Shown: positions 1-64,000 of the stretch, in pieces
Layout: every line of letters begins with the position of its first letter
Numbering within the stretch: position 1 is the stretch's first letter
Assembly: GCF_002812955.1 (NCBI RefSeq)
Contig: NZ_PFXK01000009.1
Coordinates: forward strand, 1-64,000
Origin: Vibrio sp. HA2012
GTDB taxonomy: Bacteria > Pseudomonadota > Gammaproteobacteria > Enterobacterales > Vibrionaceae
Length of the DNA stretch: 64,000 bases
Direction: 5' to 3'
Made by a program: the position numbers and the translations under genes
The notes under the pieces: model-generated
The model's input: the letters and a program-made list of their open reading frames with translations, nothing else
Told to the model about the DNA's origin: nothing
The model's database searches: none

Positions 1-641
1 GCAGTAGTGAATTGACCTACTTCATAGAAGAAAGGTGCGTTCCAGATGTGGTGCAGACCGAATGGGATCAGAGAACGTTCAACGATACCGTAGATACCGA
101 ACGCCACTTCAGGAGACTGGTAAGCCGCCCACTCAGAGAATGCAGCGATACCGGCACCGATTGGTTGCCAGATAACAGCCAGAATACCAGCAACCACACA
201 CGCAGCCAGAGAGGTCACGATAGGAACGAAACGTTTACCACCGAAGAAACCAAGATAGGTTGGCAACTGGATAGTGTGGTATTTATTGAACAGCTGAGCG
301 GCAACCAGACCCATGATAACGCCACCGAAAACACCCGTTTCAGTACCCGGAGCGACAACGCCCAGAACACGAACCATGGTCAGGTAACCCAGACCAGCAG
401 CAAGAGCGGCTACCCCATCGTTTTTAGTAAAACCAAGTGCCACACCGATAGCGAACAGCAGTGACATGTTAGCAAATACACCCAGACCAGCTTCGCTCAT
501 AACCTGAGCGACAATATCAGGCAGGAATTTAGCGACTTCTGAGTTACCACCGATACCCAGCAGGATACCAGCAGCAGGCATACAGGCAACAGGAAGCATC
601 AGGCTGCGTCCCATTTTCTGCATAGTACCAAATATGTTCAT
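1..641 (-). CDS. ptsG: PTS glucose-type permease EIIC(B) component, N-terminal part (runs off the window)
   Basis: The minus strand is open from an ATG at 641 to the window edge (about 213 codons) and reads as the membrane EIIC domain of a glucose-family phosphotransferase permease. It starts MNIFGTMQKMGRSLMLPV and contains FAIGVALGFTKNDGVAALAA, YLGFFGGKRFVPI and FGLHHIWNAPF, the EIIC hallmarks shared by PtsG, NagE and MalX. It would carry a sugar across the inner membrane while phosphorylating it; the EIIB domain and C-terminus lie outside. A good ribosome site (GGAGG, about 6 nt upstream) supports the start. The N-terminus resembles NagE slightly (MNI start), but the absence of a long NagE insertion and the internal motifs favour PtsG. 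The gene is divergent from a sugar-related two-component cluster. Confidence 0.8.
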   Translation of the reverse strand, partial: MNIFGTMQKMGRSLMLPVACMPAAGILLGIGGNSEVAKFLPDIVAQVMSEAGLGVFANMSLLFAIGVALGFTKNDGVAALAAGLGYLTMVRVLGVVAPGTETGVFGGVIMGLVAAQLFNKYHTIQLPTYLGFFGGKRFVPIVTSLAACVVAGILAVIWQPIGAGIAAFSEWAAYQSPEVAFGIYGIVERSLIPFGLHHIWNAPFFYEVGQFTT

Positions 642-1152
642 ACGAACCTCCGATAATTAATCTTACTATTGACTAATAAGTAATATTTTAAGGATTTTTA
701 AATAGGTTATTTTTAATTATCAGTGTGCTTAAATAAATTGCTTAGAGGGGGTACTAAGGAATAAAAATGTTCAATCACACCGAAAATAAATGAATTTAAA
801 TTAATGTCTTCTTGACGATAAGTATATTAATAGCTAGTGAGAAATTTTTTCGGGTTCCTCGTCACGTCGAACGTAACATAACGTAACATAGCGCAAGTCT
901 TGCGTAAGAACATGGTAAAGTGCCTGTAAATTTCTATATTTGCTACCTATGAAAGCCTTACCAATGTTGGGTTTATATACTCAGGTAACCTCAGGATACT
1001 TATACAGGTAAGATTATTCTTTCTCGGGCAAGAAATCGGGCTCAGATCACAAAAAGAATTGTCTATCTCATTATTCGGAAACGAAATGAGTGAAAAATGG
1101 TGCCATTTATTAGATTCTTGACCCCATTGTAATCATTCAAGAAGTAATCAGG
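642..1152. promoter_or_regulatory. Divergent intergenic region between ptsG-like gene and response regulator
   Basis: This 511-bp AT-rich stretch holds no convincing gene and must contain both divergent promoters. The clearest structure is a head-to-tail pair of the 10-bp unit ACGTAACATA at 871-880 and 881-890. Ten-bp spaced direct repeats are the usual binding layout of OmpR-family regulators, so they are a candidate operator for the adjacent response regulator (inference). I could not fix a single promoter with confidence. Confidence 0.45.
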
Positions 1153-1884
1153 ATGAACGGAAATATACATACCAATAAACGCATTCTTGTGGTTGATGAT
1201 GATCAGGAGATCAGAGAGCTGCTGGATGAGTATCTGACCAAAGCAGGTTATACTGTGGTACTGGCATCAGAAGGCGAAGAGATGAAGCAGCGTCTGCTGG
1301 AAGGTGAACCGGATCTTATCCTGCTGGATGTGATGATGCCGGGGGATGACGGTTTTACACTATGCCAGTATGTTCGTAAATCTTCGAATGTTCCGATTAT
1401 GATGCTGACCGCTGTGTCAGAAGAGACGGATCAGATTGTCGGTCTGGAAATCGGTGCGGATGACTATGTTGCAAAACCTTTTAGTCCACGCCAGTTAACT
1501 GCACGGATAAAGGCTCTTCTGCGTCGTACACAGGTGACGGAAGTGCCACAAAGCCGCCCTCAGATCATAAAGTTTGCCAATTGGCAGTTACATGTCCAGT
1601 CACATACGCTGAAAAATATGGATGATGGAGAAGAATTTGAGCTCTCTGGTAAGGATTTTACTCTGTTGATGCTGTTTCTGGAGCATCCGAATGAAATACT
1701 GGATCGGGATTCTATTTCACAGGTAATGAAAGGTCGTGATGCACTGCCGATGGAACGTGGTATCGATGTCCAGCTAAGTCGCTTGCGTAACCGGCTGGGA
1801 GACAGTGGTAAAAGTCCTAAACTGATCAAAACCATGCGTGGCGACGGATATATTCTGGCGGCTGATGTCACCTATGAAAATTGA
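1153..1884 (+). CDS. OmpR-family response regulator (GltR-like)
   Basis: This 243-residue protein has a receiver domain (residues about 9-122; acidic pocket VVDDD, phospho-acceptor Asp59 in LLDVMMPG, Lys108 in AKPF) and a C-terminal winged-helix DNA-binding domain (about 140-238, ending TMRGDGYILAADV). It belongs to the OmpR/PhoB family but is not OmpR, which is at 29880-30599. It overlaps the downstream kinase gene by about 11 nt, so the two are translationally coupled partners. The neighbouring GtsA-like sugar-binding protein and the divergent ptsG-like gene suggest it is the counterpart of Pseudomonas GltR, the regulator of glucose uptake genes. Family membership is certain; the glucose link is inference from context. 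Confidence 0.9.
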   Translation: MNGNIHTNKRILVVDDDQEIRELLDEYLTKAGYTVVLASEGEEMKQRLLEGEPDLILLDVMMPGDDGFTLCQYVRKSSNVPIMMLTAVSEETDQIVGLEIGADDYVAKPFSPRQLTARIKALLRRTQVTEVPQSRPQIIKFANWQLHVQSHTLKNMDDGEEFELSGKDFTLLMLFLEHPNEILDRDSISQVMKGRDALPMERGIDVQLSRLRNRLGDSGKSPKLIKTMRGDGYILAADVTYEN

Positions 1885-3370
1885 GGATTATACCGAATGG
1901 TATCCAGAGGGATGGCGGCTGATAAAGGAACAGCTGGCACCGCTGATTCCCCGTTCTCTGGTCTCCCGAACCTTATGGCTGACACTGTTATCTGTGATCT
2001 TAGCTCAGTTGATCGCTACCGGGATCTGGTATACCCAGACCAAATACCGCGAACTGGAGGGCTTACGTTCGACTTCTGCCAGTATGGCGAACAACTTTGC
2101 TTCGACGGTTAACTATTTTCAGTCCCTGCCGACGGAATACCGGCATATTATTCTGGAACAGTTGCGTAATATGGGCGGTACCCGTTTTTTCGTCTCCTTT
2201 AATAAAGAGGAGATCGATATTGAGCCTATACCCAATAATGAGATGAAGCAGGCGGCTATTGAAGTATTTCAGGATGTACTGCAGGAAAAACTGCCCCGCC
2301 TGAAACATATCAATGTGGAATTTTCTCTTCCGGAAAGTCTGCATGTTCTTAGTAACGATATCTTGTTGAGTGACCTGCCTAAATCCTGGGCGCATTATAC
2401 TCTGAGCCTTGAGCCACTTAATCCGCCGATATTGGTGGTACAGATTGAGCTGGCTAAGGATGAATGGTTTTATATTGCAGCCCTGTTACCGTCTCCTTAT
2501 GTGATGATGGAAGATGAAGTTATTTCCAACCAACAGATCTTCTTTATTCTGTTTATTACCGCGTTGTTGATGATCTTTACCTATACTACGGTACGCAATC
2601 AGATTAAGCCGCTGAAACGTCTGGCTCAGGCAGCCAATGCGTTGAGTATGGATATCGATCAGCCGCCACTGAAAGAAGAAGGCGCTTCCGAGCTGATCAC
2701 CGCAACCCAGGCTTTTAACCGGATGCAGATGCGCTTACGGCGTTATATCGAAGACAGAGAACGGCTATTCAGTTCAATTTCACATGACCTGAAAACCCCT
2801 ATTACCCGTTTACGGATCCGGGCGGAGCTGATTGAAGATGAACAGCGGGCCGTGAAATTTAACCGGGATCTGGATGAACTGGAAATGATGGTTAAAGGGG
2901 CTCTTCAGGCAGTGAAAGATACGGATATCCACGAAAATATAGAAGAAGTCGATGTAATGGAACTGCTCTCTGGTATTGCCGAATTGCATAATCGTGAACA
3001 ACCGAGAGTTCATGTTCATCCGGCTCTGCTTTTTCCATTCAGTTGTAAGCCATTGGCTCTGAAGCGCTGTTTATCTAATCTGATTGATAACGGTGTGAAA
3101 TATGGCTACTACGTTACCGTGATCCCGTACGATACTCCGGAAGCTCTGGAACTGGTTATTAATGATGAAGGTCCAGGGATACCACAGGAGCAGATGGAGG
3201 ATGTATTCAAGCCACATTTCCGTATAGCCACAGATAAAGATGGCCATGGCTTAGGGATGGGAATTGCAAAAAGTATAGTGCATGCTCATGGCGGTGAACT
3301 GACGATCCAGAACCGTAAGGAAGGTGGTCTGCAGGTTAGAGTCAGCCTGCCGAGGGCGGCATTAAGTTAA
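1874..3370 (+). CDS. Sensor histidine kinase (GtrS/GltS-like), partner of the preceding regulator
   Basis: This is an inner-membrane sensor kinase of about 498 residues. It has a first membrane helix near residues 33-51, a periplasmic sensing domain of roughly 165 residues, a second helix (IFFILFITALLMIF), a HAMP-like linker, the phospho-acceptor His304 in SSISHDLKTP, and a C-terminal ATPase with the N box (NLIDNGVKYG), DEGPGIP and GLGMGIAKSIV. The reading frame extends upstream to 1838, but ATG 1874 (or 1865) gives the usual short overlap with the regulator gene. Only 30 nt separate it from a periplasmic sugar-binding protein, so that protein may present ligand to the kinase's periplasmic domain (inference). 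Confidence 0.88.
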   Translation: MKIEDYTEWYPEGWRLIKEQLAPLIPRSLVSRTLWLTLLSVILAQLIATGIWYTQTKYRELEGLRSTSASMANNFASTVNYFQSLPTEYRHIILEQLRNMGGTRFFVSFNKEEIDIEPIPNNEMKQAAIEVFQDVLQEKLPRLKHINVEFSLPESLHVLSNDILLSDLPKSWAHYTLSLEPLNPPILVVQIELAKDEWFYIAALLPSPYVMMEDEVISNQQIFFILFITALLMIFTYTTVRNQIKPLKRLAQAANALSMDIDQPPLKEEGASELITATQAFNRMQMRLRRYIEDRERLFSSISHDLKTPITRLRIRAELIEDEQRAVKFNRDLDELEMMVKGALQAVKDTDIHENIEEVDVMELLSGIAELHNREQPRVHVHPALLFPFSCKPLALKRCLSNLIDNGVKYGYYVTVIPYDTPEALELVINDEGPGIPQEQMEDVFKPHFRIATDKDGHGLGMGIAKSIVHAHGGELTIQNRKEGGLQVRVSLPRAALS

Positions 3371-3400
3371 TTTTTTTATTTTTTTTCAGGTAAGTTGAGT

Positions 3401-4645
3401 ATGTTTGTCAGATTATTATTCCGGTTAGGTATCACACTGTTCAGCCTTTCCGTTTCAGCCAGTGAGCTGGAGGTTCTGCACTGGTGGACCTCCGGAGGGG
3501 AGGCTCGCTCGGCGCAGTTACTTAAGAGCACGATGGAGGCTCAGGGACATGTATGGAAAGATTTCGCTGTTGCCGGGGGCGGGGGTGAAAGCGCCATGTT
3601 GGTATTAAAAGCCCGGGCTGTTTCCGGTAACCCTCCGACAGCAGCACAGATCAAAGGGCATGATATTCAGGAGTGGGCAAAACTGGGTTTTTTAACCAGC
3701 CTGAATGATATGGCTCAGACTGATCAGTGGGACAGCCTGTTACCTGAAGTCGTGTCCTCTACGATGAAATACCAGAATAAATATGTGGCAGTTCCGGTCA
3801 ATATTCACCGAACCAACTGGCTGTGGGCAAATCCGGAGATATTTCGCAAAGTCGGTGTCTCTCTTCCCCGTTCACTGGATGAATTCTTTGCTGTTGCCGA
3901 TGCGATTAAGGCGGCCGGTTATCTTCCTCTGGCTCACGGCAGTGAGTCCTGGCAGGATGTGACTCTGTTTGAAGGTGTCGCTCTGGCGGTATTGGGAAAA
4001 GAAGGATACCGGAAGGCTTTTGTTGATCTGGATATGGAAACGCTCTCCAGTCAGAAAATGACGGAGGTATTTCGTTATTTTCTAAAGTTTCGTGACTATA
4101 TCGATCCACAGGCACACGGCAGAGACTGGTCTGTTGCAACCAATATGGTTGGCAGTGGTCAGGCAGCCATGCAACTTATGGGAGACTGGGCCAAAGGTGA
4201 ATTTACTGCCACCGGAAAAATAGCCGGTAAGGATTATGTTTGTATTGCGGCTCCGGGAACCGAGGGACTGTTTAGTTATAACATTGACAGTTTTGTCTTC
4301 TTTAAATCCCCGGAAGGGATCCAGAAAGAGGGGCAGGAGGCGTTGGCTCAGTCGATTATGGCACAGCCTTTTCAACGGGAGTTTAGTGCAGCTAAAGGTT
4401 CTCTTCCGGCCAGAACAGATGTTCCGGAAGAAAGCTTTGATCTTTGTTCCCGATCTTCTGTTTCCGCATTTCAGCAGGCATATCAGCATGATGGTCTATT
4501 GCCCAGCCTGTCTCAGAGTATGGCAACCACCAGTTACGTGCTGAGTGCCATTTCTGATGTGGTAACGAATTTTTTCCACGATGCAGATGCGGATCCGGAA
4601 AAAGCGGCAGATCGCCTGGCTCGTGCCATTAAAGCCGCTTTGTAA
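3401..4645 (+). CDS. Periplasmic sugar-binding protein, GtsA-like (glucose/mannose ABC type)
   Basis: This secreted protein of about 414 residues begins with a signal peptide (MFVRLLFRLGITLFSLSVSA, likely cleaved before SELEV). The mature part carries the signature of the Pseudomonas glucose-binding protein GtsA: VLHWWTSGGE, AVAGGGGESAM, PVNIHRTNWLWANPE, LPLAHG.ESWQD, MGDWAKGEF and YNIDSFVFF. Such proteins normally feed an ABC permease, but no permease or ATPase gene follows; the next gene is convergent and overlaps this stop by 17 bp. It is therefore either a sensing subunit for the adjacent kinase or serves a distant transporter. A TTG at 3395 is an alternative start; ATG 3401 fits the AGG at 3388 better. 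Confidence 0.87.
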   Translation: MFVRLLFRLGITLFSLSVSASELEVLHWWTSGGEARSAQLLKSTMEAQGHVWKDFAVAGGGGESAMLVLKARAVSGNPPTAAQIKGHDIQEWAKLGFLTSLNDMAQTDQWDSLLPEVVSSTMKYQNKYVAVPVNIHRTNWLWANPEIFRKVGVSLPRSLDEFFAVADAIKAAGYLPLAHGSESWQDVTLFEGVALAVLGKEGYRKAFVDLDMETLSSQKMTEVFRYFLKFRDYIDPQAHGRDWSVATNMVGSGQAAMQLMGDWAKGEFTATGKIAGKDYVCIAAPGTEGLFSYNIDSFVFFKSPEGIQKEGQEALAQSIMAQPFQREFSAAKGSLPARTDVPEESFDLCSRSSVSAFQQAYQHDGLLPSLSQSMATTSYVLSAISDVVTNFFHDADADPEKAADRLARAIKAAL

Positions 4646-5534
4646 AAAAGCGTAATGTTGGAAACTGCAATTGCTGAACCACCAGTCCGCTAATAATCAG
4701 AAATAGTCCGCTAATGGTGGACGGGTGAATCGTTTCCCCGATGATCTGTGCCAGCAGAAACAGGGAGATAAAAGGCGATACAAAAATCAGATTACTGATC
4801 CGGGATGTATTTCTGGTTGATTTTAATGCGGTCAGCCAAAGCACAAAAGTGATGCCCATTTCGAACAATCCAACATAACTGACGGCTGCCCATTTGCTTA
4901 ATGCGGATGGCCAGCCTGCCCCTTCATACAGGGTTAGTGCTACCGCAAACGGCAGTGCCAGACTGAACCCCAGCAATACGCTTACCAGCGGATCCGCCGT
5001 GTTTTTAGCATTGAGGATCCAGTAACCGGCCCATAGCAGGGTAGAAAGCAGAGCGAGTCCGACACCTAACGGGTTGTCGAAATGTAATGACAGAAGATGG
5101 CCTTTTGTTGCAATAATGACAACACCAGAATAGCCCAACAGGCAGGCCAGCCAGTCCTGTTTACGGATTTTTTGTCCCAGAAACAGCGCTGCCATGATGG
5201 TAAGGGTAACGGCCCAGCTGTAATTGATGGGCTGGGCCAGTGAAGCAGGAAGCAGCGTATAGGCTTTAAACAGGATCAGGTAGTAAGCTAACGGATTAAT
5301 TAGGCCCAGCAACAGAAAATACAGAGGTCTGGCGGTGAATGTGGGAACTACCTGTTTCAGTTTTCCCTGCATGAAACAGAGTATCCCCAGTGTGAGAACC
5401 GATAGGGTACTGGCGACGGTCAGCATCTGAACCGGTGTGAACGCTGTCAGTGTGAGTTTAAATGCTGTCGCAACAGTTGACCACAGCAGTACTGCTGTAA
5501 GCGCAAAGCCGAATGCCCGGCGTTCATTGATCAT
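4629..5534 (-). CDS. EamA/DMT-family membrane transporter
   Basis: This 301-residue inner-membrane protein has about ten predicted hydrophobic helices in two EamA-type halves, as in drug/metabolite exporters such as RhaT and YdcZ relatives. The first helix starts AFGFALTAVLLWSTVATAFK, and the PINYSWAVTLTIMAAL segment is typical of the family. The substrate cannot be told from sequence. The frame is open further upstream, but ATG 5534 (MINERRAFGF) has an AGGAG about 8 nt before it, so I place the start there. Its 3' end overlaps the convergent sugar-binding protein gene by 17 bp. It appears to be a single-gene transcript. Confidence 0.85.
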   Translation of the reverse strand: MINERRAFGFALTAVLLWSTVATAFKLTLTAFTPVQMLTVASTLSVLTLGILCFMQGKLKQVVPTFTARPLYFLLLGLINPLAYYLILFKAYTLLPASLAQPINYSWAVTLTIMAALFLGQKIRKQDWLACLLGYSGVVIIATKGHLLSLHFDNPLGVGLALLSTLLWAGYWILNAKNTADPLVSVLLGFSLALPFAVALTLYEGAGWPSALSKWAAVSYVGLFEMGITFVLWLTALKSTRNTSRISNLIFVSPFISLFLLAQIIGETIHPSTISGLFLIISGLVVQQLQFPTLRFFTKRL

Positions 5535-5687
5535 CGATTTCTCCTTATGTGGATAAATCAGTTTAACGCTTTGATTCAAACAGTCTAGCATCCGTACTGA
5601 AGACACTCTGGTATAGACTCGATAAAAACTGGACATCCATCCAGTACATTAATACCATCAAACCAGTAACAACAGATGCAGGCTTAA

Positions 5688-7229
5688 ATGATGCAATGGA
5701 TGAGTGAATATCAGGACATCGTTCTGAGTGTACTGGCAGGCGGAGTTTTTTCTGCACTGTCCGTAGGATGGTGGATAAAACAGAAAATGCGCTTTCAGTA
5801 TCAGTTGCTGGAGCAGCAGGCCGAGGCTGAGCAAAGGCTACTGCTCAGCAAAGTGACCACACTGGAGACATCTTTAGCGGAAGCTGAGGCAGAGCTGCAT
5901 CAATTGGATGAAGAAAGGGATAGATCTGCCTTTGAGTTAAAGCAGTCACACGGCAACCTGATGGCTGCAATGGAAAAACTGCGCCATTTTGAGAATGTAG
6001 CTCAGGAACGCAGACAATTGTCAGAGCTGCTGGATATCGCCAGAGAGGATATCGGTCAGCTAAAAGCGGATCTTCGTGAGCAGGAAGCCCGACATCAGGA
6101 AGAAGCTAAAGCCAGCAGGGAAAAGTTGCAACTATTGGAGCAGGCGGAACAACGGCTGAAACAGGAGTTTGAGCAACTGGCAAATCAACTGTTTGAAGCG
6201 AAGACAGCCCGGGTTGATGAGCAGAATAAACTGAGTCTGGAACGCTTGTTGTCCCCCCTGAAAGAACAGTTGGAAGGGTTTAAAAAGCAGGTTAGTGATA
6301 GTTTCGGGACAGAGGCAAAAGAACGTCATACTTTGGTACATGAGATCCGTAACCTGCAAAAACTGAATGAACAGATGACTCAGGAAGCGCTGAATCTGAC
6401 ACAGGCACTGAAAGGTGATAATAAGCAGCAGGGTAACTGGGGTGAGGTGGTACTTGCTCGTGTGTTGGCCGAGTCCGGCTTGCGTGAAGGGCACGAATAT
6501 GAAACTCAGGTCAGTTTACAAAACGAGGCTGGTAAACGTTATCAGCCGGATGTTATTGTTCATTTACCGGATAATAAGCAGGTCGTGGTCGATTCTAAAA
6601 TGGCGTTGGTCGCGTACGAACGTTATTTTCATGCTGAAAATGATACCGAACGACAGCAGGCGTTGAGTGCTCATCTTAGTGCATTGCGGGCACATATCAA
6701 GGGTCTGAGCCTGAAAGATTATCAGCAGTTGAAGGGGATCCGCAGCCTGGATTATGTGCTGATGTTTATTCCGGTAGAGCCGGCTTTTCAGCTTGCGATT
6801 GAAGCAGACCCGAGCCTTGTTCGGGATGCGATGGACAGCAATATTATACTGGTCAGCCCAACGACTCTGTTAGTGGCTCTGCGTACGATCGATAATCTGT
6901 GGCGTAATGAGCGGCAGAATCAGAATGCTCAGTTGATTGCGGAACGAGCCGCCCGTTTGTATGACAAACTGCGTCTGTTTCTGACGGATATGGAGCAGAT
7001 GGGAACGGCTTTGGATAAAGCCGGGCAGTATTATCAGGGAGCGATGAATAAATTGTCCACCGGACGGGGTAATGTGCTACGTCAGGCGGAAGGTTTCAAA
7101 GAACTTGGTGTGGAGATTAAACGTCCTATCCCGGATAATTTATTCCGGGAAGAAAGGGCTCAGTCTCGGCCACCGGCATTAAATCCTGTGCTTGCAGAAA
7201 GACATCCGGATGAGGATACAGTAAACTGA
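5688..7229 (+). CDS. rmuC: DNA recombination protein RmuC
   Basis: This 513-residue protein has the RmuC layout: an N-terminal membrane helix (about residues 8-28), a long Gln/Glu-rich coiled coil (about 30-215), then the conserved RmuC nuclease-like core (about 245-470) with GNWGEVVLARVLAESGL, QPDVIVHLPDNKQVVVDSK and FIPVEPAFQLA. RmuC is a predicted PD-(D/E)XK nuclease that limits DNA inversions and related rearrangements. Length and domain order are normal for the family. It is the first gene of the rmuC-ubiE-ubiJ-ubiB-tatABC order conserved in enterobacteria and vibrios. A second in-frame ATG at 5691 is equally possible as the start. Confidence 0.95.
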   Translation: MMQWMSEYQDIVLSVLAGGVFSALSVGWWIKQKMRFQYQLLEQQAEAEQRLLLSKVTTLETSLAEAEAELHQLDEERDRSAFELKQSHGNLMAAMEKLRHFENVAQERRQLSELLDIAREDIGQLKADLREQEARHQEEAKASREKLQLLEQAEQRLKQEFEQLANQLFEAKTARVDEQNKLSLERLLSPLKEQLEGFKKQVSDSFGTEAKERHTLVHEIRNLQKLNEQMTQEALNLTQALKGDNKQQGNWGEVVLARVLAESGLREGHEYETQVSLQNEAGKRYQPDVIVHLPDNKQVVVDSKMALVAYERYFHAENDTERQQALSAHLSALRAHIKGLSLKDYQQLKGIRSLDYVLMFIPVEPAFQLAIEADPSLVRDAMDSNIILVSPTTLLVALRTIDNLWRNERQNQNAQLIAERAARLYDKLRLFLTDMEQMGTALDKAGQYYQGAMNKLSTGRGNVLRQAEGFKELGVEIKRPIPDNLFREERAQSRPPALNPVLAERHPDEDTVN

Positions 7230-7287
7230 ATACGCAATCCTTTGATGTCGCTGAAACAAAGGCAAAGGGATTTTAGTGAGGATAAAA

Positions 7288-8070
7288 ATGACGGATATAA
7301 GTTTAGATTCAGGGGTCGTAGTTCAGACTGAGGAAACGACTCACTTTGGGTTTCAGACCGTAGCAAAAGATAAAAAAGCAGAAAAAGTGGCGGATGTATT
7401 TCATTCTGTTGCCGGTAAATATGATCTGATGAATGATCTGATGTCTGGTGGAATCCATCGGATCTGGAAGCGTTTCACTATTGATTGCAGTGGAGCCAGA
7501 CCCGGTCAGCGGATGTTGGATCTTGGTGGTGGAACCGGGGACTTGACCGCTAAATTTTCCCGTATTGTCGGAGAAAAAGGACAGGTTATTCTGGCTGATA
7601 TTAATAATTCGATGCTGAATGTCGGGCGTGACAAGTTGCGGGACAGCGGTATCGTGGGTAATGTGCATTATGTGCAGGCAAATGCGGAAGAGCTGCCTTT
7701 TCCGGATGACTATTTTGACTGCATTACGATTAGTTTCTGCCTGCGCAATGTGACGGATAAGGAAAAGGCGCTGCGTTCTATGTTCCGGGTATTGAAACCG
7801 GGTGGTCGCCTGCTGGTTCTGGAATTCTCCAAACCAAAATTTAAAACCTTATCTAAAATTTATGATGCCTACTCTTTTCATTTATTACCGAAAATAGGCA
7901 AACTGGTTGCCAACGACTCAGACAGTTACCGTTATCTGGCGGAGTCAATCCGCATGCATCCGGATCAGGAGACACTGAAAAATATGATGGATGAAGTCGG
8001 GTTTGAAAATACTAGCTATTACAACCTTACGGGTGGTATTGTCGCCCTGCACCGCGGCTTTAAATTCTGA
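7288..8070 (+). CDS. ubiE: Ubiquinone/menaquinone C-methyltransferase UbiE
   Basis: This SAM-dependent methyltransferase of 260 residues carries out the C-methylation step in both ubiquinone and menaquinone synthesis. The SAM-binding motif I is LDLGGGTGD (residues 77-85), with the UbiE signatures [12 protein letters not shown] (44-55), [20 protein letters not shown] and [15 protein letters not shown]. The frame opens at a GTG at 7276, but that GTG is part of the ribosome site (GTGAGGAT), so ATG 7288 is the start. It lies 58 bp after rmuC and is followed closely by ubiJ and ubiB, forming the ubi operon. Confidence 0.97.
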
Positions 8071-8093
8071 GATTAACAGCCAGAGAGCACCTT

Positions 8094-8738
8094 ATGCCTA
8101 TAGAGCCCTTTGCAACCGGAATAATTGAGACAGCACTGAATACGCTGATTAATGACAATCCTGAATATCGCAGGCGGCTCTTGCGGCTGAAAGGACAGGT
8201 GTTGCAATTGTACATCCAGGACCTGAACCGGACTTTGACCTTTGTTTTCAGTCATCAGGTAGATGTACTATCCCGTTATGAGGGAGAGGCGGACTGCGTA
8301 CTGTCTCTGAGTATGACGGTGTTGCCGGAATTTCGTCAGCGACCGGATATTACCCGTTTGATCAAAGAAGATAAGCTGGATTTACAGGGTGATCATCAGT
8401 TAGCCCAGCAGTTTGCTCAACTGATGGCTGACTGCAAACCGGATCCGGAAGAGTGGTTGTCGCGGGTAACGGGTGATGTGGTTGCCCATACTCTGGTGCG
8501 GGGAGTGAAAGATATAAATTGTTGGGTAAAACAACAGGCAGAAAAAAAGCAGGCGCATCTGGCAAAGGCATTGACTGAGGAGTGGAAACTTGCTCCGGCT
8601 CCACTTGAGATTGCTTATTTCTGTGAGCAGGTGGATGAGCTTGGTAAAGCCGTCCGGCAGGCTGAAGAGCATCTGAAGGCATTATCAGATCTGGCCGGCA
8701 AACAAGCATTAAAACCACAGAGTAACCAAAGACAATGA
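8094..8738 (+). CDS. ubiJ: Ubiquinone biosynthesis accessory factor UbiJ
   Basis: This 214-residue protein has an N-terminal SCP2 (sterol-carrier-like) lipid-binding domain (about residues 10-110) and a C-terminal helical tail with coiled-coil tendency (about 165-205). Together with its position between ubiE and ubiB this identifies UbiJ, which holds the hydrophobic ubiquinone intermediates in the soluble Ubi complex with UbiK. It starts 23 bp after ubiE. Its last codon overlaps the ubiB start in an ATGA arrangement, so UbiJ and UbiB are translationally coupled. Confidence 0.93.
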
Positions 8739-10369
8739 CGCTTACAGAATTTCGTCGCTTATGTCGCATTATCAATGTTCAGCTTGAATACGGGCTGGAT
8801 GAACTATTGCCACAGCATCAGTTAACTAAAACCCCCTTACTGCTCCGAAAAGCCCTGTTCTGGATAAAAAACCGGCATCAGGATAAACCCTTAGGGGTTC
8901 GCCTGCGTCTTGCCTTACAGGCTTTAGGTCCTGTCTGGATCAAATTTGGCCAGATGATGTCTACGCGGCGCGATCTGTTTCCTCCGCATTTGGCTGATCA
9001 ACTGGCGTTGTTGCAGGATCAGGTCGAAGCATTTGACGGTGAACTGGCCAGACAGTACATGGAATCCGCGTTAGGGGGAAAGCTGGAGAACTGGTTTACC
9101 GATTTTAACATAATTCCGCTGGCATCGGCTTCGATTGCACAGGTTCATACAGCCCGTCTGAAAGAAAATGGTCGGGAAGTGGTATTGAAAGTGATCCGCC
9201 CGGATATTCGTCCGGTGATTGATGCCGATATTAAGCTGATGTATCGTCTGGCTCGTATCGTTTCCAGAGTCTTACCTGCCAGCCGGCGTCTGAAACCGGT
9301 TGAGGTGGTGTATGAATATGAAAAGACTCTGCTCGATGAGCTGGATCTGCGCCGGGAGGCGGCCAATGCAATTCAGCTGCGCCGTAATTTTACCGGTAGT
9401 GAAGAGCTCTATGTGCCGGAAGTGATTTCTGAATTCAGCAGTGAAACCCTGATGGTTTCAGAACGTATTTACGGGATTCAGGTATCGGATATCGAGGGGC
9501 TGAAGGCCAACGGTATCGATATGAAGCTGCTGGCAGAACGAGGTGTTTCCGTTTTCTTTACTCAGGTATTTCGCGACAGTTTTTTTCATGCAGATATGCA
9601 TCCGGGTAATGTTTTTGTTAATCCGGCGAATCCGGATAATCCGCAGTGGATTGGTCTGGACTGCGGTATTGTCGGTACCCTGAACAGGGAAGATAAACGA
9701 TATCTGGCAGAGAACCTGCTGGGATTTTTTAATCGCGATTACCGAAAGGTTGCACAGCTGCACGTTGATTCCGGATGGGTGCCGGCTGAGACTAATATTG
9801 ACGAATTTGAAGCGGCTTTACGGATCGTTTGTGAACCTGTTTTTGCCAAACCTCTGGGCGAAATATCCTTTGGCCATGTTTTGCTGAATTTATTCAGTGT
9901 GGCTCGTCGCTTCAATATGGAAGTTCAGCCACAATTGGTGCTGCTGCAAAAAACATTACTATACATTGAGGGACTGGGACGACAGCTGTATCCAGAGCTG
10001 GATTTATGGGAGACCGCTAAACCTTTTCTGGAAAAATGGATGGCAGATCAGGTCGGTCCGCAGGCTGTACTCCGGGCGATCCGGGAGAAGGCTCCTTTCT
10101 GGGCTGAGCAGTTGCCTGAGTTGCCGGAATTGCTCTATGACAGCCTGAAACAGAGTACTGTCATTAATCAGAAGATGGCAGAGTTCTATCATGGATATCG
10201 GGAAACAAAAAAACAACAGGCGACGGGTAAGCTGTTGGCAGGAATGGGGTCAACGTTAGTTATCTGTTCTGCAATATTGGCAACAACCTCTTATAGTCAG
10301 TTTACTCTGGGCTGTGGTATTGTCGGGCTCACACTTTGGCTATTTAGCTGGCGGATACTCAGGAAATAG
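8735..10369 (+). CDS. ubiB: Ubiquinone biosynthesis ATPase/kinase-like protein UbiB
   Basis: This 544-residue protein of the ABC1/ADCK atypical kinase family is required for ubiquinone hydroxylation steps. Visible family motifs are the KxGQ signature ([16 protein letters not shown]), the Ala-rich loop ASASIAQVH that replaces the P-loop, the lysine in VVLKVIRP, the catalytic [11 protein letters not shown] and the metal-binding LDCGIVG. Two hydrophobic helices at the C-terminus (about 500-540) anchor it in the inner membrane. It overlaps ubiJ by 4 nt and is followed by tatABC. Confidence 0.97.
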
Positions 10370-10420
10370 TCGTAAGATAATGGTTACTAATGGATAAATA
10401 AATTCTCAGAGGTGAATGAC

Positions 10421-10660
10421 ATGGGTGGGATCGGTATTTGGCAGCTTCTTATTATTGCCGTCATTGTTGTATTGCTCTTTGGCACTAAAAAATTGCGTAA
10501 TATTGGTGGTGATCTGGGATCTGCTGTAAAAGGATTCAAGGATGCGATGAGTGATGATAATGAGGATAAAAAAGACGCAGATTTCGGTCAGAGTCATATT
10601 GAGACAAAAAAAGTATCCACATCTGAAACTGAAAGTAAGAAAGACAAAGAACAGGGCTAA
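10421..10660 (+). CDS. tatA: Twin-arginine translocase subunit TatA
   Basis: This 79-residue protein is very close to E. coli TatA: a single membrane helix ([17 protein letters not shown]), the FG-TKKL hinge, an amphipathic helix ([14 protein letters not shown]), and a charged tail. TatA oligomerises to form the channel through which folded twin-arginine proteins cross the inner membrane. A GTG at 10412 also opens the frame but lies inside the ribosome site AGAGGTG; ATG 10421 gives the canonical MGGIGIW start. First gene of tatABC; tatB follows after 3 nt. Confidence 0.97.
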
Positions 10661-10663
10661 TCC

Positions 10664-11035
10664 GTGTTTGACATCGGTTTTTGGGAGCTGGTACTGATAT
10701 CTGTTATTGGACTGGTCGTGCTGGGACCGGAACGTCTTCCGGTGGCAATTCGTACTGTTGTGCGTTTTATTCATGCTGCACGAACAATGGCAAACGGAGT
10801 CAAAGATGAGCTGTCCCATGAATTGAAAATTCAGGAATTACAGGACAAGCTGAAACAGGCACAAAAAGAGGCTACAGAGCTTGATCCTGAGCTGCAGTCT
10901 TCTGTTGATGAAGTGAAGCAGGTTGTTCTCCGTGCAGAAGATACACTCCATCATCCAACTGTTTTTAAGCCGAAAGAAGAAGGAGAAAAGGTTCGTGCTG
11001 AGGAAGACGTGGATAACAAACCGGGATCATTCTGA
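10664..11035 (+). CDS. tatB: Twin-arginine translocase subunit TatB
   Basis: This 123-residue protein starts at GTG and has the TatB N-terminus ([19 protein letters not shown]) with one membrane helix, then [13 protein letters not shown] and a long amphipathic, acidic tail. TatB binds TatC to form the receptor for twin-arginine signal peptides. Its Glu in the membrane helix (FWELV) and Pro-Glu-Arg hinge are the usual TatB features. It sits between tatA and tatC. The tail is slightly shorter than in E. coli, as is common. Confidence 0.96.
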
Positions 11036-11075
11036 TCAGACCGCCATGCGATGTTGTGTATTATGAGGTTCTAAT

Positions 11076-11816
11076 ATGTCGTCCGTTGAACAGACACAAC
11101 CATTGATCAGCCATTTGCTGGAATTGCGTAACCGTCTGCTTAAAGCTCTGGTAGCGATTCTGGTGGTATTTCTCGGGCTGATTTATTTTGCCACGGATAT
11201 CTATGACTTTATTTCCGCACCTCTGGTTGAACGGTTGCCGGAAGGGGCAACCATGATTGCAACCAATGTTGCTTCACCTTTCTTTACTCCATTGAAACTG
11301 ACGCTGGTAACCTCTGTTTTTGTTGCTGTGCCGGTTATTCTCTATCAGGTATGGGCATTTGTCGCTCCCGGGTTGTATAAGCATGAGCGCAGACTGATTA
11401 TGCCGTTAATGTTTTCCAGTTCGCTGCTGTTTTATTGCGGCGTCGCTTTTGCTTATTTTGTGGTTTTTCCACTGGTGTTCAGTTTCTTTACGGCTATTTC
11501 TTTGGGGGGGGTGGAATTTGCTACTGATATCACCAGTTATCTGGATTTTGTACTGGCTTTGTTTCTGGCTTTTGGTATCGCTTTTGAAGTTCCGGTGGCT
11601 ATTATACTGCTGTGCTGGACAGGTGCAACAGAACCGAAAAGCCTGGCGGAAAAACGGCCGTATATTATTGTCGGAGCCTTTGTTGTCGGTATGATGCTGA
11701 CACCTCCGGATATCATTTCTCAGACGCTTCTGGCTGTTCCTATGTGCCTGTTGTTTGAAGTCGGGCTGTTTTTCTCCCGTTTTTATGTGCGCAAAGATAA
11801 CAGAGAGGCAGTTTAA
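11076..11816 (+). CDS. tatC: Twin-arginine translocase subunit TatC
   Basis: This 246-residue inner-membrane protein with six predicted helices is the signal-peptide receptor of the Tat system. It has the N-terminal cytoplasmic motif [15 protein letters not shown] with the conserved Glu, the periplasmic-loop Pro residues ([31 protein letters not shown]), the conserved Glu in [10 protein letters not shown], and [10 protein letters not shown]. It follows tatB after 40 bp. Its stop overlaps by 4 bp the stop of the convergent tatD-family gene. Confidence 0.97.
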
Positions 11817-12574
11817 AGACGGAATAAGCGTTTCGCATTCTCCGTTGTGATCTTATCGACTTCTTCCGGACTGATTTCTTTCAGCTCAGCAACCCTGTGT
11901 TGTACCAGTGCTGTATAGGCTGGTTCATTGCGTTTGCCTCTGTGTGGAGTCGGAGCCAGATAAGGGCTGTCGGTTTCCAGGATAATATTGCGCATATCCA
12001 GATGAGGAATGACCTTATCCATACCGCCGTTTTTAAATGTAGTCACTCCTCCCAGCCCAAGATGAAAGCCAAGATCTGTAATGGCTTTTGCTTCTTCTGT
12101 ACTGCCGCCAAAGCAGTGAAACACACCGGTTAATTGCCCGTTTTGTTCCTGACGGAGCAGAGACAGGGTTGCATCAATAGAATCCCTAGTGTGGATCACA
12201 ACAGGAAGACCCATATCTTTAGCCCAGTTCAACTGGGCAATAAATGCTTCTTTCTGTTCGGAAAAATAGGTCTTATCCCAGTAAAGATCGATACCAATTT
12301 CACCGACTGCAATAAATGTATGTCGCTCAAACCATAGATGCATTTCTGATAGTGTTTTTTGGTAATCAGCATTTACATCACAGGGATGCAACCCCATCAT
12401 GGAATAACAGATCCCCGGGTATTGTGTTTCCACATCCAGCATGGGATGGATTGAGTCCAGATCGATATTGGGCATCAAAATCTTTTCTATACCGGTGGCT
12501 AAAGCGCGCTGTATGACTTCGTCTCTGTCATTGTCGAACTTATGGTTATAAATATGAGCATGGGTATCGATCAT
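11813..12574 (-). CDS. TatD-family metal-dependent hydrolase/DNase
   Basis: This 253-residue TIM-barrel hydrolase has the TatD metal-ligand set: DTHAHI at the N-terminus, GEIGIDLYW (Glu), VIHTRDS (His), FHCFGG (His) and ETDSPYL (Asp). TatD proteins act as 3'-5' exonucleases or DNases. In E. coli tatD follows tatC on the same strand; here the gene lies in the equivalent place but is convergent. Its wording ([31 protein letters not shown]) is closer, as I recall them, to TatD proteins of Bacteroidetes than to E. coli TatD or YcfH, so it may be a replacement acquired from elsewhere. No gene symbol is given for that reason. Confidence 0.85.
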
Positions 12575-12666
12575 TGTGCTTTCCGTTATTTCCAGAGAGA
12601 GGACAGAGCGGAGTATATCGGATTTTGTGCTCTGAAACCTCGAATATGCTCAAGGTGGTGATATGA

Positions 12667-13740
<1,074 letters not shown>

Positions 13741-13745
13741 GAAAA

Positions 13746-13770
13746 TTAAATGAGAAAAAGTCTCATTTAA
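13746..13770 (+). repeat. Perfect inverted repeat after hemB; possible hairpin or second Fur site
   Basis: TTAAATGAGA and TCTCATTTAA form a perfect 10-bp inverted repeat around a 5-nt spacer. As RNA it is a stable hairpin 5 nt after the hemB stop, but no T-run follows, so it is a weak terminator. The centre TGAGAAAAAGTCTCA (13751-13765) also matches 10 of 14 positions of the Fur 7-1-7 box, and the half AAATGAGA recurs in the Fur box at 13783. Confidence 0.55.
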
Positions 13771-13773
13771 TGC

Positions 13774-13801
13774 TTGACCCGCAAATGAGAATTGTTATTA
13801 T
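13774..13801 (+). promoter_or_regulatory. ryhB promoter with overlapping Fur box
   Basis: A -35 element TTGACC (13774-13779) and a -10 element TATTAT (13796-13801) are separated by 16 bp. Between and over them lies TGAGAATTGTTATTA (13786-13800), which matches 11 of 14 positions of the Fur 7-1-7 consensus. Iron-loaded Fur bound here would block transcription, giving RyhB expression only under iron starvation, as known in E. coli and V. cholerae. Confidence 0.8.
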
Positions 13802-13807
13802 TAATCC

Positions 13808-14005
13808 GTCTTAGGGAATCAGTGAAAGGTTCAGAAGATAGCTTTTTCGGTTTCTTTTTACCTGACACGGTATTCTTGAATGACACGACATTGCTCACAT
13901 TGCTTCCAGTGTAATTTAATAGCTTACCAGGCTAGCTGATACATTCTCCGATGTTTCAGTGATTGCCATTCTGCTAGGCGACATCGAAAGATGTCGCTTT
14001 CTTTT
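13808..14005 (+). ncRNA. ryhB: RyhB, Fur-repressed iron-sparing small RNA (long Vibrio type)
   Basis: The conserved RyhB core CACGACATTGCTCACATTG followed by CTTCCAGT is present at 13884-13910, essentially as in E. coli. A Fur-box promoter lies upstream (start near 13808) and an intrinsic terminator downstream (stem GCGACATC/GATGTCGC at 13978-13997). The predicted transcript is about 200 nt, much longer than the roughly 90 nt of E. coli and in line with the >200-nt RyhB reported for V. cholerae. RyhB pairs with mRNAs of iron-using proteins with Hfq and lowers their translation and stability. Its location between hemB and polA is intergenic. The exact 5' end is inferred. Confidence 0.92.
13978..14005 (+). 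terminator. Intrinsic terminator of ryhB
   Basis: The 8-bp stem GCGACATC / GATGTCGC closes a GAAA tetraloop and is followed by TTTCTTTT. It would end RyhB and leave the 3' U-rich tail needed for Hfq binding. Confidence 0.88.
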
Positions 14006-14334
14006 ATCTGGTGATTTGATTCCTGTTGATGTTATTAGCTTTAGGATCATTATAATCTTTTCCACATCACCAGATCGTTAACAGATCTTTTCAAAAAGGA
14101 TCCTTGTTTGTTTAACTCATTGTATTTAAATGGCTTTGTTTTTAGATTTCTCTCTTTTTTTCTGTTTAATAATTAGACGATCATAAAATACAAACAGACT
14201 TATCCACAGATGGCCGATGACTTTTTCTTTATCTGTGCAGGGTTTGTGACTCATCTGATGTAAGCTTGCATGGAATCAAAACCGGGTTCATGGCATCCTA
14301 AACAGAATTTTTATAGCATCGGATAGCAACACCC
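14006..14334. promoter_or_regulatory. polA upstream region with a consensus DnaA box and clustered GATC sites
   Basis: This 329-bp AT-rich region has no gene. It contains a perfect DnaA box TTATCCACA at 14200-14208 and four GATC (Dam) sites in about 60 bp (14045-14102: GGATCAT, AGATCG, AGATCT, GGATCC). These may influence polA transcription with the replication cycle. The polA promoter itself must lie here but I could not single out its elements. Confidence 0.5.
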
Positions 14335-17133
14335 ATGGCAAGTATTCCTGAAAATCCACTTATTCTTATCGATGGTTCATCATATCTGTATCGTGCATTT
14401 CATGCCTACCCCGGAACGATGAGTAACGGCGACATTCCAACCAATGCTGTGTATGGTGTGGTGAATATGATTCGCAGTATGATGCGCCAGTTTCCGGTTG
14501 AACGTATCGCGGTTATTTTTGATGCCAAAGGCAAGACTTTTCGTGATGACCTCTATCCTGCCTATAAGGCTCATCGTCCTCCGATGCCCGATGATTTGCG
14601 CTGCCAGATAGAACCTCTGTATCAGGTCATTAAGGCAATGGGACTGCCTTTGATTTCTGTTCCGGGTGTTGAAGCTGATGATGTGATTGGCACGCTGGCG
14701 ACACAGGCGTCAAAAGCGGGTATACCCGTTCTGATCAGTACTGGCGATAAAGATATGGCTCAGTTGGTGGATGAGAATATTACCCTGATCAATACCATGA
14801 CTAATGTTGTAATGGATCGGGAAGGTGTAGTGGAAAAATTTGGTATTCCTCCCGAGCTGATTATTGATTACCTGGCTTTGATGGGGGATAAAGTCGATAA
14901 CATTCCTGGTGTGCCGGGGGTGGGTGATAAAACAGCAACAGCACTGTTGCAGGGGATTGGCGGACTGGATCGGCTTTATGAGAATCTGGATGATATCGCT
15001 CCGCTTGGTTTCCGTGGTTCCAAAACCATGGCAAAGAAACTGCAGGATAACCGGGAAAATGCTTTTCTTTCCTATCAACTGGCAACCATTAAATTGGATG
15101 TGGTGCTGGAAGAAACCCCACAGTCATTGCTGAAAGCTCAGCCGGACAGAGATGAGTTGATTAAACTCTATGGACAACTGGTGTTTAAATCCTGGCTGAA
15201 CGAATTACTGGAGGGGGGCGATGGCAGAGTGCAGGCAGATGAACAATCCGGGCGTACAATTTCTTCTGTTGTATCTTCATCATCAGTCGCGGTTGCCGAT
15301 ACCTCGGCTGTGACGATTGATCGCAGCCGGTATGTTACCATTCTGGACAAAGATACCTTTAATCAGTGGCTGGATAAACTCATAACAGCAGAGCTGTTTG
15401 CCTTTGATACCGAAACCGACAGCCTGGATTATATGGTTGCGAATCTGGTTGGTGTTTCGTTTGCTACGGAAGAAGGAGAGGCCGCTTATGTTCCTGTGGC
15501 TCATGATTATTTGGGGGCACCTGAACAACTAGACAGAGACTGGGTACTGGAGCTGCTGAAGCCTCTGCTGGAAGATGAGCAGAAAGCCAAAGTCGGACAA
15601 AATCTGAAATATGATGCCAGTATCGTCGCCCGCTATGGTATAGAGATGCGTGGTATGCGGCATGACACGATGCTGGCTTCTTACGTTTATAATAGTGTTG
15701 GCGGAAAACATGATATGGACAGTCTGGCACTGCGTTTTCTGCAGCACAGCTGTATTTCCTTTGAATCTGTTGCCGGAAAAGGTAAGCAACAACTGACGTT
15801 CAATCAGATTGACCTGGAACAGGCCGGACCATATGCTGCTGAAGATGCGGATGTGACCTTACGTCTGCATCATCGTTTGTTCAGTAATATTGAGCAGGAT
15901 GAGAAGCTGCAAACTGTCTATAAAGAGATAGAAATGCCTTTAGTGCCGGTACTTTCCCGAATGGAGCGTAATGGTGTTCTGATCAATGATATGCTGTTGG
16001 GCGCTCAGTCTCAGGAAATTGCAGTTCGTCTGGATGAGCTGGAACAGAAAGCGTATGACATTGCCGGTCAGGAGTTTAACCTGAGCTCACCGAAACAGTT
16101 ACAGGCTATTCTGTTTGAACAGATGGGGCTGCCTGTGATCAAGAAAACCCCTTCCGGAGCACCGTCGACCAATGAAGAAGTTTTGCAGGAACTGGCACTG
16201 GACTATCCGTTACCCAAGTGTATTCTGGAATATCGCGGGCTGGCAAAACTGAAATCTACCTATACGGATAAATTACCGAAGATGATCAATCCGGAAACTG
16301 GCCGGGTGCACACCTCGTATCATCAGGCAGTAACGGCTACGGGACGTCTTTCATCAACCGATCCTAACCTGCAGAATATCCCGATCCGCAATGAAGAAGG
16401 ACGCCGTATTCGTCAGGCATTTGTTGCTCCTCACGGCTGGAAGATTTTGGCGGTGGATTATTCGCAGATTGAGCTGCGTATTATGGCACATTTATCCGGT
16501 GATAAAGCTTTGCTGGATGCCTTCAGGGAAGGAAAAGACATTCACGCCGCGACAGCAGCAGAGGTTCTGGGGCTGGGTATTGAACAGATCAGTAGTGAAC
16601 AGCGCCGCCGGGCAAAAGCGATTAACTTCGGACTGATTTATGGAATGAGTGCATTTGGACTGGCCAAACAGTTGGGTATTCCTCGAAGTGAAGCCCAGTC
16701 TTATATGGAGACCTATTTTGAACGGTATCCGGGAGTGATGCAGTATATGGAAGATACCCGCTCTCAGGCATCAGAGCAGGGATATGTTGAAACCTTGTTT
16801 GGTCGTCGCTTGTATCTACCTGAAATTCAATCCCGTAATGGTATACGCAGAAAGGCGGCTGAAAGGGCAGCCATCAATGCCCCTATGCAGGGCACCGCTG
16901 CTGATATTATTAAAAAAGCCATGCTACTGGTAGATGAGTGGATTCAGACCGAAGGTGACGGGCGTGTTCGTTTGTTGATGCAGGTGCACGATGAACTGGT
17001 TTTTGAAGTGGAGGCTTCGGCACTGGCTGAAGTTGAAATAAAAGTACAGAAACTGATGGAGTCAGCTGCTTCATTGAACGTACCGTTGGTGGCCGATGCC
17101 GGACATGGTGATAACTGGGATCAGGCACACTAG
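14335..17133 (+). CDS. polA: DNA polymerase I
   Basis: This 932-residue repair and Okazaki-fragment polymerase has all three modules. The N-terminal 5'-3' exonuclease covers about residues 1-290 ([37 protein letters not shown]). The 3'-5' proofreading domain is about 335-530 and keeps its acidic residues ([26 protein letters not shown]). The polymerase domain is about 550-932 ([58 protein letters not shown]). Length matches E. coli Pol I (928). The start ATG 14335 gives the standard N-terminus. It ends before a terminator and the Spot 42 gene, as in E. coli. Confidence 0.98.
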
Positions 17134-17166
17134 ACATTTTTGAACTTAAAATTGCAAAATAATATG

Positions 17167-17195
17167 AGCCAGCGCACAGTCGCTGGCTTTTTATT
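17167..17195 (+). terminator. Intrinsic terminator of polA
   Basis: Stem AGCCAGCG / CGCTGGCT with a CACAGT loop followed by TTTTATT, 34 bp after the polA stop. Confidence 0.9.
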
Positions 17196-17274
17196 GTAAA
17201 AAATAAAGTCTCTTTTTCTTCAGTTGGTTATGTATTTTTTGATTAAAAGTGTGAAAAAAAATTACAAAAAGCCT

Positions 17275-17302
17275 TTGCAACATCGGGTAATTGTTGTACA
17301 TT
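17275..17302 (+). promoter_or_regulatory. Spot 42 promoter
   Basis: TTGCAA (17275-17280) and TACATT (17297-17302) are spaced 16 bp and lie 7 bp before the RNA start. Just upstream, TGTGA at 17250 followed by TTACA at 17262 is an imperfect, one-base-too-long CRP-like palindrome; in E. coli CRP-cAMP represses spf. The CRP assignment is weak. Confidence 0.65.
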
Positions 17303-17309
17303 AACTCTC

Positions 17310-17416
17310 GTAGGGTACAGAGGTAAGATGTTCTATCTTTCAGACCTTTTGTTTCACGTTATTGGATTAGGCTGATTCAGCCGCCCCGGTCAGTTTTTGA
17401 CCGGGGCGTTTTTTAT
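17310..17416 (+). ncRNA. spf: Spot 42 RNA
   Basis: The sequence starts GTAGGGTACAGAGGTAAG and continues with TTCTATCTTTCAGACCTTTT, nearly identical to E. coli Spot 42, and ends in the terminator stem GCCCCGGTCA / TGACCGGGGC plus a T-run. Spot 42 is an Hfq-binding RNA that represses secondary carbon-source genes when glucose is plentiful. It lies downstream of polA and upstream of engB as in enterobacteria and vibrios. About 107 nt long. Confidence 0.96.
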
Positions 17417-17894
17417 TGGGCGAAAGAAAAAGTTTTATTCCAAAAAAACATTTCAACTCATTGTTTTTAAATAATTTTATATTAAATTCTTTTCTATTTT
17501 TTCTTTATCTTCTTTCTGCAACCATGCTGTCTTCGGCATATTTATCGTGGTAAAAGAAATATCTTCAGACATTATCTCTGCTTGTGTACGACATAGCGTA
17601 CGAAATCCACACAAAATACCATCTGAAATTTTCATACAGAAAACAGATAATAATTTACACAGAAAAACAAGTAACAAAGTGTAACTACAGGTAAGTTATA
17701 ACAGCCGAAAGAAGTTGAGAGCAGATCTGGACAGAAAAAAAGATTTAAGATGCATCAGACTTGAGTTTTGATCGTAAATGATGAATGATTCACCACATAA
17801 CAATAATAATATCTCTTAATTCTCTCCCGTTGCCCCACCTGGATGGTGGGGATTTTTGTTTTTCAGGACGACAAGAACTGGCGTAGAAAGTGGA
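17417..17894. other. AT-rich intergenic stretch between spf and engB
   Basis: No confident gene is seen in these 478 bp. A minus-strand frame of about 52-66 codons (17477-17677) lacks a good ribosome site and is not called. A plus-strand intrinsic terminator lies at 17833-17862 although no gene is assigned upstream of it, so a short unannotated transcript may end there. Confidence 0.4.
17833..17862 (+). terminator. Orphan intrinsic terminator upstream of engB 3' end
   Basis: CCCCACC / GGTGGGG around the loop TGGAT, followed by ATTTTTGTTTTT on the plus strand. Spot 42 already has its own terminator at about 17388-17416, so this one either backs it up or ends an unknown small RNA starting in about 17650-17800. 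Confidence 0.75.
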
Positions 17895-18566
17895 TCACGC
17901 CTCACTTTCTGGTGTGTCGTTCTGTTGAGTATCTTCTGTTTCTGCGGCTAACCGGGCTTCTATCGCCGGTGTAAACCATTCGTCCAGCTTGTTGCGTAGT
18001 TGATCCACACCAATACCTTTGAGAGATGAGAACACATCAACACGAACATCCCCGCAGAAAGCCAGAGCCGCTTCACGGATTTTCAACAGCTGGGCTTTAC
18101 GGGCTCCGCTTTTGAGCTTATCCGCTTTGGTTAACAGTACCTGTACCGGAATATTGCTTTCTACAGCCCAGTAGATGAGCTGCTGATCCAGATCTTTCAT
18201 CGGGTGGCGGATATCCATTAATACCACCAGTCCTTTCAGGCACTCACGCTTTTGCAGGTATTCGCCCAGAGATTTTTGCCATTTAAGCTTCATTTCGACG
18301 GGAACCTGAGCGAATCCATATCCCGGCAGATCCACAATATGACAGTCTTCTTCTACTTTAAACAGGTTAATCAACTGAGTCCGTCCCGGCGTTTTACTGG
18401 TTTTGGCCAAATTACGCTGGTTGGTCAGACGGTTTAGCGCACTGGATTTACCGGCATTAGAACGCCCTGCGAATGCAACCTCAATTCCGGCATCTTCCGG
18501 AAGATGACGGATATCAGGGGCACTGGTTATAAAGTGGGTATTCTGATAATGAATTTTTACGCTCAA
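17895..18566 (-). CDS. engB: Ribosome biogenesis GTPase EngB (YihA/YsxC)
   Basis: This 223-residue GTPase of the TrmE-Era-EngA-EngB family is needed for 50S subunit assembly. G motifs are GRSNAGKSS (G1), the T of TPGRTQ (G2), DLPGYG (G3), TKADK (G4) and SSLKG (G5). The frame is open further upstream (to 18635), but the family start and a GGAG 6 nt before it point to TTG 18566 (protein starts as Met-Ser-Val-Lys-Ile-His-Tyr). The C-terminus has an extra acidic tail ([14 protein letters not shown]). It is convergent with the polA/spf side and divergent from the methyltransferase gene. Confidence 0.95.
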
Positions 18567-18729
18567 AGTGTACTCCGCTTGACTTGAGTTGATACTTTTC
18601 GATGCTTTCGGGTGGAAAATAACCACGCCGGTCAATTAAGGGCGCTGATTATAGCACGACAGCCGCGTTTATCTTTTACTCTATTTGCCGTATCTGGTAA
18701 ATTTCTCCTCCCAGTCAGAGGATGTCATT

Positions 18730-19368
18730 ATGCACTCGTGTCCCTTATGCAAAGCGGCTCATGCCGATTTTTACTTTGAAGATAAGCGCCGGCAGTATTA
18801 CCAGTGCAATCATTGTAGTCTGGTGTTTGTACCGCCAGATATGCGGCTGAATGCTAGAGAAGAAAAAGCGATGTATGATCTGCATGATAACTGTCCGGAT
18901 GATCCTGGCTATCGCCGGTTCCTTTCCCGGATGGCTGCGCCTATGCTGGAAAGGATCGCTCCTGCATCCGATGGATTAGATTTTGGTTGCGGTCCTGGTC
19001 CAACGTTGTCACTGATGTTGGAAGACGCAGGGCATACGATGGCGTTGTATGACGTCTACTACTATCCTGAGCAGAAGGCTTTGGAAAGACAGTACGATTT
19101 TGTAACGGCCACTGAAGTGATAGAACATCTCTATCAGCCGGATATGGTGTGGCAGCAATGGTTGAATTTAGTTAAGCCGGGTGGCTGGCTTGGTATTATG
19201 ACTAAGCAGGTCAGAGATGCAGAAGCATTTGCTGGATGGCACTATAAAAATGATATTACCCATGTCTGTTTTTATAGTCGTGCTACGTTTCAGTATCTGG
19301 CAGAGCGGGATAAGCTCCAACTTGAATTTATTGGCAATGATGTAATTTTACTGAGGAAACCCCAGTAA
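18730..19368 (+). CDS. Zinc-ribbon class I SAM-dependent methyltransferase
   Basis: This 212-residue protein has an N-terminal four-cysteine zinc ribbon (C4, C7, C26, C29) and a methyltransferase fold with motif I LDFGCGPGPTLS, a later ATEVIEHLYQPD and LVKPGGWLGIM. Its target is unknown; small molecules or sugar precursors are typical for such proteins. ATG 18730 is preferred over upstream starts because AGAGG lies 8 nt before it. It overlaps yihI by one base (TAATG), so the two are co-translated. Confidence 0.8.
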   Translation: MHSCPLCKAAHADFYFEDKRRQYYQCNHCSLVFVPPDMRLNAREEKAMYDLHDNCPDDPGYRRFLSRMAAPMLERIAPASDGLDFGCGPGPTLSLMLEDAGHTMALYDVYYYPEQKALERQYDFVTATEVIEHLYQPDMVWQQWLNLVKPGGWLGIMTKQVRDAEAFAGWHYKNDITHVCFYSRATFQYLAERDKLQLEFIGNDVILLRKPQ

Positions 19369-19931
19369 TGAGTCGAAATAAGAAATCCAGAAAACCGGGA
19401 TCAACGGGAGATGTTGATCTGATAATTACCCGCAACCGCTCGCAGTCGGATGTGGATGGCCGTTTGCGCAAGAAAGAAAAGAAGCGTAAGGGGCTGAAAA
19501 CTGGCAGTCGCCATTCAGAAGGGGTAGAAGCCAGACAAAAAGGCACAGCTCAGGTGAAAGATCCACGTTTGGGCAGTAAGAAAAAGATCCCGCTGGTGGT
19601 GGAAGTAAAATCGAAAAACACTAAGCAGCAACGTCGCTTATCAGCAGAAAAAGAGCTGGAAATGCTGGAGAATGATGCACAATTGAATGTCTTGCTGGAT
19701 CGGATTGAAAATGGTGAGAAGCTGGGTGCTGGCCTGCAGAGTTATGTGGATCAGAAACTAGACCGGATTGAACTTCTGATGAAGCAACTTGGGTTGTATG
19801 AAGCGGAAGAAGAACCGGAAGATATTGAGCCACAACTTCCGACCGTTAAAAGCAAACTTCAAAAAACGTCTTCAGATGACGAGCTGCTTGCTCAGTTTGA
19901 AGATATTAATCTGGATGACTTTAAAGGATAG
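19368..19931 (+). CDS. yihI: Der GTPase-activating protein YihI
   Basis: This 187-residue, highly charged protein begins MSRNKKSRKPGSTG and has the basic N-terminal half and acidic C-terminal half typical of YihI, which stimulates GTP hydrolysis by the ribosome-assembly GTPase Der (EngA). The C-terminal part (about 95-187) contains the conserved helical LNVLLDRIENGEKLG. It lies near engB and hemN, as in E. coli. Its start overlaps the preceding methyltransferase stop. Confidence 0.93.
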   Translation: MSRNKKSRKPGSTGDVDLIITRNRSQSDVDGRLRKKEKKRKGLKTGSRHSEGVEARQKGTAQVKDPRLGSKKKIPLVVEVKSKNTKQQRRLSAEKELEMLENDAQLNVLLDRIENGEKLGAGLQSYVDQKLDRIELLMKQLGLYEAEEEPEDIEPQLPTVKSKLQKTSSDDELLAQFEDINLDDFKG

Positions 19932-19936
19932 CTGCA

Positions 19937-20440
19937 ATGAATGTAACCCTATATATCTTTGCTGGTGGTGTGATCATTCTGATACTGGCGATGTATGCGG
20001 GTTATTTATGGCGGCAGGTAAAAAAACAGCATGACCTGAGACAGACGGCTCAGGCCATCGCTATTGATAAACGCAATGCAAACATTTTTAATCATGTGGA
20101 TACCCTTTGCATGGTCGGTATCCGGCAGCAGTGCGATTTAGCTGAAATCAGTATCCGTCTTTGTTGCATGCTGGAGTTTGTTCAGGGAACGTCTCGAATT
20201 GATGTTGAGCAGCAGTATCCGGCGACGTTTGAGCTGTATACGACAGTGAAAAATATGGCTCGTGGAGATGTGAGACAATTACTGAGCCGACAGGAACGGA
20301 TGAAACAGAATCGGATCCGATATCAGGCTGAATCACGGTTGGCTTCAGTTATTACAACTGAGCTGGAGCAACTAAGAAACCAGATCCAGCCTTTGATGCA
20401 GGCTCCGGAACAGACGTTATCTGTTGTCAGGCAGACATAG
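19937..20440 (+). CDS. DUF2489-family membrane-anchored protein
   Basis: This 167-residue protein has one N-terminal membrane helix (YIFAGGVIILILAMYAGYLW, about residues 6-25) and a cytoplasmic helical domain that matches the DUF2489 family, usually found between yihI and hemN in vibrios. No catalytic motif is visible and its function is unknown. It starts 5 bp after yihI and is probably in the same transcript. Confidence 0.8.
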   Translation: MNVTLYIFAGGVIILILAMYAGYLWRQVKKQHDLRQTAQAIAIDKRNANIFNHVDTLCMVGIRQQCDLAEISIRLCCMLEFVQGTSRIDVEQQYPATFELYTTVKNMARGDVRQLLSRQERMKQNRIRYQAESRLASVITTELEQLRNQIQPLMQAPEQTLSVVRQT

Positions 20441-20642
20441 CCCTGATTTTGAGTGAATAAAATCATAAAAATACGATTAATTCAGGTGGGTTAGTGATCA
20501 CGCTAGCACTTCTGAATGTTTTTTATTCAAAATCATTTGACGACTCTGCTGCTATCATATTGATATGGCAAAATATCTATACACACAATAATAATTTATA
20601 CCAGTCAGCACAAAAGTAGTAAGTAAAAATGGGACAAACACT

Positions 20643-22016
20643 ATGTCTAGTGAGCAAATAGTCTGGGATCAGGCTGTTTTAGATAAATACAATTATTCGG
20701 GACCCAGATACACGTCTTATCCGACGGCTTTGGAGTTCCATGAAGCGTTCACCATCGCTGAGTTCGATATGGCATGTACTCAGTACCCAGAGCGCCCGTT
20801 GTCCATCTATATCCATATTCCTTTTTGTCACAAGCTCTGCTATTTCTGTGGCTGTAATAAGGTGATTACCCGCCATTCGCATAAGGCGGATGAGTATCTT
20901 GATTCTCTGGAACATGAGATTCGTCAGAGGGCATTCTTACTGAATGAGCGCCGGGTAACGCAACTGCATTTTGGTGGTGGTACGCCAACATTTCTGTCAA
21001 AGAAGCAGTTCAGCCGTCTGATGGCGATCCTGCGAGGTGAATTTTATTTTGAGCCGGATGCTGAAATCAGTATCGAGGTTGATCCACGAGAAATCGAACT
21101 GGATATGCTGGACCATCTGCGCTCAGAAGGTTTTAACCGGCTAAGTATCGGTGTTCAGGATTTTAGTAAAGAGGTTCAACAAACGGTTAATCGAGAACAG
21201 GATGAGGATTTTATCTTTGCGATGGTTGAGCGAGCCCGTGATCTGGGGTTCCGCTCGACTAATCTGGATCTGATTTATGGTTTGCCGAAACAGACAAAGT
21301 CATCGTTTGCACAAACTCTTGCGAGGGTTCTGGAGATGAAGCCAGGCAGGCTGTCGGTCTTTAACTATGCGCATATGCCTCAGTTGTTTGCTGCTCAACG
21401 GAAGCTGAGAGAAGAAGATATGCCCCCGGCGGAAGAGAAGATGGCTATTTTACAGCTGACTATTTCAATGCTGACCGAGGCCGGTTATCAGTTCATCGGT
21501 ATGGATCATTTTGCTCTGCCGGATGATGAGCTGGCGGTGGCACAACGAAAGGGTGTTCTGCACCGTAATTTTCAGGGCTATACAACACAGGGTGACTGTG
21601 ATCTGGTTGGATTCGGTGTGTCAGCGATTTCTATGATCGGTGACTCTTATGCTCAGAATCAGAAAGATCTGAAACAGTATTACAATCAGGTTGATGAGAT
21701 GCGTCATGCGTTATGGAAAGGCCTGTCTCTGGATGATGATGATTTGTTACGGCGAAAGGTGATCAAATCACTGATCTGTAATTTTAGTCTGAATAAGCAA
21801 GTGATCGAAAAGCAGACCGGTATCCGGTTTGATCAATATTTTGCTGAGGATCTGACTCTGCTGAAAACCTTTATTGACGACAAACTGGTAGAAGTGACTG
21901 AGCAGGACATTAAGGTGACAGCCAGAGGACGGTTGCTAATCCGCAATATTTGTATGTGTTTTGATAAATATTTGCGCGACAGAGCAAGACAACAACAATT
22001 TTCCCGGGTGATCTAA
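20643..22016 (+). CDS. hemN: Oxygen-independent coproporphyrinogen III oxidase HemN
   Basis: This 457-residue radical-SAM enzyme decarboxylates coproporphyrinogen III to protoporphyrinogen IX without oxygen. The [4Fe-4S] cysteines are C62, C66 and C69 in PFCHKLCYFCGC, followed by HFGGGTPTFL and the family motifs NLDLIYGLPKQT and GMDHFALPDDELA. Length equals E. coli HemN (457). A 200-bp leader separates it from the previous gene and contains a partial FNR-like half site (TTGAT at 20559); regulation by anaerobiosis is likely but not shown. Confidence 0.97.
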   Translation: MSSEQIVWDQAVLDKYNYSGPRYTSYPTALEFHEAFTIAEFDMACTQYPERPLSIYIHIPFCHKLCYFCGCNKVITRHSHKADEYLDSLEHEIRQRAFLLNERRVTQLHFGGGTPTFLSKKQFSRLMAILRGEFYFEPDAEISIEVDPREIELDMLDHLRSEGFNRLSIGVQDFSKEVQQTVNREQDEDFIFAMVERARDLGFRSTNLDLIYGLPKQTKSSFAQTLARVLEMKPGRLSVFNYAHMPQLFAAQRKLREEDMPPAEEKMAILQLTISMLTEAGYQFIGMDHFALPDDELAVAQRKGVLHRNFQGYTTQGDCDLVGFGVSAISMIGDSYAQNQKDLKQYYNQVDEMRHALWKGLSLDDDDLLRRKVIKSLICNFSLNKQVIEKQTGIRFDQYFAEDLTLLKTFIDDKLVEVTEQDIKVTARGRLLIRNICMCFDKYLRDRARQQQFSRVI

Positions 22017-22076
22017 GCCAAGGAGGAAAACCGACTGTGCCGTAGAGGCGCAGCCGGGTATATGGAAAGGCTTTTC

Positions 22077-22670
22077 TTAATAGTAAGAGTGCTCACCTCG
22101 GGCATGTTCGGTTATATCCCGTACCGCTGTCAGTTCATCCTCAAACATTTGCAGCAGTTCTTTTTCCACACCATCTTTCAAAGTCATATCCACCATCGAA
22201 CAACCATTACAGCCCCCGCCGAACTGAATAACGGCAACACCTTCATCAGTAATTTCGTGCAAGCTGATAAAGCCGCCATGACTGGCTAGTTGTGGATTGA
22301 TCTGGCTCTGAATTGCATAGTCAACTCGTTCCATAAGTGGTGCATCGTCGGCGACTTTGCGTGTTTTTGCATTCGGTGCTTTCAGTGTTAACTGAGAGCC
22401 CATTTTATCCGTTATATAATCGATCTCTGCTTCTTCCAGAAAAGGTAGGCTGAGTTCATCGACAAAAGCAGAAAAGGCATCATACTGCATTTCTGTATCA
22501 CTGCTTTCTACCGCTTCTTTCGGACAATAAGATACACCGCATTCCGCATTGGGTGTGCCCGGATTAACAACAAATACGCGGATGTTTGTTCCTTCAGGCT
22601 GTTGCTCCAGCAATTTGCTGAAGTGAGCCTGTGCTGCTTCACTGATAGTAATAATATTTGATTCTGACAC
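22077..22670 (-). CDS. nfuA: Fe-S cluster carrier/biogenesis protein NfuA
   Basis: This 197-residue protein has an N-terminal degenerate A-type (HesB-like) domain (about 1-100) and a C-terminal NifU-like domain with the cluster-binding C154-x2-C157 ([10 protein letters not shown]). It carries a [4Fe-4S] cluster to client enzymes, notably under oxidative stress or low iron. The start is GTG 22670. It is convergent with hemN, itself an Fe-S enzyme, and follows the comF gene in the same direction, as gntX-nfuA in E. coli. Confidence 0.97.
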
Positions 22671-22751
22671 GATAAATACCCGACTGTTTTCGTAGGTTAT
22701 TAGATTTTATTTTACTCTTGCCACGCTTGGTTTCCAGCTTTTTTTGAGCCA

Positions 22752-23462
22752 TCATCGTTCCGATGATGGCTCGGGTGTGCGGCAGACACAATAAATATCG
22801 ATGGTTTTTACTCCGACATCAAGCAGTTGGGAACACAAATGTCGTATTGTACTGCCTGTTGTCACAACATCATCCACAATTGCGACATGCGAATAAAGGG
22901 GGCTGTGGCGCAGAACAAATGCGTCTTTCAGGTTGCTCTCTCTTTCTTTTTTATCCAGCCCCTGTTGTGGAGGTGTTGCCTTGATGCGCTTAAAAAGACG
23001 GCTATCCAACCGGGTTGGATAGCCGGAGCGGATCAATTCTCGGGAGAGATAGTAGCTAAGCCGTTCACTCTGGTTGAATCCCCGTTTCAGTTGTCGTTTC
23101 CAGTGCAGGGGAACACAGGTAATTAACGGTGCTGGCTGACTGATACGAGGTGCGAGCAGGTAAGCCAGATCCCGGGATAGCTCTGGTTTTTGCTGATGTT
23201 TTAACTGATGAATATAACCGGAAAGCGGGAACTGGTAATCCCCGACACAGAAAAGACGCTGCCAGGGCGGAGGGCTGCTAAGGCACTGGCCGCATAGAGA
23301 CGTTTCAGCCAGCGTCGGCAGCCCGCAGCGCAGACAGCGTGGGGAAGGCTGAAAGTAATTCAGACAATGAGGGCACCAGATGGTCTGATTGAGTGACGGG
23401 AGTGGGAGACCACAAAGATGGCAGAGTGAGGTACAATGGTGGTGAATACAATGTCGGAACAT
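22752..23462 (-). CDS. ComF/GntX-family phosphoribosyltransferase-like protein
   Basis: This 236-residue protein starts with a cysteine-rich zinc finger region (CxxC pairs from CHLCGLP, CPHC, CLRCG and CGQC, about residues 15-85) and ends with a type I phosphoribosyltransferase-like domain containing VAIVDDVVTTGST. It belongs to the ComF family, which includes ComFC of natural competence and E. coli GntX (YhgH). Vibrios use this gene for DNA uptake/recombination, so a competence role is possible. ATG 23462 is favoured over upstream starts that would run into the bioH promoter. It is divergent from bioH. Confidence 0.88.
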   Translation of the reverse strand: MFRHCIHHHCTSLCHLCGLPLPSLNQTIWCPHCLNYFQPSPRCLRCGLPTLAETSLCGQCLSSPPPWQRLFCVGDYQFPLSGYIHQLKHQQKPELSRDLAYLLAPRISQPAPLITCVPLHWKRQLKRGFNQSERLSYYLSRELIRSGYPTRLDSRLFKRIKATPPQQGLDKKERESNLKDAFVLRHSPLYSHVAIVDDVVTTGSTIRHLCSQLLDVGVKTIDIYCVCRTPEPSSER

Positions 23463-23554
23463 AAGTGTTGTCGTGTTATATCTGCTGAACAGGCAACCAG
23501 AATACGGCAGTTTTTTATCGCAGCAGCATGAACAAAGTCGTAGAGGTTTAGAAC

Positions 23555-24322
23555 ATGAGCTCATCTTTATACTGGCAGAGAGAAGGAGCTGGCGAAGATT
23601 TGGTTCTGGTTCATGGCTGGGGCATGAACGGAGCTGTCTGGCAGCAGACCGTTGATGTCCTTTCTTCTTGTTTTCAGGTGCATGTTGTTGATCTGCCGGG
23701 TTATGGCTACAGTGCCGGATGTCATGCCGGCAGCCTGCAGGAGATTGTTGAACAGCTTCTGGCAGAAGCCCCTGAGCAGGCGATCTGGGTTGGCTGGTCC
23801 TTGGGGGGACTGATTGCTACGCATATTGCTTTGAATTATCCGCAAAGAATAAAAAAACTGGTGACGGTTGCCAGCTCCCCGAAATTCTCTGCGGAAAAGC
23901 CGTGGCGAGGGATCCAACCGAAGGTACTGGCTGCTTTTACTGACCTGCTGTCACAGGACTTTGCTGTCACTGTTGAACGTTTTATGGTCTTACAGGCGAT
24001 GGGAAGTCCCACTGCAAAGCAGGATATCAAGGCGCTGAAACAAGCGGTGCTGTCACGTCCGGAACCGAATCCGGGTGCATTGCAGCTGGGGTTGGGTTTG
24101 CTGGCGGATATCGACTTACGCTCTCAGTTGAAGGGGATTTGTCAGCCTTTTCTGCGTTTATATGGTCGGTTAGATGGACTGGTGCCGGTTAGCGTTGCAG
24201 AAGACGTCACTGTACTACATCCGGATAGCAAACCGTTTACGTTCGCAAAATCGTCACATGCGCCGTTTATGACAGAGTTGGATGAATTTTGTGCACAACT
24301 GCTGCTTTTTAGTGGTAAATAA
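23555..24322 (+). CDS. bioH: Pimeloyl-ACP methyl ester carboxylesterase BioH
   Basis: This 255-residue alpha/beta hydrolase releases pimeloyl-ACP from its methyl ester, closing the early part of biotin synthesis. The nucleophile Ser82 lies in GWSLGG, the acid is the Asp of GRLDGLVP and the His is in KSSHAPFM; HGWGMNG forms the oxyanion hole. Length and catalytic spacing match E. coli BioH (256). The comF-bioH divergent pair with nfuA nearby is the usual arrangement. Confidence 0.96.
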   Translation: MSSSLYWQREGAGEDLVLVHGWGMNGAVWQQTVDVLSSCFQVHVVDLPGYGYSAGCHAGSLQEIVEQLLAEAPEQAIWVGWSLGGLIATHIALNYPQRIKKLVTVASSPKFSAEKPWRGIQPKVLAAFTDLLSQDFAVTVERFMVLQAMGSPTAKQDIKALKQAVLSRPEPNPGALQLGLGLLADIDLRSQLKGICQPFLRLYGRLDGLVPVSVAEDVTVLHPDSKPFTFAKSSHAPFMTELDEFCAQLLLFSGK

Positions 24323-24468
24323 TTGAGCGATCCGGCCGATAAAGAATCTGACCGGCCCGGTAGTTTTCTGTCTTCAGAAAAGTGTCCGGTTCCGGTGGTA
24401 TCAGGCGGTGAGAGGACGGACATATATCTGTCAGCTTAACGACTGATTGAAAATGAAGGAGGTTTGTC

Positions 24469-24939
24469 ATGATTGTGTCGCCGACCAATGTGAACGTGCC
24501 ACTGATTGCCCCTTCGGTCAATGTTCCTACTGAGCAGGTTGCCCGGGATAACCGTATTCGGGAACCCGTAAGACCGCCAGTTGAACTGACGAAAACCGCG
24601 GCAGAAAAAAAGGTCAAGGCAGAAGATAAACGCCGGAGACAAACTGTCTGGGATCCGTCTGACCACCCTGATTATGAACTGGACAATGAGCGAAGCACGT
24701 CATCGGATTATCATGAGGAACCGAAAGACCGGCTGGCTCGGCTGTTTGAGCTGATAGCTCTGCAAACATATGCCGAGAAACAGGGGATGGGTTACACCAT
24801 ACGATTCCGCTTACCGCGAAGTTTATTATTGTCGGCGATTATACAGGGCAAGATGGAGCGACGCCGTACAGTGATCAAATATCACTATGGTCATGCTGTC
24901 GCACCAAATACACCTTCTGAGGTGATAGCGGTGCTGTAG
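24469..24939 (+). CDS. Conserved vibrio hypothetical protein
   Basis: This 156-residue protein has no motif I recognise. Its N-terminal half is rich in Pro, Val and charged residues (likely disordered, about 1-85) and its C-terminal half is more ordered (LARLFELIALQTYAEKQGMGYTIRF). It has a good ribosome site (AAGGAGG before ATG 24469). Codon use resembles its neighbours. It sits between bioH and tex and ends 30 bp before a strong terminator. Confidence 0.7.
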   Translation: MIVSPTNVNVPLIAPSVNVPTEQVARDNRIREPVRPPVELTKTAAEKKVKAEDKRRRQTVWDPSDHPDYELDNERSTSSDYHEEPKDRLARLFELIALQTYAEKQGMGYTIRFRLPRSLLLSAIIQGKMERRRTVIKYHYGHAVAPNTPSEVIAVL

Positions 24940-24968
24940 AGAGCTGAATCTCAGGATTTAGTCAATAA

Positions 24969-25006
24969 AAAGCCTGCAGAATTGGATTCTGCAGGCTTTT
25001 GTTTTA
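24969..25006. terminator. Bidirectional terminator between the 24469 gene and tex
   Basis: A long perfect stem AAAGCCTGCAGAA / TTCTGCAGGCTTT with loop TTGGA, with A-run before and T-run after, can stop transcription from both convergent genes. Confidence 0.9.
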
Positions 25007-25037
25007 TCGACTAACTTATTGTGTGCTCACCGATAAG

Positions 25038-27377
25038 TTATTTTTTAGCTTTAGCAAATGCTGCAGCAAAAGCACCACCCATTGCGCTGTTATTCTGCGG
25101 TTCAGTACGTTGACTTTGCTGTTTGCGGGATGTTTCTTTTGGCCTGCTGTTCTGGTTATTACGGGCAGGACGGTTATCTTGTCCTGGTTCGTCAGTCAGA
25201 CGCATGGATAGGCTGATCCGTTTGCGTTGAATATCTACTTCCATCACTTTGACTTTGACGATATCTCCGGCTTTTACGACGTCTCTCGGGTCGGCAATAA
25301 AACGATCCGTCAATGCTGAAATATGTACCAGCCCGTCCTGATGTACGCCAATATCTACGAAAGCTCCAAAGTTGGCTACATTGGAGACGACACCTTCCAG
25401 AACCATGCCGGGTTCCAGGTCGGAAACTTCATTGATACCGTCGGCAAAGGTAGCGGTTCTGAACTCCGGACGTGGGTCTCGTCCCGGTTTGTCCAGTTCT
25501 CTGATAATATCGCTGACTGTCGGTATACCAAAGGTCGTATCGGTATAATCGGCGGCTTTCAGACTTTGCAGGAAGTCGCTGTTACCGATCAGTGCCTTAA
25601 TGTCTTTGTTGTTTTTTTCTGCAATAGCTTTTACGACCGGGTAGGCTTCCGGGTGAACGGCTGAAGCATCCAGTGGATTTTTTCCGTCCATAATCCGCAG
25701 AAAACCGGCACACTGTTCGTAGGCCTTCGGGCCGAGACGAGCTACTTTTTTCAGTGCTGTCCGGGTTGCAAAACGTCCGTTTTCATCTCTGTGGTTAACA
25801 ATATTCTGAGCAATAGTCGCAGACAGTCCGGCAACACGAGTCAGCAGAGCTGGGGAGGCGGTATTGACGTCCACGCCTACGGCATTAACACAGTCTTCAA
25901 CAATGGCATCCAGACGCTTCGCCAGCATACTCTGACTGACATCATGTTGGTACTGGCCCACACCGATGGATTTGGGGTCAATTTTTACCAGTTCTGCCAG
26001 TGGATCCTGAAGTCGGCGAGCGATGGAAACCGCACCACGTAAGGAAACATCCAGATTCGGAAATTCGTTGGCTGCCAGTTCAGAAGCTGAGTAGACGGAA
26101 GCCCCAGCTTCGCTCACGACAACAGTCTGTATATTTAGCCCCGCTTTTTTCAGAGTATCTGCTATAAAAGCGTCGGTTTCTCGGGAAGCCGTTCCATTAC
26201 CTATTGCTATCAGATCGACATTGTGGCGACGGATTAATTGCTCAACGATATGGGCAGATTTTTCAATCTGCTTATGCGGTGGGTTTGGATAGATAGTCTC
26301 TGTTGCCAGCAGTTTACCGGTTGAGTCCACAACGGCGATTTTCGAGCCGGTACGCAGGCCGGGATCCAGCCCCAATGTTGCCCGTGGTCCTGCAGGCGCG
26401 GCCATCAGAAGGTCTTTCAGATTGGTTGCAAATACTTCAATGGCCTCAATCTCGGCGCGTTCTTTCATTACTCCCATCAGTTCTGTTTCCATATGCATAG
26501 AGACTTTGATCCGCCATGCCCAACTGATTACTTGTTTACGCCAGTTATCTGCAGCAGCTTCGCTCAGGTGAACAGCGTAATGATCGGCGATAATGGTTTC
26601 ACAATAGGAGTGACGGCTCTGCTCTTCTTGTTGTGGATCAGCATTTAGGGAAAGCTGAAGAAAGCCTTCATTGCGTCCGCGCAGCATCGCCAGAGCCCGA
26701 TGAGAGGGTACGTGACTGATGCGTTCGTGATGTTCGAAATAATCTTTAAATTTTTCGCCTTCCTGCTCTTTACCCGTAATAACGCGAGAACAGATTTCAG
26801 CATGGCTGTTCAGATAACGGCGGATTTTTTCCAGCAGATCGGCATCTTCTCCGATGCGCTCCATAATAATAGCCCGGGCTCCATCCAGAGCGGCTTTGGT
26901 ATCGGAAATGCCTTTATCGGTATTGATATAGTGAGCGGCTTCTGATTCTGGCTCTGTCTGCGGCTGATGCCACAGGGCGTCAGCCAAAGGTTCCAGTCCG
27001 GCTTCAATAGCAATCTGACCCTTCGTTCGGCGTTTGGGTTTATAAGGCAAATACAGGTCTTCCAGACGGGTTTTACTGTCGGCCTGTTGAATGGCCTGTT
27101 CCAGTTCAGCGGTCAGTTTACCCTGATCCTGAATTGATTTTAGAATGGTCTGACGGCGCTCATCCATTTCTCTCAGGTAGCTGAGACGACTATCCAGCGT
27201 CCGGAGTTGGGTATCATCCAACCCGCCAGTCACTTCTTTACGGTAACGGGCGATAAAAGGTACTGTGTTGCCGTCATCAATCAGGGTGACGGCTGCATTC
27301 ACCTGCTCTGGACGAACATTCAGCTCCTGTGCGAGCTGGTGGCAAATTGTTTTCTGGGCGGAGATCGCTTGGCTCAT
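25038..27377 (-). CDS. tex: RNA-binding transcription accessory protein Tex
   Basis: This 779-residue protein has the full Tex layout: an N-terminal helical region ([17 protein letters not shown]), a YqgF-like RNase-H-fold domain (about 325-450; [32 protein letters not shown]), a helix-hairpin-helix region ([18 protein letters not shown]), and an S1 RNA-binding domain (about 650-725). A low-complexity Arg/Gln/Asn tail ends the protein. Tex binds nucleic acid and affects transcription and RNA turnover. In E. coli it follows greB; here it is divergent from an inserted GGDEF/EAL gene followed by greB. Confidence 0.96.
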
Positions 27378-27652
27378 CCGTTTTCTCTTTCATTTACTCA
27401 TATCTTATTCCTGTAAATGGGGGCAAATATGCCAATTTCCAGCACCGGGATAACATAATAGCAAGAGAATTATTTTTACATATTGAGCTGTAAAATAAAA
27501 TATTGTTACTTTCTTTTAATTATCTTTAATTATTTATCTTTTCCATTCATTAATGAAGATTAATTTTGATAAAAATATTCTTTAATGTAATTGATTATTA
27601 TGTAGAATACGTTCACCTTTTATGTAACTGATTGACTAGTACGGAAAACATT

Positions 27653-29224
27653 ATGACATCCTCTGTCAATACATACAGAGTTTTTACGGATATTGCCAAG
27701 GCAGTAATTATATTAGGCTTATTGAGTGTGATATTTGCGCATTTCGATACCTTTGAATTCTTGCTGAGATTTGTTGATCGCCATGAAGCGTGGGAGTTAG
27801 ATGAACTGTTTCTTATCTCATTGTTCAGCCCGGTAGTCTTGCTGTGGTTTGCATACCGGCGTTGGCGGGATTACATGGCGGAAATGAGAAATCGACAACA
27901 ATATGAACAGGCACTGTTGCAGCAGATGAAATACGATACATTGACCAAACTTTTTAATCGTTCTTCATTGGAAAAAGCACTGGAAGAAGCAATACAGGAA
28001 AGTATTTCTGGAGCTGAAAGATTAGTTTTAGTGCTTATTAATGTTGACCGTTTTAAACATATTACCAGCCGATATCCTGAGAAAACGGCTGATATTGTAT
28101 TGAAGAGTCTTGCAAGGCAGCTTCGTTTTTCTGCGCGTGATGGTGATATTCTTGCTCGTGTTGGCGTCGATGAATTTGCGCTGATTATGAAAAAACATAC
28201 CTCAGATAACTTACATCAGCAGCTGGAAAATATACGTAATAATGCCTGTATTCAGGTATTAGGGGAAGGGGAGTTGATACAGATAAACTGCAGTCTTGGT
28301 GTTTCTATCTATTCTTATGCAGAAGACTATACGATCAGCGCACTGAATCTGCTGCGTCAGGCTGAGCTGGCTTTGTTCCAGTGCCGTCAGCATGAGGGAA
28401 CCTATTACCGCATATACAACAGGCAGGCTCAGGTAGCGATTAAGCGTGAACAATATATTCGTGCAGATATTGAACGGGCGATCAGTGAAGGTGAGCTGGA
28501 ATTGTTTTTTCAGCCTCAGCTTGATTTACTCTCAAATCAGACCGTTGGTGCTGAAGCATTAATTCGTTGGAATCACCCTGAAAAAGGTTTCCTGACCCCG
28601 GATAAATTTCTTGATGCTATTGAAGGGCATCCGGTGTCTGTTCGCCTTGGTGAGTGGGTTATGGAGAGCGCGTTACAGGTTTTGTCAGGACTGAAAAATC
28701 TGGATCCGGATTTGACGGTAAGTGTCAATGTTTCTCCCTATCATCTGCAGCAGAAAAATTATCCGGAGCGTTTAGAGCAACTGCTACAAAAATACGCGGA
28801 TGTTTCTCCTGAGTCACTCAAGATAGAGATAACTGAAACCGGGAAGATGACTGACTACCATCAGGTTCGTCAGTCAATGGCCGCTTGCTGTGAGCGAGGA
28901 ACGAGTTTTTCTCTTGACGATTTCGGTACAGGATTCTCCGCTCTGAATCAGTTGCGGGTATTGCCGGTAGCACAACTGAAGATCGACCGTTCTTTTGTAT
29001 CTAACTTTTTAGTGGATGATAATGATTTTAAGATGGTAAGCAGCATCATCGGGCTGGCAAAAAGTTTTGGTCTGGATTTGGTGGCTGAGGGCATAGAAAC
29101 CTTAGAACAGTGTGAAAAATTAAAAGAGCTTGGGTGTAAAAAAGTACAAGGGTATTATTTCTCAAAACCGATTCCCGGAGAGGCTTTCCGTGATTGGGTA
29201 GAAGCCGAGAAACAATACAATTGA
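27653..29224 (+). CDS. Membrane GGDEF/EAL protein, probable c-di-GMP phosphodiesterase
   Basis: This protein of about 523 residues has two N-terminal membrane helices (about 12-40 and 60-82), a GGDEF-fold domain (about 100-260) and an EAL domain (about 275-515). The GGDEF signature is degenerate (RVGVDEFAL, so GVDEF), which suggests loss of cyclase activity. The EAL domain looks intact: EALIRW, the Asn of SVNVSPYHL, EITETGKM, LDDFGTG and the later VAEGIET. It probably hydrolyses c-di-GMP, with the GVDEF domain as a possible regulatory GTP site. A TTG at 27632 could also start it; ATG 27653 is preferred. It ends 9 bp before greB. Confidence 0.9.
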   Translation: MTSSVNTYRVFTDIAKAVIILGLLSVIFAHFDTFEFLLRFVDRHEAWELDELFLISLFSPVVLLWFAYRRWRDYMAEMRNRQQYEQALLQQMKYDTLTKLFNRSSLEKALEEAIQESISGAERLVLVLINVDRFKHITSRYPEKTADIVLKSLARQLRFSARDGDILARVGVDEFALIMKKHTSDNLHQQLENIRNNACIQVLGEGELIQINCSLGVSIYSYAEDYTISALNLLRQAELALFQCRQHEGTYYRIYNRQAQVAIKREQYIRADIERAISEGELELFFQPQLDLLSNQTVGAEALIRWNHPEKGFLTPDKFLDAIEGHPVSVRLGEWVMESALQVLSGLKNLDPDLTVSVNVSPYHLQQKNYPERLEQLLQKYADVSPESLKIEITETGKMTDYHQVRQSMAACCERGTSFSLDDFGTGFSALNQLRVLPVAQLKIDRSFVSNFLVDDNDFKMVSSIIGLAKSFGLDLVAEGIETLEQCEKLKELGCKKVQGYYFSKPIPGEAFRDWVEAEKQYN

Positions 29225-29233
29225 GATAAATAC

Positions 29234-29722
29234 GTGAAAACCAAATTAATCACCCGAGAAGGTTACAACAAGCTGAAGCAGGAGCATGATTATCTGTGGA
29301 ATGAACGACGCCCCGAAGTCACAAAAATAGTGACATGGGCCGCCAGTCTGGGAGATCGTTCGGAAAATGCTGATTATACTTTTAATAAACGTCTGTTGCG
29401 GCAGATTGACCGTAGGGTGCGGTTCTTAAGAAAATACTTTTCTGAGGTGACGATTGTTGACTACTCTCCTCAGCAGGAAGGAAAGGTCTTTTTTGGAGCC
29501 TGGGTTGAAATAGAGAATGTTGCGGGTGACGTAAAAATATTTCGTATCGTTGGTCCGGAGGAAATTTACGGTGATGCCAAAGATTATATCTCTATCGATT
29601 CGCCAATGGCTCGTGCGCTGCTGAAAAAAAGTGTGGATGATGAAGTGTATGTCAGAACACCGGAAGGTGATAAAGAGTGGTTTATTAATTCGATCGAATA
29701 CCGTAAAAATATGGAATCTTAG
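29234..29722 (+). CDS. greB: Transcript cleavage factor GreB
   Basis: This 162-residue factor has the N-terminal coiled-coil finger (about 1-75) with the acidic tip and SLGDRSENADYTFNKR, and the C-terminal FKBP-like RNA polymerase-binding domain. GreB enters the secondary channel of stalled RNA polymerase and stimulates cleavage of the backtracked transcript. The R-rich RRPEVTKIV/RLLRQIDRRVR wording is GreB rather than GreA. It starts at GTG 29234 close behind the GGDEF/EAL gene, so the two are probably co-transcribed. Confidence 0.95.
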   Translation: MKTKLITREGYNKLKQEHDYLWNERRPEVTKIVTWAASLGDRSENADYTFNKRLLRQIDRRVRFLRKYFSEVTIVDYSPQQEGKVFFGAWVEIENVAGDVKIFRIVGPEEIYGDAKDYISIDSPMARALLKKSVDDEVYVRTPEGDKEWFINSIEYRKNMES

Positions 29723-29879
29723 TGGTTTTTTAGGTTAATTAGCTTGAGTTTTTAGAGGTTGTTAGATTAATCAGCTGATGAATAAGTGAAATAAACCTTA
29801 ACAATTCTTTTCATGATTTCTATAACGATAATGATAAATTTATCAGTTCTTTTTTACGCAATAGTATCGGAACCTGATT

Positions 29880-30599
29880 ATGCATGAAAACTTTAAAATT
29901 TTAGTGGTTGATGATGATGTTCGTCTGCGTTCATTATTAGAACGTTATCTGTCCGAGCAGGGCTTTCAGGTGCGCAGTGTCGCGAACGGTGAACAAATGG
30001 ATCGGCTGCTCAAGCGGGAAAATTTTCACCTGATGGTGTTGGATTTGATGTTACCCGGAGAAGACGGGTTATCGATTTGTCGCCGTCTGCGTCGTGCAGA
30101 AAATAGCTTACCTATTCTTATGCTGACGGCGAAAGGTGATGAGATTGATCGTATTGTTGGGCTGGAAGTGGGAGCTGATGATTACTTGCCTAAGCCGTTC
30201 AATCCCAGAGAGCTTCTGGCTCGAATTAAAGCCGTGCTGCGTCGTCAGACTATCGAAGCCCCGGGGGCACCAAGTAGTCAGGAATCTCTGGTTGAATTTG
30301 GAGGATTCACGCTTAACCTTGGTACCCGGGAAATGTTTCGGGGTGAAGAGGTTCTGCCTCTTACTTCTGGTGAATTTGCGGTACTGAAAGCTCTTGTGAC
30401 CAACCCCAGAGAGCCGATGTCACGCGATAAGCTGATGAATATGGCCCGTGGGCGCGAGTATTCTGCAATGGAACGTTCCATTGATGTGCAGGTTTCCAGA
30501 TTACGACGGATGCTGGAGGAGGATCCTGGTCATCCGCGTTATATCCAGACAGTTTGGGGTCTTGGATATGTCTTTGTGCCGGATGGAAGGAAAAGCTGA
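29880..30599 (+). CDS. ompR: Osmolarity response regulator OmpR
   Basis: This 239-residue regulator is nearly colinear with E. coli OmpR: it starts [13 protein letters not shown], has the phospho-acceptor Asp55 ([12 protein letters not shown]), [18 protein letters not shown], and the C-terminal winged helix ([29 protein letters not shown]). It controls outer-membrane porin and envelope genes in response to osmolarity and pH. The envZ gene starts 2 nt after its stop. Confidence 0.97.
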
Positions 30600-30601
30600 G
30601 G

Positions 30602-31909
30602 GTGTTAAAACTCCGTCGTTCGCGAACTCAGACCATCCTGTTGCTTATTCTGGTTCTTGTTGCCAGTCAGGGTTTCGTTTTTTACGCGGTATTCCACTAT
30701 GCTTTGCTCCCCGGTCTGCAGCAGTTTAACCGTATTTTGGCCTATGAAGTTGATTTGATGCTGGATCAGGCGGAAGTTCAGGAACAAGCTTTGGCGCTTT
30801 CTCCTTCCTTGCAAAGACATTTGCTAAAGCAGTTGGGACTGACTTTACATCATAGTGATGAACCTTTGGCTGCCGAATTTGAACACGCGACTCAGATTGA
30901 TTTTCTCAGTGATGATATGAGCCGGGATCTGGGCACTCCGGCAGAAGTCCGGCTGATCCTGGGTCACGAAAGCTATGTACTCTGGATCCGAATTGAAGCT
31001 TTTCCGCATATGCTGTTGCGGATCCCATTGTCTGAATTACAAGAAGAGGATTTTGCCCCTCTGTTCTATAACAGTATTCTGATGGCGCTGCTCATTATCG
31101 GCTGTAGCTGGGTTTATATTCGCCTGCGCAACCGGCCGCTTATTGCACTGGAGCAGGCTGCATTGAAAGTTGGGCGCGGAGAAACACCATCTCCTCTGCC
31201 AGTGAGCGGAGCAACAGAAATCCGGGCAGTCACCAAGGCATTTAATCAGATGTCGAAAGGTATTCAGGCTCTGGAAGACGACAGAACACTTCTGATGGCG
31301 GGGGTGAGTCATGATCTGCGTACCCCTTTAACCCGCATTCGTCTTGCAACGGAAATGATGTCTCCGGAGGAAGGTTTTCTGGCCGAAAGTATTATTCAGG
31401 ATACGGAAGAGTGTAATGAAATTATCGGTCAGTTTATGGATTACCTGCGGCCGGCAGAACCGGATAAATATGAGCCGGTTAACCTGAACCGGATCGTTGA
31501 AGGAATCGTCAACTCCGAACAAACAGAGCAGGCGGTGCAGATGGAAGCTTTTCTTTATGATGAACTGAAACCATTTCCGGGAAATCCGGTAGCCATCCGG
31601 CGTGCCGTCACCAACTTGGTGATCAATGCGATACGCTATGGTCATGGTTGGGTATTACTCACTACCGGGCTGAGTGCTGATAAAAAACAGGTCTGGATTT
31701 GTGTGGAAGACAATGGTCCGGGGATTGACGCTGAGCAGTTAAATAAGCTGTTTGAACCCTTTGTCAGGGGGGATGCTGCCAGAGGCAGTGAAGGAACCGG
31801 GCTTGGGTTGGCCATTGTGAAGCGCATCGTTGTTCAGCATGGTGGTGCTGTTTCTGTTAATAACCGTTCTGAGGGAGGACTGAAAGTGCAGGTCAGTTTC
31901 CCTGTGTGA
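30602..31909 (+). CDS. envZ: Osmosensor histidine kinase EnvZ
   Basis: This 435-residue inner-membrane kinase/phosphatase partners OmpR. It has a first membrane helix ([20 protein letters not shown]), a periplasmic domain, a second helix ([15 protein letters not shown]), a HAMP linker ([18 protein letters not shown]), the phospho-acceptor His237 in [13 protein letters not shown], and the ATPase domain ([30 protein letters not shown]). The start is GTG 30602, directly after ompR; the upstream open frame lies inside ompR and is not used. Confidence 0.96.
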
Positions 31910-31922
31910 TCATCGGTTATTA

Positions 31923-34001
31923 TTAAGCTTTTGCGTATAGATCCCGTTCACCGAGCCAGCGTTGAATAATTGCCTGAGCATTGTCAGGATAACGCTCATG
32001 GACGTGACGGGCGAGGCGCTGCACTTCTGGGATCAGGCGCTGATCACGGATCAGATCGGCAATCTTAAAATCAGCCAGACCGGTCTGTTTGGTTCCCAGT
32101 AGTTCACCGGGTCCCCGGATCTCCAGATCTTTCTGGGCTATAACAAACCCATCACTGCTTTCCCTTAATACGCCAAGCCTTTTCTGGGCTGTTTTTGATA
32201 GAGGAGCATGATAAAGCAGTACACAGTGACTGGCTACGGAGCCCCGTCCGACCCGTCCGCGTAGCTGATGAAGCTGCGCCAGCCCCAGACGTTCCGGGTT
32301 TTCTATAATCATCAGACTGGCATTCGGTACATCAACTCCGACTTCAATTACCGTAGTTGCAACCAGCAGGTGCAGTTGGTTGTCCTTGAATTGCTGCATG
32401 ACGGTTTGTTTTTCATCCGGCTTCATCCTGCCATGTACCAGACCAATGTTCAGATCCGGCAACTGGCGTTGCAGTTCTTGTGCGGTATCTGCTGCTGCCT
32501 GAGCTTCCAGAACTTCTGATTCATCGATCAGGGTACAAACCCAATAGGCTTGTTTGTTCTCATTCAGGCAGGCATGGCGTACCCGTTGGATAATTTCATC
32601 CCGTTTACTGTCCGGAATAGCAACGGTGGTAACCGGTGTTCGTCCCGGAGGTAATTCATCAATGATCGATGTTTCTAGATCTGCATAGGCGGTCATTGCC
32701 AGTGTGCGGGGAATCGGAGTTGCTGTCATGATCAACTGATGAGGGAATGCTCCCTGAGCTTCTCCTTTTTCCCGTAATTTCAGGCGCTGGTGGACACCAA
32801 AACGGTGCTGTTCGTCAATAATGATTAGCGCCAGATGATGGAAATGTACCTGCTCCTGAAACAGAGCGTGGGTTCCGACAACCATCTGTGATTTACCTGA
32901 AGCAATGTTCTCCAGCTCGGCTTCGCGTGCTTTTCCTTTGAGTTTTCCAGCCAGCCATCCGGTGTTAATGCCTAAAGGCTTCAGCCAGCCGGAAAAGTTA
33001 ATTGCATGTTGTTCTGCCAATAGTTCTGTTGGAGCCATCAGTGCAACCTGATAACCGTGTTCTATGGCTCTTAGCGCTGCTAAAGCTGCGACCAGCGTTT
33101 TTCCAGAGCCGACATCACCCTGTACCAACCGCATCATAGGGTGAGGTTTGGCGAGATCGGTTTCAATCTCACGGACAACCCTGTTTTGGGCTGTAGTAGG
33201 AGAAAAGGGAAGCTGATGTAGCAACTGGTCTTTTAATCGATGGGTTGGTGCTAAAGGAAGAGCAGTATCCTGCTGGCCTTTACTGCGTACTGCCAGCATG
33301 GAGAGGTTCTGTGCCAGCAGCTCTTCCAGAATCAGGCGTTGCTGCGCTGGGTGCTGTCCCAGCTCGAACTCTTCCGGATGGATATTCGCAGGTGGCCTAT
33401 GGATGATATGCAGCGCCTGCCCCATGCTCATTTGATTCGGATAAAGTCCGTCTGGGAGTAACTCTTCTACCGCAGCGTTGTCCAGTAAAGCCAGTGCCTG
33501 GTCGGTAAGGTTGCGCAGGGTATTTTGGCGTAGACCTTCCGTTGTCGGATAGACGGGGGTAAGGGTTTGTTGTGTATCAGGTTTTTGAGTGGTGGTGAAA
33601 AACTGGTAGTCCGGGTGGATAATTTCCAACCCATAACTACCGCGCTTTATTTCTCCGTAGGCATAAACAATACGACCCTCAGTAAAGTTGTTCTTCATTC
33701 CTGCAGTGAAGTTAAAAAAGCGCAGGGTGAGAGTGCCATTACCATCACTTAGCTTAACGGTCAGCATCTTTTTCCGGCCGAAAACGGTATCTGTATTCAT
33801 GACTTTACCCTGTACCGCTCCCCAGAGTCCGGCATGTACTTTTGCCATGGGGTAAATTCGGGTGCGGTCTTCGTAACGCAGAGGAAGATGAAACAGTATG
33901 TCCTGAATGGTATGCAGTCCCACTTTGGCCAGTTTTTCTGCAACTTTGGCTCCTACACCGGATAAGGCGGTCACAGGAACAGCAGATAAGAGTTGGGACA
34001 T
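31923..34001 (-). CDS. recG: ATP-dependent DNA helicase RecG
   Basis: This 692-residue branch-migration helicase acts on stalled forks and recombination intermediates. An N-terminal wedge/OB domain (about 1-150) precedes the superfamily 2 motor with Walker A VQGDVGSGKT, DEQHRFG (DEQH box), MTATPIPRTLAM, and motif VI QLRGRVGRG. Length matches E. coli RecG (693). It is the last gene of the minus-strand order spoT-trmH-recG and starts 71 bp after trmH. Confidence 0.97.
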   Translation of the reverse strand: MSQLLSAVPVTALSGVGAKVAEKLAKVGLHTIQDILFHLPLRYEDRTRIYPMAKVHAGLWGAVQGKVMNTDTVFGRKKMLTVKLSDGNGTLTLRFFNFTAGMKNNFTEGRIVYAYGEIKRGSYGLEIIHPDYQFFTTTQKPDTQQTLTPVYPTTEGLRQNTLRNLTDQALALLDNAAVEELLPDGLYPNQMSMGQALHIIHRPPANIHPEEFELGQHPAQQRLILEELLAQNLSMLAVRSKGQQDTALPLAPTHRLKDQLLHQLPFSPTTAQNRVVREIETDLAKPHPMMRLVQGDVGSGKTLVAALAALRAIEHGYQVALMAPTELLAEQHAINFSGWLKPLGINTGWLAGKLKGKAREAELENIASGKSQMVVGTHALFQEQVHFHHLALIIIDEQHRFGVHQRLKLREKGEAQGAFPHQLIMTATPIPRTLAMTAYADLETSIIDELPPGRTPVTTVAIPDSKRDEIIQRVRHACLNENKQAYWVCTLIDESEVLEAQAAADTAQELQRQLPDLNIGLVHGRMKPDEKQTVMQQFKDNQLHLLVATTVIEVGVDVPNASLMIIENPERLGLAQLHQLRGRVGRGSVASHCVLLYHAPLSKTAQKRLGVLRESSDGFVIAQKDLEIRGPGELLGTKQTGLADFKIADLIRDQRLIPEVQRLARHVHERYPDNAQAIIQRWLGERDLYAKA

Positions 34002-34072
34002 GGGGGCTCTCTCTATATATAAAATCGTCAGTGCTTTCGCAGGGATGACGAATTTATTCTTTTTTCACACTA

Positions 34073-34759
34073 TCACTTACGCTGCATTTCTTCCCACCAT
34101 TGAAGGTCAGCAATGATTTGGCCTTCATTATCCAGCGGTGGATAGGGTAGCCCTTTACGCTTGGCGACATTTGCCAGTACAGGGTGTCCGCGTTCAAAAA
34201 GAATACGTCGGATGGTTTCTTCAGGCAAGGCAGATACCGGATTATCGTACATACCTGCGAGCTGCCTCTGTCTCTGCGCTTCAAACAGGATCAGTGCGCT
34301 GGCAACAGAGACATTCAGTGATTGCACCATGCCGACCATCGGGATAACGATATCCTGGTCCGCCAGTTGCAGTGCAGTACCGGTAATACCGTGCTTTTCT
34401 CCGCCAAGAATAATCGCTGTCGGTCTGGTGTAGTCAATATCGCGAAAATCTACGGCTGTATCGGAGAGGTTGGTAGCCAGTATCTGCATCCCCTGTTTTT
34501 TCAGGGCAGAAATCGCCAGTTCTGTCGTCGCATGGGTATCCACTTCTACCCAGTTCCGGGCTCCTGCTGAGGTATGTACAAGGGTTCGCATTTTCTCGTC
34601 CGGCCAGACGGCATGGATTTTATGCAACCCAACAGCATCGGCGGTACGAATAACGGCTGATACATTGTTGGGTTTATGTACTTCTTCCAGACACAGCGTC
34701 AGATCGGGCTGACGTGCTTTCAGTACAGTCTGAATACGCTGATAACGTTCTGAATTCAT
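34073..34759 (-). CDS. trmH: tRNA (guanosine-18-2'-O)-methyltransferase TrmH
   Basis: This 228-residue SPOUT-class enzyme 2'-O-methylates G18 in the tRNA D-loop. Motif 1 is EEVHKPNNVSAVIRTADAVG, motif 2 is AIILGGEKHGIT, and motif 3 is VIPMVGMVQSLNVSVASALILFE, which form the trefoil knot. Its start lies 1 nt after the spoT stop, as in the conserved spoT-trmH-recG operon. Confidence 0.96.
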   Translation of the reverse strand: MNSERYQRIQTVLKARQPDLTLCLEEVHKPNNVSAVIRTADAVGLHKIHAVWPDEKMRTLVHTSAGARNWVEVDTHATTELAISALKKQGMQILATNLSDTAVDFRDIDYTRPTAIILGGEKHGITGTALQLADQDIVIPMVGMVQSLNVSVASALILFEAQRQRQLAGMYDNPVSALPEETIRRILFERGHPVLANVAKRKGLPYPPLDNEGQIIADLQWWEEMQRK

Positions 34760-34760
34760 T

Positions 34761-36881
34761 TTATTTATTTCGTCGGCGGACTTTAAGTACCTGAGGCATG
34801 ACGCGGATTTTTTTCATTATTCCGGCCAGATGCACCCGGTCTTTGGTGGTCAGAGCAACCGCAACGGTATACAGACGCCCGTCTTTTTCTTCAGTTGCAA
34901 TACCGTGAATATTCGAACCGGTTCGCGAAATGACATTCGTCAGTGCAGCCAGTGCCCCTTGCTGGTTATGCATATCAATCTTCAGTTCCGATATAAACTC
35001 ATGATCATGTTCATCTGACCATTCGACATTCATATATTTATCCGGTTCTTTTTGATAGCCACGAATGTTTGGACAGCTTTCTCGGTGAACTACCAGTCCA
35101 CGACCGGGAGAGACATGAGCGATAACGTGATCGCCCGGAATCGGGTAGCAGCACTTAGCGTATGTCAGAAGAATACCATCAGCTCCTTTGATCGAGAGTT
35201 TTTGTTCGGATGTTCTGCTGACTGAACTGGTTTCAGTCAGTTCACCAGTATCACCCAGCAGGCGTCTGGCGATAACAATACTCATCAGTTCACCCAGACC
35301 GATTGCTGCCAGCAGATCATCAACTGACTTCATCCGTAATCCGTCCAGAACTTTGGTGACATTTTCCGGATAGATGGTATCGATAGAATGGCGCCCAAGA
35401 GCGTGATTTAACAGACGTCGGCCAAGTGCTACAGACTCTTCACGTCGCATGGTTTTCAGCACCTGACGGATCTTAGTCCGGGCTCGGGAGGTAACCACAT
35501 AGTTCAGCCATGCTGCGTTCGGTCTGGCTCCTGGTGCACTGATAATTTCAATAGCTTGACCGTTTTTCAGTGACTTACTCAAAGGATAAGGCTGGCGATC
35601 CACTCTTGCTCCTACACAGGAGTTCCCGATATCGGTATGCACGGCGTAGGCAAAATCGACAGGAGTTGCCCCGGCCGGAAGTTCGACAATCCTGCCTTTT
35701 GGAGTAAAGACAAAAATCTCATCCGGGAACAGATCGGATTTTACGTTTTCGATAAATTCGAATGAGTTGCCGGCACTCTGCTGTAGTTCCAGCAGGCTTT
35801 GCATCCAGCGTTGTGCTTTAATCTGAGCGGTTGTCCCGGTTGTATCACTGCCGGATTTATAAGACCAGTGTGCAGCAACACCTTTATCTGCCATCTGATC
35901 CATATCTTCAGTCCGGATCTGGACTTCAACCGGAACTCCGTGAGGACCGACCATAGAAGTATGTAATGATTGGTAGCCGTTGGCTTTGGGTACGGCAATG
36001 TAATCTTTCATACGACCCGGACGTGGTTTATACAGACTGTGTACCTGACCCAGAACTCGATAGCAGGTATCAGCAGTATCGACGATCACCCTGAAAGCAT
36101 AGATATCCATAATGGTATGGAAACGCTGCTCTTTACCACGCATCTTGTTGTAAATGGAATAGAGGTTTTTTTCCCGTCCCAGAACCCGGGCTTTTAGTCC
36201 GGCGTCTTCAAGTCGTCCTTCTATCTCAGAATGGATGCGCTGAATCATCTCTTTACGGTTACCGCGGGCAGAACGAACCACCTCTTTCAGCACCCGATAA
36301 CGGTTAGGGTAAAGGGCTTCAAACCCCAGTTCTTCCAGCTCAGTTTTTATATTATGGATACCCAGACGGTGTGCCAGTGGAGAATAGATTTCCAGAGTTT
36401 CCCTGGCAATTCGGCGGCGTTTATCCGGACGCAGTGCACCCAGCGTACGCATATTATGGGTACGGTCAGACAATTTGATCAGGATAACCCGGATATCCTG
36501 TACCATTGCCAGAACCATTTTACGGAAGTTTTCTGCCTGAGCTTCTTTCCTGTCCCGGAATTTCAGCTTATCCAGCTTAGAGACTCCGTCAACCAGCTCT
36601 GCGACAGTATCGCCAAACTGATTAGCAAGATCTTCCTTGGACACTTCAGTATCTTCGATAACATCATGCAGTAGTGCTGCCATTAAGGTTTCATGGTCAA
36701 GACGCATTTCAGCCAGAATTCGTGCTACGGCGACTGGATGGATGATATACGGTTCACCACTTGAACGGGTTTGCCCTTCGTGAGCATTTTTTGCTACCAC
36801 GTAAGATTGACGCAGAGCCTCTAACTGAGGCTCTGTGAGATATTCCTGGGCAACGTCCCTGAGACTATCGAATAGATACAA
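34761..36881 (-). CDS. spoT: Bifunctional (p)ppGpp synthetase/hydrolase SpoT
   Basis: This 706-residue protein has an N-terminal HD hydrolase domain (THPVAVARILAEM-like region, LLHDVIEDT), the synthetase domain (about 235-345; YAFRVIVDTADTCYRVLG, YKPRPGRMKDYIAVPK), TGS (about 385-450; FVFTPKGRIVELPAGATPVDFAYAVH) and a C-terminal ACT domain. It sets alarmone levels under starvation for carbon, iron or fatty acids. The frame is open upstream to 36977, but that part overlaps rpoZ; the family start corresponds to TTG 36881 (Met-Tyr-Leu-Phe-Asp), 22 bp after rpoZ with an AGGGA site. Confidence 0.95.
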   Translation of the reverse strand: MYLFDSLRDVAQEYLTEPQLEALRQSYVVAKNAHEGQTRSSGEPYIIHPVAVARILAEMRLDHETLMAALLHDVIEDTEVSKEDLANQFGDTVAELVDGVSKLDKLKFRDRKEAQAENFRKMVLAMVQDIRVILIKLSDRTHNMRTLGALRPDKRRRIARETLEIYSPLAHRLGIHNIKTELEELGFEALYPNRYRVLKEVVRSARGNRKEMIQRIHSEIEGRLEDAGLKARVLGREKNLYSIYNKMRGKEQRFHTIMDIYAFRVIVDTADTCYRVLGQVHSLYKPRPGRMKDYIAVPKANGYQSLHTSMVGPHGVPVEVQIRTEDMDQMADKGVAAHWSYKSGSDTTGTTAQIKAQRWMQSLLELQQSAGNSFEFIENVKSDLFPDEIFVFTPKGRIVELPAGATPVDFAYAVHTDIGNSCVGARVDRQPYPLSKSLKNGQAIEIISAPGARPNAAWLNYVVTSRARTKIRQVLKTMRREESVALGRRLLNHALGRHSIDTIYPENVTKVLDGLRMKSVDDLLAAIGLGELMSIVIARRLLGDTGELTETSSVSRTSEQKLSIKGADGILLTYAKCCYPIPGDHVIAHVSPGRGLVVHRESCPNIRGYQKEPDKYMNVEWSDEHDHEFISELKIDMHNQQGALAALTNVISRTGSNIHGIATEEKDGRLYTVAVALTTKDRVHLAGIMKKIRVMPQVLKVRRRNK

Positions 36882-36903
36882 ATTTCTGTCCCTGAAACCG
36901 GAA

Positions 36904-37176
36904 TTAACGGTTGTGAGCGATACTGCTGACAGCGGCCAGTTCAGCAGCTTCTTGTTCTTGCTGCTCCTGACGTTCACGTGCGTCCAGCACTTCTTTGTTG
37001 ATCAAACCTTCTTCGATTTCGCGCAGAGCGATAACCGTTGGCTTATCATTCTCTTCCGGCACTAGTGAATCTTTGCCGCCAGTTTGCATTTGACGTGCGC
37101 GGCGAGCCGCAATAAGAACAAGGTCGAAACGGTTGCCAACTTTTTCAACAGCATCTTGAACAGTTACGCGTGCCAT
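36904..37176 (-). CDS. rpoZ: RNA polymerase omega subunit
   Basis: This 90-residue protein starts [20 protein letters not shown] and contains [13 protein letters not shown], the omega signature. Omega helps fold and assemble the beta' subunit and forms part of a ppGpp-binding site, which fits its conserved position upstream of spoT. It is followed closely by spoT and preceded by gmk. Confidence 0.98.
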
Positions 37177-37263
37177 GAGGACTCCAAATTAATTAAATAA
37201 AATTTAAACGACGGGAAATTATACAAGCTGAACCGGCAAAGATAAACATATCCCCGGCTTTTA

Positions 37264-37896
<633 letters not shown>

Positions 37897-38112
37897 CTAC
37901 TCAGAAAAAGAGTGAAATATCTGATAATCAGAATAGTACTGTTATCTGTTTCAGTTCGCTACAGGCAGCGAAAAAAAGGGAGACGAAGATTAGCACGATA
38001 CGGGGTTGTTTAACAACTGTTCGTATTAGTTTGTTTGATAAAGTTAGAACGGGAAGTATTAGATTTTTATGGTATATGAAGGTTACATGTTTTATTTTTC
38101 ATATGTACTAAT

Positions 38113-38155
38113 ATTACATTAGTGTTAATATACTAAAATAACACAATAATGTTAA
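38113..38155 (+). promoter_or_regulatory. Imperfect palindrome upstream of the yrbL-like gene
   Basis: ATTACATTAGTGTTA and TAACACAATAATGTTAA form an imperfect inverted repeat around an AT-rich centre, 12 bp before the ATG. It could be an operator or part of the promoter (TATACT at 38129 resembles a -10). Function is inferred from position only. Confidence 0.35.
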
Positions 38156-38167
38156 TAGGTTGTTAAT

Positions 38168-38725
38168 ATGCATATTCGGTTAGAAGATAAGTTTCACCTT
38201 GCATCTGGTGGTGCCAGAGATGTTTATTTTCATCCTGAAAATGAAAGACTTTGTATAAAAATACAAAGAGTAAATGGAACTCAAAATCTGAATGAAGAGT
38301 TTTTTTATAAAAAACAAAGAGAAGGTATAAATATACTTCCCAAGTATATTGGAAATATCAAGACCAATTTAGGAGTTGGTCTTGTAGTTGAGCTAATTAG
38401 AGATTTTGATGGGGAAGTATCTAAACCATTGAGCTATTATATAAATAACAATATTATTACTCTTGATGCAGCAAAAAGTTATATTCAGGAAATAGCCAAT
38501 GAGGTGATTGATAAGAAAATTTTGCTTCATGATGGTGGATTGCAAAATATTCTTTTGAAAAAAACAGGAAAAGATTTATTTCAGCCGATGCTTGTTGATG
38601 GATTTGGTGCCAAAAATAATAGCCTTAAATATATGTTAAGAACAATGTTACCTATATTATCTGTGAAGAAAAGTAAAAAACAGATAAAAATAATGATGAA
38701 TGATAAGTGCTTTAGGGATGTCTAA
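38168..38725 (+). CDS. YrbL-family kinase-like protein
   Basis: This 185-residue protein resembles E. coli YrbL, a PhoP-regulated member of the protein-kinase-like fold. It shows HLASGGARDVYFHPENERLCIKI (Gly-rich loop and the putative ATP-binding Lys), LVVELIRDFDG, and a catalytic-loop-like LLHDGGLQNILL. The usual HxDxxxxN catalytic Asp is shifted (LHDGGLQN), so activity is uncertain. YrbL-like genes are often found in LPS or capsule gene sets. The gene is clearly more AT-rich than the flanking core genes, which points to recent transfer. No operon partner. Confidence 0.8.
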   Translation: MHIRLEDKFHLASGGARDVYFHPENERLCIKIQRVNGTQNLNEEFFYKKQREGINILPKYIGNIKTNLGVGLVVELIRDFDGEVSKPLSYYINNNIITLDAAKSYIQEIANEVIDKKILLHDGGLQNILLKKTGKDLFQPMLVDGFGAKNNSLKYMLRTMLPILSVKKSKKQIKIMMNDKCFRDV

Positions 38726-38819
38726 TTATCATTAAATATGATTTATTTCGTTAGAATGTTGAATAATAACGGATATATAATCTAATCGTATTATTTAACC
38801 TTTTGATAGGATTGAGCCA

Positions 38820-38945
38820 CTACCGATTTTTTCTTGAATAGTTTTTAATGCTAACGCCTAAGCGTTGTGCAGTATCAGCATCAGCATATTCGTGGACAGT
38901 TATTTGATTAATAGCTTCTTGCTTAAATTCGGTTACATAGGCTCT
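38820..38945 (-). pseudogene. IS3-family OrfA transposase remnant
   Basis: Reading the minus strand gives RAYVTEFKQEAINQIT, then ADTAQRLGVSIKN, then a stop after about 40 codons. This matches the N-terminal helix-turn-helix of IS3-type OrfA proteins (YTxEFKxEAVxL...VAxxLGVS). There is no intact start, no OrfB and no terminal repeat, so it is a small relic. Confidence 0.7.
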
Positions 38946-38986
38946 AGTTCATTTATAGGGAGTTTTCTGGTTTGAGCTTCTAGTGG

Positions 38987-39015
38987 AAAGCCCACCTTGT
39001 CTCGGTGGGCTTTTA
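38987..39015. terminator. Terminator downstream of the dipeptidase gene / IS remnant
   Basis: AAAGCCCACC / GGTGGGCTTT around the loop TTGTCTC with T-run on the plus strand (TTTTATTTT) and, on the minus strand, stem ending in TTTCC. It lies 27 bp after the stop of the minus-strand dipeptidase gene and would best stop plus-strand transcripts. Confidence 0.75.
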
Positions 39016-39040
39016 TTTTCTAACGGTTACGACACTGCCC

Positions 39041-40513
39041 TCACAAACTCATGATCTTTTTGAACTCTTCTTCAGAGTATTTTTTCTCAGTGCTCTTAGT
39101 TAAGTCAGTCATCATTTTGTAACGGATGTCCGTTGCCATGTTTAACGTACGCTTAAGCTGTCCGTAAGAATAGTCCGCGGCCATATCTAGTGCGGCTTGT
39201 TTATCCTCTTTGTACATCGTCGCTAGTGTTTTATCTAAACTCGCGACTTGCTTATACAAGCGTGTTTCTTCCTTATCCCAAGTGTCCTTAAGTAGGGGTA
39301 GATACTTGTCTGGATTAGCCGCTGCTAATGCGGTTAAGCTTCGGAACTGCCAGTATGCAGAGTCATCGCTGTAGGTATCATCGCCAATTTGGTACGTTTT
39401 TGGATAGTCGGTCAACGTAGAGTAAAGCGGCACAAGTACAGACTCAGGGAGTACACCAAAGCTTTGCCAGATAACGCCCTGAAGTTCTTTCGGCATTTGC
39501 TCTCTTAGCTGGATAATATGCGATTCTAACTGACGTTCCACTCGGATTGGGCGCTTGCTCTTTCCTTCCAAAGCGGTGCCTTTGTAGGTTGCACTCAGTA
39601 ACTCTGCGACATCTTCAACTGAGATTTTTTCGTCTGGCTCCATAAACAGTGGGTATTGAGCCATGCGGCTTTGCTGATGTTTTGAAGGCGTTAGCATCTT
39701 TTGTCCTAACCATTCTCGGTCGATATTGTACTCATCGCCAACGACACCAAACGCTTTTGCGAAGTTAAATGACTTCTTGTCAGTTTTGTCGAGTAACTTG
39801 TTATCAACAACAAACTCAAACATGTCTTTTGAGTGCAGGACATCTTTACTAGATAAATCCACACCATGAACACGTAAGCCGTTAGCAATCATTGCGTAGC
39901 TATCATCAGGTACTTTTACTGCGATCCAATGGTGACCTGAACCGATCTCAAACAGCCAAGCTTCATTGATATCGGCAATGTACAGGCTGTTTCCTTCACC
40001 AGCACCATAGGTTTCAATGTAGTTGCCAAGCAGTTCAACCGCTTGCTTAGCACTGGTAGCTTGAGGGAGAAGTAGGGTAGGAATGATTGCTTCGATTACG
40101 CCATTTTCGACCAGAGGATCGACTTTTGCGACTTTCTCGTTGATCTCTGCGCTGGTTGTCGCCGAAATAGCGACATTGTGCTCATTGATGCCGCGTTCTT
40201 CGTAAAACTTACCGTCACTATCGACGGTTTTTGCATCCCAATCTGGTATTGCTGAGTAGGCGAAGAAGTGTTTAGGCATAGGGACAACAAGTCCGTTACC
40301 TAGCTTCCAATCTTCCTCTTCGTTGTCCTGTGCTGGACGATACTCTAGATACTTGTTCCAGTTATTGATACTAAAGTCTTCGTTGCGGGCAATCATAATA
40401 CTGCCGTCGGTTGACGCTCCTTTACCGACTATGATTCCGGTACAAGCGAGTGCGTTTCCACTTAGCGCAACGGCCACTGTGCTGGCTAAAAAAGTTACAG
40501 ACCAAGTTTTCAT
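39041..40513 (-). CDS. Secreted C69-family dipeptidase
   Basis: This 490-residue protein has a signal peptide (MKTWSVTFLASTVAVALSG...ALA) whose cleavage exposes a cysteine (CTGIIVGKGAS), the nucleophile of N-terminal-nucleophile hydrolases of peptidase family C69. The body shows ARNEDF, NEHNVAISATTSAEI and GEGNSLYIADINEAW, as in bacterial dipeptidase PepD-A-like proteins. It probably cleaves dipeptides outside the cytoplasm. ATG 40513 is chosen over the upstream frame because GGAG lies 8 nt before it. It stands alone within the accessory segment. Confidence 0.88.
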   Translation of the reverse strand: MKTWSVTFLASTVAVALSGNALACTGIIVGKGASTDGSIMIARNEDFSINNWNKYLEYRPAQDNEEEDWKLGNGLVVPMPKHFFAYSAIPDWDAKTVDSDGKFYEERGINEHNVAISATTSAEINEKVAKVDPLVENGVIEAIIPTLLLPQATSAKQAVELLGNYIETYGAGEGNSLYIADINEAWLFEIGSGHHWIAVKVPDDSYAMIANGLRVHGVDLSSKDVLHSKDMFEFVVDNKLLDKTDKKSFNFAKAFGVVGDEYNIDREWLGQKMLTPSKHQQSRMAQYPLFMEPDEKISVEDVAELLSATYKGTALEGKSKRPIRVERQLESHIIQLREQMPKELQGVIWQSFGVLPESVLVPLYSTLTDYPKTYQIGDDTYSDDSAYWQFRSLTALAAANPDKYLPLLKDTWDKEETRLYKQVASLDKTLATMYKEDKQAALDMAADYSYGQLKRTLNMATDIRYKMMTDLTKSTEKKYSEEEFKKIMSL

Positions 40514-40747
40514 CTTTATTCTCCGCATATCAAATGTGAAAGAACCGAAGTTCATGTCCGTTGTATTTGCAGCATTTATTGTTGTTATCTCTACCGGGTT
40601 AGCTGGTTCCCAAGGGTAAGATAAGGAATATTGAGAGCCAAACTCGAGTAGTGGTATTCATCAGAATGTTGTATTTGGAGTGTAACTGCCAAGAAGAACA
40701 AATATTCGTCAATTGATCACATAAATAGCATTCGTTTTTATGAATAA

Positions 40748-40976
40748 TTATTTGAAAAATATGCGTTTTTTGCATAATTTGATAAGGGAATTTACGCATT
40801 GAAAGTCAGTGGAAACGTTTGTCTTCAGCAAAATTTGACCGTCGATGACACTGACTTTACCGAGTGTCATTTCGCGGCGCTTTTTGTTCGATGTGAAACG
40901 CAACATCCAACTAGGATAGCCAGAATGGGGAACAACCAAATACAAACCACCATCATGCTCTGACGATAGTGTAACG
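40748..40976 (-). pseudogene. Probable remnant of a tyrosine integrase N-terminal domain
   Basis: The minus strand reads LSSEHDGGLYLVVPHSGYP, then SWMLRFTSNKKRREMTLGK, which matches the DUF4102-type N-terminal arm of P4-like integrases (GLYLxVxxSGxKxWxxRYxxNGKRREMTLG). After TLGK the similarity ends (VSVIDGQ instead of YPxxSLAxAR), and a stop lies upstream, so only about 40 codons of the domain remain. No start or catalytic domain is present. Confidence 0.55.
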
Positions 40977-40985
40977 TGCCCACCA

Positions 40986-41014
40986 CTTTAACCACCAGTT
41001 GGTGGTGGTTAAAG
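40986..41014. repeat. Perfect 12-bp inverted repeat
   Basis: CTTTAACCACCA and TGGTGGTTAAAG flank the 5-nt GTTGG. It is a stable hairpin without a T-run, next to the integrase relic; it may be an element end or a weak terminator. Confidence 0.6.
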
Positions 41015-41103
41015 GTAGTTATTTATGGACTGGTATGGAAGCTATTTTAATTTAAGCTCTTGATATTTATTAATTTAAATAACGATATGGAAGTGTGTGG
41101 AGA

Positions 41104-41970
41104 TTACTCAATATTCTGAATCTGTTCCCGCATCTGCTCTATTAATACTTTAAGTTCAACTCCGGATGCGGTTACATCGGTGCTGATAGATTTTGAAGCC
41201 AGTGTGTTAGATTCACGGTTGAATTCCTGCATCATAAAATCCAGCCTGCGGCCACACGAACCACCTTTGTTCAGTATATTAATGGTTTCTTTAACGTGTG
41301 AATCCAAACGATCCAACTCTTCTGCCACATCAGATTTTTGCGCTAACAGAATGAGTTCTTGTTCAACACGGCCTGCTTCCAGCTCAACTTTTGCTTCTTC
41401 AAATTTAAAAAGAAGACGCTCACGTTGCCATTGCAGGATTTCGGGCATACGGGCCCGGACTTTTATCACTTCATTAGTGATAGCTGAAAGACGCTGTTCA
41501 ATTAAGGCTTTCATATTATCACCTTCACGCCCTCTGGCTTCGATAAATTCGGTTAAGGCTTCATCAAACCCGATCAGCAGATCCTGATTGACGATATCCA
41601 TATCCTGCTCTGGTGTTTCCATTACTCCTGGCCACTGCATCACCTGAAAAGGATTAATCCGGCTAAGTTCACCTGTCATATGCATGATCTGGTTCGCTGC
41701 TTTAATAACCTGATCAGCCAGTGTCTTATTGATGGTTAGTTCTGCTTGTGCTGCTGGATTCGCTTCGAAACGCAGATGACATTCAACTTTACCCCGGGCC
41801 AGTCGTTTACGAAAACGTTCACGAAGTAACGGCTCTAAAGAGCGGAACTGTTCTGGAAGACGAAAATAGGTTTCGAGATAACGCTGGTTTACGGAACGGA
41901 TTTCCCAGACCGCACTTCCCCAGTCGCCTTTGACTTCTTTACGCGCATAAGCGGTCATGCTGTAGATCAT
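41104..41970 (-). CDS. yicC: YicC-family endoribonuclease
   Basis: This 288-residue protein starts MIYSMTAYARKEVKG and has the YicC N-terminal domain (SVNQRYLETYFRLPEQF, RGKVECHLRFE) and the C-terminal DUF1732 part (QELILLAQKSDVAEELDRLDSH, GRRLDFMMQEFNRESNTL). YicC proteins are now known as endoribonucleases; in E. coli YicC has been reported to promote decay of the small RNA RyhB. ATG 41970 is the family start with AAGG 9 nt before it. It is divergent from rph, as in E. coli. Confidence 0.95.
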   Translation of the reverse strand: MIYSMTAYARKEVKGDWGSAVWEIRSVNQRYLETYFRLPEQFRSLEPLLRERFRKRLARGKVECHLRFEANPAAQAELTINKTLADQVIKAANQIMHMTGELSRINPFQVMQWPGVMETPEQDMDIVNQDLLIGFDEALTEFIEARGREGDNMKALIEQRLSAITNEVIKVRARMPEILQWQRERLLFKFEEAKVELEAGRVEQELILLAQKSDVAEELDRLDSHVKETINILNKGGSCGRRLDFMMQEFNRESNTLASKSISTDVTASGVELKVLIEQMREQIQNIE

Positions 41971-42142
41971 TGACAGTACCTTAATCACATACGTGAAAAC
42001 AATTGATTACCCTTAATGCTAACACATAAACAGAAAAAGACCTGTCTGGAAATACAAGTTTTCCTGGCTTGCCTCTCGCTCCTGACAATGTATTCCGTTA
42101 TAATTTCCGGCCAATTCTATTCCCATTTTCAGGTGAGATTTC

Positions 42143-42859
42143 ATGCGACCAAACGATAGAAAGCTGGAACAAGTTCGTCCAATCAAGATTACCCGTCACT
42201 ATACAGCGTATGCTGAAGGTTCTGTGCTGGTAGAGTTTGGTAATACCAAAGTTCTGTGTAATGCAACGGTGGAAGAGAATGTTCCTCGCTGGCTGAAAGG
42301 GCAAGGTAAAGGCTGGGTAACCGCAGAGTATGGCATGCTGCCACGTGCAACACACTCCCGCACCCGTCGTGAAGCGGCGAGTGGTAAACAGGGTGGTCGT
42401 ACTATGGAAATTCAGCGTCTGATCGCTCGCAGCCTGCGAGCGGTTGTGGAGCTGGAAGCCATGGGTGAAATAATGATTACTGTGGATTGTGATGTGATTC
42501 AGGCTGATGGCGGTACGCGTACGGCTTCTATTTCCGGAGCCAGCGTGGCCATGGCTGATGCATTTGAGTCTCTGGTTAAAGAGGGTAAGCTGAAAGTGAA
42601 CCCAATGAAAGGTCATGTAGCCGCAGTATCGGTGGGGATTGTGGATAAGGAAGCCCGCTGTGATTTGGAATATGTAGAAGATTCTGCGGCTGATACCGAT
42701 ATGAATGTCGTAATGACAGAAGATGGCCGTATGATTGAAATTCAGGGAACGGCTGAGGGGGAACCTTTCTCCCATGAAGAGTTGATGGATTTGCTGGCTT
42801 TGGCGAAGCAGGGCATCACCGATATTGTTAAGGCTCAGAAAGCGGCCTTAGCCGAATAG
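42143..42859 (+). CDS. rph: Ribonuclease PH
   Basis: This 238-residue phosphorolytic 3'-5' exoribonuclease trims tRNA 3' ends. It begins [16 protein letters not shown] and shows [52 protein letters not shown] and [19 protein letters not shown]. The frame is intact to the normal C-terminus, unlike the frameshifted rph of E. coli K-12. It is the leader gene of the rph-pyrE operon. Confidence 0.97.
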
Positions 42860-42868
42860 TTTTTATTA

Positions 42869-42896
42869 ATGGCTCCTGTAAAGGGGCTATTTTTTT
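42869..42896 (+). promoter_or_regulatory. pyrE attenuator (intrinsic terminator in rph-pyrE leader)
   Basis: ATGGCTCC and GGGGCTAT pair through eight positions (two wobble pairs) and are followed by seven T residues, 27 bp before the pyrE start and 10 bp after the rph stop. In E. coli the same arrangement couples rph translation to pyrE transcription through UTP levels, so this is probably the equivalent attenuator. Confidence 0.8.
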
Positions 42897-42923
42897 GTAT
42901 GTAAAATGGATAAGAGACAGAAG

Positions 42924-43565
42924 ATGAAAGCATACCAGCGAGAGTTTATTGAGTTTGCCTTAGAAAAAGAGGTACTTAAGTTTGGTGAGTTTACATTAAA
43001 ATCAGGCCGTAAGAGCCCATACTTTTTTAATGCTGGCTTGTTTAATACGGGGCGTGATTTGGCTCGTCTAGGACGTTTTTATGCTGCAGCGTTGGTTGAC
43101 TCTGGTATTCAATATGATGTGTTATTTGGGCCCGCATATAAAGGTATTCCCATTGCAACGACTACTGCGGTAGCTCTGGCAGATCACCATGATGTAGATA
43201 CCCCATATTGCTTTAATCGTAAGGAAGCCAAAGACCACGGCGAAGGTGGCAACCTTGTGGGTAGCACATTGGAAGGCCGTATTATGTTGGTGGATGATGT
43301 GATTACCGCCGGCACGGCAATCCGTGAGTCCATGGAAATTATCAAAGTGAATGGAGCTGATCTGGCTGGTGTGCTGGTGGCTATCGATCGTCAGGAAAAA
43401 GGCAAGGGTGAGCTGTCCGCTATTCAGGAAGTAGAACGTGATTTCGACTGTTCAGTGGTGTCTATCGTGAGCCTGAGCGATTTGATCACTTATCTTGAAG
43501 AAAAAAGCGATAACCAGAAACAACTGGAAGCGGTAAAAGCATATCGCACAGAGTTTGGAGTGTGA
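42924..43565 (+). CDS. pyrE: Orotate phosphoribosyltransferase
   Basis: This 213-residue enzyme joins orotate to PRPP in pyrimidine synthesis. The PRPP-binding loop is [17 protein letters not shown], with [13 protein letters not shown] and the flexible loop [13 protein letters not shown] 42924 gives exactly the E. coli length and has AGAG before it; an ATG at 42906 is open but lacks a ribosome site. It is preceded by an attenuator and followed by a strong terminator. Confidence 0.97.
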
Positions 43566-43579
43566 GTTAACCACAGAAT

Positions 43580-43628
43580 AAAAACAGGGTACAGAAACAC
43601 GCTGGAATTTTTCTGTACCCTGTTTTTC
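43580..43628. terminator. Bidirectional terminator between pyrE and lpxL
   Basis: AAAAACAGGGTACAGAAA and TTTCTGTACCCTGTTTTT form a long stem with loop CACGCTGGAATT and A/T runs on both sides, between two convergent genes. Confidence 0.9.
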
Positions 43629-43647
43629 AATAAAAATTGAACAGATA

Positions 43648-44595
43648 TTAGCGTTTATACCTGCTACCTTTCGGCATTGATCTGTCTTCCATGGTTTTAA
43701 ACCGTTTGTGCAGCCACATCCACTGTTCCGGCGCTCGCAATATTACTTTTTCCATTTGTTTGTTCATAAAGGCGGCGGCGGCTGTTTCATCTTTTTGCGG
43801 GTATTCTGGCTGAATATCATCACTAATGATTAATTCATATTTTCCCTGCTCATTTCTGAAGCTGGATCCGGTCACCATGGCACATTTACTGGTGTAAGCC
43901 AGAATACTGGTGCCTGTGGTAGTACAGGCATTTGGGACAGCAAAGAAAGGCACAAAGACAGATTTTCGGCGGCCATAATCCTGGTCTGGTAGATACCAGA
44001 GTCGGTTACCTTGTCGTAAAACCCGGATCATTTTCTTTAGATCTTTTCTGTCGATAAGCTGATTGCCGGTCCGGGTACGTCCCCAGTGCTGAATAAAGTT
44101 ATAGGCTGGGTTATTGTGTGGCCGGTAAATACCGTATCCGGACTTACCTATTGTGGAAAATGCACGCGCTGTAATTTCCAGATTCAGTGCATGTACGCAA
44201 CATAACATCACCCCTTTTCCCTGTTGTTCCAGCATATCCAAATGGGATGTATCCTGAGAAATTATCAGCCGCTTAAAGCGCCAGTTTGGCCAGAACCAGG
44301 CAATGGCTGTTTCGATAACGGCAAGGCCTGTATTTTTGAAATTTTCATTGGTTAGAGTTTCGATTTCCTGAGCTGTTTTTTCAGGAAAAGCAAGTTCAAG
44401 ATTGCGTTTAGTGATATGGATTCGTTGTGAGCCAAATCGTCTTCCTAATGCACCGAACCCTCTCCCGATTTTATAAAGCAGAGAATAAGGTAGCAGATTA
44501 ACTACCAGTGCCAGCAGACCAAATCCGAGCCATACCGCCCAGTATTTTGGAACTAGCAAAGTGGTGGTAAATTCAGGAGTTTTGTGGTTACTCAT
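43648..44595 (-). CDS. lpxL: Lipid A late acyltransferase, LpxL-type
   Basis: This 315-residue inner-membrane acyltransferase adds a secondary acyl chain to Kdo2-lipid IVA. It has an N-terminal membrane helix (WAVWLGFGLLALVVNLLP), the HX4E catalytic motif VHALNLE, YGIYRPHNNP, DRKDLKKMI and WYLPDQDYGRRKSVFVPFF, matching the LpxL/LpxP branch. The acyl chain used cannot be read from sequence. V. cholerae carries two such genes (lpxL and lpxN) next to pyrE; here only one is seen, followed upstream by slmA. Confidence 0.9.
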   Translation of the reverse strand: MSNHKTPEFTTTLLVPKYWAVWLGFGLLALVVNLLPYSLLYKIGRGFGALGRRFGSQRIHITKRNLELAFPEKTAQEIETLTNENFKNTGLAVIETAIAWFWPNWRFKRLIISQDTSHLDMLEQQGKGVMLCCVHALNLEITARAFSTIGKSGYGIYRPHNNPAYNFIQHWGRTRTGNQLIDRKDLKKMIRVLRQGNRLWYLPDQDYGRRKSVFVPFFAVPNACTTTGTSILAYTSKCAMVTGSSFRNEQGKYELIISDDIQPEYPQKDETAAAAFMNKQMEKVILRAPEQWMWLHKRFKTMEDRSMPKGSRYKR

Positions 44596-44607
44596 TCGTG
44601 TATATGG

Positions 44608-45198
44608 TCACTGAATCTGTGCACTTAACAGTGCCCAGTATTCCTCAAAGTTCTCGGTTGGACGGTATTTAAAATCGGAACGGACGAAACGGTTCAGGCT
44701 GCCTTCAACCTGCCCAAGAAGCTGGGCGGCGAGGATATTCTCTTCCACCGGAAAGGCTTTCCCTTCACGTAGTTTACGCTCTCTCAGTATCTGTCGGATC
44801 TGGGTTTCAATACGTTCAAATAACTGATTTATCCGGTCTCGAAGACGTTCATTTTCAAACATCAGAGCATGACCGGATAAGATCCTGGTTAATCCGGGAT
44901 TTCTTTCCGAGAACGCTAGAATTAACTGCAGAACCATACGAATCCGCAGTAGTGTGTCTTTTTCATCGTCCATAATACGGTTGATACGGGATACTATAGC
45001 TTCTTCGATAAATTCAATTAATCCTTCGAACATACGAGCCTTGCTGGGGAAGTGACGATATAGCGCCGCTTCCGAAACACCGACCTGTTTAGCCAGTTTA
45101 GCTGTAGTGATACGTGAAGCACCTTCGTTAGACTCCAGCATATGGGCAAGAGCCTGCAGTATTTCTTCACGGCGATTGGATTTTTTTGTACCCGTCAT
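44608..45198 (-). CDS. slmA: Nucleoid occlusion factor SlmA
   Basis: This 196-residue TetR-family protein binds chromosomal sites and blocks FtsZ assembly over the nucleoid. It starts [18 protein letters not shown] and has the [27 protein letters not shown]. Length matches E. coli SlmA (198). ATG 45198 has AGGAT 8 nt upstream; the longer frame is not needed. The gene is in its usual place near dut and coaBC. Confidence 0.96.
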
Positions 45199-45301
45199 CG
45201 TTCCGATCCTTTTAGACAACCTTTAGTTTGTTTTATTATCTTTTTATATTCAGTGAGTACCCTATTCTGCGAGTCGAATAGGGTACCCGGGGGGAGATAT
45301 T

Positions 45302-45757
45302 CTATTGTTTACCTGAGTGACCGAATCCACCCTCGCCACGTTGTGTCGCTTCGAAATCTTCAACAATACTGAATTCTGCCTGTACTACCGGTACAAATAC
45401 CAGTTGTGCGATCCGGTCTCCCGGCTCGATAGTAAAAATATCATGCCCACGGTTCCATACGGACACCATCAGTTGTCCCTGATAGTCAGAATCGATCAGT
45501 CCGACCAGATTTCCCAGAACGATGCCGTGTTTGTGGCCTAAGCCTGAACGAGGCAGAATGGTTGCTGCCAGTTTCCGGTCAGCAATATGAATAGCGAGGC
45601 CTGTTGGGATCAAGTGTGTCTGTCCCGGTTCCACCGTTAATGCTTCATCCAGGCAAGCGCGCAAATCAAGTCCGGCAGAACCTTCCGTCGCATAAGCGGG
45701 TAGTGGGAATTCGTTACCGATACGTTTGTCTAAGATTTTTAAGTCAATTTGTTTCAT
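45302..45757 (-). CDS. dut: dUTP diphosphatase
   Basis: This 151-residue trimeric enzyme converts dUTP to dUMP and PPi, keeping uracil out of DNA and feeding thymidylate synthesis. The five dUTPase motifs are visible: [41 protein letters not shown] and the C-terminal [10 protein letters not shown]. Length equals E. coli Dut (151). It follows coaBC in the same direction, with a 136-bp gap that contains repeats. Confidence 0.97.
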
Positions 45758-45809
45758 AAGTTCTATTAATTCGGTTGTGGTTGAAAATAATAAGTTTCTG
45801 GTTACAGAA

Positions 45810-45836
45810 ATGAGATCCCTGACTTCGCAGGGATGA
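45810..45836. repeat. REP-like palindrome
   Basis: GATCCCTG-ACTTCG-CAGGGATG followed by ACAG is a small palindrome between dut and coaBC. A related piece, CTTTCGCAGGGATGAC, occurs at 34034-34049 upstream of recG, so it looks like a dispersed intergenic repeat of the type often seen in this family. On the plus strand a T-run follows, so it may also act as a terminator. Confidence 0.6.
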
Positions 45837-45863
45837 CAGATTTTTTTCTGTAACCTGTATCCT

Positions 45864-45919
45864 CTCTAGTCTCTAGTCTCTAGTCTCTAGTCTCTAGTCT
45901 CTAGTCTCTAGTCTCTTGC
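45864..45919. repeat. Heptanucleotide tandem repeat (CTCTAGT) at the 3' end of coaBC
   Basis: Seven perfect head-to-tail copies of CTCTAGT (45864-45912) are followed by one degenerate copy (CTCTTGC). The coaBC stop codon (45894-45896) lies inside the array, so the last codons of coaBC (Arg-Leu-Glu-Thr-Arg-Asp) are encoded by repeat units. Confidence 0.95.
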
Positions 45920-47117
45920 TCACTGCCGTCAGGATCTCGCGACTTAATGCCAACTTACTATCCAAAGGCAGGCTCTTTTTACCGTCTTTCCAGTATAGAG
46001 TCAGCGCGTTGTCGTTGCTGTTGAACCCCTGTCCGCTGACGGATACATTGTTTGCACAAATCATATCCAGATTTTTGCGTTCCAGTTTGCTTAAAGCGTA
46101 TTGTTCTACATTTTGGGTTTCTGCCGCAAATCCTACCGAAAATGGGCGGTCTGTTTTGAGAGCTGCAACCGACGCAATGATATCCGGATTCTTTATCATG
46201 TGGATAGTGATAGTATCATTGTCAGTTGTTTTCTTGATCTTGTGCTCTGCAACTGTGTCAGGCCGGTAATCGGCTACGGCAGCACAGCCAATAAATATGT
46301 CGTTATCTGTGACTCGCGACATAACTTCCAGATACATCTGTTGCGCGGTTTCTATTGGGATAACCTTAATTCCGGCCGGAGCCTGAAGTGCCACAGGTCC
46401 GCTGATAAGGGTTACTTCTGCTCCCATCGCGGCCGCGGCCTGTGCCAGCGCATAGCCCATTTTCCCTGAGCTGTGATTTGTAATATAGCGTACAGGATCC
46501 AAGGCTTCTCGCGTTGGTCCTGCGGTCAGCAGTAAGGACTTACCTTTCAGCAGCTTAGGAAGGTGTTGTCCCCGAAAAAATGCTTCACAACGCTCAACCA
46601 GATCCATCGGCTGTAACATGCGACCTGGTCCGATATCACCACATGCCTGCTCTCCAGAATCCGGCCCCCAGATATGCATACCACGACGCTTTAGTGTGGC
46701 AATATTTTCTTGAGTAGCCATATTCTGATACATCTGCTGGTTCATGGCCGGAGCCACGGCAATAGGTGCATCCGTCGCCAGAACAGCGGTAGAGACCAGA
46801 TCATTACCCATTCCGGCAGCAATCCGGGCTATCAGGTCAGCTGTGGCTGGAGCCAACAGTACTATATCGGCCCATTTGGCCAGTTCGATATGGCTCATAG
46901 AGGCTTCTGCCCGTGGATCAAGCAGGCTTTCTGCGACCGGATTACCGGATATAGCCTGCATAGTCAGAGGTGTGATAAATTCTTTTGCTGCCTCGGTCAT
47001 TACCACGTGCACCTCGGCCCCTCTTTCTATCAGGCGTCGGGTCAGTTCTGCACATTTATAAGCAGCGATGCCCCCGCTGATCCCCAGAAGGATATGTTTC
47101 CCTGTCAGAGTTTGCAT
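45894..47117 (-). CDS. coaBC: Bifunctional phosphopantothenoylcysteine decarboxylase/phosphopantothenate-cysteine ligase
   Basis: This 407-residue flavoprotein carries out two steps of coenzyme A synthesis. The CoaC domain (about 1-190) has [10 protein letters not shown], the active-site His of [10 protein letters not shown] and PAMNQQMY with a following [10 protein letters not shown]; the CoaB domain (about 190-400) has [26 protein letters not shown] and KIKK in the substrate loop. ATG 47117 has GGAG before it. The last residues are encoded by a 7-bp tandem repeat, an unusual end. Confidence 0.95.
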
Positions 47118-47329
47118 TGTCTGGTTCTCCAAAGTTTCTGCGCAAACCATATCACATTTTTCGTCGTGAACAATACAATGATAAGTAAGTGGTTACTCGC
47201 ATAGTATGCTCTGTGTGTGCGATAAGTAGGAAATGGCTTTAGTAACCTGAAGTACATCCAGAAATAGATTATCAAATTTGATATTCAATGCTTCTGGTTT
47301 TCTTATTGCAAGGAAACAGGAGTATGCCT

Positions 47330-48004
47330 ATGACGATCAAATCTTTGCCTTTAGAATCCCGGCCAAGGGAAAAGTTACTGCTTCGTGGTGCTAAAGCTTT
47401 ATCCGATGCGGAATTGCTGGCTATTTTTCTGCGTACCGGTATTTCTGGAATGAATGCCATAGAGCTTGCCGATTATCTGTTGACTGATTTTGGTTCGTTG
47501 AGAAAGTTGTTCGCCAGTTCCAGAGATGAGTTTTGCCGTCACAGGGGGCTTGGGGACGCTAAATTTGTTCAGCTGCAGGCAGTGATAGAAATGACGCAGC
47601 GTTATCTGGCGGAAACCTTAGACAGAGGAGAGGGGCTAAGCAGTTCACAGCAGACGAAACAGTATCTCTCCAGCATGCTCAGAGATCGGCCCCGAGAGGC
47701 TTTTTATGTTTTGTTTCTGGATAATCAGCACCGGGTGCTCAGCGATGAAATTTTGTTTGAAGGTACTATTGATTCTGCAAATGTTTATCCCCGAGAAGTG
47801 GTAAAACGAGCGCTGGAGCATAACTCAGCGGCTGTTATTCTGGCTCATAATCATCCATCAGGTATTGCAGAACCGAGCCAGTGTGACAGACGTATTACCC
47901 ACAGAATCATTGATGCTTTATCGTTGGTGGATATCAGAGTGCTGGATCATTTTGTTATCGGTGATGGTGAGGTTGTCTCTTTTGCAGAAAGAGGATGGAT
48001 ATAA
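47330..48004 (+). CDS. radC: RadC-family JAB/MPN domain protein
   Basis: This 224-residue protein has an N-terminal helix-hairpin-helix-like part (about 1-95) and a JAB1/MPN metal-binding domain with the motif [15 protein letters not shown]. Once thought to be a repair protein, its function remains unsettled. Two close ATGs exist; the GGAG at 47319 is 7 nt before ATG 47330 but only 1 nt before ATG 47324, so 47330 is chosen. It is divergent from coaBC, the conserved order in gamma-proteobacteria. Confidence 0.94.
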
Positions 48005-48028
48005 TTCGCGTATAGCCGGATTTTTTTG

Positions 48029-48056
48029 TTGTGAGCCGTGCAAATTCTGGTATGAT
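48029..48056 (+). promoter_or_regulatory. Upstream promoter of rpmBG
   Basis: TTGTGA and TATGAT are spaced 16 bp and followed by the GC-rich TCGCGCAC. The GC-rich start region is typical of ribosomal-protein promoters under stringent control. Confidence 0.55.
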
Positions 48057-48136
48057 TCGCGCACTATTTTTGAACACAATTCAGCTTCCGACTCAAAAAA
48101 GATCTGCAAATTCTGTAAAAAGGATCTGTTCGGGTC

Positions 48137-48165
48137 TTGAGCAATGCATATCAAGTTAGTATAAT
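48137..48165 (+). promoter_or_regulatory. Main promoter of rpmBG
   Basis: TTGAGC (48137-48142) and a perfect TATAAT (48160-48165) are spaced 17 bp and followed by the GC-rich discriminator GCGCGACC, as expected for a strong, ppGpp-sensitive ribosomal-protein promoter. About 115 bp of leader precede rpmB. Confidence 0.82.
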
Positions 48166-48287
48166 GCGCGACCTTTGATAGCCTTGTGTGGATTTTCCAT
48201 AGCGGTTTTTACCTCCGTTCTTTTAGAACAAAAGGGGGGCAACCAGCAAGGTTGATATCGAGCTGAAACGATTTGGAGAAGACATTC

Positions 48288-48524
48288 ATGTCCCGAGTAT
48301 GCCAAGTAACTGGTAAGCGTCCAGTAACGGGTAACAACCGTTCACACGCACGAAATGCTACTAAGCGTCGTTTTCTGCCGAACCTACAAACACATCGTTT
48401 CTGGGTAGAGAGCGAAAAACGTTTTGTTAAACTACGTCTAACTGCTAAAGGCATGCGTATTATTGATAAGAAAGGCATCGATGCTGTTCTTGTTGATATC
48501 CGTGCTCGTGGCGAGAACGTATAA
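48288..48524 (+). CDS. rpmB: 50S ribosomal protein L28
   Basis: This 78-residue protein, [17 protein letters not shown]..., matches bacterial L28 over its full length, with the conserved [16 protein letters not shown] and [17 protein letters not shown] 48288 follows GGAGAAG. It is co-transcribed with rpmG, 13 bp downstream. Confidence 0.98.
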
Positions 48525-48537
48525 GAGGAATTGAGCA

Positions 48538-48705
48538 ATGGCTAAAGGCATTCGTGAGAAAATTCGTCTGGTATCTTCTGCTGGTACTGGTCACTTCTAC
48601 ACAACTGACAAAAACAAGCGTAACATGCCAGGCAAATTCGAGATCAAAAAATTTGATCCAGTAGTACGCCAGCATGTTGTGTACAAAGAAGCAAAAATCA
48701 AGTAA
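48538..48705 (+). CDS. rpmG: 50S ribosomal protein L33
   Basis: This 55-residue protein, [20 protein letters not shown]..., is L33 of the cysteine-free (zinc-independent, C-minus) type: it has [21 protein letters not shown] and no CxxC pairs. It follows rpmB in the conserved two-gene operon and ends before a strong terminator. Confidence 0.98.
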
Positions 48706-48730
48706 TTGATTTCTGGCTTTTAGAATAGTA

Positions 48731-48758
48731 AAAACCCGGCCTGTAGCCGGGTTTTTTT
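48731..48758 (+). terminator. Intrinsic terminator of rpmBG
   Basis: AAACCCGGC / GCCGGGTTT around CTGTA followed by seven T residues, 26 bp after the rpmG stop. Confidence 0.92.
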
Positions 48759-48898
48759 ATACATGTTTTTAGATGTTCAGGTAAATATCATATGCTATAT
48801 AACTAATATGAACATGTTTGTTTGCTCTTTATAATAGTCACAATGTATATTCTGACGGATAGAGAATAGGGCAGAAATCAATTTTGACTACGGGAACA

Positions 48899-49807
48899 AT
48901 GATGTTTAAGTGGATAAAGCGAAAATTAACTAAAAGAGCGAAGGAAAAAAAAACGATCACTCGTAATATAAGGTCTATACAGAGAATAATCGATACTTCT
49001 GTAAAGGCTGAACGGCTTCAATATTTGGCGGTTAATTCGGAAAAGTCACTAATCAGTGAAGAAAAATGTTTAGAGTTCGAACTGGTCGTTAGTCTCACCA
49101 CCTATTCTAAACGTATTCATGATGTTCATTTGGTTATCGAATCAATCGGACAGCAGTCTGTTTTGGCTAATAGGATTATTCTCTGGTTAGATGAGAATGA
49201 ATTCACTTTGTCATCGTTACCAAGAGAGTTGCACAATCAAATAGCTCGTGGTTTAGAAGTCCGATTTTGTCCCAATTATAAGTCATTTAAGAAAATTATC
49301 CCCGCTTTACAGGAAATGCCTGATGCGGGCATTGTTACCATTGATGATGATGTCCTATATGCTGCTAATACATTGGATATTTTGATCCGAGAACATCGGG
49401 TGAATCCGGGATATGTGATTGGTCACAGAGGGCATCGTATCCGATTTGATTCAGCAGATAAGCCTCTTCCGTATAAGCAATGGGATTATGCGATTACAGA
49501 AGGTGAAGCTTCTCACCAAATCGTCTTAACGGGTTCTGGTGGTATTCTGTATCCTCCGGGTTCTTTACATAAAGATGTTACAGATATCAAAACGTTCAGT
49601 AACTTGTGCCCCCACGCTGATGATTTGTGGCTTAAAGTTATGGCTTATAGGCAAGGATCTATTTGCAAAAAAACGGACTTCAGCAGCGGGGGATTGGCTT
49701 TGATGGCAAATCGGGATTCGGGGCTGGCTAAAATAAATGTAAGGAAAGGCGGTAACGACAAACAGTTTGCCAAACTTGTTGAACATTATTGCCTTAAGCT
49801 GAAGTAA
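48899..49807 (+). CDS. Putative glycosyltransferase (DXD-type, GT-A-like)
   Basis: This protein of about 302 residues reads VVSLTTYSKRIHDVHLVIES near residue 70, then ILWLDENE, and the acidic VTIDDDVLYA that would bind a metal and nucleotide-sugar. Such proteins occur among LPS and capsule genes and are probably glycosyltransferases that act in the cytoplasm. No acceptor can be named. The N-terminus is basic and amphipathic (membrane association). It stands between rpmG and the mutM group, at the left edge of the envelope gene region, and may have been inserted there. TTG 48884 is a possible alternative start. Confidence 0.7.
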   Translation: MMFKWIKRKLTKRAKEKKTITRNIRSIQRIIDTSVKAERLQYLAVNSEKSLISEEKCLEFELVVSLTTYSKRIHDVHLVIESIGQQSVLANRIILWLDENEFTLSSLPRELHNQIARGLEVRFCPNYKSFKKIIPALQEMPDAGIVTIDDDVLYAANTLDILIREHRVNPGYVIGHRGHRIRFDSADKPLPYKQWDYAITEGEASHQIVLTGSGGILYPPGSLHKDVTDIKTFSNLCPHADDLWLKVMAYRQGSICKKTDFSSGGLALMANRDSGLAKINVRKGGNDKQFAKLVEHYCLKLK

Positions 49808-49828
49808 ATAGTGATGTAAAGGTTATAA

Positions 49829-50296
49829 ATGAAACTATCCCGACGTGGCTGGAATAACCTGCTGATCCTGGCGCTGATTGTATTTATGGCGGTGCTGAAT
49901 CTGCCGAACGTGATTAAATCACATCTGAAAGAAAAACAGCAGGTATCATATCCTCATCTGCTAAACCCTGAAGCAGATGTTGAGCAGCTTCATTTTGCCC
50001 AATGGTCGCTGGAACGCAAAGGGTCTGATTGGGTGATCAACCGGCAGAGTCAGATCCCGGCAGATGAGTTAGCCTCCCGATGGATATCTTTGATCGGAAC
50101 GAAGGTTGACGAGGCGACTTTTACCCAGCTAACCGGAACCCTTTCCAGTGCGAATACGCTGGAGGTATGGTATCAGGATCTGGAAGAGCCTCAGCGGGTG
50201 ACTTATTACCAGACGCCTAATTTTTGGTTACTGAAGAACTGGCAGGATGAATGGATTGCCGTCTCTGTCGAAGATCATTATCTGTTTCCTTTTTGA
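49829..50296 (+). CDS. Conserved membrane-anchored protein upstream of mutM
   Basis: This 155-residue protein has an N-terminal membrane helix (NNLLILALIVFMAVLNLP, about residues 9-26) and a periplasmic domain without known motifs (LHFAQWSLERKGSDWVINR). It resembles conserved vibrio proteins found next to mutM. It ends 24 bp before mutM and is probably co-transcribed. Function unknown. Confidence 0.75.
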   Translation: MKLSRRGWNNLLILALIVFMAVLNLPNVIKSHLKEKQQVSYPHLLNPEADVEQLHFAQWSLERKGSDWVINRQSQIPADELASRWISLIGTKVDEATFTQLTGTLSSANTLEVWYQDLEEPQRVTYYQTPNFWLLKNWQDEWIAVSVEDHYLFPF

Positions 50297-50320
50297 ATGG
50301 TCAGACATTGAGGAGAAGAC

Positions 50321-51130
50321 ATGCCAGAGTTACCCGAAGTTGAAGTCAGCCGGATGGGCATTGAACCGCATCTTCTGAATCAAACTATTCAGCAGATTGT
50401 GATTCGTCAGCCAAAATTACGCTGGCTCGTATCCGAAGAGCTGAATGGTTTACAGGGACAGATGATAACCGCAATACAGCGGCGGGCAAAATATCTGTTG
50501 CTGGAAACAGAACAGGGAAGCGTCATTATTCATCTTGGAATGTCCGGATCTCTCAGGGTGCTGGGTTCAGATGTACCTCACGGCAAACATGACCATATCG
50601 ATCTGGTTCTGACGAATGGTAAGCGGCTGCGGTATAACGATCCACGTCGTTTTGGTGCATGGCTATGGCAGGATAAGGATACGATACATGAACTGCTGGG
50701 GCACCTTGGTCCCGAGCCGCTGCAAGATAAATTTACAGCCGTTTATATGCAGAAAAAAGCTAAAGGCAAACGGGTTGCTATCAAGCAATTTATTATGGAT
50801 AGCAAGATAGTGGTTGGTGTTGGCAATATTTATGCGAACGAATCTTTGTTCAATTCCGGTATTCTTCCATCCACACCCGCGGGAAAACTGACATCAGAAC
50901 AGTGGGTTATTCTGGTCACGGCTATTAAGGCTGTTCTGGCCGATGCGATTAAACAAGGGGGAACGACCCTGAAGGATTTTTCTCAGGCAGACGGTAAACC
51001 GGGTTATTTTGTGCTCCAGCTACAAGTTTACGGTAAAGCAGGTGAAGAGTGCCCGGTTTGTGGTGATACTATTCAGCAACAGAAAATTGGTCAGAGAAAC
51101 AGTTATTTCTGCCCGAATTGTCAGCATTAA
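50321..51130 (+). CDS. mutM: Formamidopyrimidine-DNA glycosylase (Fpg/MutM)
   Basis: This 269-residue bifunctional glycosylase/AP lyase removes 8-oxoguanine and related lesions. The catalytic N-terminal Pro (after Met) and Glu are in [12 protein letters not shown], with the Lys of [10 protein letters not shown]-like RRAKYL and DPRRFGAW. The zinc finger at the C-terminus is CPVC...YFCPNC. Length matches E. coli MutM (269). It is preceded by GAGGAG. Confidence 0.97.
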
Positions 51131-51146
51131 ACCGATGTAATTTACG

Positions 51147-53132
51147 ATGAACTTCCAGAAGAATTTTTATCAACTGGCAGGAATGGTCAGCTTGATGCTG
51201 TGTCTTTCTGCTGCACTTTTGTTTATTAGCCGCATGATTTTCTTTTATCTGCAGGTTGATTCCGGAATGTTATCTGGACGGGAAGAAGATCTGTTCCGGG
51301 CATTTTGGGTCGGCAGCCGTTTTGATTTGAAAGTAGCGACTATCGGCTTAGCGCCACTATTTTTATCTGGTCTTCTTTTGGCTGCTTTTCGGGGTGGTTT
51401 CGGTAAGCTCAGAACGGTATTTCTTTATTATGCAGCCGTACTTTTCTTCCTTCTGATAACGTTTAGTATCGGTAATTACTACTATTACACAACATTCGGC
51501 AATTATATTGATGTGTTTGTCTTCGGCTTGTTTGATGATGACACCGGAGCGGTGCTGACGAGTGTCTGGAGTGATTATCCTGTTCTGGCTGCTTTATTGG
51601 CTGTGGCAGTTATTACTTTCCTGATGACGTATATTGTATCGCGTTTTCTGCGTCAGTCTGAATACTGGAATATAAAGCCAATGCATTGGTCTTTGTTCGC
51701 GGTCATTGTCGTTATCACTGTTTTTACCTATGCCGCTCTTGCCCGGGGCTCACTTTCTACATTACCTCTTAAACGTTACCATGCCAGTGTGTCGGATTAT
51801 GATGTGCTGAATAAGATCACGCCCAATGCGTTTGTTGCTCTTGAATGGGCCCGAGCTGATTATAATAAGCAGGCGACATTTGAGCCGGTGACGGAAGAAC
51901 AGGTAGTTACTCAGATGCAGAAAGTGCTGCATCAGCCAACGCCTGAATACACAACGCCGGAAAATGCCTATCTTGCTGAGCACAAACCTCATGTGGTGAT
52001 GGCTCTGATGGAAGGTTTTGGTACTAATGTGCTGATGGAAGATGATGCGAAAGCAAATGACTTATTAGGTTCCTTACGTCCCGCCTTCAATGAAGATTTC
52101 GTTTTTAAACGTTTTCTGGCGGGGACCACGGCGACTATCGATACCATGGCTATGATGCTGTTTCATAGTAATTCACCCAATATCAGCCGTTCCAGTGCAC
52201 AAAAGGTGAAGCTGGAAAGCTCGGCTGTTCTACCATACAAACAGGCAGGGTATGAGGTAGTATATATCACGGCCGGTAATGCTATGTGGCGCAATCTGGC
52301 GAACTATCTGCCGCTGCAGGGCTTTGACCGTATCGTGGATGAAAACACGCTGATGCGGGAATATCCGGAGTCTGCAGCCTATTATGGAACCTGGGGTGTA
52401 CCGGATGAGTTTGCCTTTCAGTACGCAGAAAAGTTGATGGAGGAATCGGACAAGCCATTGATGATTTATCTGTTGACCGTGACCAACCACTCTCCTTTTA
52501 TGGTTCCGGTGAACTATCAGCCTAAGCCTGTACAGCCCGGTGAACGCCTGAATACATTGCTCGGGCCAATGGTTGAGCATGGGGCAGCGTTGCTGGGAGC
52601 TTATCAGTATGCGAATAATGCATTAGGGAATTTTATTGCATCGGTGAAATCCAGTACCTTAAAAGAACGCACGATTATCGCTGCAACAGGGGATCACCGG
52701 ATGCGGTATCTGGAAGCTAATAAACCGGATGAGCTGGCTATCAGCTACAGTGTGCCCTTCTACCTGTATGTACCCGAAGTGATCCTTAATCATACGGATC
52801 ACCGTTATGATGCGCAGCGTATTGGCTCACATAAGGATATTTTCCCGACCTTGTATCACTACAGTTTGTCAGATGAGGATTATATTTCTCTGGGAGGAAA
52901 GAACCTTTTATCGGCAGGGTCAATAGACAACTTTGGTTATAATAACGGCCGGGTTATCTCAGAGAAAGGAGTGTCTATTCCGTCTAAATCTGAACAAATT
53001 TACCCGTGGGCGGATGATGGCCTGCATAACCTTATTCAACCGGAACACAATCCGGATCCGGAACTGGCGGCAGAATACCATAAACTGCAGGATTACTATC
53101 TGCGTTGGCAGATTTCTATAAAAAATCAGTAA
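51147..53132 (+). CDS. LTA-synthase-family membrane phosphotransferase/sulfatase
   Basis: This 661-residue protein has about five N-terminal membrane helices (residues about 8-30, 60-80, 88-110, 145-170, 185-205) and a periplasmic alkaline-phosphatase-fold domain (about 275-600). Motifs are VVMALMEGFGTNV (metal-site Glu), AGTTATIDTMAMM (probable nucleophile Thr), YLLTVTNHSPF and AATGDHRM (metal Asp-His). It is related to LtaS and OpgB, which transfer phosphoglycerol, and to phosphoethanolamine transferases. In a Gram-negative it may modify periplasmic glucans or LPS; the donor is unknown. It starts 16 bp after mutM. Confidence 0.85.
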   Translation: MNFQKNFYQLAGMVSLMLCLSAALLFISRMIFFYLQVDSGMLSGREEDLFRAFWVGSRFDLKVATIGLAPLFLSGLLLAAFRGGFGKLRTVFLYYAAVLFFLLITFSIGNYYYYTTFGNYIDVFVFGLFDDDTGAVLTSVWSDYPVLAALLAVAVITFLMTYIVSRFLRQSEYWNIKPMHWSLFAVIVVITVFTYAALARGSLSTLPLKRYHASVSDYDVLNKITPNAFVALEWARADYNKQATFEPVTEEQVVTQMQKVLHQPTPEYTTPENAYLAEHKPHVVMALMEGFGTNVLMEDDAKANDLLGSLRPAFNEDFVFKRFLAGTTATIDTMAMMLFHSNSPNISRSSAQKVKLESSAVLPYKQAGYEVVYITAGNAMWRNLANYLPLQGFDRIVDENTLMREYPESAAYYGTWGVPDEFAFQYAEKLMEESDKPLMIYLLTVTNHSPFMVPVNYQPKPVQPGERLNTLLGPMVEHGAALLGAYQYANNALGNFIASVKSSTLKERTIIAATGDHRMRYLEANKPDELAISYSVPFYLYVPEVILNHTDHRYDAQRIGSHKDIFPTLYHYSLSDEDYISLGGKNLLSAGSIDNFGYNNGRVISEKGVSIPSKSEQIYPWADDGLHNLIQPEHNPDPELAAEYHKLQDYYLRWQISIKNQ

Positions 53133-53150
53133 AAATAAAATGAGTATTTA

Positions 53151-53615
53151 ATGTTAAATTTATTCATCAAATCTTGTTCTCGGTGTACACCCAATAAAAA
53201 AGTAAAATATGACATTCAAATTATGAACTCTCTCCACTCAAAGGGATTTCGTCGACTATCAACTCATTGGCAACGCCGTATCTATTATCGGTATGGTTGT
53301 GAAATTGTAAAAGGTGTACAATTAGACTTAGAGACTATTAAATTCCCTCATTTGGTTGGAATCGTTATTGGTCCCTATACGAAAATTGGCAAAAATGTCA
53401 CCATATTTCAGAATGTAACATTAGGATCCAATAACAAGGATAAACGAGCAATGCCCATCATCGGAGATGATGTAATGATTTTTAGTGGTGCAATCGTAGC
53501 CGGAAATATTAAAATCGGTAACGGTTCAATTATTGCGGCGAATGCAGTTGTTACAAAAGATGTTCCTTCGAATAGCTTGGTTACTGGTGCAAATGTCATT
53601 TCAACTATTAGTTAA
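53151..53615 (+). CDS. Serine acetyltransferase-like hexapeptide acyltransferase
   Basis: This 154-residue protein has the left-handed beta-helix of the CysE/LbetaH acyltransferases: [50 protein letters not shown] and [19 protein letters not shown]. The CysE catalytic His in GxxIHP is not visible, and the length is shorter than CysE. It is more likely a sugar or LPS O-/N-acetyltransferase. It starts 18 bp after the LtaS-like gene and its 3' end overlaps the convergent coaD by 8 bp. Its sequence is more AT-rich than the neighbours. Confidence 0.75.
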
Positions 53616-54090
53616 GGCACTTATCTTTTAGTCGGTTCTCTACATTGTTTGGTACAAATTGCGACACATCACCACCATGCAGAGCAACTTCCCGAACAAT
53701 TGTTGATGACAGAAACGTGTATTCTTCTGACGGCGTCAGAAATACACTTTCCAGTTCAGGTAACAGCTTTCTATACATATTGGTCAGGCCGAATTCATAT
53801 TCAAAATCAACCGTGGTCCTTAGTCCGCGGACTAATAAGTTGGCGTTTTGTTGTCTGGCGAAGTCAACCAGCAGGCCGGAAAAGCCCACCGCAGAGATAT
53901 TGTTGTGTTCACTGAATACCTCTTCGATCATCATGACCCTTTCTTCCAGCGTAAACATGGTCTTTTTACTTGGGCTGGCTGCCACGCCAATAATGACATG
54001 ACCAAACATTTTGGCAGCTCGCAGGATCAGATCGATATGGCCGTTAGTGATAGGATCGAAGGTGCCGGGGTAGATGACTTTTATGGCCAT
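53608..54090 (-). CDS. coaD: Phosphopantetheine adenylyltransferase
   Basis: This 160-residue nucleotidyltransferase makes dephospho-CoA from 4'-phosphopantetheine and ATP. It has the T/HIGH motif [14 protein letters not shown], and the C-terminal [18 protein letters not shown]. Length matches E. coli CoaD (159). It lies in the waa region, as in E. coli (waaA-coaD), here behind a GT4 gene with only 3 bp between them. Confidence 0.97.
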
Positions 54091-54093
54091 GGT

Positions 54094-55134
54094 TTAACTG
54101 TCCTTTGACTGAATAGAGTTGTAGATATTCTGGTACAAATCACTGGTATAGACGATGTCAAACTGTTGAAGTTTGGCTGCCCCACCGGAAATTAAATGTT
54201 CTCGCAGGGCTTTATCATTGGCTAATCTGGCAATATTTTCGGCCAAAGTGCTGGCATTACCCGGTGGAATTAATAAACCTGATTCACCGTCATCAATGAT
54301 ATCCGGTATACCGCCAGCATGAGTGGCAATGACCGGCAGTCTTGCTCCGATGGCTTCCAGAATCACGGAGCCCAGTCCTTCACTATAAGATGGATGCACT
54401 AATAGATCGGCGGCAGCGAACCAGTCCCCCATGTTGGACTGTTTTCCGGCAAATGTAATATTGCCTAAGTCTGTCGAGAGAGCCTCAAGGCTGGCTCTTT
54501 CCGGACCATCACCCAGTAATACAAAATGTATATCGGGATTTGTGGAGGCAAGAATACGTGCAGCACCAAGGGTAACATCAAATCCCTTATGTTTGAGCAT
54601 GTTGGCACCATGAATCACAAGGCATTTATTCGGGTACTGAGTTTTTATCTCACTGACGATATCGGTATTGATCGGGTAGGAGACCGGAGAGCTTGGGATC
54701 TTATAGACAGTGGCATCAGGGTGTCTGATTTTGATCTTATCCACGATTTCACTGCTCAGTCCGACAAGAGCCGATGCCTTTTTATATGCCAGATTTGACA
54801 GCCATTTGTTCTTTAACGGGTTATCAATACGTCTGGTGACGATATAAGGTACCTGATAAAGCAAATGCTGAATCAGTGCCCAGTAGATAGCCCGTCCTTC
54901 ATGGACATGAATTGCTTTGCAGCCTTCGGTAATGGATTTCGCGTGCTGTTTGGTAAAATGCGAAGCAAGTACTAACTGACAAGGCAGCTTCCTAATTTCA
55001 TCAACGAACGGGCTTTTGGGGTTAGCAACTACAGTCAGTTGATATCCTTCCTGTACCTGCTGTTTTATCAACTGCAGTGTCTGTCTTTCACCACCGCTGA
55101 ACCCGGAAGCCAGGTTTACATGGCAAATACGCAT
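54094..55134 (-). CDS. Glycosyltransferase family 4, LPS core type
   Basis: This 346-residue GT-B enzyme starts MRICHVNLASGFSGGERQT, a Gly-rich acceptor loop, and has the donor-site motif HPSYSEGLGSVILEAIGARLPVIAT with the conserved E-x7-E. ATG 55134 lies 4 bp after the preceding gene and has AAGGTG before it. It is in the minus-strand run GT9-GT2-GT4-coaD and is probably one of the LPS outer-core transferases; the sugar is not known. Confidence 0.85.
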   Translation of the reverse strand: MRICHVNLASGFSGGERQTLQLIKQQVQEGYQLTVVANPKSPFVDEIRKLPCQLVLASHFTKQHAKSITEGCKAIHVHEGRAIYWALIQHLLYQVPYIVTRRIDNPLKNKWLSNLAYKKASALVGLSSEIVDKIKIRHPDATVYKIPSSPVSYPINTDIVSEIKTQYPNKCLVIHGANMLKHKGFDVTLGAARILASTNPDIHFVLLGDGPERASLEALSTDLGNITFAGKQSNMGDWFAAADLLVHPSYSEGLGSVILEAIGARLPVIATHAGGIPDIIDDGESGLLIPPGNASTLAENIARLANDKALREHLISGGAAKLQQFDIVYTSDLYQNIYNSIQSKDS

Positions 55135-55138
55135 CTGT

Positions 55139-55921
55139 TTACCACACCTTATCAAAATCTTCTTTTTCCAGAACCTTAGGGTCGCGCTGGTATTCCAGTA
55201 ATTTGGCGTATTTCAGGTAACTGTTGACGCCAGAGCTTAACGCTACCGTCATGCCGTCCACGCCGCTTAAGAAGCCGCGCTGGAAAATATATTTACGGAT
55301 GAACGCATTCAGACCATGGGTAAAGGGAGAGAAAGCATTTGCACGTTTGCCTTTCTGGTACATGATCTTAGCGGCACGGCCACTAAAGTTACGTCCCGGC
55401 TTTGCGAATAGTTGACCGATATTCTCAAAAGAGTAATGCTGTAGGTCAGCATCCAGACGCTGTGGATTTTTTGCCTGTACAACTGCGTGTTGTTTGACTT
55501 CGGCAAAGCGAGTCAGTTGCTTATTGTACAAACGGATACAGTAGTCTGGATACCAGCCACAATGTTTGATCCAACGGCTGCCGATATAGTTACGCCGTCT
55601 TAGAGCAAAAGCATCATGCTGAGTATTATTCAGATCAAGTTGTTTGATTGCTTCAACGGCTTCAGGTGTCAGCCGTTCATCGGCATCAATACTGAGTATC
55701 CAATTATTGTCTGTATGTGGCAGCCCCACATTTTTTTGCAAACCATCGCCGATATAAGGCTGAGAGACTGTTTTTGCTCCCAGGGATTTTGCAATGTTAA
55801 GGGTGTTATCCGTACTGAGAGAGTCAACGATGACCACCTCACTGCACACCTGCATAAGCGATTCAATACACTCTTTAATGTTATCTTCTTCATTAAGGGT
55901 GATAACGACACCAGTGATCAT
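55139..55921 (-). CDS. Glycosyltransferase family 2, WaaE/KdtX-like
   Basis: This 260-residue GT-A enzyme begins MITGVVITLNEEDNIKECIESL and has VDSLSTDNTLNIAKS and the DXD-like SIDADERLTPEA, followed by RRRNYIGSRWIKHCGWYPD, close to WaaE/KdtX, which adds glucose to the inner-core heptose in Klebsiella and Serratia. The gene is often next to coaD, as here. Its start overlaps the preceding GT9 gene by 4 nt (ATGA). Confidence 0.87.
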   Translation of the reverse strand: MITGVVITLNEEDNIKECIESLMQVCSEVVIVDSLSTDNTLNIAKSLGAKTVSQPYIGDGLQKNVGLPHTDNNWILSIDADERLTPEAVEAIKQLDLNNTQHDAFALRRRNYIGSRWIKHCGWYPDYCIRLYNKQLTRFAEVKQHAVVQAKNPQRLDADLQHYSFENIGQLFAKPGRNFSGRAAKIMYQKGKRANAFSPFTHGLNAFIRKYIFQRGFLSGVDGMTVALSSGVNSYLKYAKLLEYQRDPKVLEKEDFDKVW

Positions 55922-56997
55922 AGGGTTACCTTCTGATGATTTAATTGTTGCCTGACAGCAATAAATGACTGTTTCACCGCTTCAAGCGTAATACTACCCA
56001 TAATATGAGCGCCTTTTACCCGGCAACTCCATGGCAATTGTTCTGCTGGTTTGCTATGTTGTTCCTGAGCATACTGTTCGTAAACGCTGACGACGTATTG
56101 CTGGCTGTTATAGGGGCCGGTTCGCTTAGGGTTGCTGTGGCCATACAGGCCGATAACCGGCGTTCCCTGAGTGGTCGCAATATGTGCCGGGCCGGAATCG
56201 GGTGCCAGAACGATGTCGGCTTGTCTTAATACGGCAGCAAGCTGCTTCAGTGTGGTTTTTCCCACCAGATCAATGGCCTGATATTGCATCTGATTCAGGA
56301 TTGTGGCTGATAGTGCCTTTTCTCTTTCTGTGGGGGAGCCACAAAGTACCACCTGATAACCTTGCTCTGTTACCCAATCGGCAAATTGTGCGTATCGTTC
56401 CGGCAACCAATTACGTTCATCTTTACTGGCAGCGGGACAGATAGCAACTGTTTGCTGAGGAATATGTTGTTTAGCGAAATGAAGATCATCTTTTCCGAGA
56501 GGAAGCTGCCATCCAGGTGTTGAACGCGGGACACCAAGATATTCAGTAAAAGAGAAAAAACTATCCAGCACATGCTGAGATTGCGTATCCGGAATTCTGC
56601 GATTGGTGAATAGCCATTGTGCTTCTTTGGCTCGTTTAAAGTTAAACCCAACCTTGTATCTCGCCTTTATTCCTAATGTTAGCAAGCTGGCTCGTAGTGC
56701 GATCTGCATATGGATCAAGGCATCAAACTGGCGGCCTTTTAGCTGATTCCATACGGCTTGCATTCCTTTAAAACCGGCTTTTTTATCAAATACGATCAGT
56801 TCAATACCTTCAATGCCTTCCAGTAACTGGGCCTCTACCTTACCGATAATCCAGGTGATTTTAGTCTCTGGCCAGTGTTTTTGTAGTGCCTGCACGGCCG
56901 CGACTGCATGACAGATATCTCCGATAGCGGATAACCGTAAAAAGCAGACGGCTTTGGGCTGGGTGGAAAATAAAGGCGGTACAGAAAAAAGCGACAT
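55918..56997 (-). CDS. Glycosyltransferase family 9 (heptosyltransferase-type)
   Basis: This 359-residue GT-B enzyme shows FLRLSAIGDICHAVAAVQAL at the N-terminus, CPAASKDERNWLPERYA in the middle and DSGPAHIATTQGTPVIGLYG in the donor site, the ADP-heptose transferase signature. It probably adds heptose to the inner core (WaaC, WaaF and WaaQ relatives); I cannot decide which. It is the first gene of the minus-strand set, divergent from dgkA. Confidence 0.88.
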   Translation of the reverse strand: MSLFSVPPLFSTQPKAVCFLRLSAIGDICHAVAAVQALQKHWPETKITWIIGKVEAQLLEGIEGIELIVFDKKAGFKGMQAVWNQLKGRQFDALIHMQIALRASLLTLGIKARYKVGFNFKRAKEAQWLFTNRRIPDTQSQHVLDSFFSFTEYLGVPRSTPGWQLPLGKDDLHFAKQHIPQQTVAICPAASKDERNWLPERYAQFADWVTEQGYQVVLCGSPTEREKALSATILNQMQYQAIDLVGKTTLKQLAAVLRQADIVLAPDSGPAHIATTQGTPVIGLYGHSNPKRTGPYNSQQYVVSVYEQYAQEQHSKPAEQLPWSCRVKGAHIMGSITLEAVKQSFIAVRQQLNHQKVTL

Positions 56998-57101
56998 CGG
57001 TATGATTCATCATTTATTTTGTTAGCAGGAATTATGCAGTTAAGGGGAATAAATGTAAAATGACGCCTGTTTATTTCCTGCTTTTAAATGTAATTGAGAT
57101 T

Positions 57102-57491
57102 ATGACATCAGACAATCCAGGTAAACCGGGTAATACCGGAATAAAAAGAATTATCAAAGCGGGTGGATATTCGGTTCAGGGGTTAAGGGCTGGCTGGAAA
57201 AATGAAGCGGCTATCCGTCAGGAACTGACTCTGTTTATCGTATCTTTACCTGTTATTATTTTTGTTGATATTACTATGATCGAGAAAATACTGATGCTGG
57301 GTGTCGGGGTTTTAGTCATCGTTACCGAATTATTGAATTCGGCAGTAGAGGCGGTTGTTGATCGTGTTGGTATTGAACATCATGAATTAAGTGGCCGGGC
57401 GAAGGATATGGGGTCGGCAGCGGTGATGATTTCGCTTATTTTTGCTGGTATAACCTGGCTGCTTATCCTAGGTAACAGGTACTGGTTCTGA
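57102..57491 (+). CDS. dgkA: Diacylglycerol kinase
   Basis: This 129-residue inner-membrane enzyme phosphorylates diacylglycerol released by phosphoglycerol transfer reactions, returning it to phosphatidic acid. The hallmark NEAAIRQE and ELLNSAVEAVVDRVG, and three hydrophobic helices, are present. ATG 57102 gives the usual length; an ATG at 57060 adds an unlikely hydrophobic leader. It is followed by the Kdo kinase gene after 1 nt. An LtaS-like enzyme upstream (51147) could be a source of diacylglycerol (inference). Confidence 0.94.
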   Translation: MTSDNPGKPGNTGIKRIIKAGGYSVQGLRAGWKNEAAIRQELTLFIVSLPVIIFVDITMIEKILMLGVGVLVIVTELLNSAVEAVVDRVGIEHHELSGRAKDMGSAAVMISLIFAGITWLLILGNRYWF

Positions 57492-57492
57492 C

Positions 57493-58209
57493 ATGAATGC
57501 TGCACAGTATAAGCAGATTTGCAAAAAGAATGAGTGCATCTGGTATGATGATACACTTCTGTCTGAATCCCCGGAAGACTGTTTTGAACTCTATTATTGG
57601 CAGAGTTCAGGCAAGGTGATTGGGTCTGCTCAGGGAAGAGGAACAACCTGGTTTGTCCAACTGGAAAAACTGCAGGGGGCGTTACGTCATTATCGGCGTG
57701 GTGGATTGTTTGGTAAATTAATTAACGATCATTACCTGTTTTCCGGTTGGGAGCAGACCCGCAGTTATCAGGAATTTCAGTTGCTGAAACATTTGGCTGA
57801 TGCTGGGGTCCGTGTTCCCAGACCACTTGCTGCTAAAGTAAGGCGAGGTTTATTTACCTATCAGGCTGATCTGCTGAGTGAAAGAATTCAGGATGCCCGG
57901 GATCTGGTATCCATCTTAAAGACTGAGCCTTTATCTGCTGATAGGTATCAGAGTATCGGTCGGGAAATTCGGAAAATGCACAATGCCGGAGTGAATCATA
58001 CCGATCTGAATATCCATAATTTGTTATGTGACAGCCATGAAAAAGTATGGATTATTGATTTTGATAAATGCTGTCAGCAGGCCGGAGAACGCTGGAAAAG
58101 TGCGAACCTAGATCGCCTGCTTCGATCCTTCCGAAAGGAAAAAGACAAACACGATATTTTTTGGGAAGAGAATGATTTTAACGCTCTTCTTGCTGGTTAT
58201 CAGGAGTAA
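57493..58209 (+). CDS. kdkA: 3-deoxy-D-manno-octulosonic acid kinase KdkA
   Basis: This 238-residue kinase-fold protein phosphorylates the Kdo of lipid A in organisms with a single Kdo, such as vibrios and Haemophilus. Motifs are HYRRGGLFGKLINDHYLF (N-lobe), catalytic loop GVNHTDLNIHNLL (HTDLNxxN) and the metal-site IDFDKC. It lies between dgkA and a YejM/PbgA-like gene, 3 bp before the TTG start of the latter, so the three are an operon. Confidence 0.93.
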   Translation: MNAAQYKQICKKNECIWYDDTLLSESPEDCFELYYWQSSGKVIGSAQGRGTTWFVQLEKLQGALRHYRRGGLFGKLINDHYLFSGWEQTRSYQEFQLLKHLADAGVRVPRPLAAKVRRGLFTYQADLLSERIQDARDLVSILKTEPLSADRYQSIGREIRKMHNAGVNHTDLNIHNLLCDSHEKVWIIDFDKCCQQAGERWKSANLDRLLRSFRKEKDKHDIFWEENDFNALLAGYQE

Positions 58210-58212
58210 ACC

Positions 58213-60060
58213 TTGTATTTCCCAACATTTAAACAAAAGTTACACGCTCATGGCTGGTTAATCTTAATCAACGCCATATTGGCGATGCTGATTTCTGTCC
58301 GTTATTTCCAGTTCTTGCCTGAGTTTCCCCGCGAGCCGATGGCTCAGATTTTTATGGTGGCGGGAATTTGGGGGCAAATGACCCTGTTTGCTGCTCTGAT
58401 TGGCCTTATTTCGATTCCTTTTTTGCTGCTACCAGCGGTTTCCCGGCGCAGTACTCAGGCGCTGTTTGCTTCTGTCGGTATCATAGTTCTGTTTATTGAT
58501 ACGATTGTATTTGCCCAGTACCGCTTTCACATCAATTTCGTGGTGGTGAATATGATTCTGGCCGGGCAGATTGTCAGTTTTCCTCTGATTACCTGGCTGA
58601 TGGTGATAGGTGGAGTTGTTTTGCTGTTTGTGGCTCAGTGGTTGACAGTTCGCTGGCTGGAAAACATACCGCCAGTTATGAAGCTTAAATTAGGTAAGAA
58701 GTTTGCATGGCTTACATTTATTGCTTTGTTAGCAACCCATGGTATTCATATCTGGGCGGCGGCGAACGATTATCAGCCTGTCACGGTAATGAAACGCTAT
58801 TTGCCGCTGTTTGAGCCGGCAACATCGACGAAATTGATGCGTCAATATGGCTGGGTGGATGAAGCCGCTATTCAGCGTCGGAAAGCAATGCAAGTAGATC
58901 AGAAAAGTGATTTGAATTATCCCCTAAAACCGTTGGAAACTGTTACGGTTAAAAAGCCATTGAATATTATGTTAATTGCTATTGATTCATGGCGTTTTGA
59001 TACATTCGGTCCGGATATGTCACCGAATATCTGGAACATGGTACATAAAAAAGACAGTGTCATTTTTAATAATCATCTTTCCACTGGGAACTCGACCCGT
59101 ACCGGTATTTTTGGTCTGTTTTATGGGGTTCCGGGGACTTACTGGCACGCATTTCTGGCTAACCGCAAAGCTCCGGTAATGATGGAGCGTCTGCAGGAAC
59201 TGAATTATGAACTGGGTATATTTACGGCTGCTCAGCTTCGAGCCCCTGAGTTTAACCAGACTGTGTTTGTGAACGTACCGGATTTGCGTATGGGGTCTGA
59301 GGGGCGACGTCCCGCAGAACTGGATCAGGATCTGACCGAAGACTGGCTGCAGTGGTACGATAGCAGAGATACCTCTAAGCCAACGTTTTCATTTTTATTC
59401 TTTGACTCACCACATGGCTATGATTTTCCTGATGATTACTCACACCGGTTCGAGCCTATGCTGGACACACTGAATTATCTGGAGCTGAACAATGATACGG
59501 ATACGACAGCCTTTTTTAACCGCTATAAAACCAGTGTTCATTATGTTGATAGCTTAGTAAAACAGGTGTTTAATAAGCTGGAACAGAACGGAGATCTGGA
59601 TAATACGCTGGTTATTGTTACTGGTGATCATGCTCAGGAACTGAATGATAATAAACTGAATTTCTGGGGACATAACGGTAACTTTACCAATGCCCAGATT
59701 CAGGTACCGTTTATGATGTTTGGTCCAGGCGTGAATTCTCATGATGTCACCTGGCCACGGGATATGATCTCCAGTCATGAAGACGTGGCTCCTACTATTG
59801 TGAAAAATTATCTGGGTGTGGCAAATGATGTGAAGGACTATTCTACTGGCGAAGATCTGCTGGGTGAACCGGTCAAGCGTGACTGGGTACTTTCATCCAG
59901 CTATGGTAGTTATGCTGTTGTTACGGAGAATACTATTCTGGAAGTGATGAATAGTGGTGATTACGCTTATATGGATAAAACCAATCACAAGTTGGATACA
60001 GAGTTAGATTACTCTCAACTAACCGAAGCATTGAAGCAGATTAGCCGGTTTAATCGATAA
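58213..60060 (+). CDS. YejM/PbgA(LapC)-like inner-membrane sulfatase-fold protein
   Basis: This 615-residue protein has an N-terminal DUF3413 membrane domain with about five helices (residues 1-190) and a periplasmic alkaline-phosphatase-like domain (about 250-590). The domain keeps MLIAIDSWRFDTFGPD, the STGNSTRTGIFGLFYG loop with the nucleophile-position Thr, and VIVTGDHAQELNDN. E. coli YejM/PbgA controls LPS synthesis by binding LapB and lipid A. This copy lies in the LPS gene set, not beside yejL, so it may be a paralog or the sole copy. The start is TTG with GGAG 6 nt before it. Confidence 0.88.
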   Translation: MYFPTFKQKLHAHGWLILINAILAMLISVRYFQFLPEFPREPMAQIFMVAGIWGQMTLFAALIGLISIPFLLLPAVSRRSTQALFASVGIIVLFIDTIVFAQYRFHINFVVVNMILAGQIVSFPLITWLMVIGGVVLLFVAQWLTVRWLENIPPVMKLKLGKKFAWLTFIALLATHGIHIWAAANDYQPVTVMKRYLPLFEPATSTKLMRQYGWVDEAAIQRRKAMQVDQKSDLNYPLKPLETVTVKKPLNIMLIAIDSWRFDTFGPDMSPNIWNMVHKKDSVIFNNHLSTGNSTRTGIFGLFYGVPGTYWHAFLANRKAPVMMERLQELNYELGIFTAAQLRAPEFNQTVFVNVPDLRMGSEGRRPAELDQDLTEDWLQWYDSRDTSKPTFSFLFFDSPHGYDFPDDYSHRFEPMLDTLNYLELNNDTDTTAFFNRYKTSVHYVDSLVKQVFNKLEQNGDLDNTLVIVTGDHAQELNDNKLNFWGHNGNFTNAQIQVPFMMFGPGVNSHDVTWPRDMISSHEDVAPTIVKNYLGVANDVKDYSTGEDLLGEPVKRDWVLSSSYGSYAVVTENTILEVMNSGDYAYMDKTNHKLDTELDYSQLTEALKQISRFNR

Positions 60061-60098
60061 GGATTTTTTTGAATCTTGTACCTTGATGTCACTTGAGT

Positions 60099-60133
60099 AT
60101 AACAAAAGCGGATAGAATATCCGCTTTTGTTAT
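60099..60133. terminator. Bidirectional terminator between yejM-like gene and capsule-type transferase
   Basis: ATAACAAAAGCGGATA / TATCCGCTTTTGTTAT form a long perfect stem with a GAA loop. It has A/T runs on both sides and includes the stop codon of the minus-strand gene at 60130. Confidence 0.88.
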
Positions 60134-61143
60134 TGCTGGTTTAGAATACTCTTCAGATATTTTACTCTTTCCTGATAGATATCCCCGTCCTGATAGTCTT
60201 TTTTGTATGTTTGTTTTGATACATAGGACTGTCTAAAGGTATCAAAGTCGTCGTTATTAATAGAATGATTGTTAGTTTTGTTTTGTAAACAATCCCACAC
60301 TGTTCTTGATTCTGGTTGGTTTAAGGATGAATTAAAAAAATATCCAACAGAAAAATAGGGCATAAAATATTTTTTTTCAGCAATATTGACTATATCAGAA
60401 AAAAAACGCTCTCTTTCATTATCCCTATGACCTATTCTTTTTATTCTGTTTGATATATACAACGTTATATTTCTATCCTTGAATAGATGGTTTAAGAAAA
60501 GGCTAAGAGTATGCTTTGTAATCGGAGAACCTTTTGGGGATGCAATAAACCATGCTTCGATTGGTCTGGTGTGGTTATTTCGGTGTCTGAAAGTAAAGAA
60601 ATTCGTTTGTTTCGTTGCTTCTGGCAACCATTTATTTAATGGAGTTAGGCAAAATGTTGTCGTGTCGGCCCATATACCGCCAAATTTACTAAGCAGGTAT
60701 AGCCTAAGAATATCCGCTTTCATGGCAAAACCAAGATTAACACTGGCAAGCTGGAATACGGAGTTAAAGTTAAATCCCAATACTTCATTCAGATTGTTGT
60801 CATTAAGGAAGCAAATTTGATAATCCGGGTTCATCATTTTCCATGAAAGCAAGCTGTGTTTCACCACATCAGGGGCTGTTTCAAGAGAAGAATTCCAATA
60901 TAACCAGATTGTTTTAGGTATTTCCGGTGAAATATCTTCTATATAAGTTGCAGATTTTATTTTTTGCAGGGCTTCTTCTGCCTCTGCAATTATTTCTTCA
61001 ATATTGCAGTGCTCTTTTTTAGTCTGTGTTTTGAAGTTGATGTTATGCAGATAATTATAACGCCGATTAATAAATGGGATGTATTTACGAAGAAAGAAAA
61101 AATTCCGGTCAAAATTCTTTGAAAGAATAAATGAATCAAGCAT
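60130..61143 (-). CDS. Capsular-polysaccharide-type glycosyltransferase (Caps_synth / GT32-like)
   Basis: This 337-residue protein reads IPKTIWLYWNSSLETAPDVV and FAMKADILRLYLLSKFGGIWADTTTF, the DXD-like pattern (WADTT) of Caps_synth/GT32 transferases that act on capsule or O-chain sugars. The C-terminal third is variable, with many Asn and Lys. It is clearly more AT-rich than its neighbours, suggesting later acquisition. It overlaps the waaA gene by 8 bp, so it is translated downstream of waaA in the same transcript. Confidence 0.82.
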   Translation of the reverse strand: MLDSFILSKNFDRNFFFLRKYIPFINRRYNYLHNINFKTQTKKEHCNIEEIIAEAEEALQKIKSATYIEDISPEIPKTIWLYWNSSLETAPDVVKHSLLSWKMMNPDYQICFLNDNNLNEVLGFNFNSVFQLASVNLGFAMKADILRLYLLSKFGGIWADTTTFCLTPLNKWLPEATKQTNFFTFRHRNNHTRPIEAWFIASPKGSPITKHTLSLFLNHLFKDRNITLYISNRIKRIGHRDNERERFFSDIVNIAEKKYFMPYFSVGYFFNSSLNQPESRTVWDCLQNKTNNHSINNDDFDTFRQSYVSKQTYKKDYQDGDIYQERVKYLKSILNQQ

Positions 61144-62416
61144 GTTCTACCTCTTTTTCTGTGATGTATCGAATGGTGTTGTTTATTGCGCCACGATTAT
61201 TCTCTACATAGTGCTCGGCATTTTCCCCTAGTTCGGTTCGTTGTTGCTTATTTGAAAACAGCTGTTTCAGTGTTTCTGCCAACTGAAATTGGTCGGCTAC
61301 AATTATACAGGCATTATTGGCTTGCAACTCGTTTACAATCTGATGGAAATTAAAGTAGCTGCAACCTGTTATGGTTGCTTTTCCTAGTGCGGCAGGTTCT
61401 AACACATTATGTCCGCCAACTTTTTCTCCTATGAGGCTACCCCCCATAAAACAGATATCTGCAGCTCCAATCAGCAGCAACATCTCTCCCATGGTATCTC
61501 CAACATAAACCTGAATTTCAGAGGTGACGGGGTGATGACTGGTTCTGGAAACCGTCACCAAATTATTTTTTCTGGCCAGTTCCGTTACCGGAATAAAACG
61601 TTCAGGATGACGGGGAACCACAATCAGAAGAGCATCGGGAAAGTGTTTCAGTAATGTATTATGGGCAGCAAAGATCTGTTCATCTTCACCCGCATGCGTA
61701 CTGGCTGCAATCCAGACCGGGCGGTCGAGACCTATATCCTGACGTAACCTGAGAGCGTCTTTTTTTATTTTTGGGGAGATGGTGATATCAAATTTGACTG
61801 AACCCGTGACAGCAACTTTTTTATCCGGCAGACCCAGCCGTTTAAAACGTTCTGCATCGGAAACATGCTGACATAGTACCAGATCCAGATGCCTGCTCAG
61901 AAGGTTAAAAACAGGCTGTATTTTCTTATAGTTAAGGCATGATTTTTCGGAGAGACGGGCGTTGATCACCCTGATAGGGATTCCTGAAGCTGATACAATA
62001 TGCAGTGTATTTGGCCATAGCTCCGTTTCCATGATAAGAAATGCCCGGGGATGGATTTTTCTTAAAAATCGTTTTATAGCAAAAGGAAAATCCAAAGGCA
62101 TATAGCGATGTTCGACTAAATTTCCCAGTCGGGCTATTTGTTCTGCTCCGGTACTGGTGGTCGTGGTAACCAGAATAGGTAATTCAGGAAACTGTTCCTT
62201 CAATGCCTTGATAATCGGAATAGCTGCAATTGATTCTCCGACAGAAACGGCATGGATCCATAAGGGGCGTTCCTGTGCATTCAGTTCTGGTGTGTGCCCA
62301 AAGTGTTCTTTCCAGCGAGAACCGAAAGAGGGTTTGCCTTCTTTTTTTCGGTACAGGCCAAATAGCAGAAAGGGCGCCAGAAGTATTAATAGGATTGTGT
62401 ACAGAAGACGGATCAT
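61136..62416 (-). CDS. waaA: 3-deoxy-D-manno-octulosonic acid transferase WaaA (KdtA)
   Basis: This 426-residue GT30 enzyme transfers Kdo from CMP-Kdo to lipid IVA. It has an N-terminal membrane helix (LLYTILLILLAPFLLFGLY), the acceptor-side SFGSRWKEHFG, WIHAVSVGESIAAIPII, METELWPN and the donor-side GGSLIGEKVGGHNVLEPAALGK. Vibrio WaaA usually adds one Kdo, in keeping with the KdkA gene nearby. It overlaps the GT4 gene upstream by 4 nt. Confidence 0.97.
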   Translation of the reverse strand: MIRLLYTILLILLAPFLLFGLYRKKEGKPSFGSRWKEHFGHTPELNAQERPLWIHAVSVGESIAAIPIIKALKEQFPELPILVTTTTSTGAEQIARLGNLVEHRYMPLDFPFAIKRFLRKIHPRAFLIMETELWPNTLHIVSASGIPIRVINARLSEKSCLNYKKIQPVFNLLSRHLDLVLCQHVSDAERFKRLGLPDKKVAVTGSVKFDITISPKIKKDALRLRQDIGLDRPVWIAASTHAGEDEQIFAAHNTLLKHFPDALLIVVPRHPERFIPVTELARKNNLVTVSRTSHHPVTSEIQVYVGDTMGEMLLLIGAADICFMGGSLIGEKVGGHNVLEPAALGKATITGCSYFNFHQIVNELQANNACIIVADQFQLAETLKQLFSNKQQRTELGENAEHYVENNRGAINNTIRYITEKEVEHA

Positions 62417-63591
62417 TGCTCAGTCCTGACAAAATGCTCCAGATATTGACTGACTATGGTCTGAGTATCAAATCTGAGCAGAGTTGAGTCGACATAGCGA
62501 TTAAATGCATCATCCCAGGGCTGCTGTAATGCCTTGTAGATCACTTCAGCCAGAGCAACTGGCGTTTCCTGAGCGAGGAAAGGTTCCAGATCCCCTTGCA
62601 TGATTTGTCTGACTCCCCCTCTGCTGTCTGTTGACACGACTTTGGTTTTACAGGCTAAGGCTTCGATAAGTACCATTCCCAGCCCTTCAAATTTAGAACT
62701 CAACACAAAAAGATCGGCCTGCTTGTACCATGGGAAAGGGTTATTCTGCTGACCTTTAAAGAATACCTTATCAGCTAGTCCTGCCTCTGCTACCTTGGTT
62801 TCCAGGTTTTGGCGTTCCTTTCCATCACCGACAATCAGCAAATCATGCTCTATAGAATATTGGCTGATAGCATAGGCATAGGCATCAATCAGCAGTGAAA
62901 AATTTTTCTGTGGTACTAAACGTCCGAGTCCAAGAATATAAGGTTTATGGTGAAGATTGTCTGGAATAGAGTCAGCATCTACGCGAATTTTATGGAAGTC
63001 ATTCGGGTTGCTGATGGTCAGCATTGTTTTTGGTGTTAACTGATGGGTTGTCACCATATCCTTAAAACTTTCCAGAGCACCATCAGAAACGCAGACAACA
63101 TTTCTGTCGTTAAATAAACGGGAGAAGATCCATCTGGACAGCCCTTTATACATGGATTTATTTTGTATATTTTCACAAACATATACGAACCTTGGATCCT
63201 GAATTGGCCAGATATGCTCGAATGTACCCTGACCCCGAAAAATGATCAGATCAAACGTTCCATTCTGCTGTTCCAGCTTTTCCAGTCTGGATTTAAATAT
63301 TCTGGCCTCGGCGTAGGCAAACCAGAGTGGAAATGTTTTTTTAAAAAGAATATTTAGCAGTTTACTGATGATAAACCAGAGCATACCGATACCCGTCTGT
63401 AGTACACCTCTTTTTAGGTTAAACAGGTGTACAGGAAGTTTTGTATTACGGGGTTCAATGGCTTTTTTTCTGTTTTTCAGGTAAATAAGCTCGGTAGAGT
63501 GGCCGGCTTCAAAGAAGGCATCAGACAGGTTAACGGCGACACGTTCCATTCCGCCCATTTTCAGGCAATTAACAACAACGGCAACTCTCAC
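62413..63591 (-). CDS. Glycosyltransferase family 4
   Basis: This 392-residue GT-B enzyme begins MRVAVVVNCLKMGGMERVAVNLSD (GG-x-ERV acceptor loop) and has ILGLGRLVPQKNFSLLIDAY and the donor-site FVLSSKFEGLGMVLIEALAC with E-x7-E. It probably adds a sugar to the LPS core or O-chain; a specific sugar is not evident. It is just 4 bp after the O-antigen ligase gene and overlaps waaA by 4 nt. Confidence 0.87.
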   Translation of the reverse strand: MRVAVVVNCLKMGGMERVAVNLSDAFFEAGHSTELIYLKNRKKAIEPRNTKLPVHLFNLKRGVLQTGIGMLWFIISKLLNILFKKTFPLWFAYAEARIFKSRLEKLEQQNGTFDLIIFRGQGTFEHIWPIQDPRFVYVCENIQNKSMYKGLSRWIFSRLFNDRNVVCVSDGALESFKDMVTTHQLTPKTMLTISNPNDFHKIRVDADSIPDNLHHKPYILGLGRLVPQKNFSLLIDAYAYAISQYSIEHDLLIVGDGKERQNLETKVAEAGLADKVFFKGQQNNPFPWYKQADLFVLSSKFEGLGMVLIEALACKTKVVSTDSRGGVRQIMQGDLEPFLAQETPVALAEVIYKALQQPWDDAFNRYVDSTLLRFDTQTIVSQYLEHFVRTEQ

Positions 63592-63595
63592 AATA

Positions 63596-64000
63596 TCATT
63601 CCTTTTTCTTGGATTGCAGGGAGTGGGTCAGATAGAAAGTATAACAGCACCCCAAAATGATGTTATGGGTAAAGACACCATAAGCTCTGGCATTAAATGT
63701 TTCAAAGCAATTGATGATAAACCAGAAACAGCAAAATACGGTCGCAAGTAAAAGGAAAGGACGTGACTCGGGGAGCTGCTGTTTAATCTGAATTAATGAC
63801 TTAATAAGCCATCCGTACATCGCATAGATAGAAAGCAGACCAAGAAGGCCATAGGCAACCAGTGTTTCAATGTGGTAGTTATGCAGATGACGAAATCCTT
63901 TTGTATTGGGGGAGGACTGAAATTTCTCAGATCGAAGCAAAACCTGAGAGATAGCTTCAGGGCTGGCCCCTACGATTGGATTTTCTTTGATCCATCCTGA
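63596..64000 (-). CDS. O-antigen ligase (WaaL-type), C-terminal part, runs off the window
   Basis: The minus-strand frame is open from the window edge through SGWIKENPIVGASPEAISQ and LHNYHIETLVAYGLLGLL to a stop at 63596 (134 codons visible). The sequence matches the Wzy_C/O-antigen ligase family, in which the periplasmic loop His of HNxHxE is needed for ligation of the O-chain to lipid A-core. Hydrophobic helices near the C-terminus (LLGLLSIYAMYGWLI, LLLATVFCCFWFII) fit. The N-terminal part lies beyond the window. It could also be a Wzy-like polymerase, but the waa context favours WaaL. Confidence 0.8.
   Translation of the reverse strand, partial: SGWIKENPIVGASPEAISQVLLRSEKFQSSPNTKGFRHLHNYHIETLVAYGLLGLLSIYAMYGWLIKSLIQIKQQLPESRPFLLLATVFCCFWFIINCFETFNARAYGVFTHNIILGCCYTFYLTHSLQSKKKE

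Follow-up and report, generated by a model that had tools for sequence, protein, structure and literature searches.

The left end of the window, a stretch of 64,000 nt from Vibrio sp. HA2012 whose first base is also that of contig C21, carries what is probably a sugar sensing module of the GltB-GtrS-GltR type without an ABC transporter, whose binding protein would serve as a transport-free co-receptor controlling a PTS gene. Genes for a response regulator (RR), a sensor kinase (HK) and a GtsA-family sugar-binding protein (SBP) form a single operon divergent from ptsG (Table 1), as a preliminary description had proposed; the RR and HK reading frames overlap by 11 nt, a gap of 30 nt separates HK from SBP, and the domain families agree. 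The coordinates given there are correct, and we confirm that no ABC permease or ATPase gene lies 3′ of the SBP gene at this locus and that this gene ends in a convergent overlap with an EamA gene. Like GltR and GtrS, the RR is of the OmpR family with a phospho-acceptor Asp, and the HK is EnvZ-type with a periplasmic domain and an H-box.

Table 1. Features at the left end of the window
Feature	Position	Strand	Remarks
ptsG, glucose-type PTS IIBC, 5′ part only	1..641	-	ATG at 641; first 213 codons, frame open to contig edge; PTS_EIIC
Predicted -10-like element of ptsG, TATACT on ptsG strand	821..826	-	partly conserved at same place in alignments
Operator-like block, tandem 10-bp repeats	861..896, core 871-888 = ACGTAACATAACGTAACA	.	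conserved in ptsG-RR gaps
GltR-like response regulator, 243 aa, phospho-acceptor Asp59	1153..1884	+	Response_reg + Trans_reg_C
GtrS/EnvZ-like sensor kinase, 498 aa, His304	1874..3370	+	ATG at 1874; HAMP + HisKA + HATPase_c
HK periplasmic domain and parts of both membrane helices, residues 50-232	2021..2569	+	alignment of 39 sequences; AlphaFold2 model
GtsA/GltB-family sugar-binding protein, 414 aa, proposed co-receptor	3401..4645	+	ATG at 3401; SBP_bac_1; signal peptide judged by eye
EamA gene	4629..5636	opposite SBP	overlaps SBP end by 17 nt

The arrangement of ptsG beside RR-HK-SBP without ABC genes is a conserved variant. The preliminary description had called for a comparison with related vibrios. 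Ten distinct Vibrio genomes were seen to have this ptsG (at least 88% identity); every one of them shows the layout and none has ABC genes after the SBP, a recurrence that is more than chance. We call this clade type B1 (RR-HK-SBP divergent from ptsG, no ABC genes, 10 genomes). The PtsG, RR and HK of V. albus are 97.7% (over 213 aa), 94% and 91% identical to the window proteins, and V. albus has two ptsG copies in tandem that encode identical proteins; a similar doubling is perhaps the cause of the assembly break inside the window's ptsG. The best NCBIfam model for that gene, cut as it is by the contig edge, is PTS glucose IIBC, and the window's genome has an EIIA-Glc-type partner, one PTS_EIIA_1 gene at C20:189078-189452.

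SBP residues 21-413 align without gaps with the solved glucose-binding protein of P. putida (5dvf; 481 bits, E 1.7e-143), which bears out the GtsA-like identity first assigned to it. The Trp, Trp and Asp essential for P. aeruginosa signalling are kept, as are 11 of the 12 glucose-contact residues; the one that differs corresponds to H379 of P. putida and is Gln372 here. Across B1 this His is replaced in 10/10 genomes (Ala in seven, Gln in three), and therefore ligand or affinity may differ. Pocket counts are from a recount, since earlier ones had included L114, L115 and L116, which duplicate the L071, L072 and L041 genomes and were not used for the trees or the GTTACN5GTTAC count; L224, whose SBP is too short, was excluded from pocket and trees. 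The SBP homologues are those among the matches listed, the weaker ones (35-37% identity) read in part.

Since no permease gene follows and the GtsB matches in the window's genome are at most 26% identical, the SBP appears on this evidence to be a GltB/GtsA homologue that is no subunit of a Gts/Glt ABC importer. The preliminary description had named, as one finding that would overturn its reading, a complete gtsBCK set located elsewhere and dependent on this SBP; nothing above 26% identity to GtsB was found in the window's genome, and in V. albus there is no GtsB at E<=1e-30. All three GtsA-family SBPs of the window's genome adjoin a kinase or a chemoreceptor.

An AlphaFold2 model of the HK periplasmic domain has a mean pLDDT of 85.3, and its nearest solved structure is the RisS periplasmic domain (Z 9.1). 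A Foldseek search with this domain gave no match at E<=0.001, with only the RisS-type domain standing out (E 0.017); this fold match says nothing on SBP docking. Conservation of the sensor domain was dropped as a sign of docking: that it is as conserved as the catalytic part proves nothing, because in six DctB kinases from the same loci the two halves, sensor and kinase, are likewise conserved to an equal degree.

In the window the ptsG-RR gap spans 511 bp. The operator-like block is the single clearly conserved block in nine aligned ptsG-RR gaps and consists of a tandem GTAAC-N5-GTAAC; its core pattern occurs with 0-2 mismatches in 9/9 of these gaps and in V. albus. In the 3.76 Mb of the window's genome the exact 18-base core pattern matches once, at this block. 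With two mismatches there are two further places (C12:468767 and C15:368668) vs one for the reversed control, so we claim no wider regulon. In relatives' loci the pattern lies away from ptsG, with 2-3 mismatches, at L071:4102, L072:5052, L092:12744 and L103:5708. Each of the two V. albus ptsG copies is preceded by one block. The GltR motif reported for P. aeruginosa (PMC7927077), GTNACAAA, fits the repeat unit, and a putative GltR-type motif is present at the B1 ptsG promoters as GTAACAAA in five of the 10 genomes and, one base off, as GTAACATA in five including the window. The PTS link of the module, first proposed from gene order, is thus supported at the level of sequence by the block, its doubling in V. 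albus, the likeness to the GltR motif and the PTS-linked type B2 family (below).

Two related kinds of module are informative. Type A comprises Vibrio RR-HK-SBP-GtsB-GtsC-ATPase operons (e.g. L047, L050), with the same three sensor genes as the window module, and with an unchanged gene order in all but L056; their SBPs are 57-62% identical to the window SBP (47% in L056), but in type A the ABC genes follow the SBP gene. A site related to the B1 block, TGTAACN6GTTAC, is present between the HK and SBP genes of 15/16 type A loci and in 0/10 of the B1 clade, and the pocket His is kept in 16/16 type A SBPs whereas B1 has replaced it. Type B2 comprises diverged RR-HK-SBP-PTS modules, one of them (L199) in the window's own genome. 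Like the window module they have no ABC genes, and a PTS IIBC gene is the neighbour in all 13 loci read; unlike it, they have SBPs of only 33-42% identity, another palindrome and three gene orders, and their pockets carry K92E and H379D (13/13).

The P. aeruginosa GltB-GtrS-GltR system resembles the window module in its homologous SBP, its kinase with a periplasmic domain and its OmpR-type regulator. There, however, the SBP belongs to an ABC operon, gltBFGK-oprB, controlled by GltR, whereas the window module has no ABC genes, its SBP gene lies in the kinase operon and its predicted target is a PTS gene. Periplasmic binding proteins also activate membrane sensors in LuxP-LuxQ, ChvE-VirA, TorT-TorS and CBP-ChiS; to our knowledge none of these is homologous as a module to the window system or dedicated to a PTS permease. 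A literature search of titles and abstract starts, with most subscription journals outside its reach, found no report of a unit of SBP, two-component system and PTS.

The mechanism that we favour builds on the genes and the conservation of their layout, on the lack of a close GtsB permease, on the largely kept pocket and on the conserved repeat block. A sugar, most likely glucose, would enter the periplasm and close the SBP; the loaded SBP would dock on the HK periplasmic domain, the HK would phosphorylate the RR, and the RR would bind to the block at 861-896 with its tandem GTAAC repeats, activating the divergent ptsG and probably also its own operon. Sugar outside the inner membrane would in this way raise PTS capacity. 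We infer the ligand, the docking, the binding of this RR to this block and the sign of its effect (activation). Some observations tell against this mechanism: ptsG lies apart from the module in 11/11 Photobacterium loci and has the exact repeat before it in only 4/11, the sites of ABC-linked and PTS-linked modules are arranged differently (with RR recognition helices that are nearly identical), and a repressor role has also been described for GltR of P. aeruginosa.

It is quite unlikely that the HK senses a small molecule itself, as reported for GtrS, with the SBP a co-transcribed passenger. 2-ketogluconate and 6-phosphogluconate are reported as direct ligands of P. aeruginosa GtrS (PMC5902321), and AgtS and AruS of that species are reported not to be activated by neighbouring SBPs (PMC11113362); proximity of SBP and kinase is thus no proof of SBP sensing, which also weighs on the mechanism we favour. 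Against an HK acting alone, GltB of P. aeruginosa has been shown to bind GtrS, with a reported KD of 0.1 uM, and to be required when glucose activates this kinase (PMC7927077), whereas 2-KG and 6PG are reported not to be needed; moreover, the SBP gene has remained beside the kinase gene at loci that lack GtsBC. These same two points support the earlier proposal that the SBP feeds the kinase. Use of the SBP in transport through another ABC permease, its location here being a regulatory convenience, we consider highly improbable. A close GtsB is present elsewhere in the genome in 7/8 sampled relatives, which counts against a transport-free SBP, but all six of these GtsB operons that were read have their own SBP and their own kinase, and the type A operons of relatives likewise carry their own. 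Photobacterium, with a module that lacks GtsBC, has a GtsB match in only 1/10 genomes (29% identity). Four weak CUT1 permease matches in the window's genome (19-26% identity) were inspected and discounted: three of the four loci have their own SBP gene, and the fourth is a MalF-MalG-MalK locus. The 11 kb read around it contain no SBP gene, which would favour a transport role, but it has a MalF-P2 domain, which is specific for MalE.

The block sits between two divergent genes, and GTAAC-N5-GTAAC resembles the CpxR box, so that it might serve only autoregulation of the RR operon, or another regulator such as CpxR, with ptsG a bystander. This we regard as decidedly unlikely: the second V. albus ptsG has its block without an adjacent regulator gene, 18 of the 26 exact GTTACN5GTTAC matches in 2.35 Mb of loci, which are rich in ptsG, are oriented towards a ptsG-family gene, and the next five ptsG genes of the sample (80-85% identity) lack both the module and a block before ptsG. 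A sugar other than glucose (galactose or a disaccharide) may be sensed, PtsG being induced gratuitously or carrying that sugar; the replacement of H379 throughout B1 is in keeping with this, as are the beta-galactosidase, alpha-galactosidase and galE-like epimerase genes that adjoin the locus in three relatives (L039, L042, L073). We think it unlikely, given that the rest of the glucose pocket is kept and that the full-length PtsG relatives L041 and L121 pass the cut-offs of both glucose IIBC models.

On balance we lean towards the view that SBPs of the GtsA family have repeatedly given up transport for a purely sensory role as co-receptors in Vibrionaceae and relatives. Paired with a kinase they would be tied to PTS genes of the glucose type in no fewer than two lineages and perhaps in three (this clade, the B2 modules and Psychromonas); paired with chemoreceptors they would probably serve taxis. 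In PTS bacteria a glucose sensor outside the cytoplasm would thus act upstream of the PTS, beside the classical sensing through PTS phosphorylation state. Induction of PTS sugar genes is usually attributed to the state of the PTS itself (Mlc, EIIB); in this case a sensor that faces outwards and is made from a former transporter part seems to control a PTS gene. The module occurs in ABC-linked, PTS-linked and stand-alone forms, which offer natural experiments, with the presumed RR site before the SBP gene in the ABC-linked version and before ptsG in the PTS-linked one, and their comparison makes the freeing of an SBP from its transporter and the rewiring of a two-component regulon testable.

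As for the B2 palindrome, a form with an 8-base spacer was rejected (94 genome matches vs 157 for the reversed control, up to two mismatches). The palindrome common to 12/13 B2 loci before the PTS gene has a spacer of 6; with up to two mismatches it gives 63 matches in the 2.20 Mb of the remaining loci, several of them type A sites, and 25 in the 193 kb of the 13 B2 loci, 18 of which are intergenic.

The gene models of the preliminary description proved correct on re-derivation, including coordinates, strands, both intergenic gaps, the divergent ptsG and the EamA gene that overlaps the 3′ end of the sugar-binding protein (SBP) gene. Base 1 of the window is also base 1 of contig C21, in a 3.76-Mb genome whose closest named relative among the loci is Vibrio albus. 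V. albus carries two tandem ptsG genes (L121:6989-10113) whose proteins are identical over 462 residues, and a similar tandem may be why the window's contig ends within ptsG. The window SBP matches the Pseudomonas putida glucose-binding protein 5dvf without gaps over residues 21-413.

Genes of the sensor locus and of the divergent ptsG in the window
Gene	Positions	Strand	Remarks
GltR-like response regulator (RR)	1153-1884	+	receiver Asp59
GtrS-like kinase (HK)	1874-3370	+	His304; gap to RR -11 nt
SBP, GtsA/GltB family	3401-4645	+	gap to HK +30 nt
ptsG	641 to contig edge	opposite to RR-HK-SBP	cut by contig edge

SBPs of this family occur in at least 133 of 196 Vibrio genomes (E ≤ 1e-20), and we read 60 stretches around chosen SBP and ptsG matches. 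With ptsG as query, eight of the 196 genomes gave matches at ≥92% identity and none at 85-92%; the window's own ptsG is cut and so is absent from this list. All eight carry the divergent RR-HK-SBP set. Once the window's own genome and that of V. albus strain E4404 are added (L121; identities 88% for ptsG, 94% RR, 91% HK, 81% SBP), the layout, here type B1, recurs in 10/10 Vibrio genomes with this ptsG, and is thus real and conserved. The next five ptsG genes (80-85%; L091-L095) lie elsewhere, with no module beside them. Both trees place the B1 rows in a single clade (SBP, 10 rows, support 99/94; HK, 100/100), although several branches outside B1, and that of L071, are long. In L039, L042 and L073 the locus is flanked by genes for beta-galactosidase, alpha-galactosidase and an epimerase, hinting at a galactoside link.

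Other loci place the same genes beside different transporters. In the 16 ABC-linked loci (type A) RR, HK and SBP are grouped with GtsB, GtsC and an ATPase, with RR and HK at the end of the gene order in L056; at L109:10469-12439 (genome G104) RR and HK are separated by a chemoreceptor gene. Type C loci have no GtsBC at the locus: TRAP genes follow RR-HK-SBP in 12 (L044, L053, L054, L074-L079, L081, L082, L084), and neither TRAP nor ABC genes follow the SBP in L080 and L083, the latter with no RR and HK visible. GtsBC is missing beside such TRAP-linked sets in at least two clades, and many aligned rows have a GTCATTTTCCACCCAT-like element ahead of the TRAP genes. In type B2 a PTS IIBC gene accompanies a diverged RR-HK-SBP set. 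The SBPs of L098, L099 and L104 adjoin ABC genes and have no neighbouring kinase.

A search of the window's genome with GtsB gave no match at E ≤ 1e-30. A looser search returned four matches at 19-26% identity, three of them at loci with their own SBP gene; the MalF-type locus had no SBP gene among the ORFs scanned. At that locus (L203:2773-7109, contig C15) MalK and MalF-MalG are transcribed divergently, and the 11 kb read show no malE-like gene beside them. At E ≤ 1e-30 GtsB was likewise missing from V. albus and 9/10 Photobacterium genomes, the tenth having a match at 29% identity. Close GtsB genes (88-100%) do occur elsewhere in 7/8 sampled B1 relatives (G013 is the exception), and the six such operons read (L047, L049, L105-L108) all belong to type A, each including an SBP and a kinase. 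The module thus does not require the ABC set, yet often coexists with one. The window's genome has two further SBPs of the family, one after a chemoreceptor gene (C16, L058) and one within a type B2 operon, RR-HK-SBP-PTS IIBC (C1, L199; the same operon is V. albus L229), so that 3/3 lie beside a receptor and 0/3 beside a permease.

Alignment of nine ptsG-RR gaps (stretches of 340-632 bases, including about 46 bases of flank) showed one clear common block, GTCACG..AACGTAACAWAACGTAACA..GYGCAA in most rows (window 861-896), which we call operator-like. The pattern ACGTAACANNACGTAACA occurs with 0-2 mismatches in 9/9 gaps, and V. albus has copies with 0 and 1 mismatch. Its single exact match in the window's genome is the site in this gap; with 2 mismatches it is found in two places, versus one for the reversed control. 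The block is followed, 34 bases downstream, by a TATACT-like -10 of ptsG. In V. albus it precedes each tandem ptsG, 236 and 242 bases away, and the second copy has no adjoining RR gene; this is the strongest argument for assigning the block to ptsG. Exact GTTACN5GTTAC has 26 matches in 2.35 Mb of loci, of which 18 are oriented towards a ptsG-family gene that starts no more than 450 bases downstream (11 in B1, 5 from 4/11 Photobacterium loci and 2 at the more distant ptsG genes of L133 and L175), a count biased by a locus set rich in ptsG. The motif published for P. aeruginosa GltR is GTNACAAA; GTAACAAA is exact in 5/10 B1 genomes and GTAACATA in the other five, the window's included. The palindrome TTACGCAAGrCTTGCGC (window 890-912, also L121; not conserved in L040, L041 and L071) adjoins the block and is possibly a second regulator's site.

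The recognition helix region of RR, ERG(I/L)DVQLSRLR, is nearly identical across types A, B1, C and Photobacterium. TGTAACN6GTTAC stands between HK and SBP in 15/16 type A loci (≤1 mismatch), with an extra TTAC 11 bases downstream in 10/14 aligned rows; in this position it was found in 1/13 type C loci with a measurable gap (L075), and in 0/10 B1, 0/10 Photobacterium and 0/3 Psychromonas loci. In the kinase-less L083 it lies ahead of the SBP. Type B2 has TGTAAGN6CTTACA (≤2 mismatches) before the PTS gene (12/13) and RR (11/13), one site serving both in five loci, and all 18 intergenic matches in these loci fall at PTS-gene or RR promoters. A PTS IIBC gene adjoins all 13 B2 modules read, downstream in 6, upstream in 2 and divergent in 5.

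Photobacterium ptsG is equally close (88-90% identity, 11 loci), with the module beside it at 0/11 and located away from it in 10/10 genomes searched. No GtsBC or PTS gene accompanies that module in the stretches read, of which L224 ends within the SBP and L218 and L223 extend just 0.7 and 2 kb past it; in L221 the opposite strand carries, 2.8 kb upstream, an unrelated operon for a sugar ABC transporter that includes an SBP gene. A related kinase gene is in the stretch at 5/11 Psychromonas ptsG loci, three of which (L136, L147, L150) have the full set convergent with ptsG; the L136 genome also has a 65% GtsB elsewhere. That the same partners recur in different orders, in B2 and in Psychromonas, points to a functional link of sensor module and PTS, not to an inherited neighbourhood.

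The window SBP keeps 11/12 of the glucose-contact residues listed for P. putida, among them two Trp and one Asp at which substitution stopped signalling in P. aeruginosa; the twelfth, H379, is Gln. The H379 position is His in 16/16 type A loci, Ala in 7/10 and Gln in 3/10 B1, Gln in 9/9 Photobacterium and 4/4 Psychromonas rows, and Gln in 6 and His in 8 of 14 type C loci; in B2 it is Asp, together with K92E, in 13/13. With H379 replaced, glucose itself may not be the exact ligand, or affinity may be tuned.

That an SBP activates the GtrS kinase family is already known. Xu, Cao and Lan (2021; PMC7927077) report for P. aeruginosa that the periplasmic domain of GtrS is bound by GltB (KD 0.1 uM), which is required for activation of the kinase by glucose, and that GltR activates the gltB operon; another group has described GltR as a repressor. 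As these reports conflict, we infer the sign of ptsG control from the block's position upstream of the -10. Caution for the SBP-HK reading comes from two other P. aeruginosa kinases which were reported not to respond to neighbouring SBPs (PMC11113362). As the preliminary description proposed, a sensing module in which the SBP would feed the kinase, and which would control a PTS transporter instead of an ABC transporter, is the best supported reading. Among the papers listed by a literature search with incomplete journal coverage, none describes an ABC-less module linked to a glucose PTS gene by position and a common predicted site.

GtsA-family SBPs of 641-650 aa with an N-terminal extension of ~270 residues are encoded at L089:6804-8756 and L090:5535-7460, the extension of the latter having no Pfam match. 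An orphan gene for a GtsA-family SBP comes directly after a chemoreceptor gene, the two probably forming a sugar taxis pair, at L058:8588-11849 (contig C16 of the window's genome), L086 and L088. Such pairs fit the chemoreceptor binding by P. aeruginosa GltB also described in PMC7927077.
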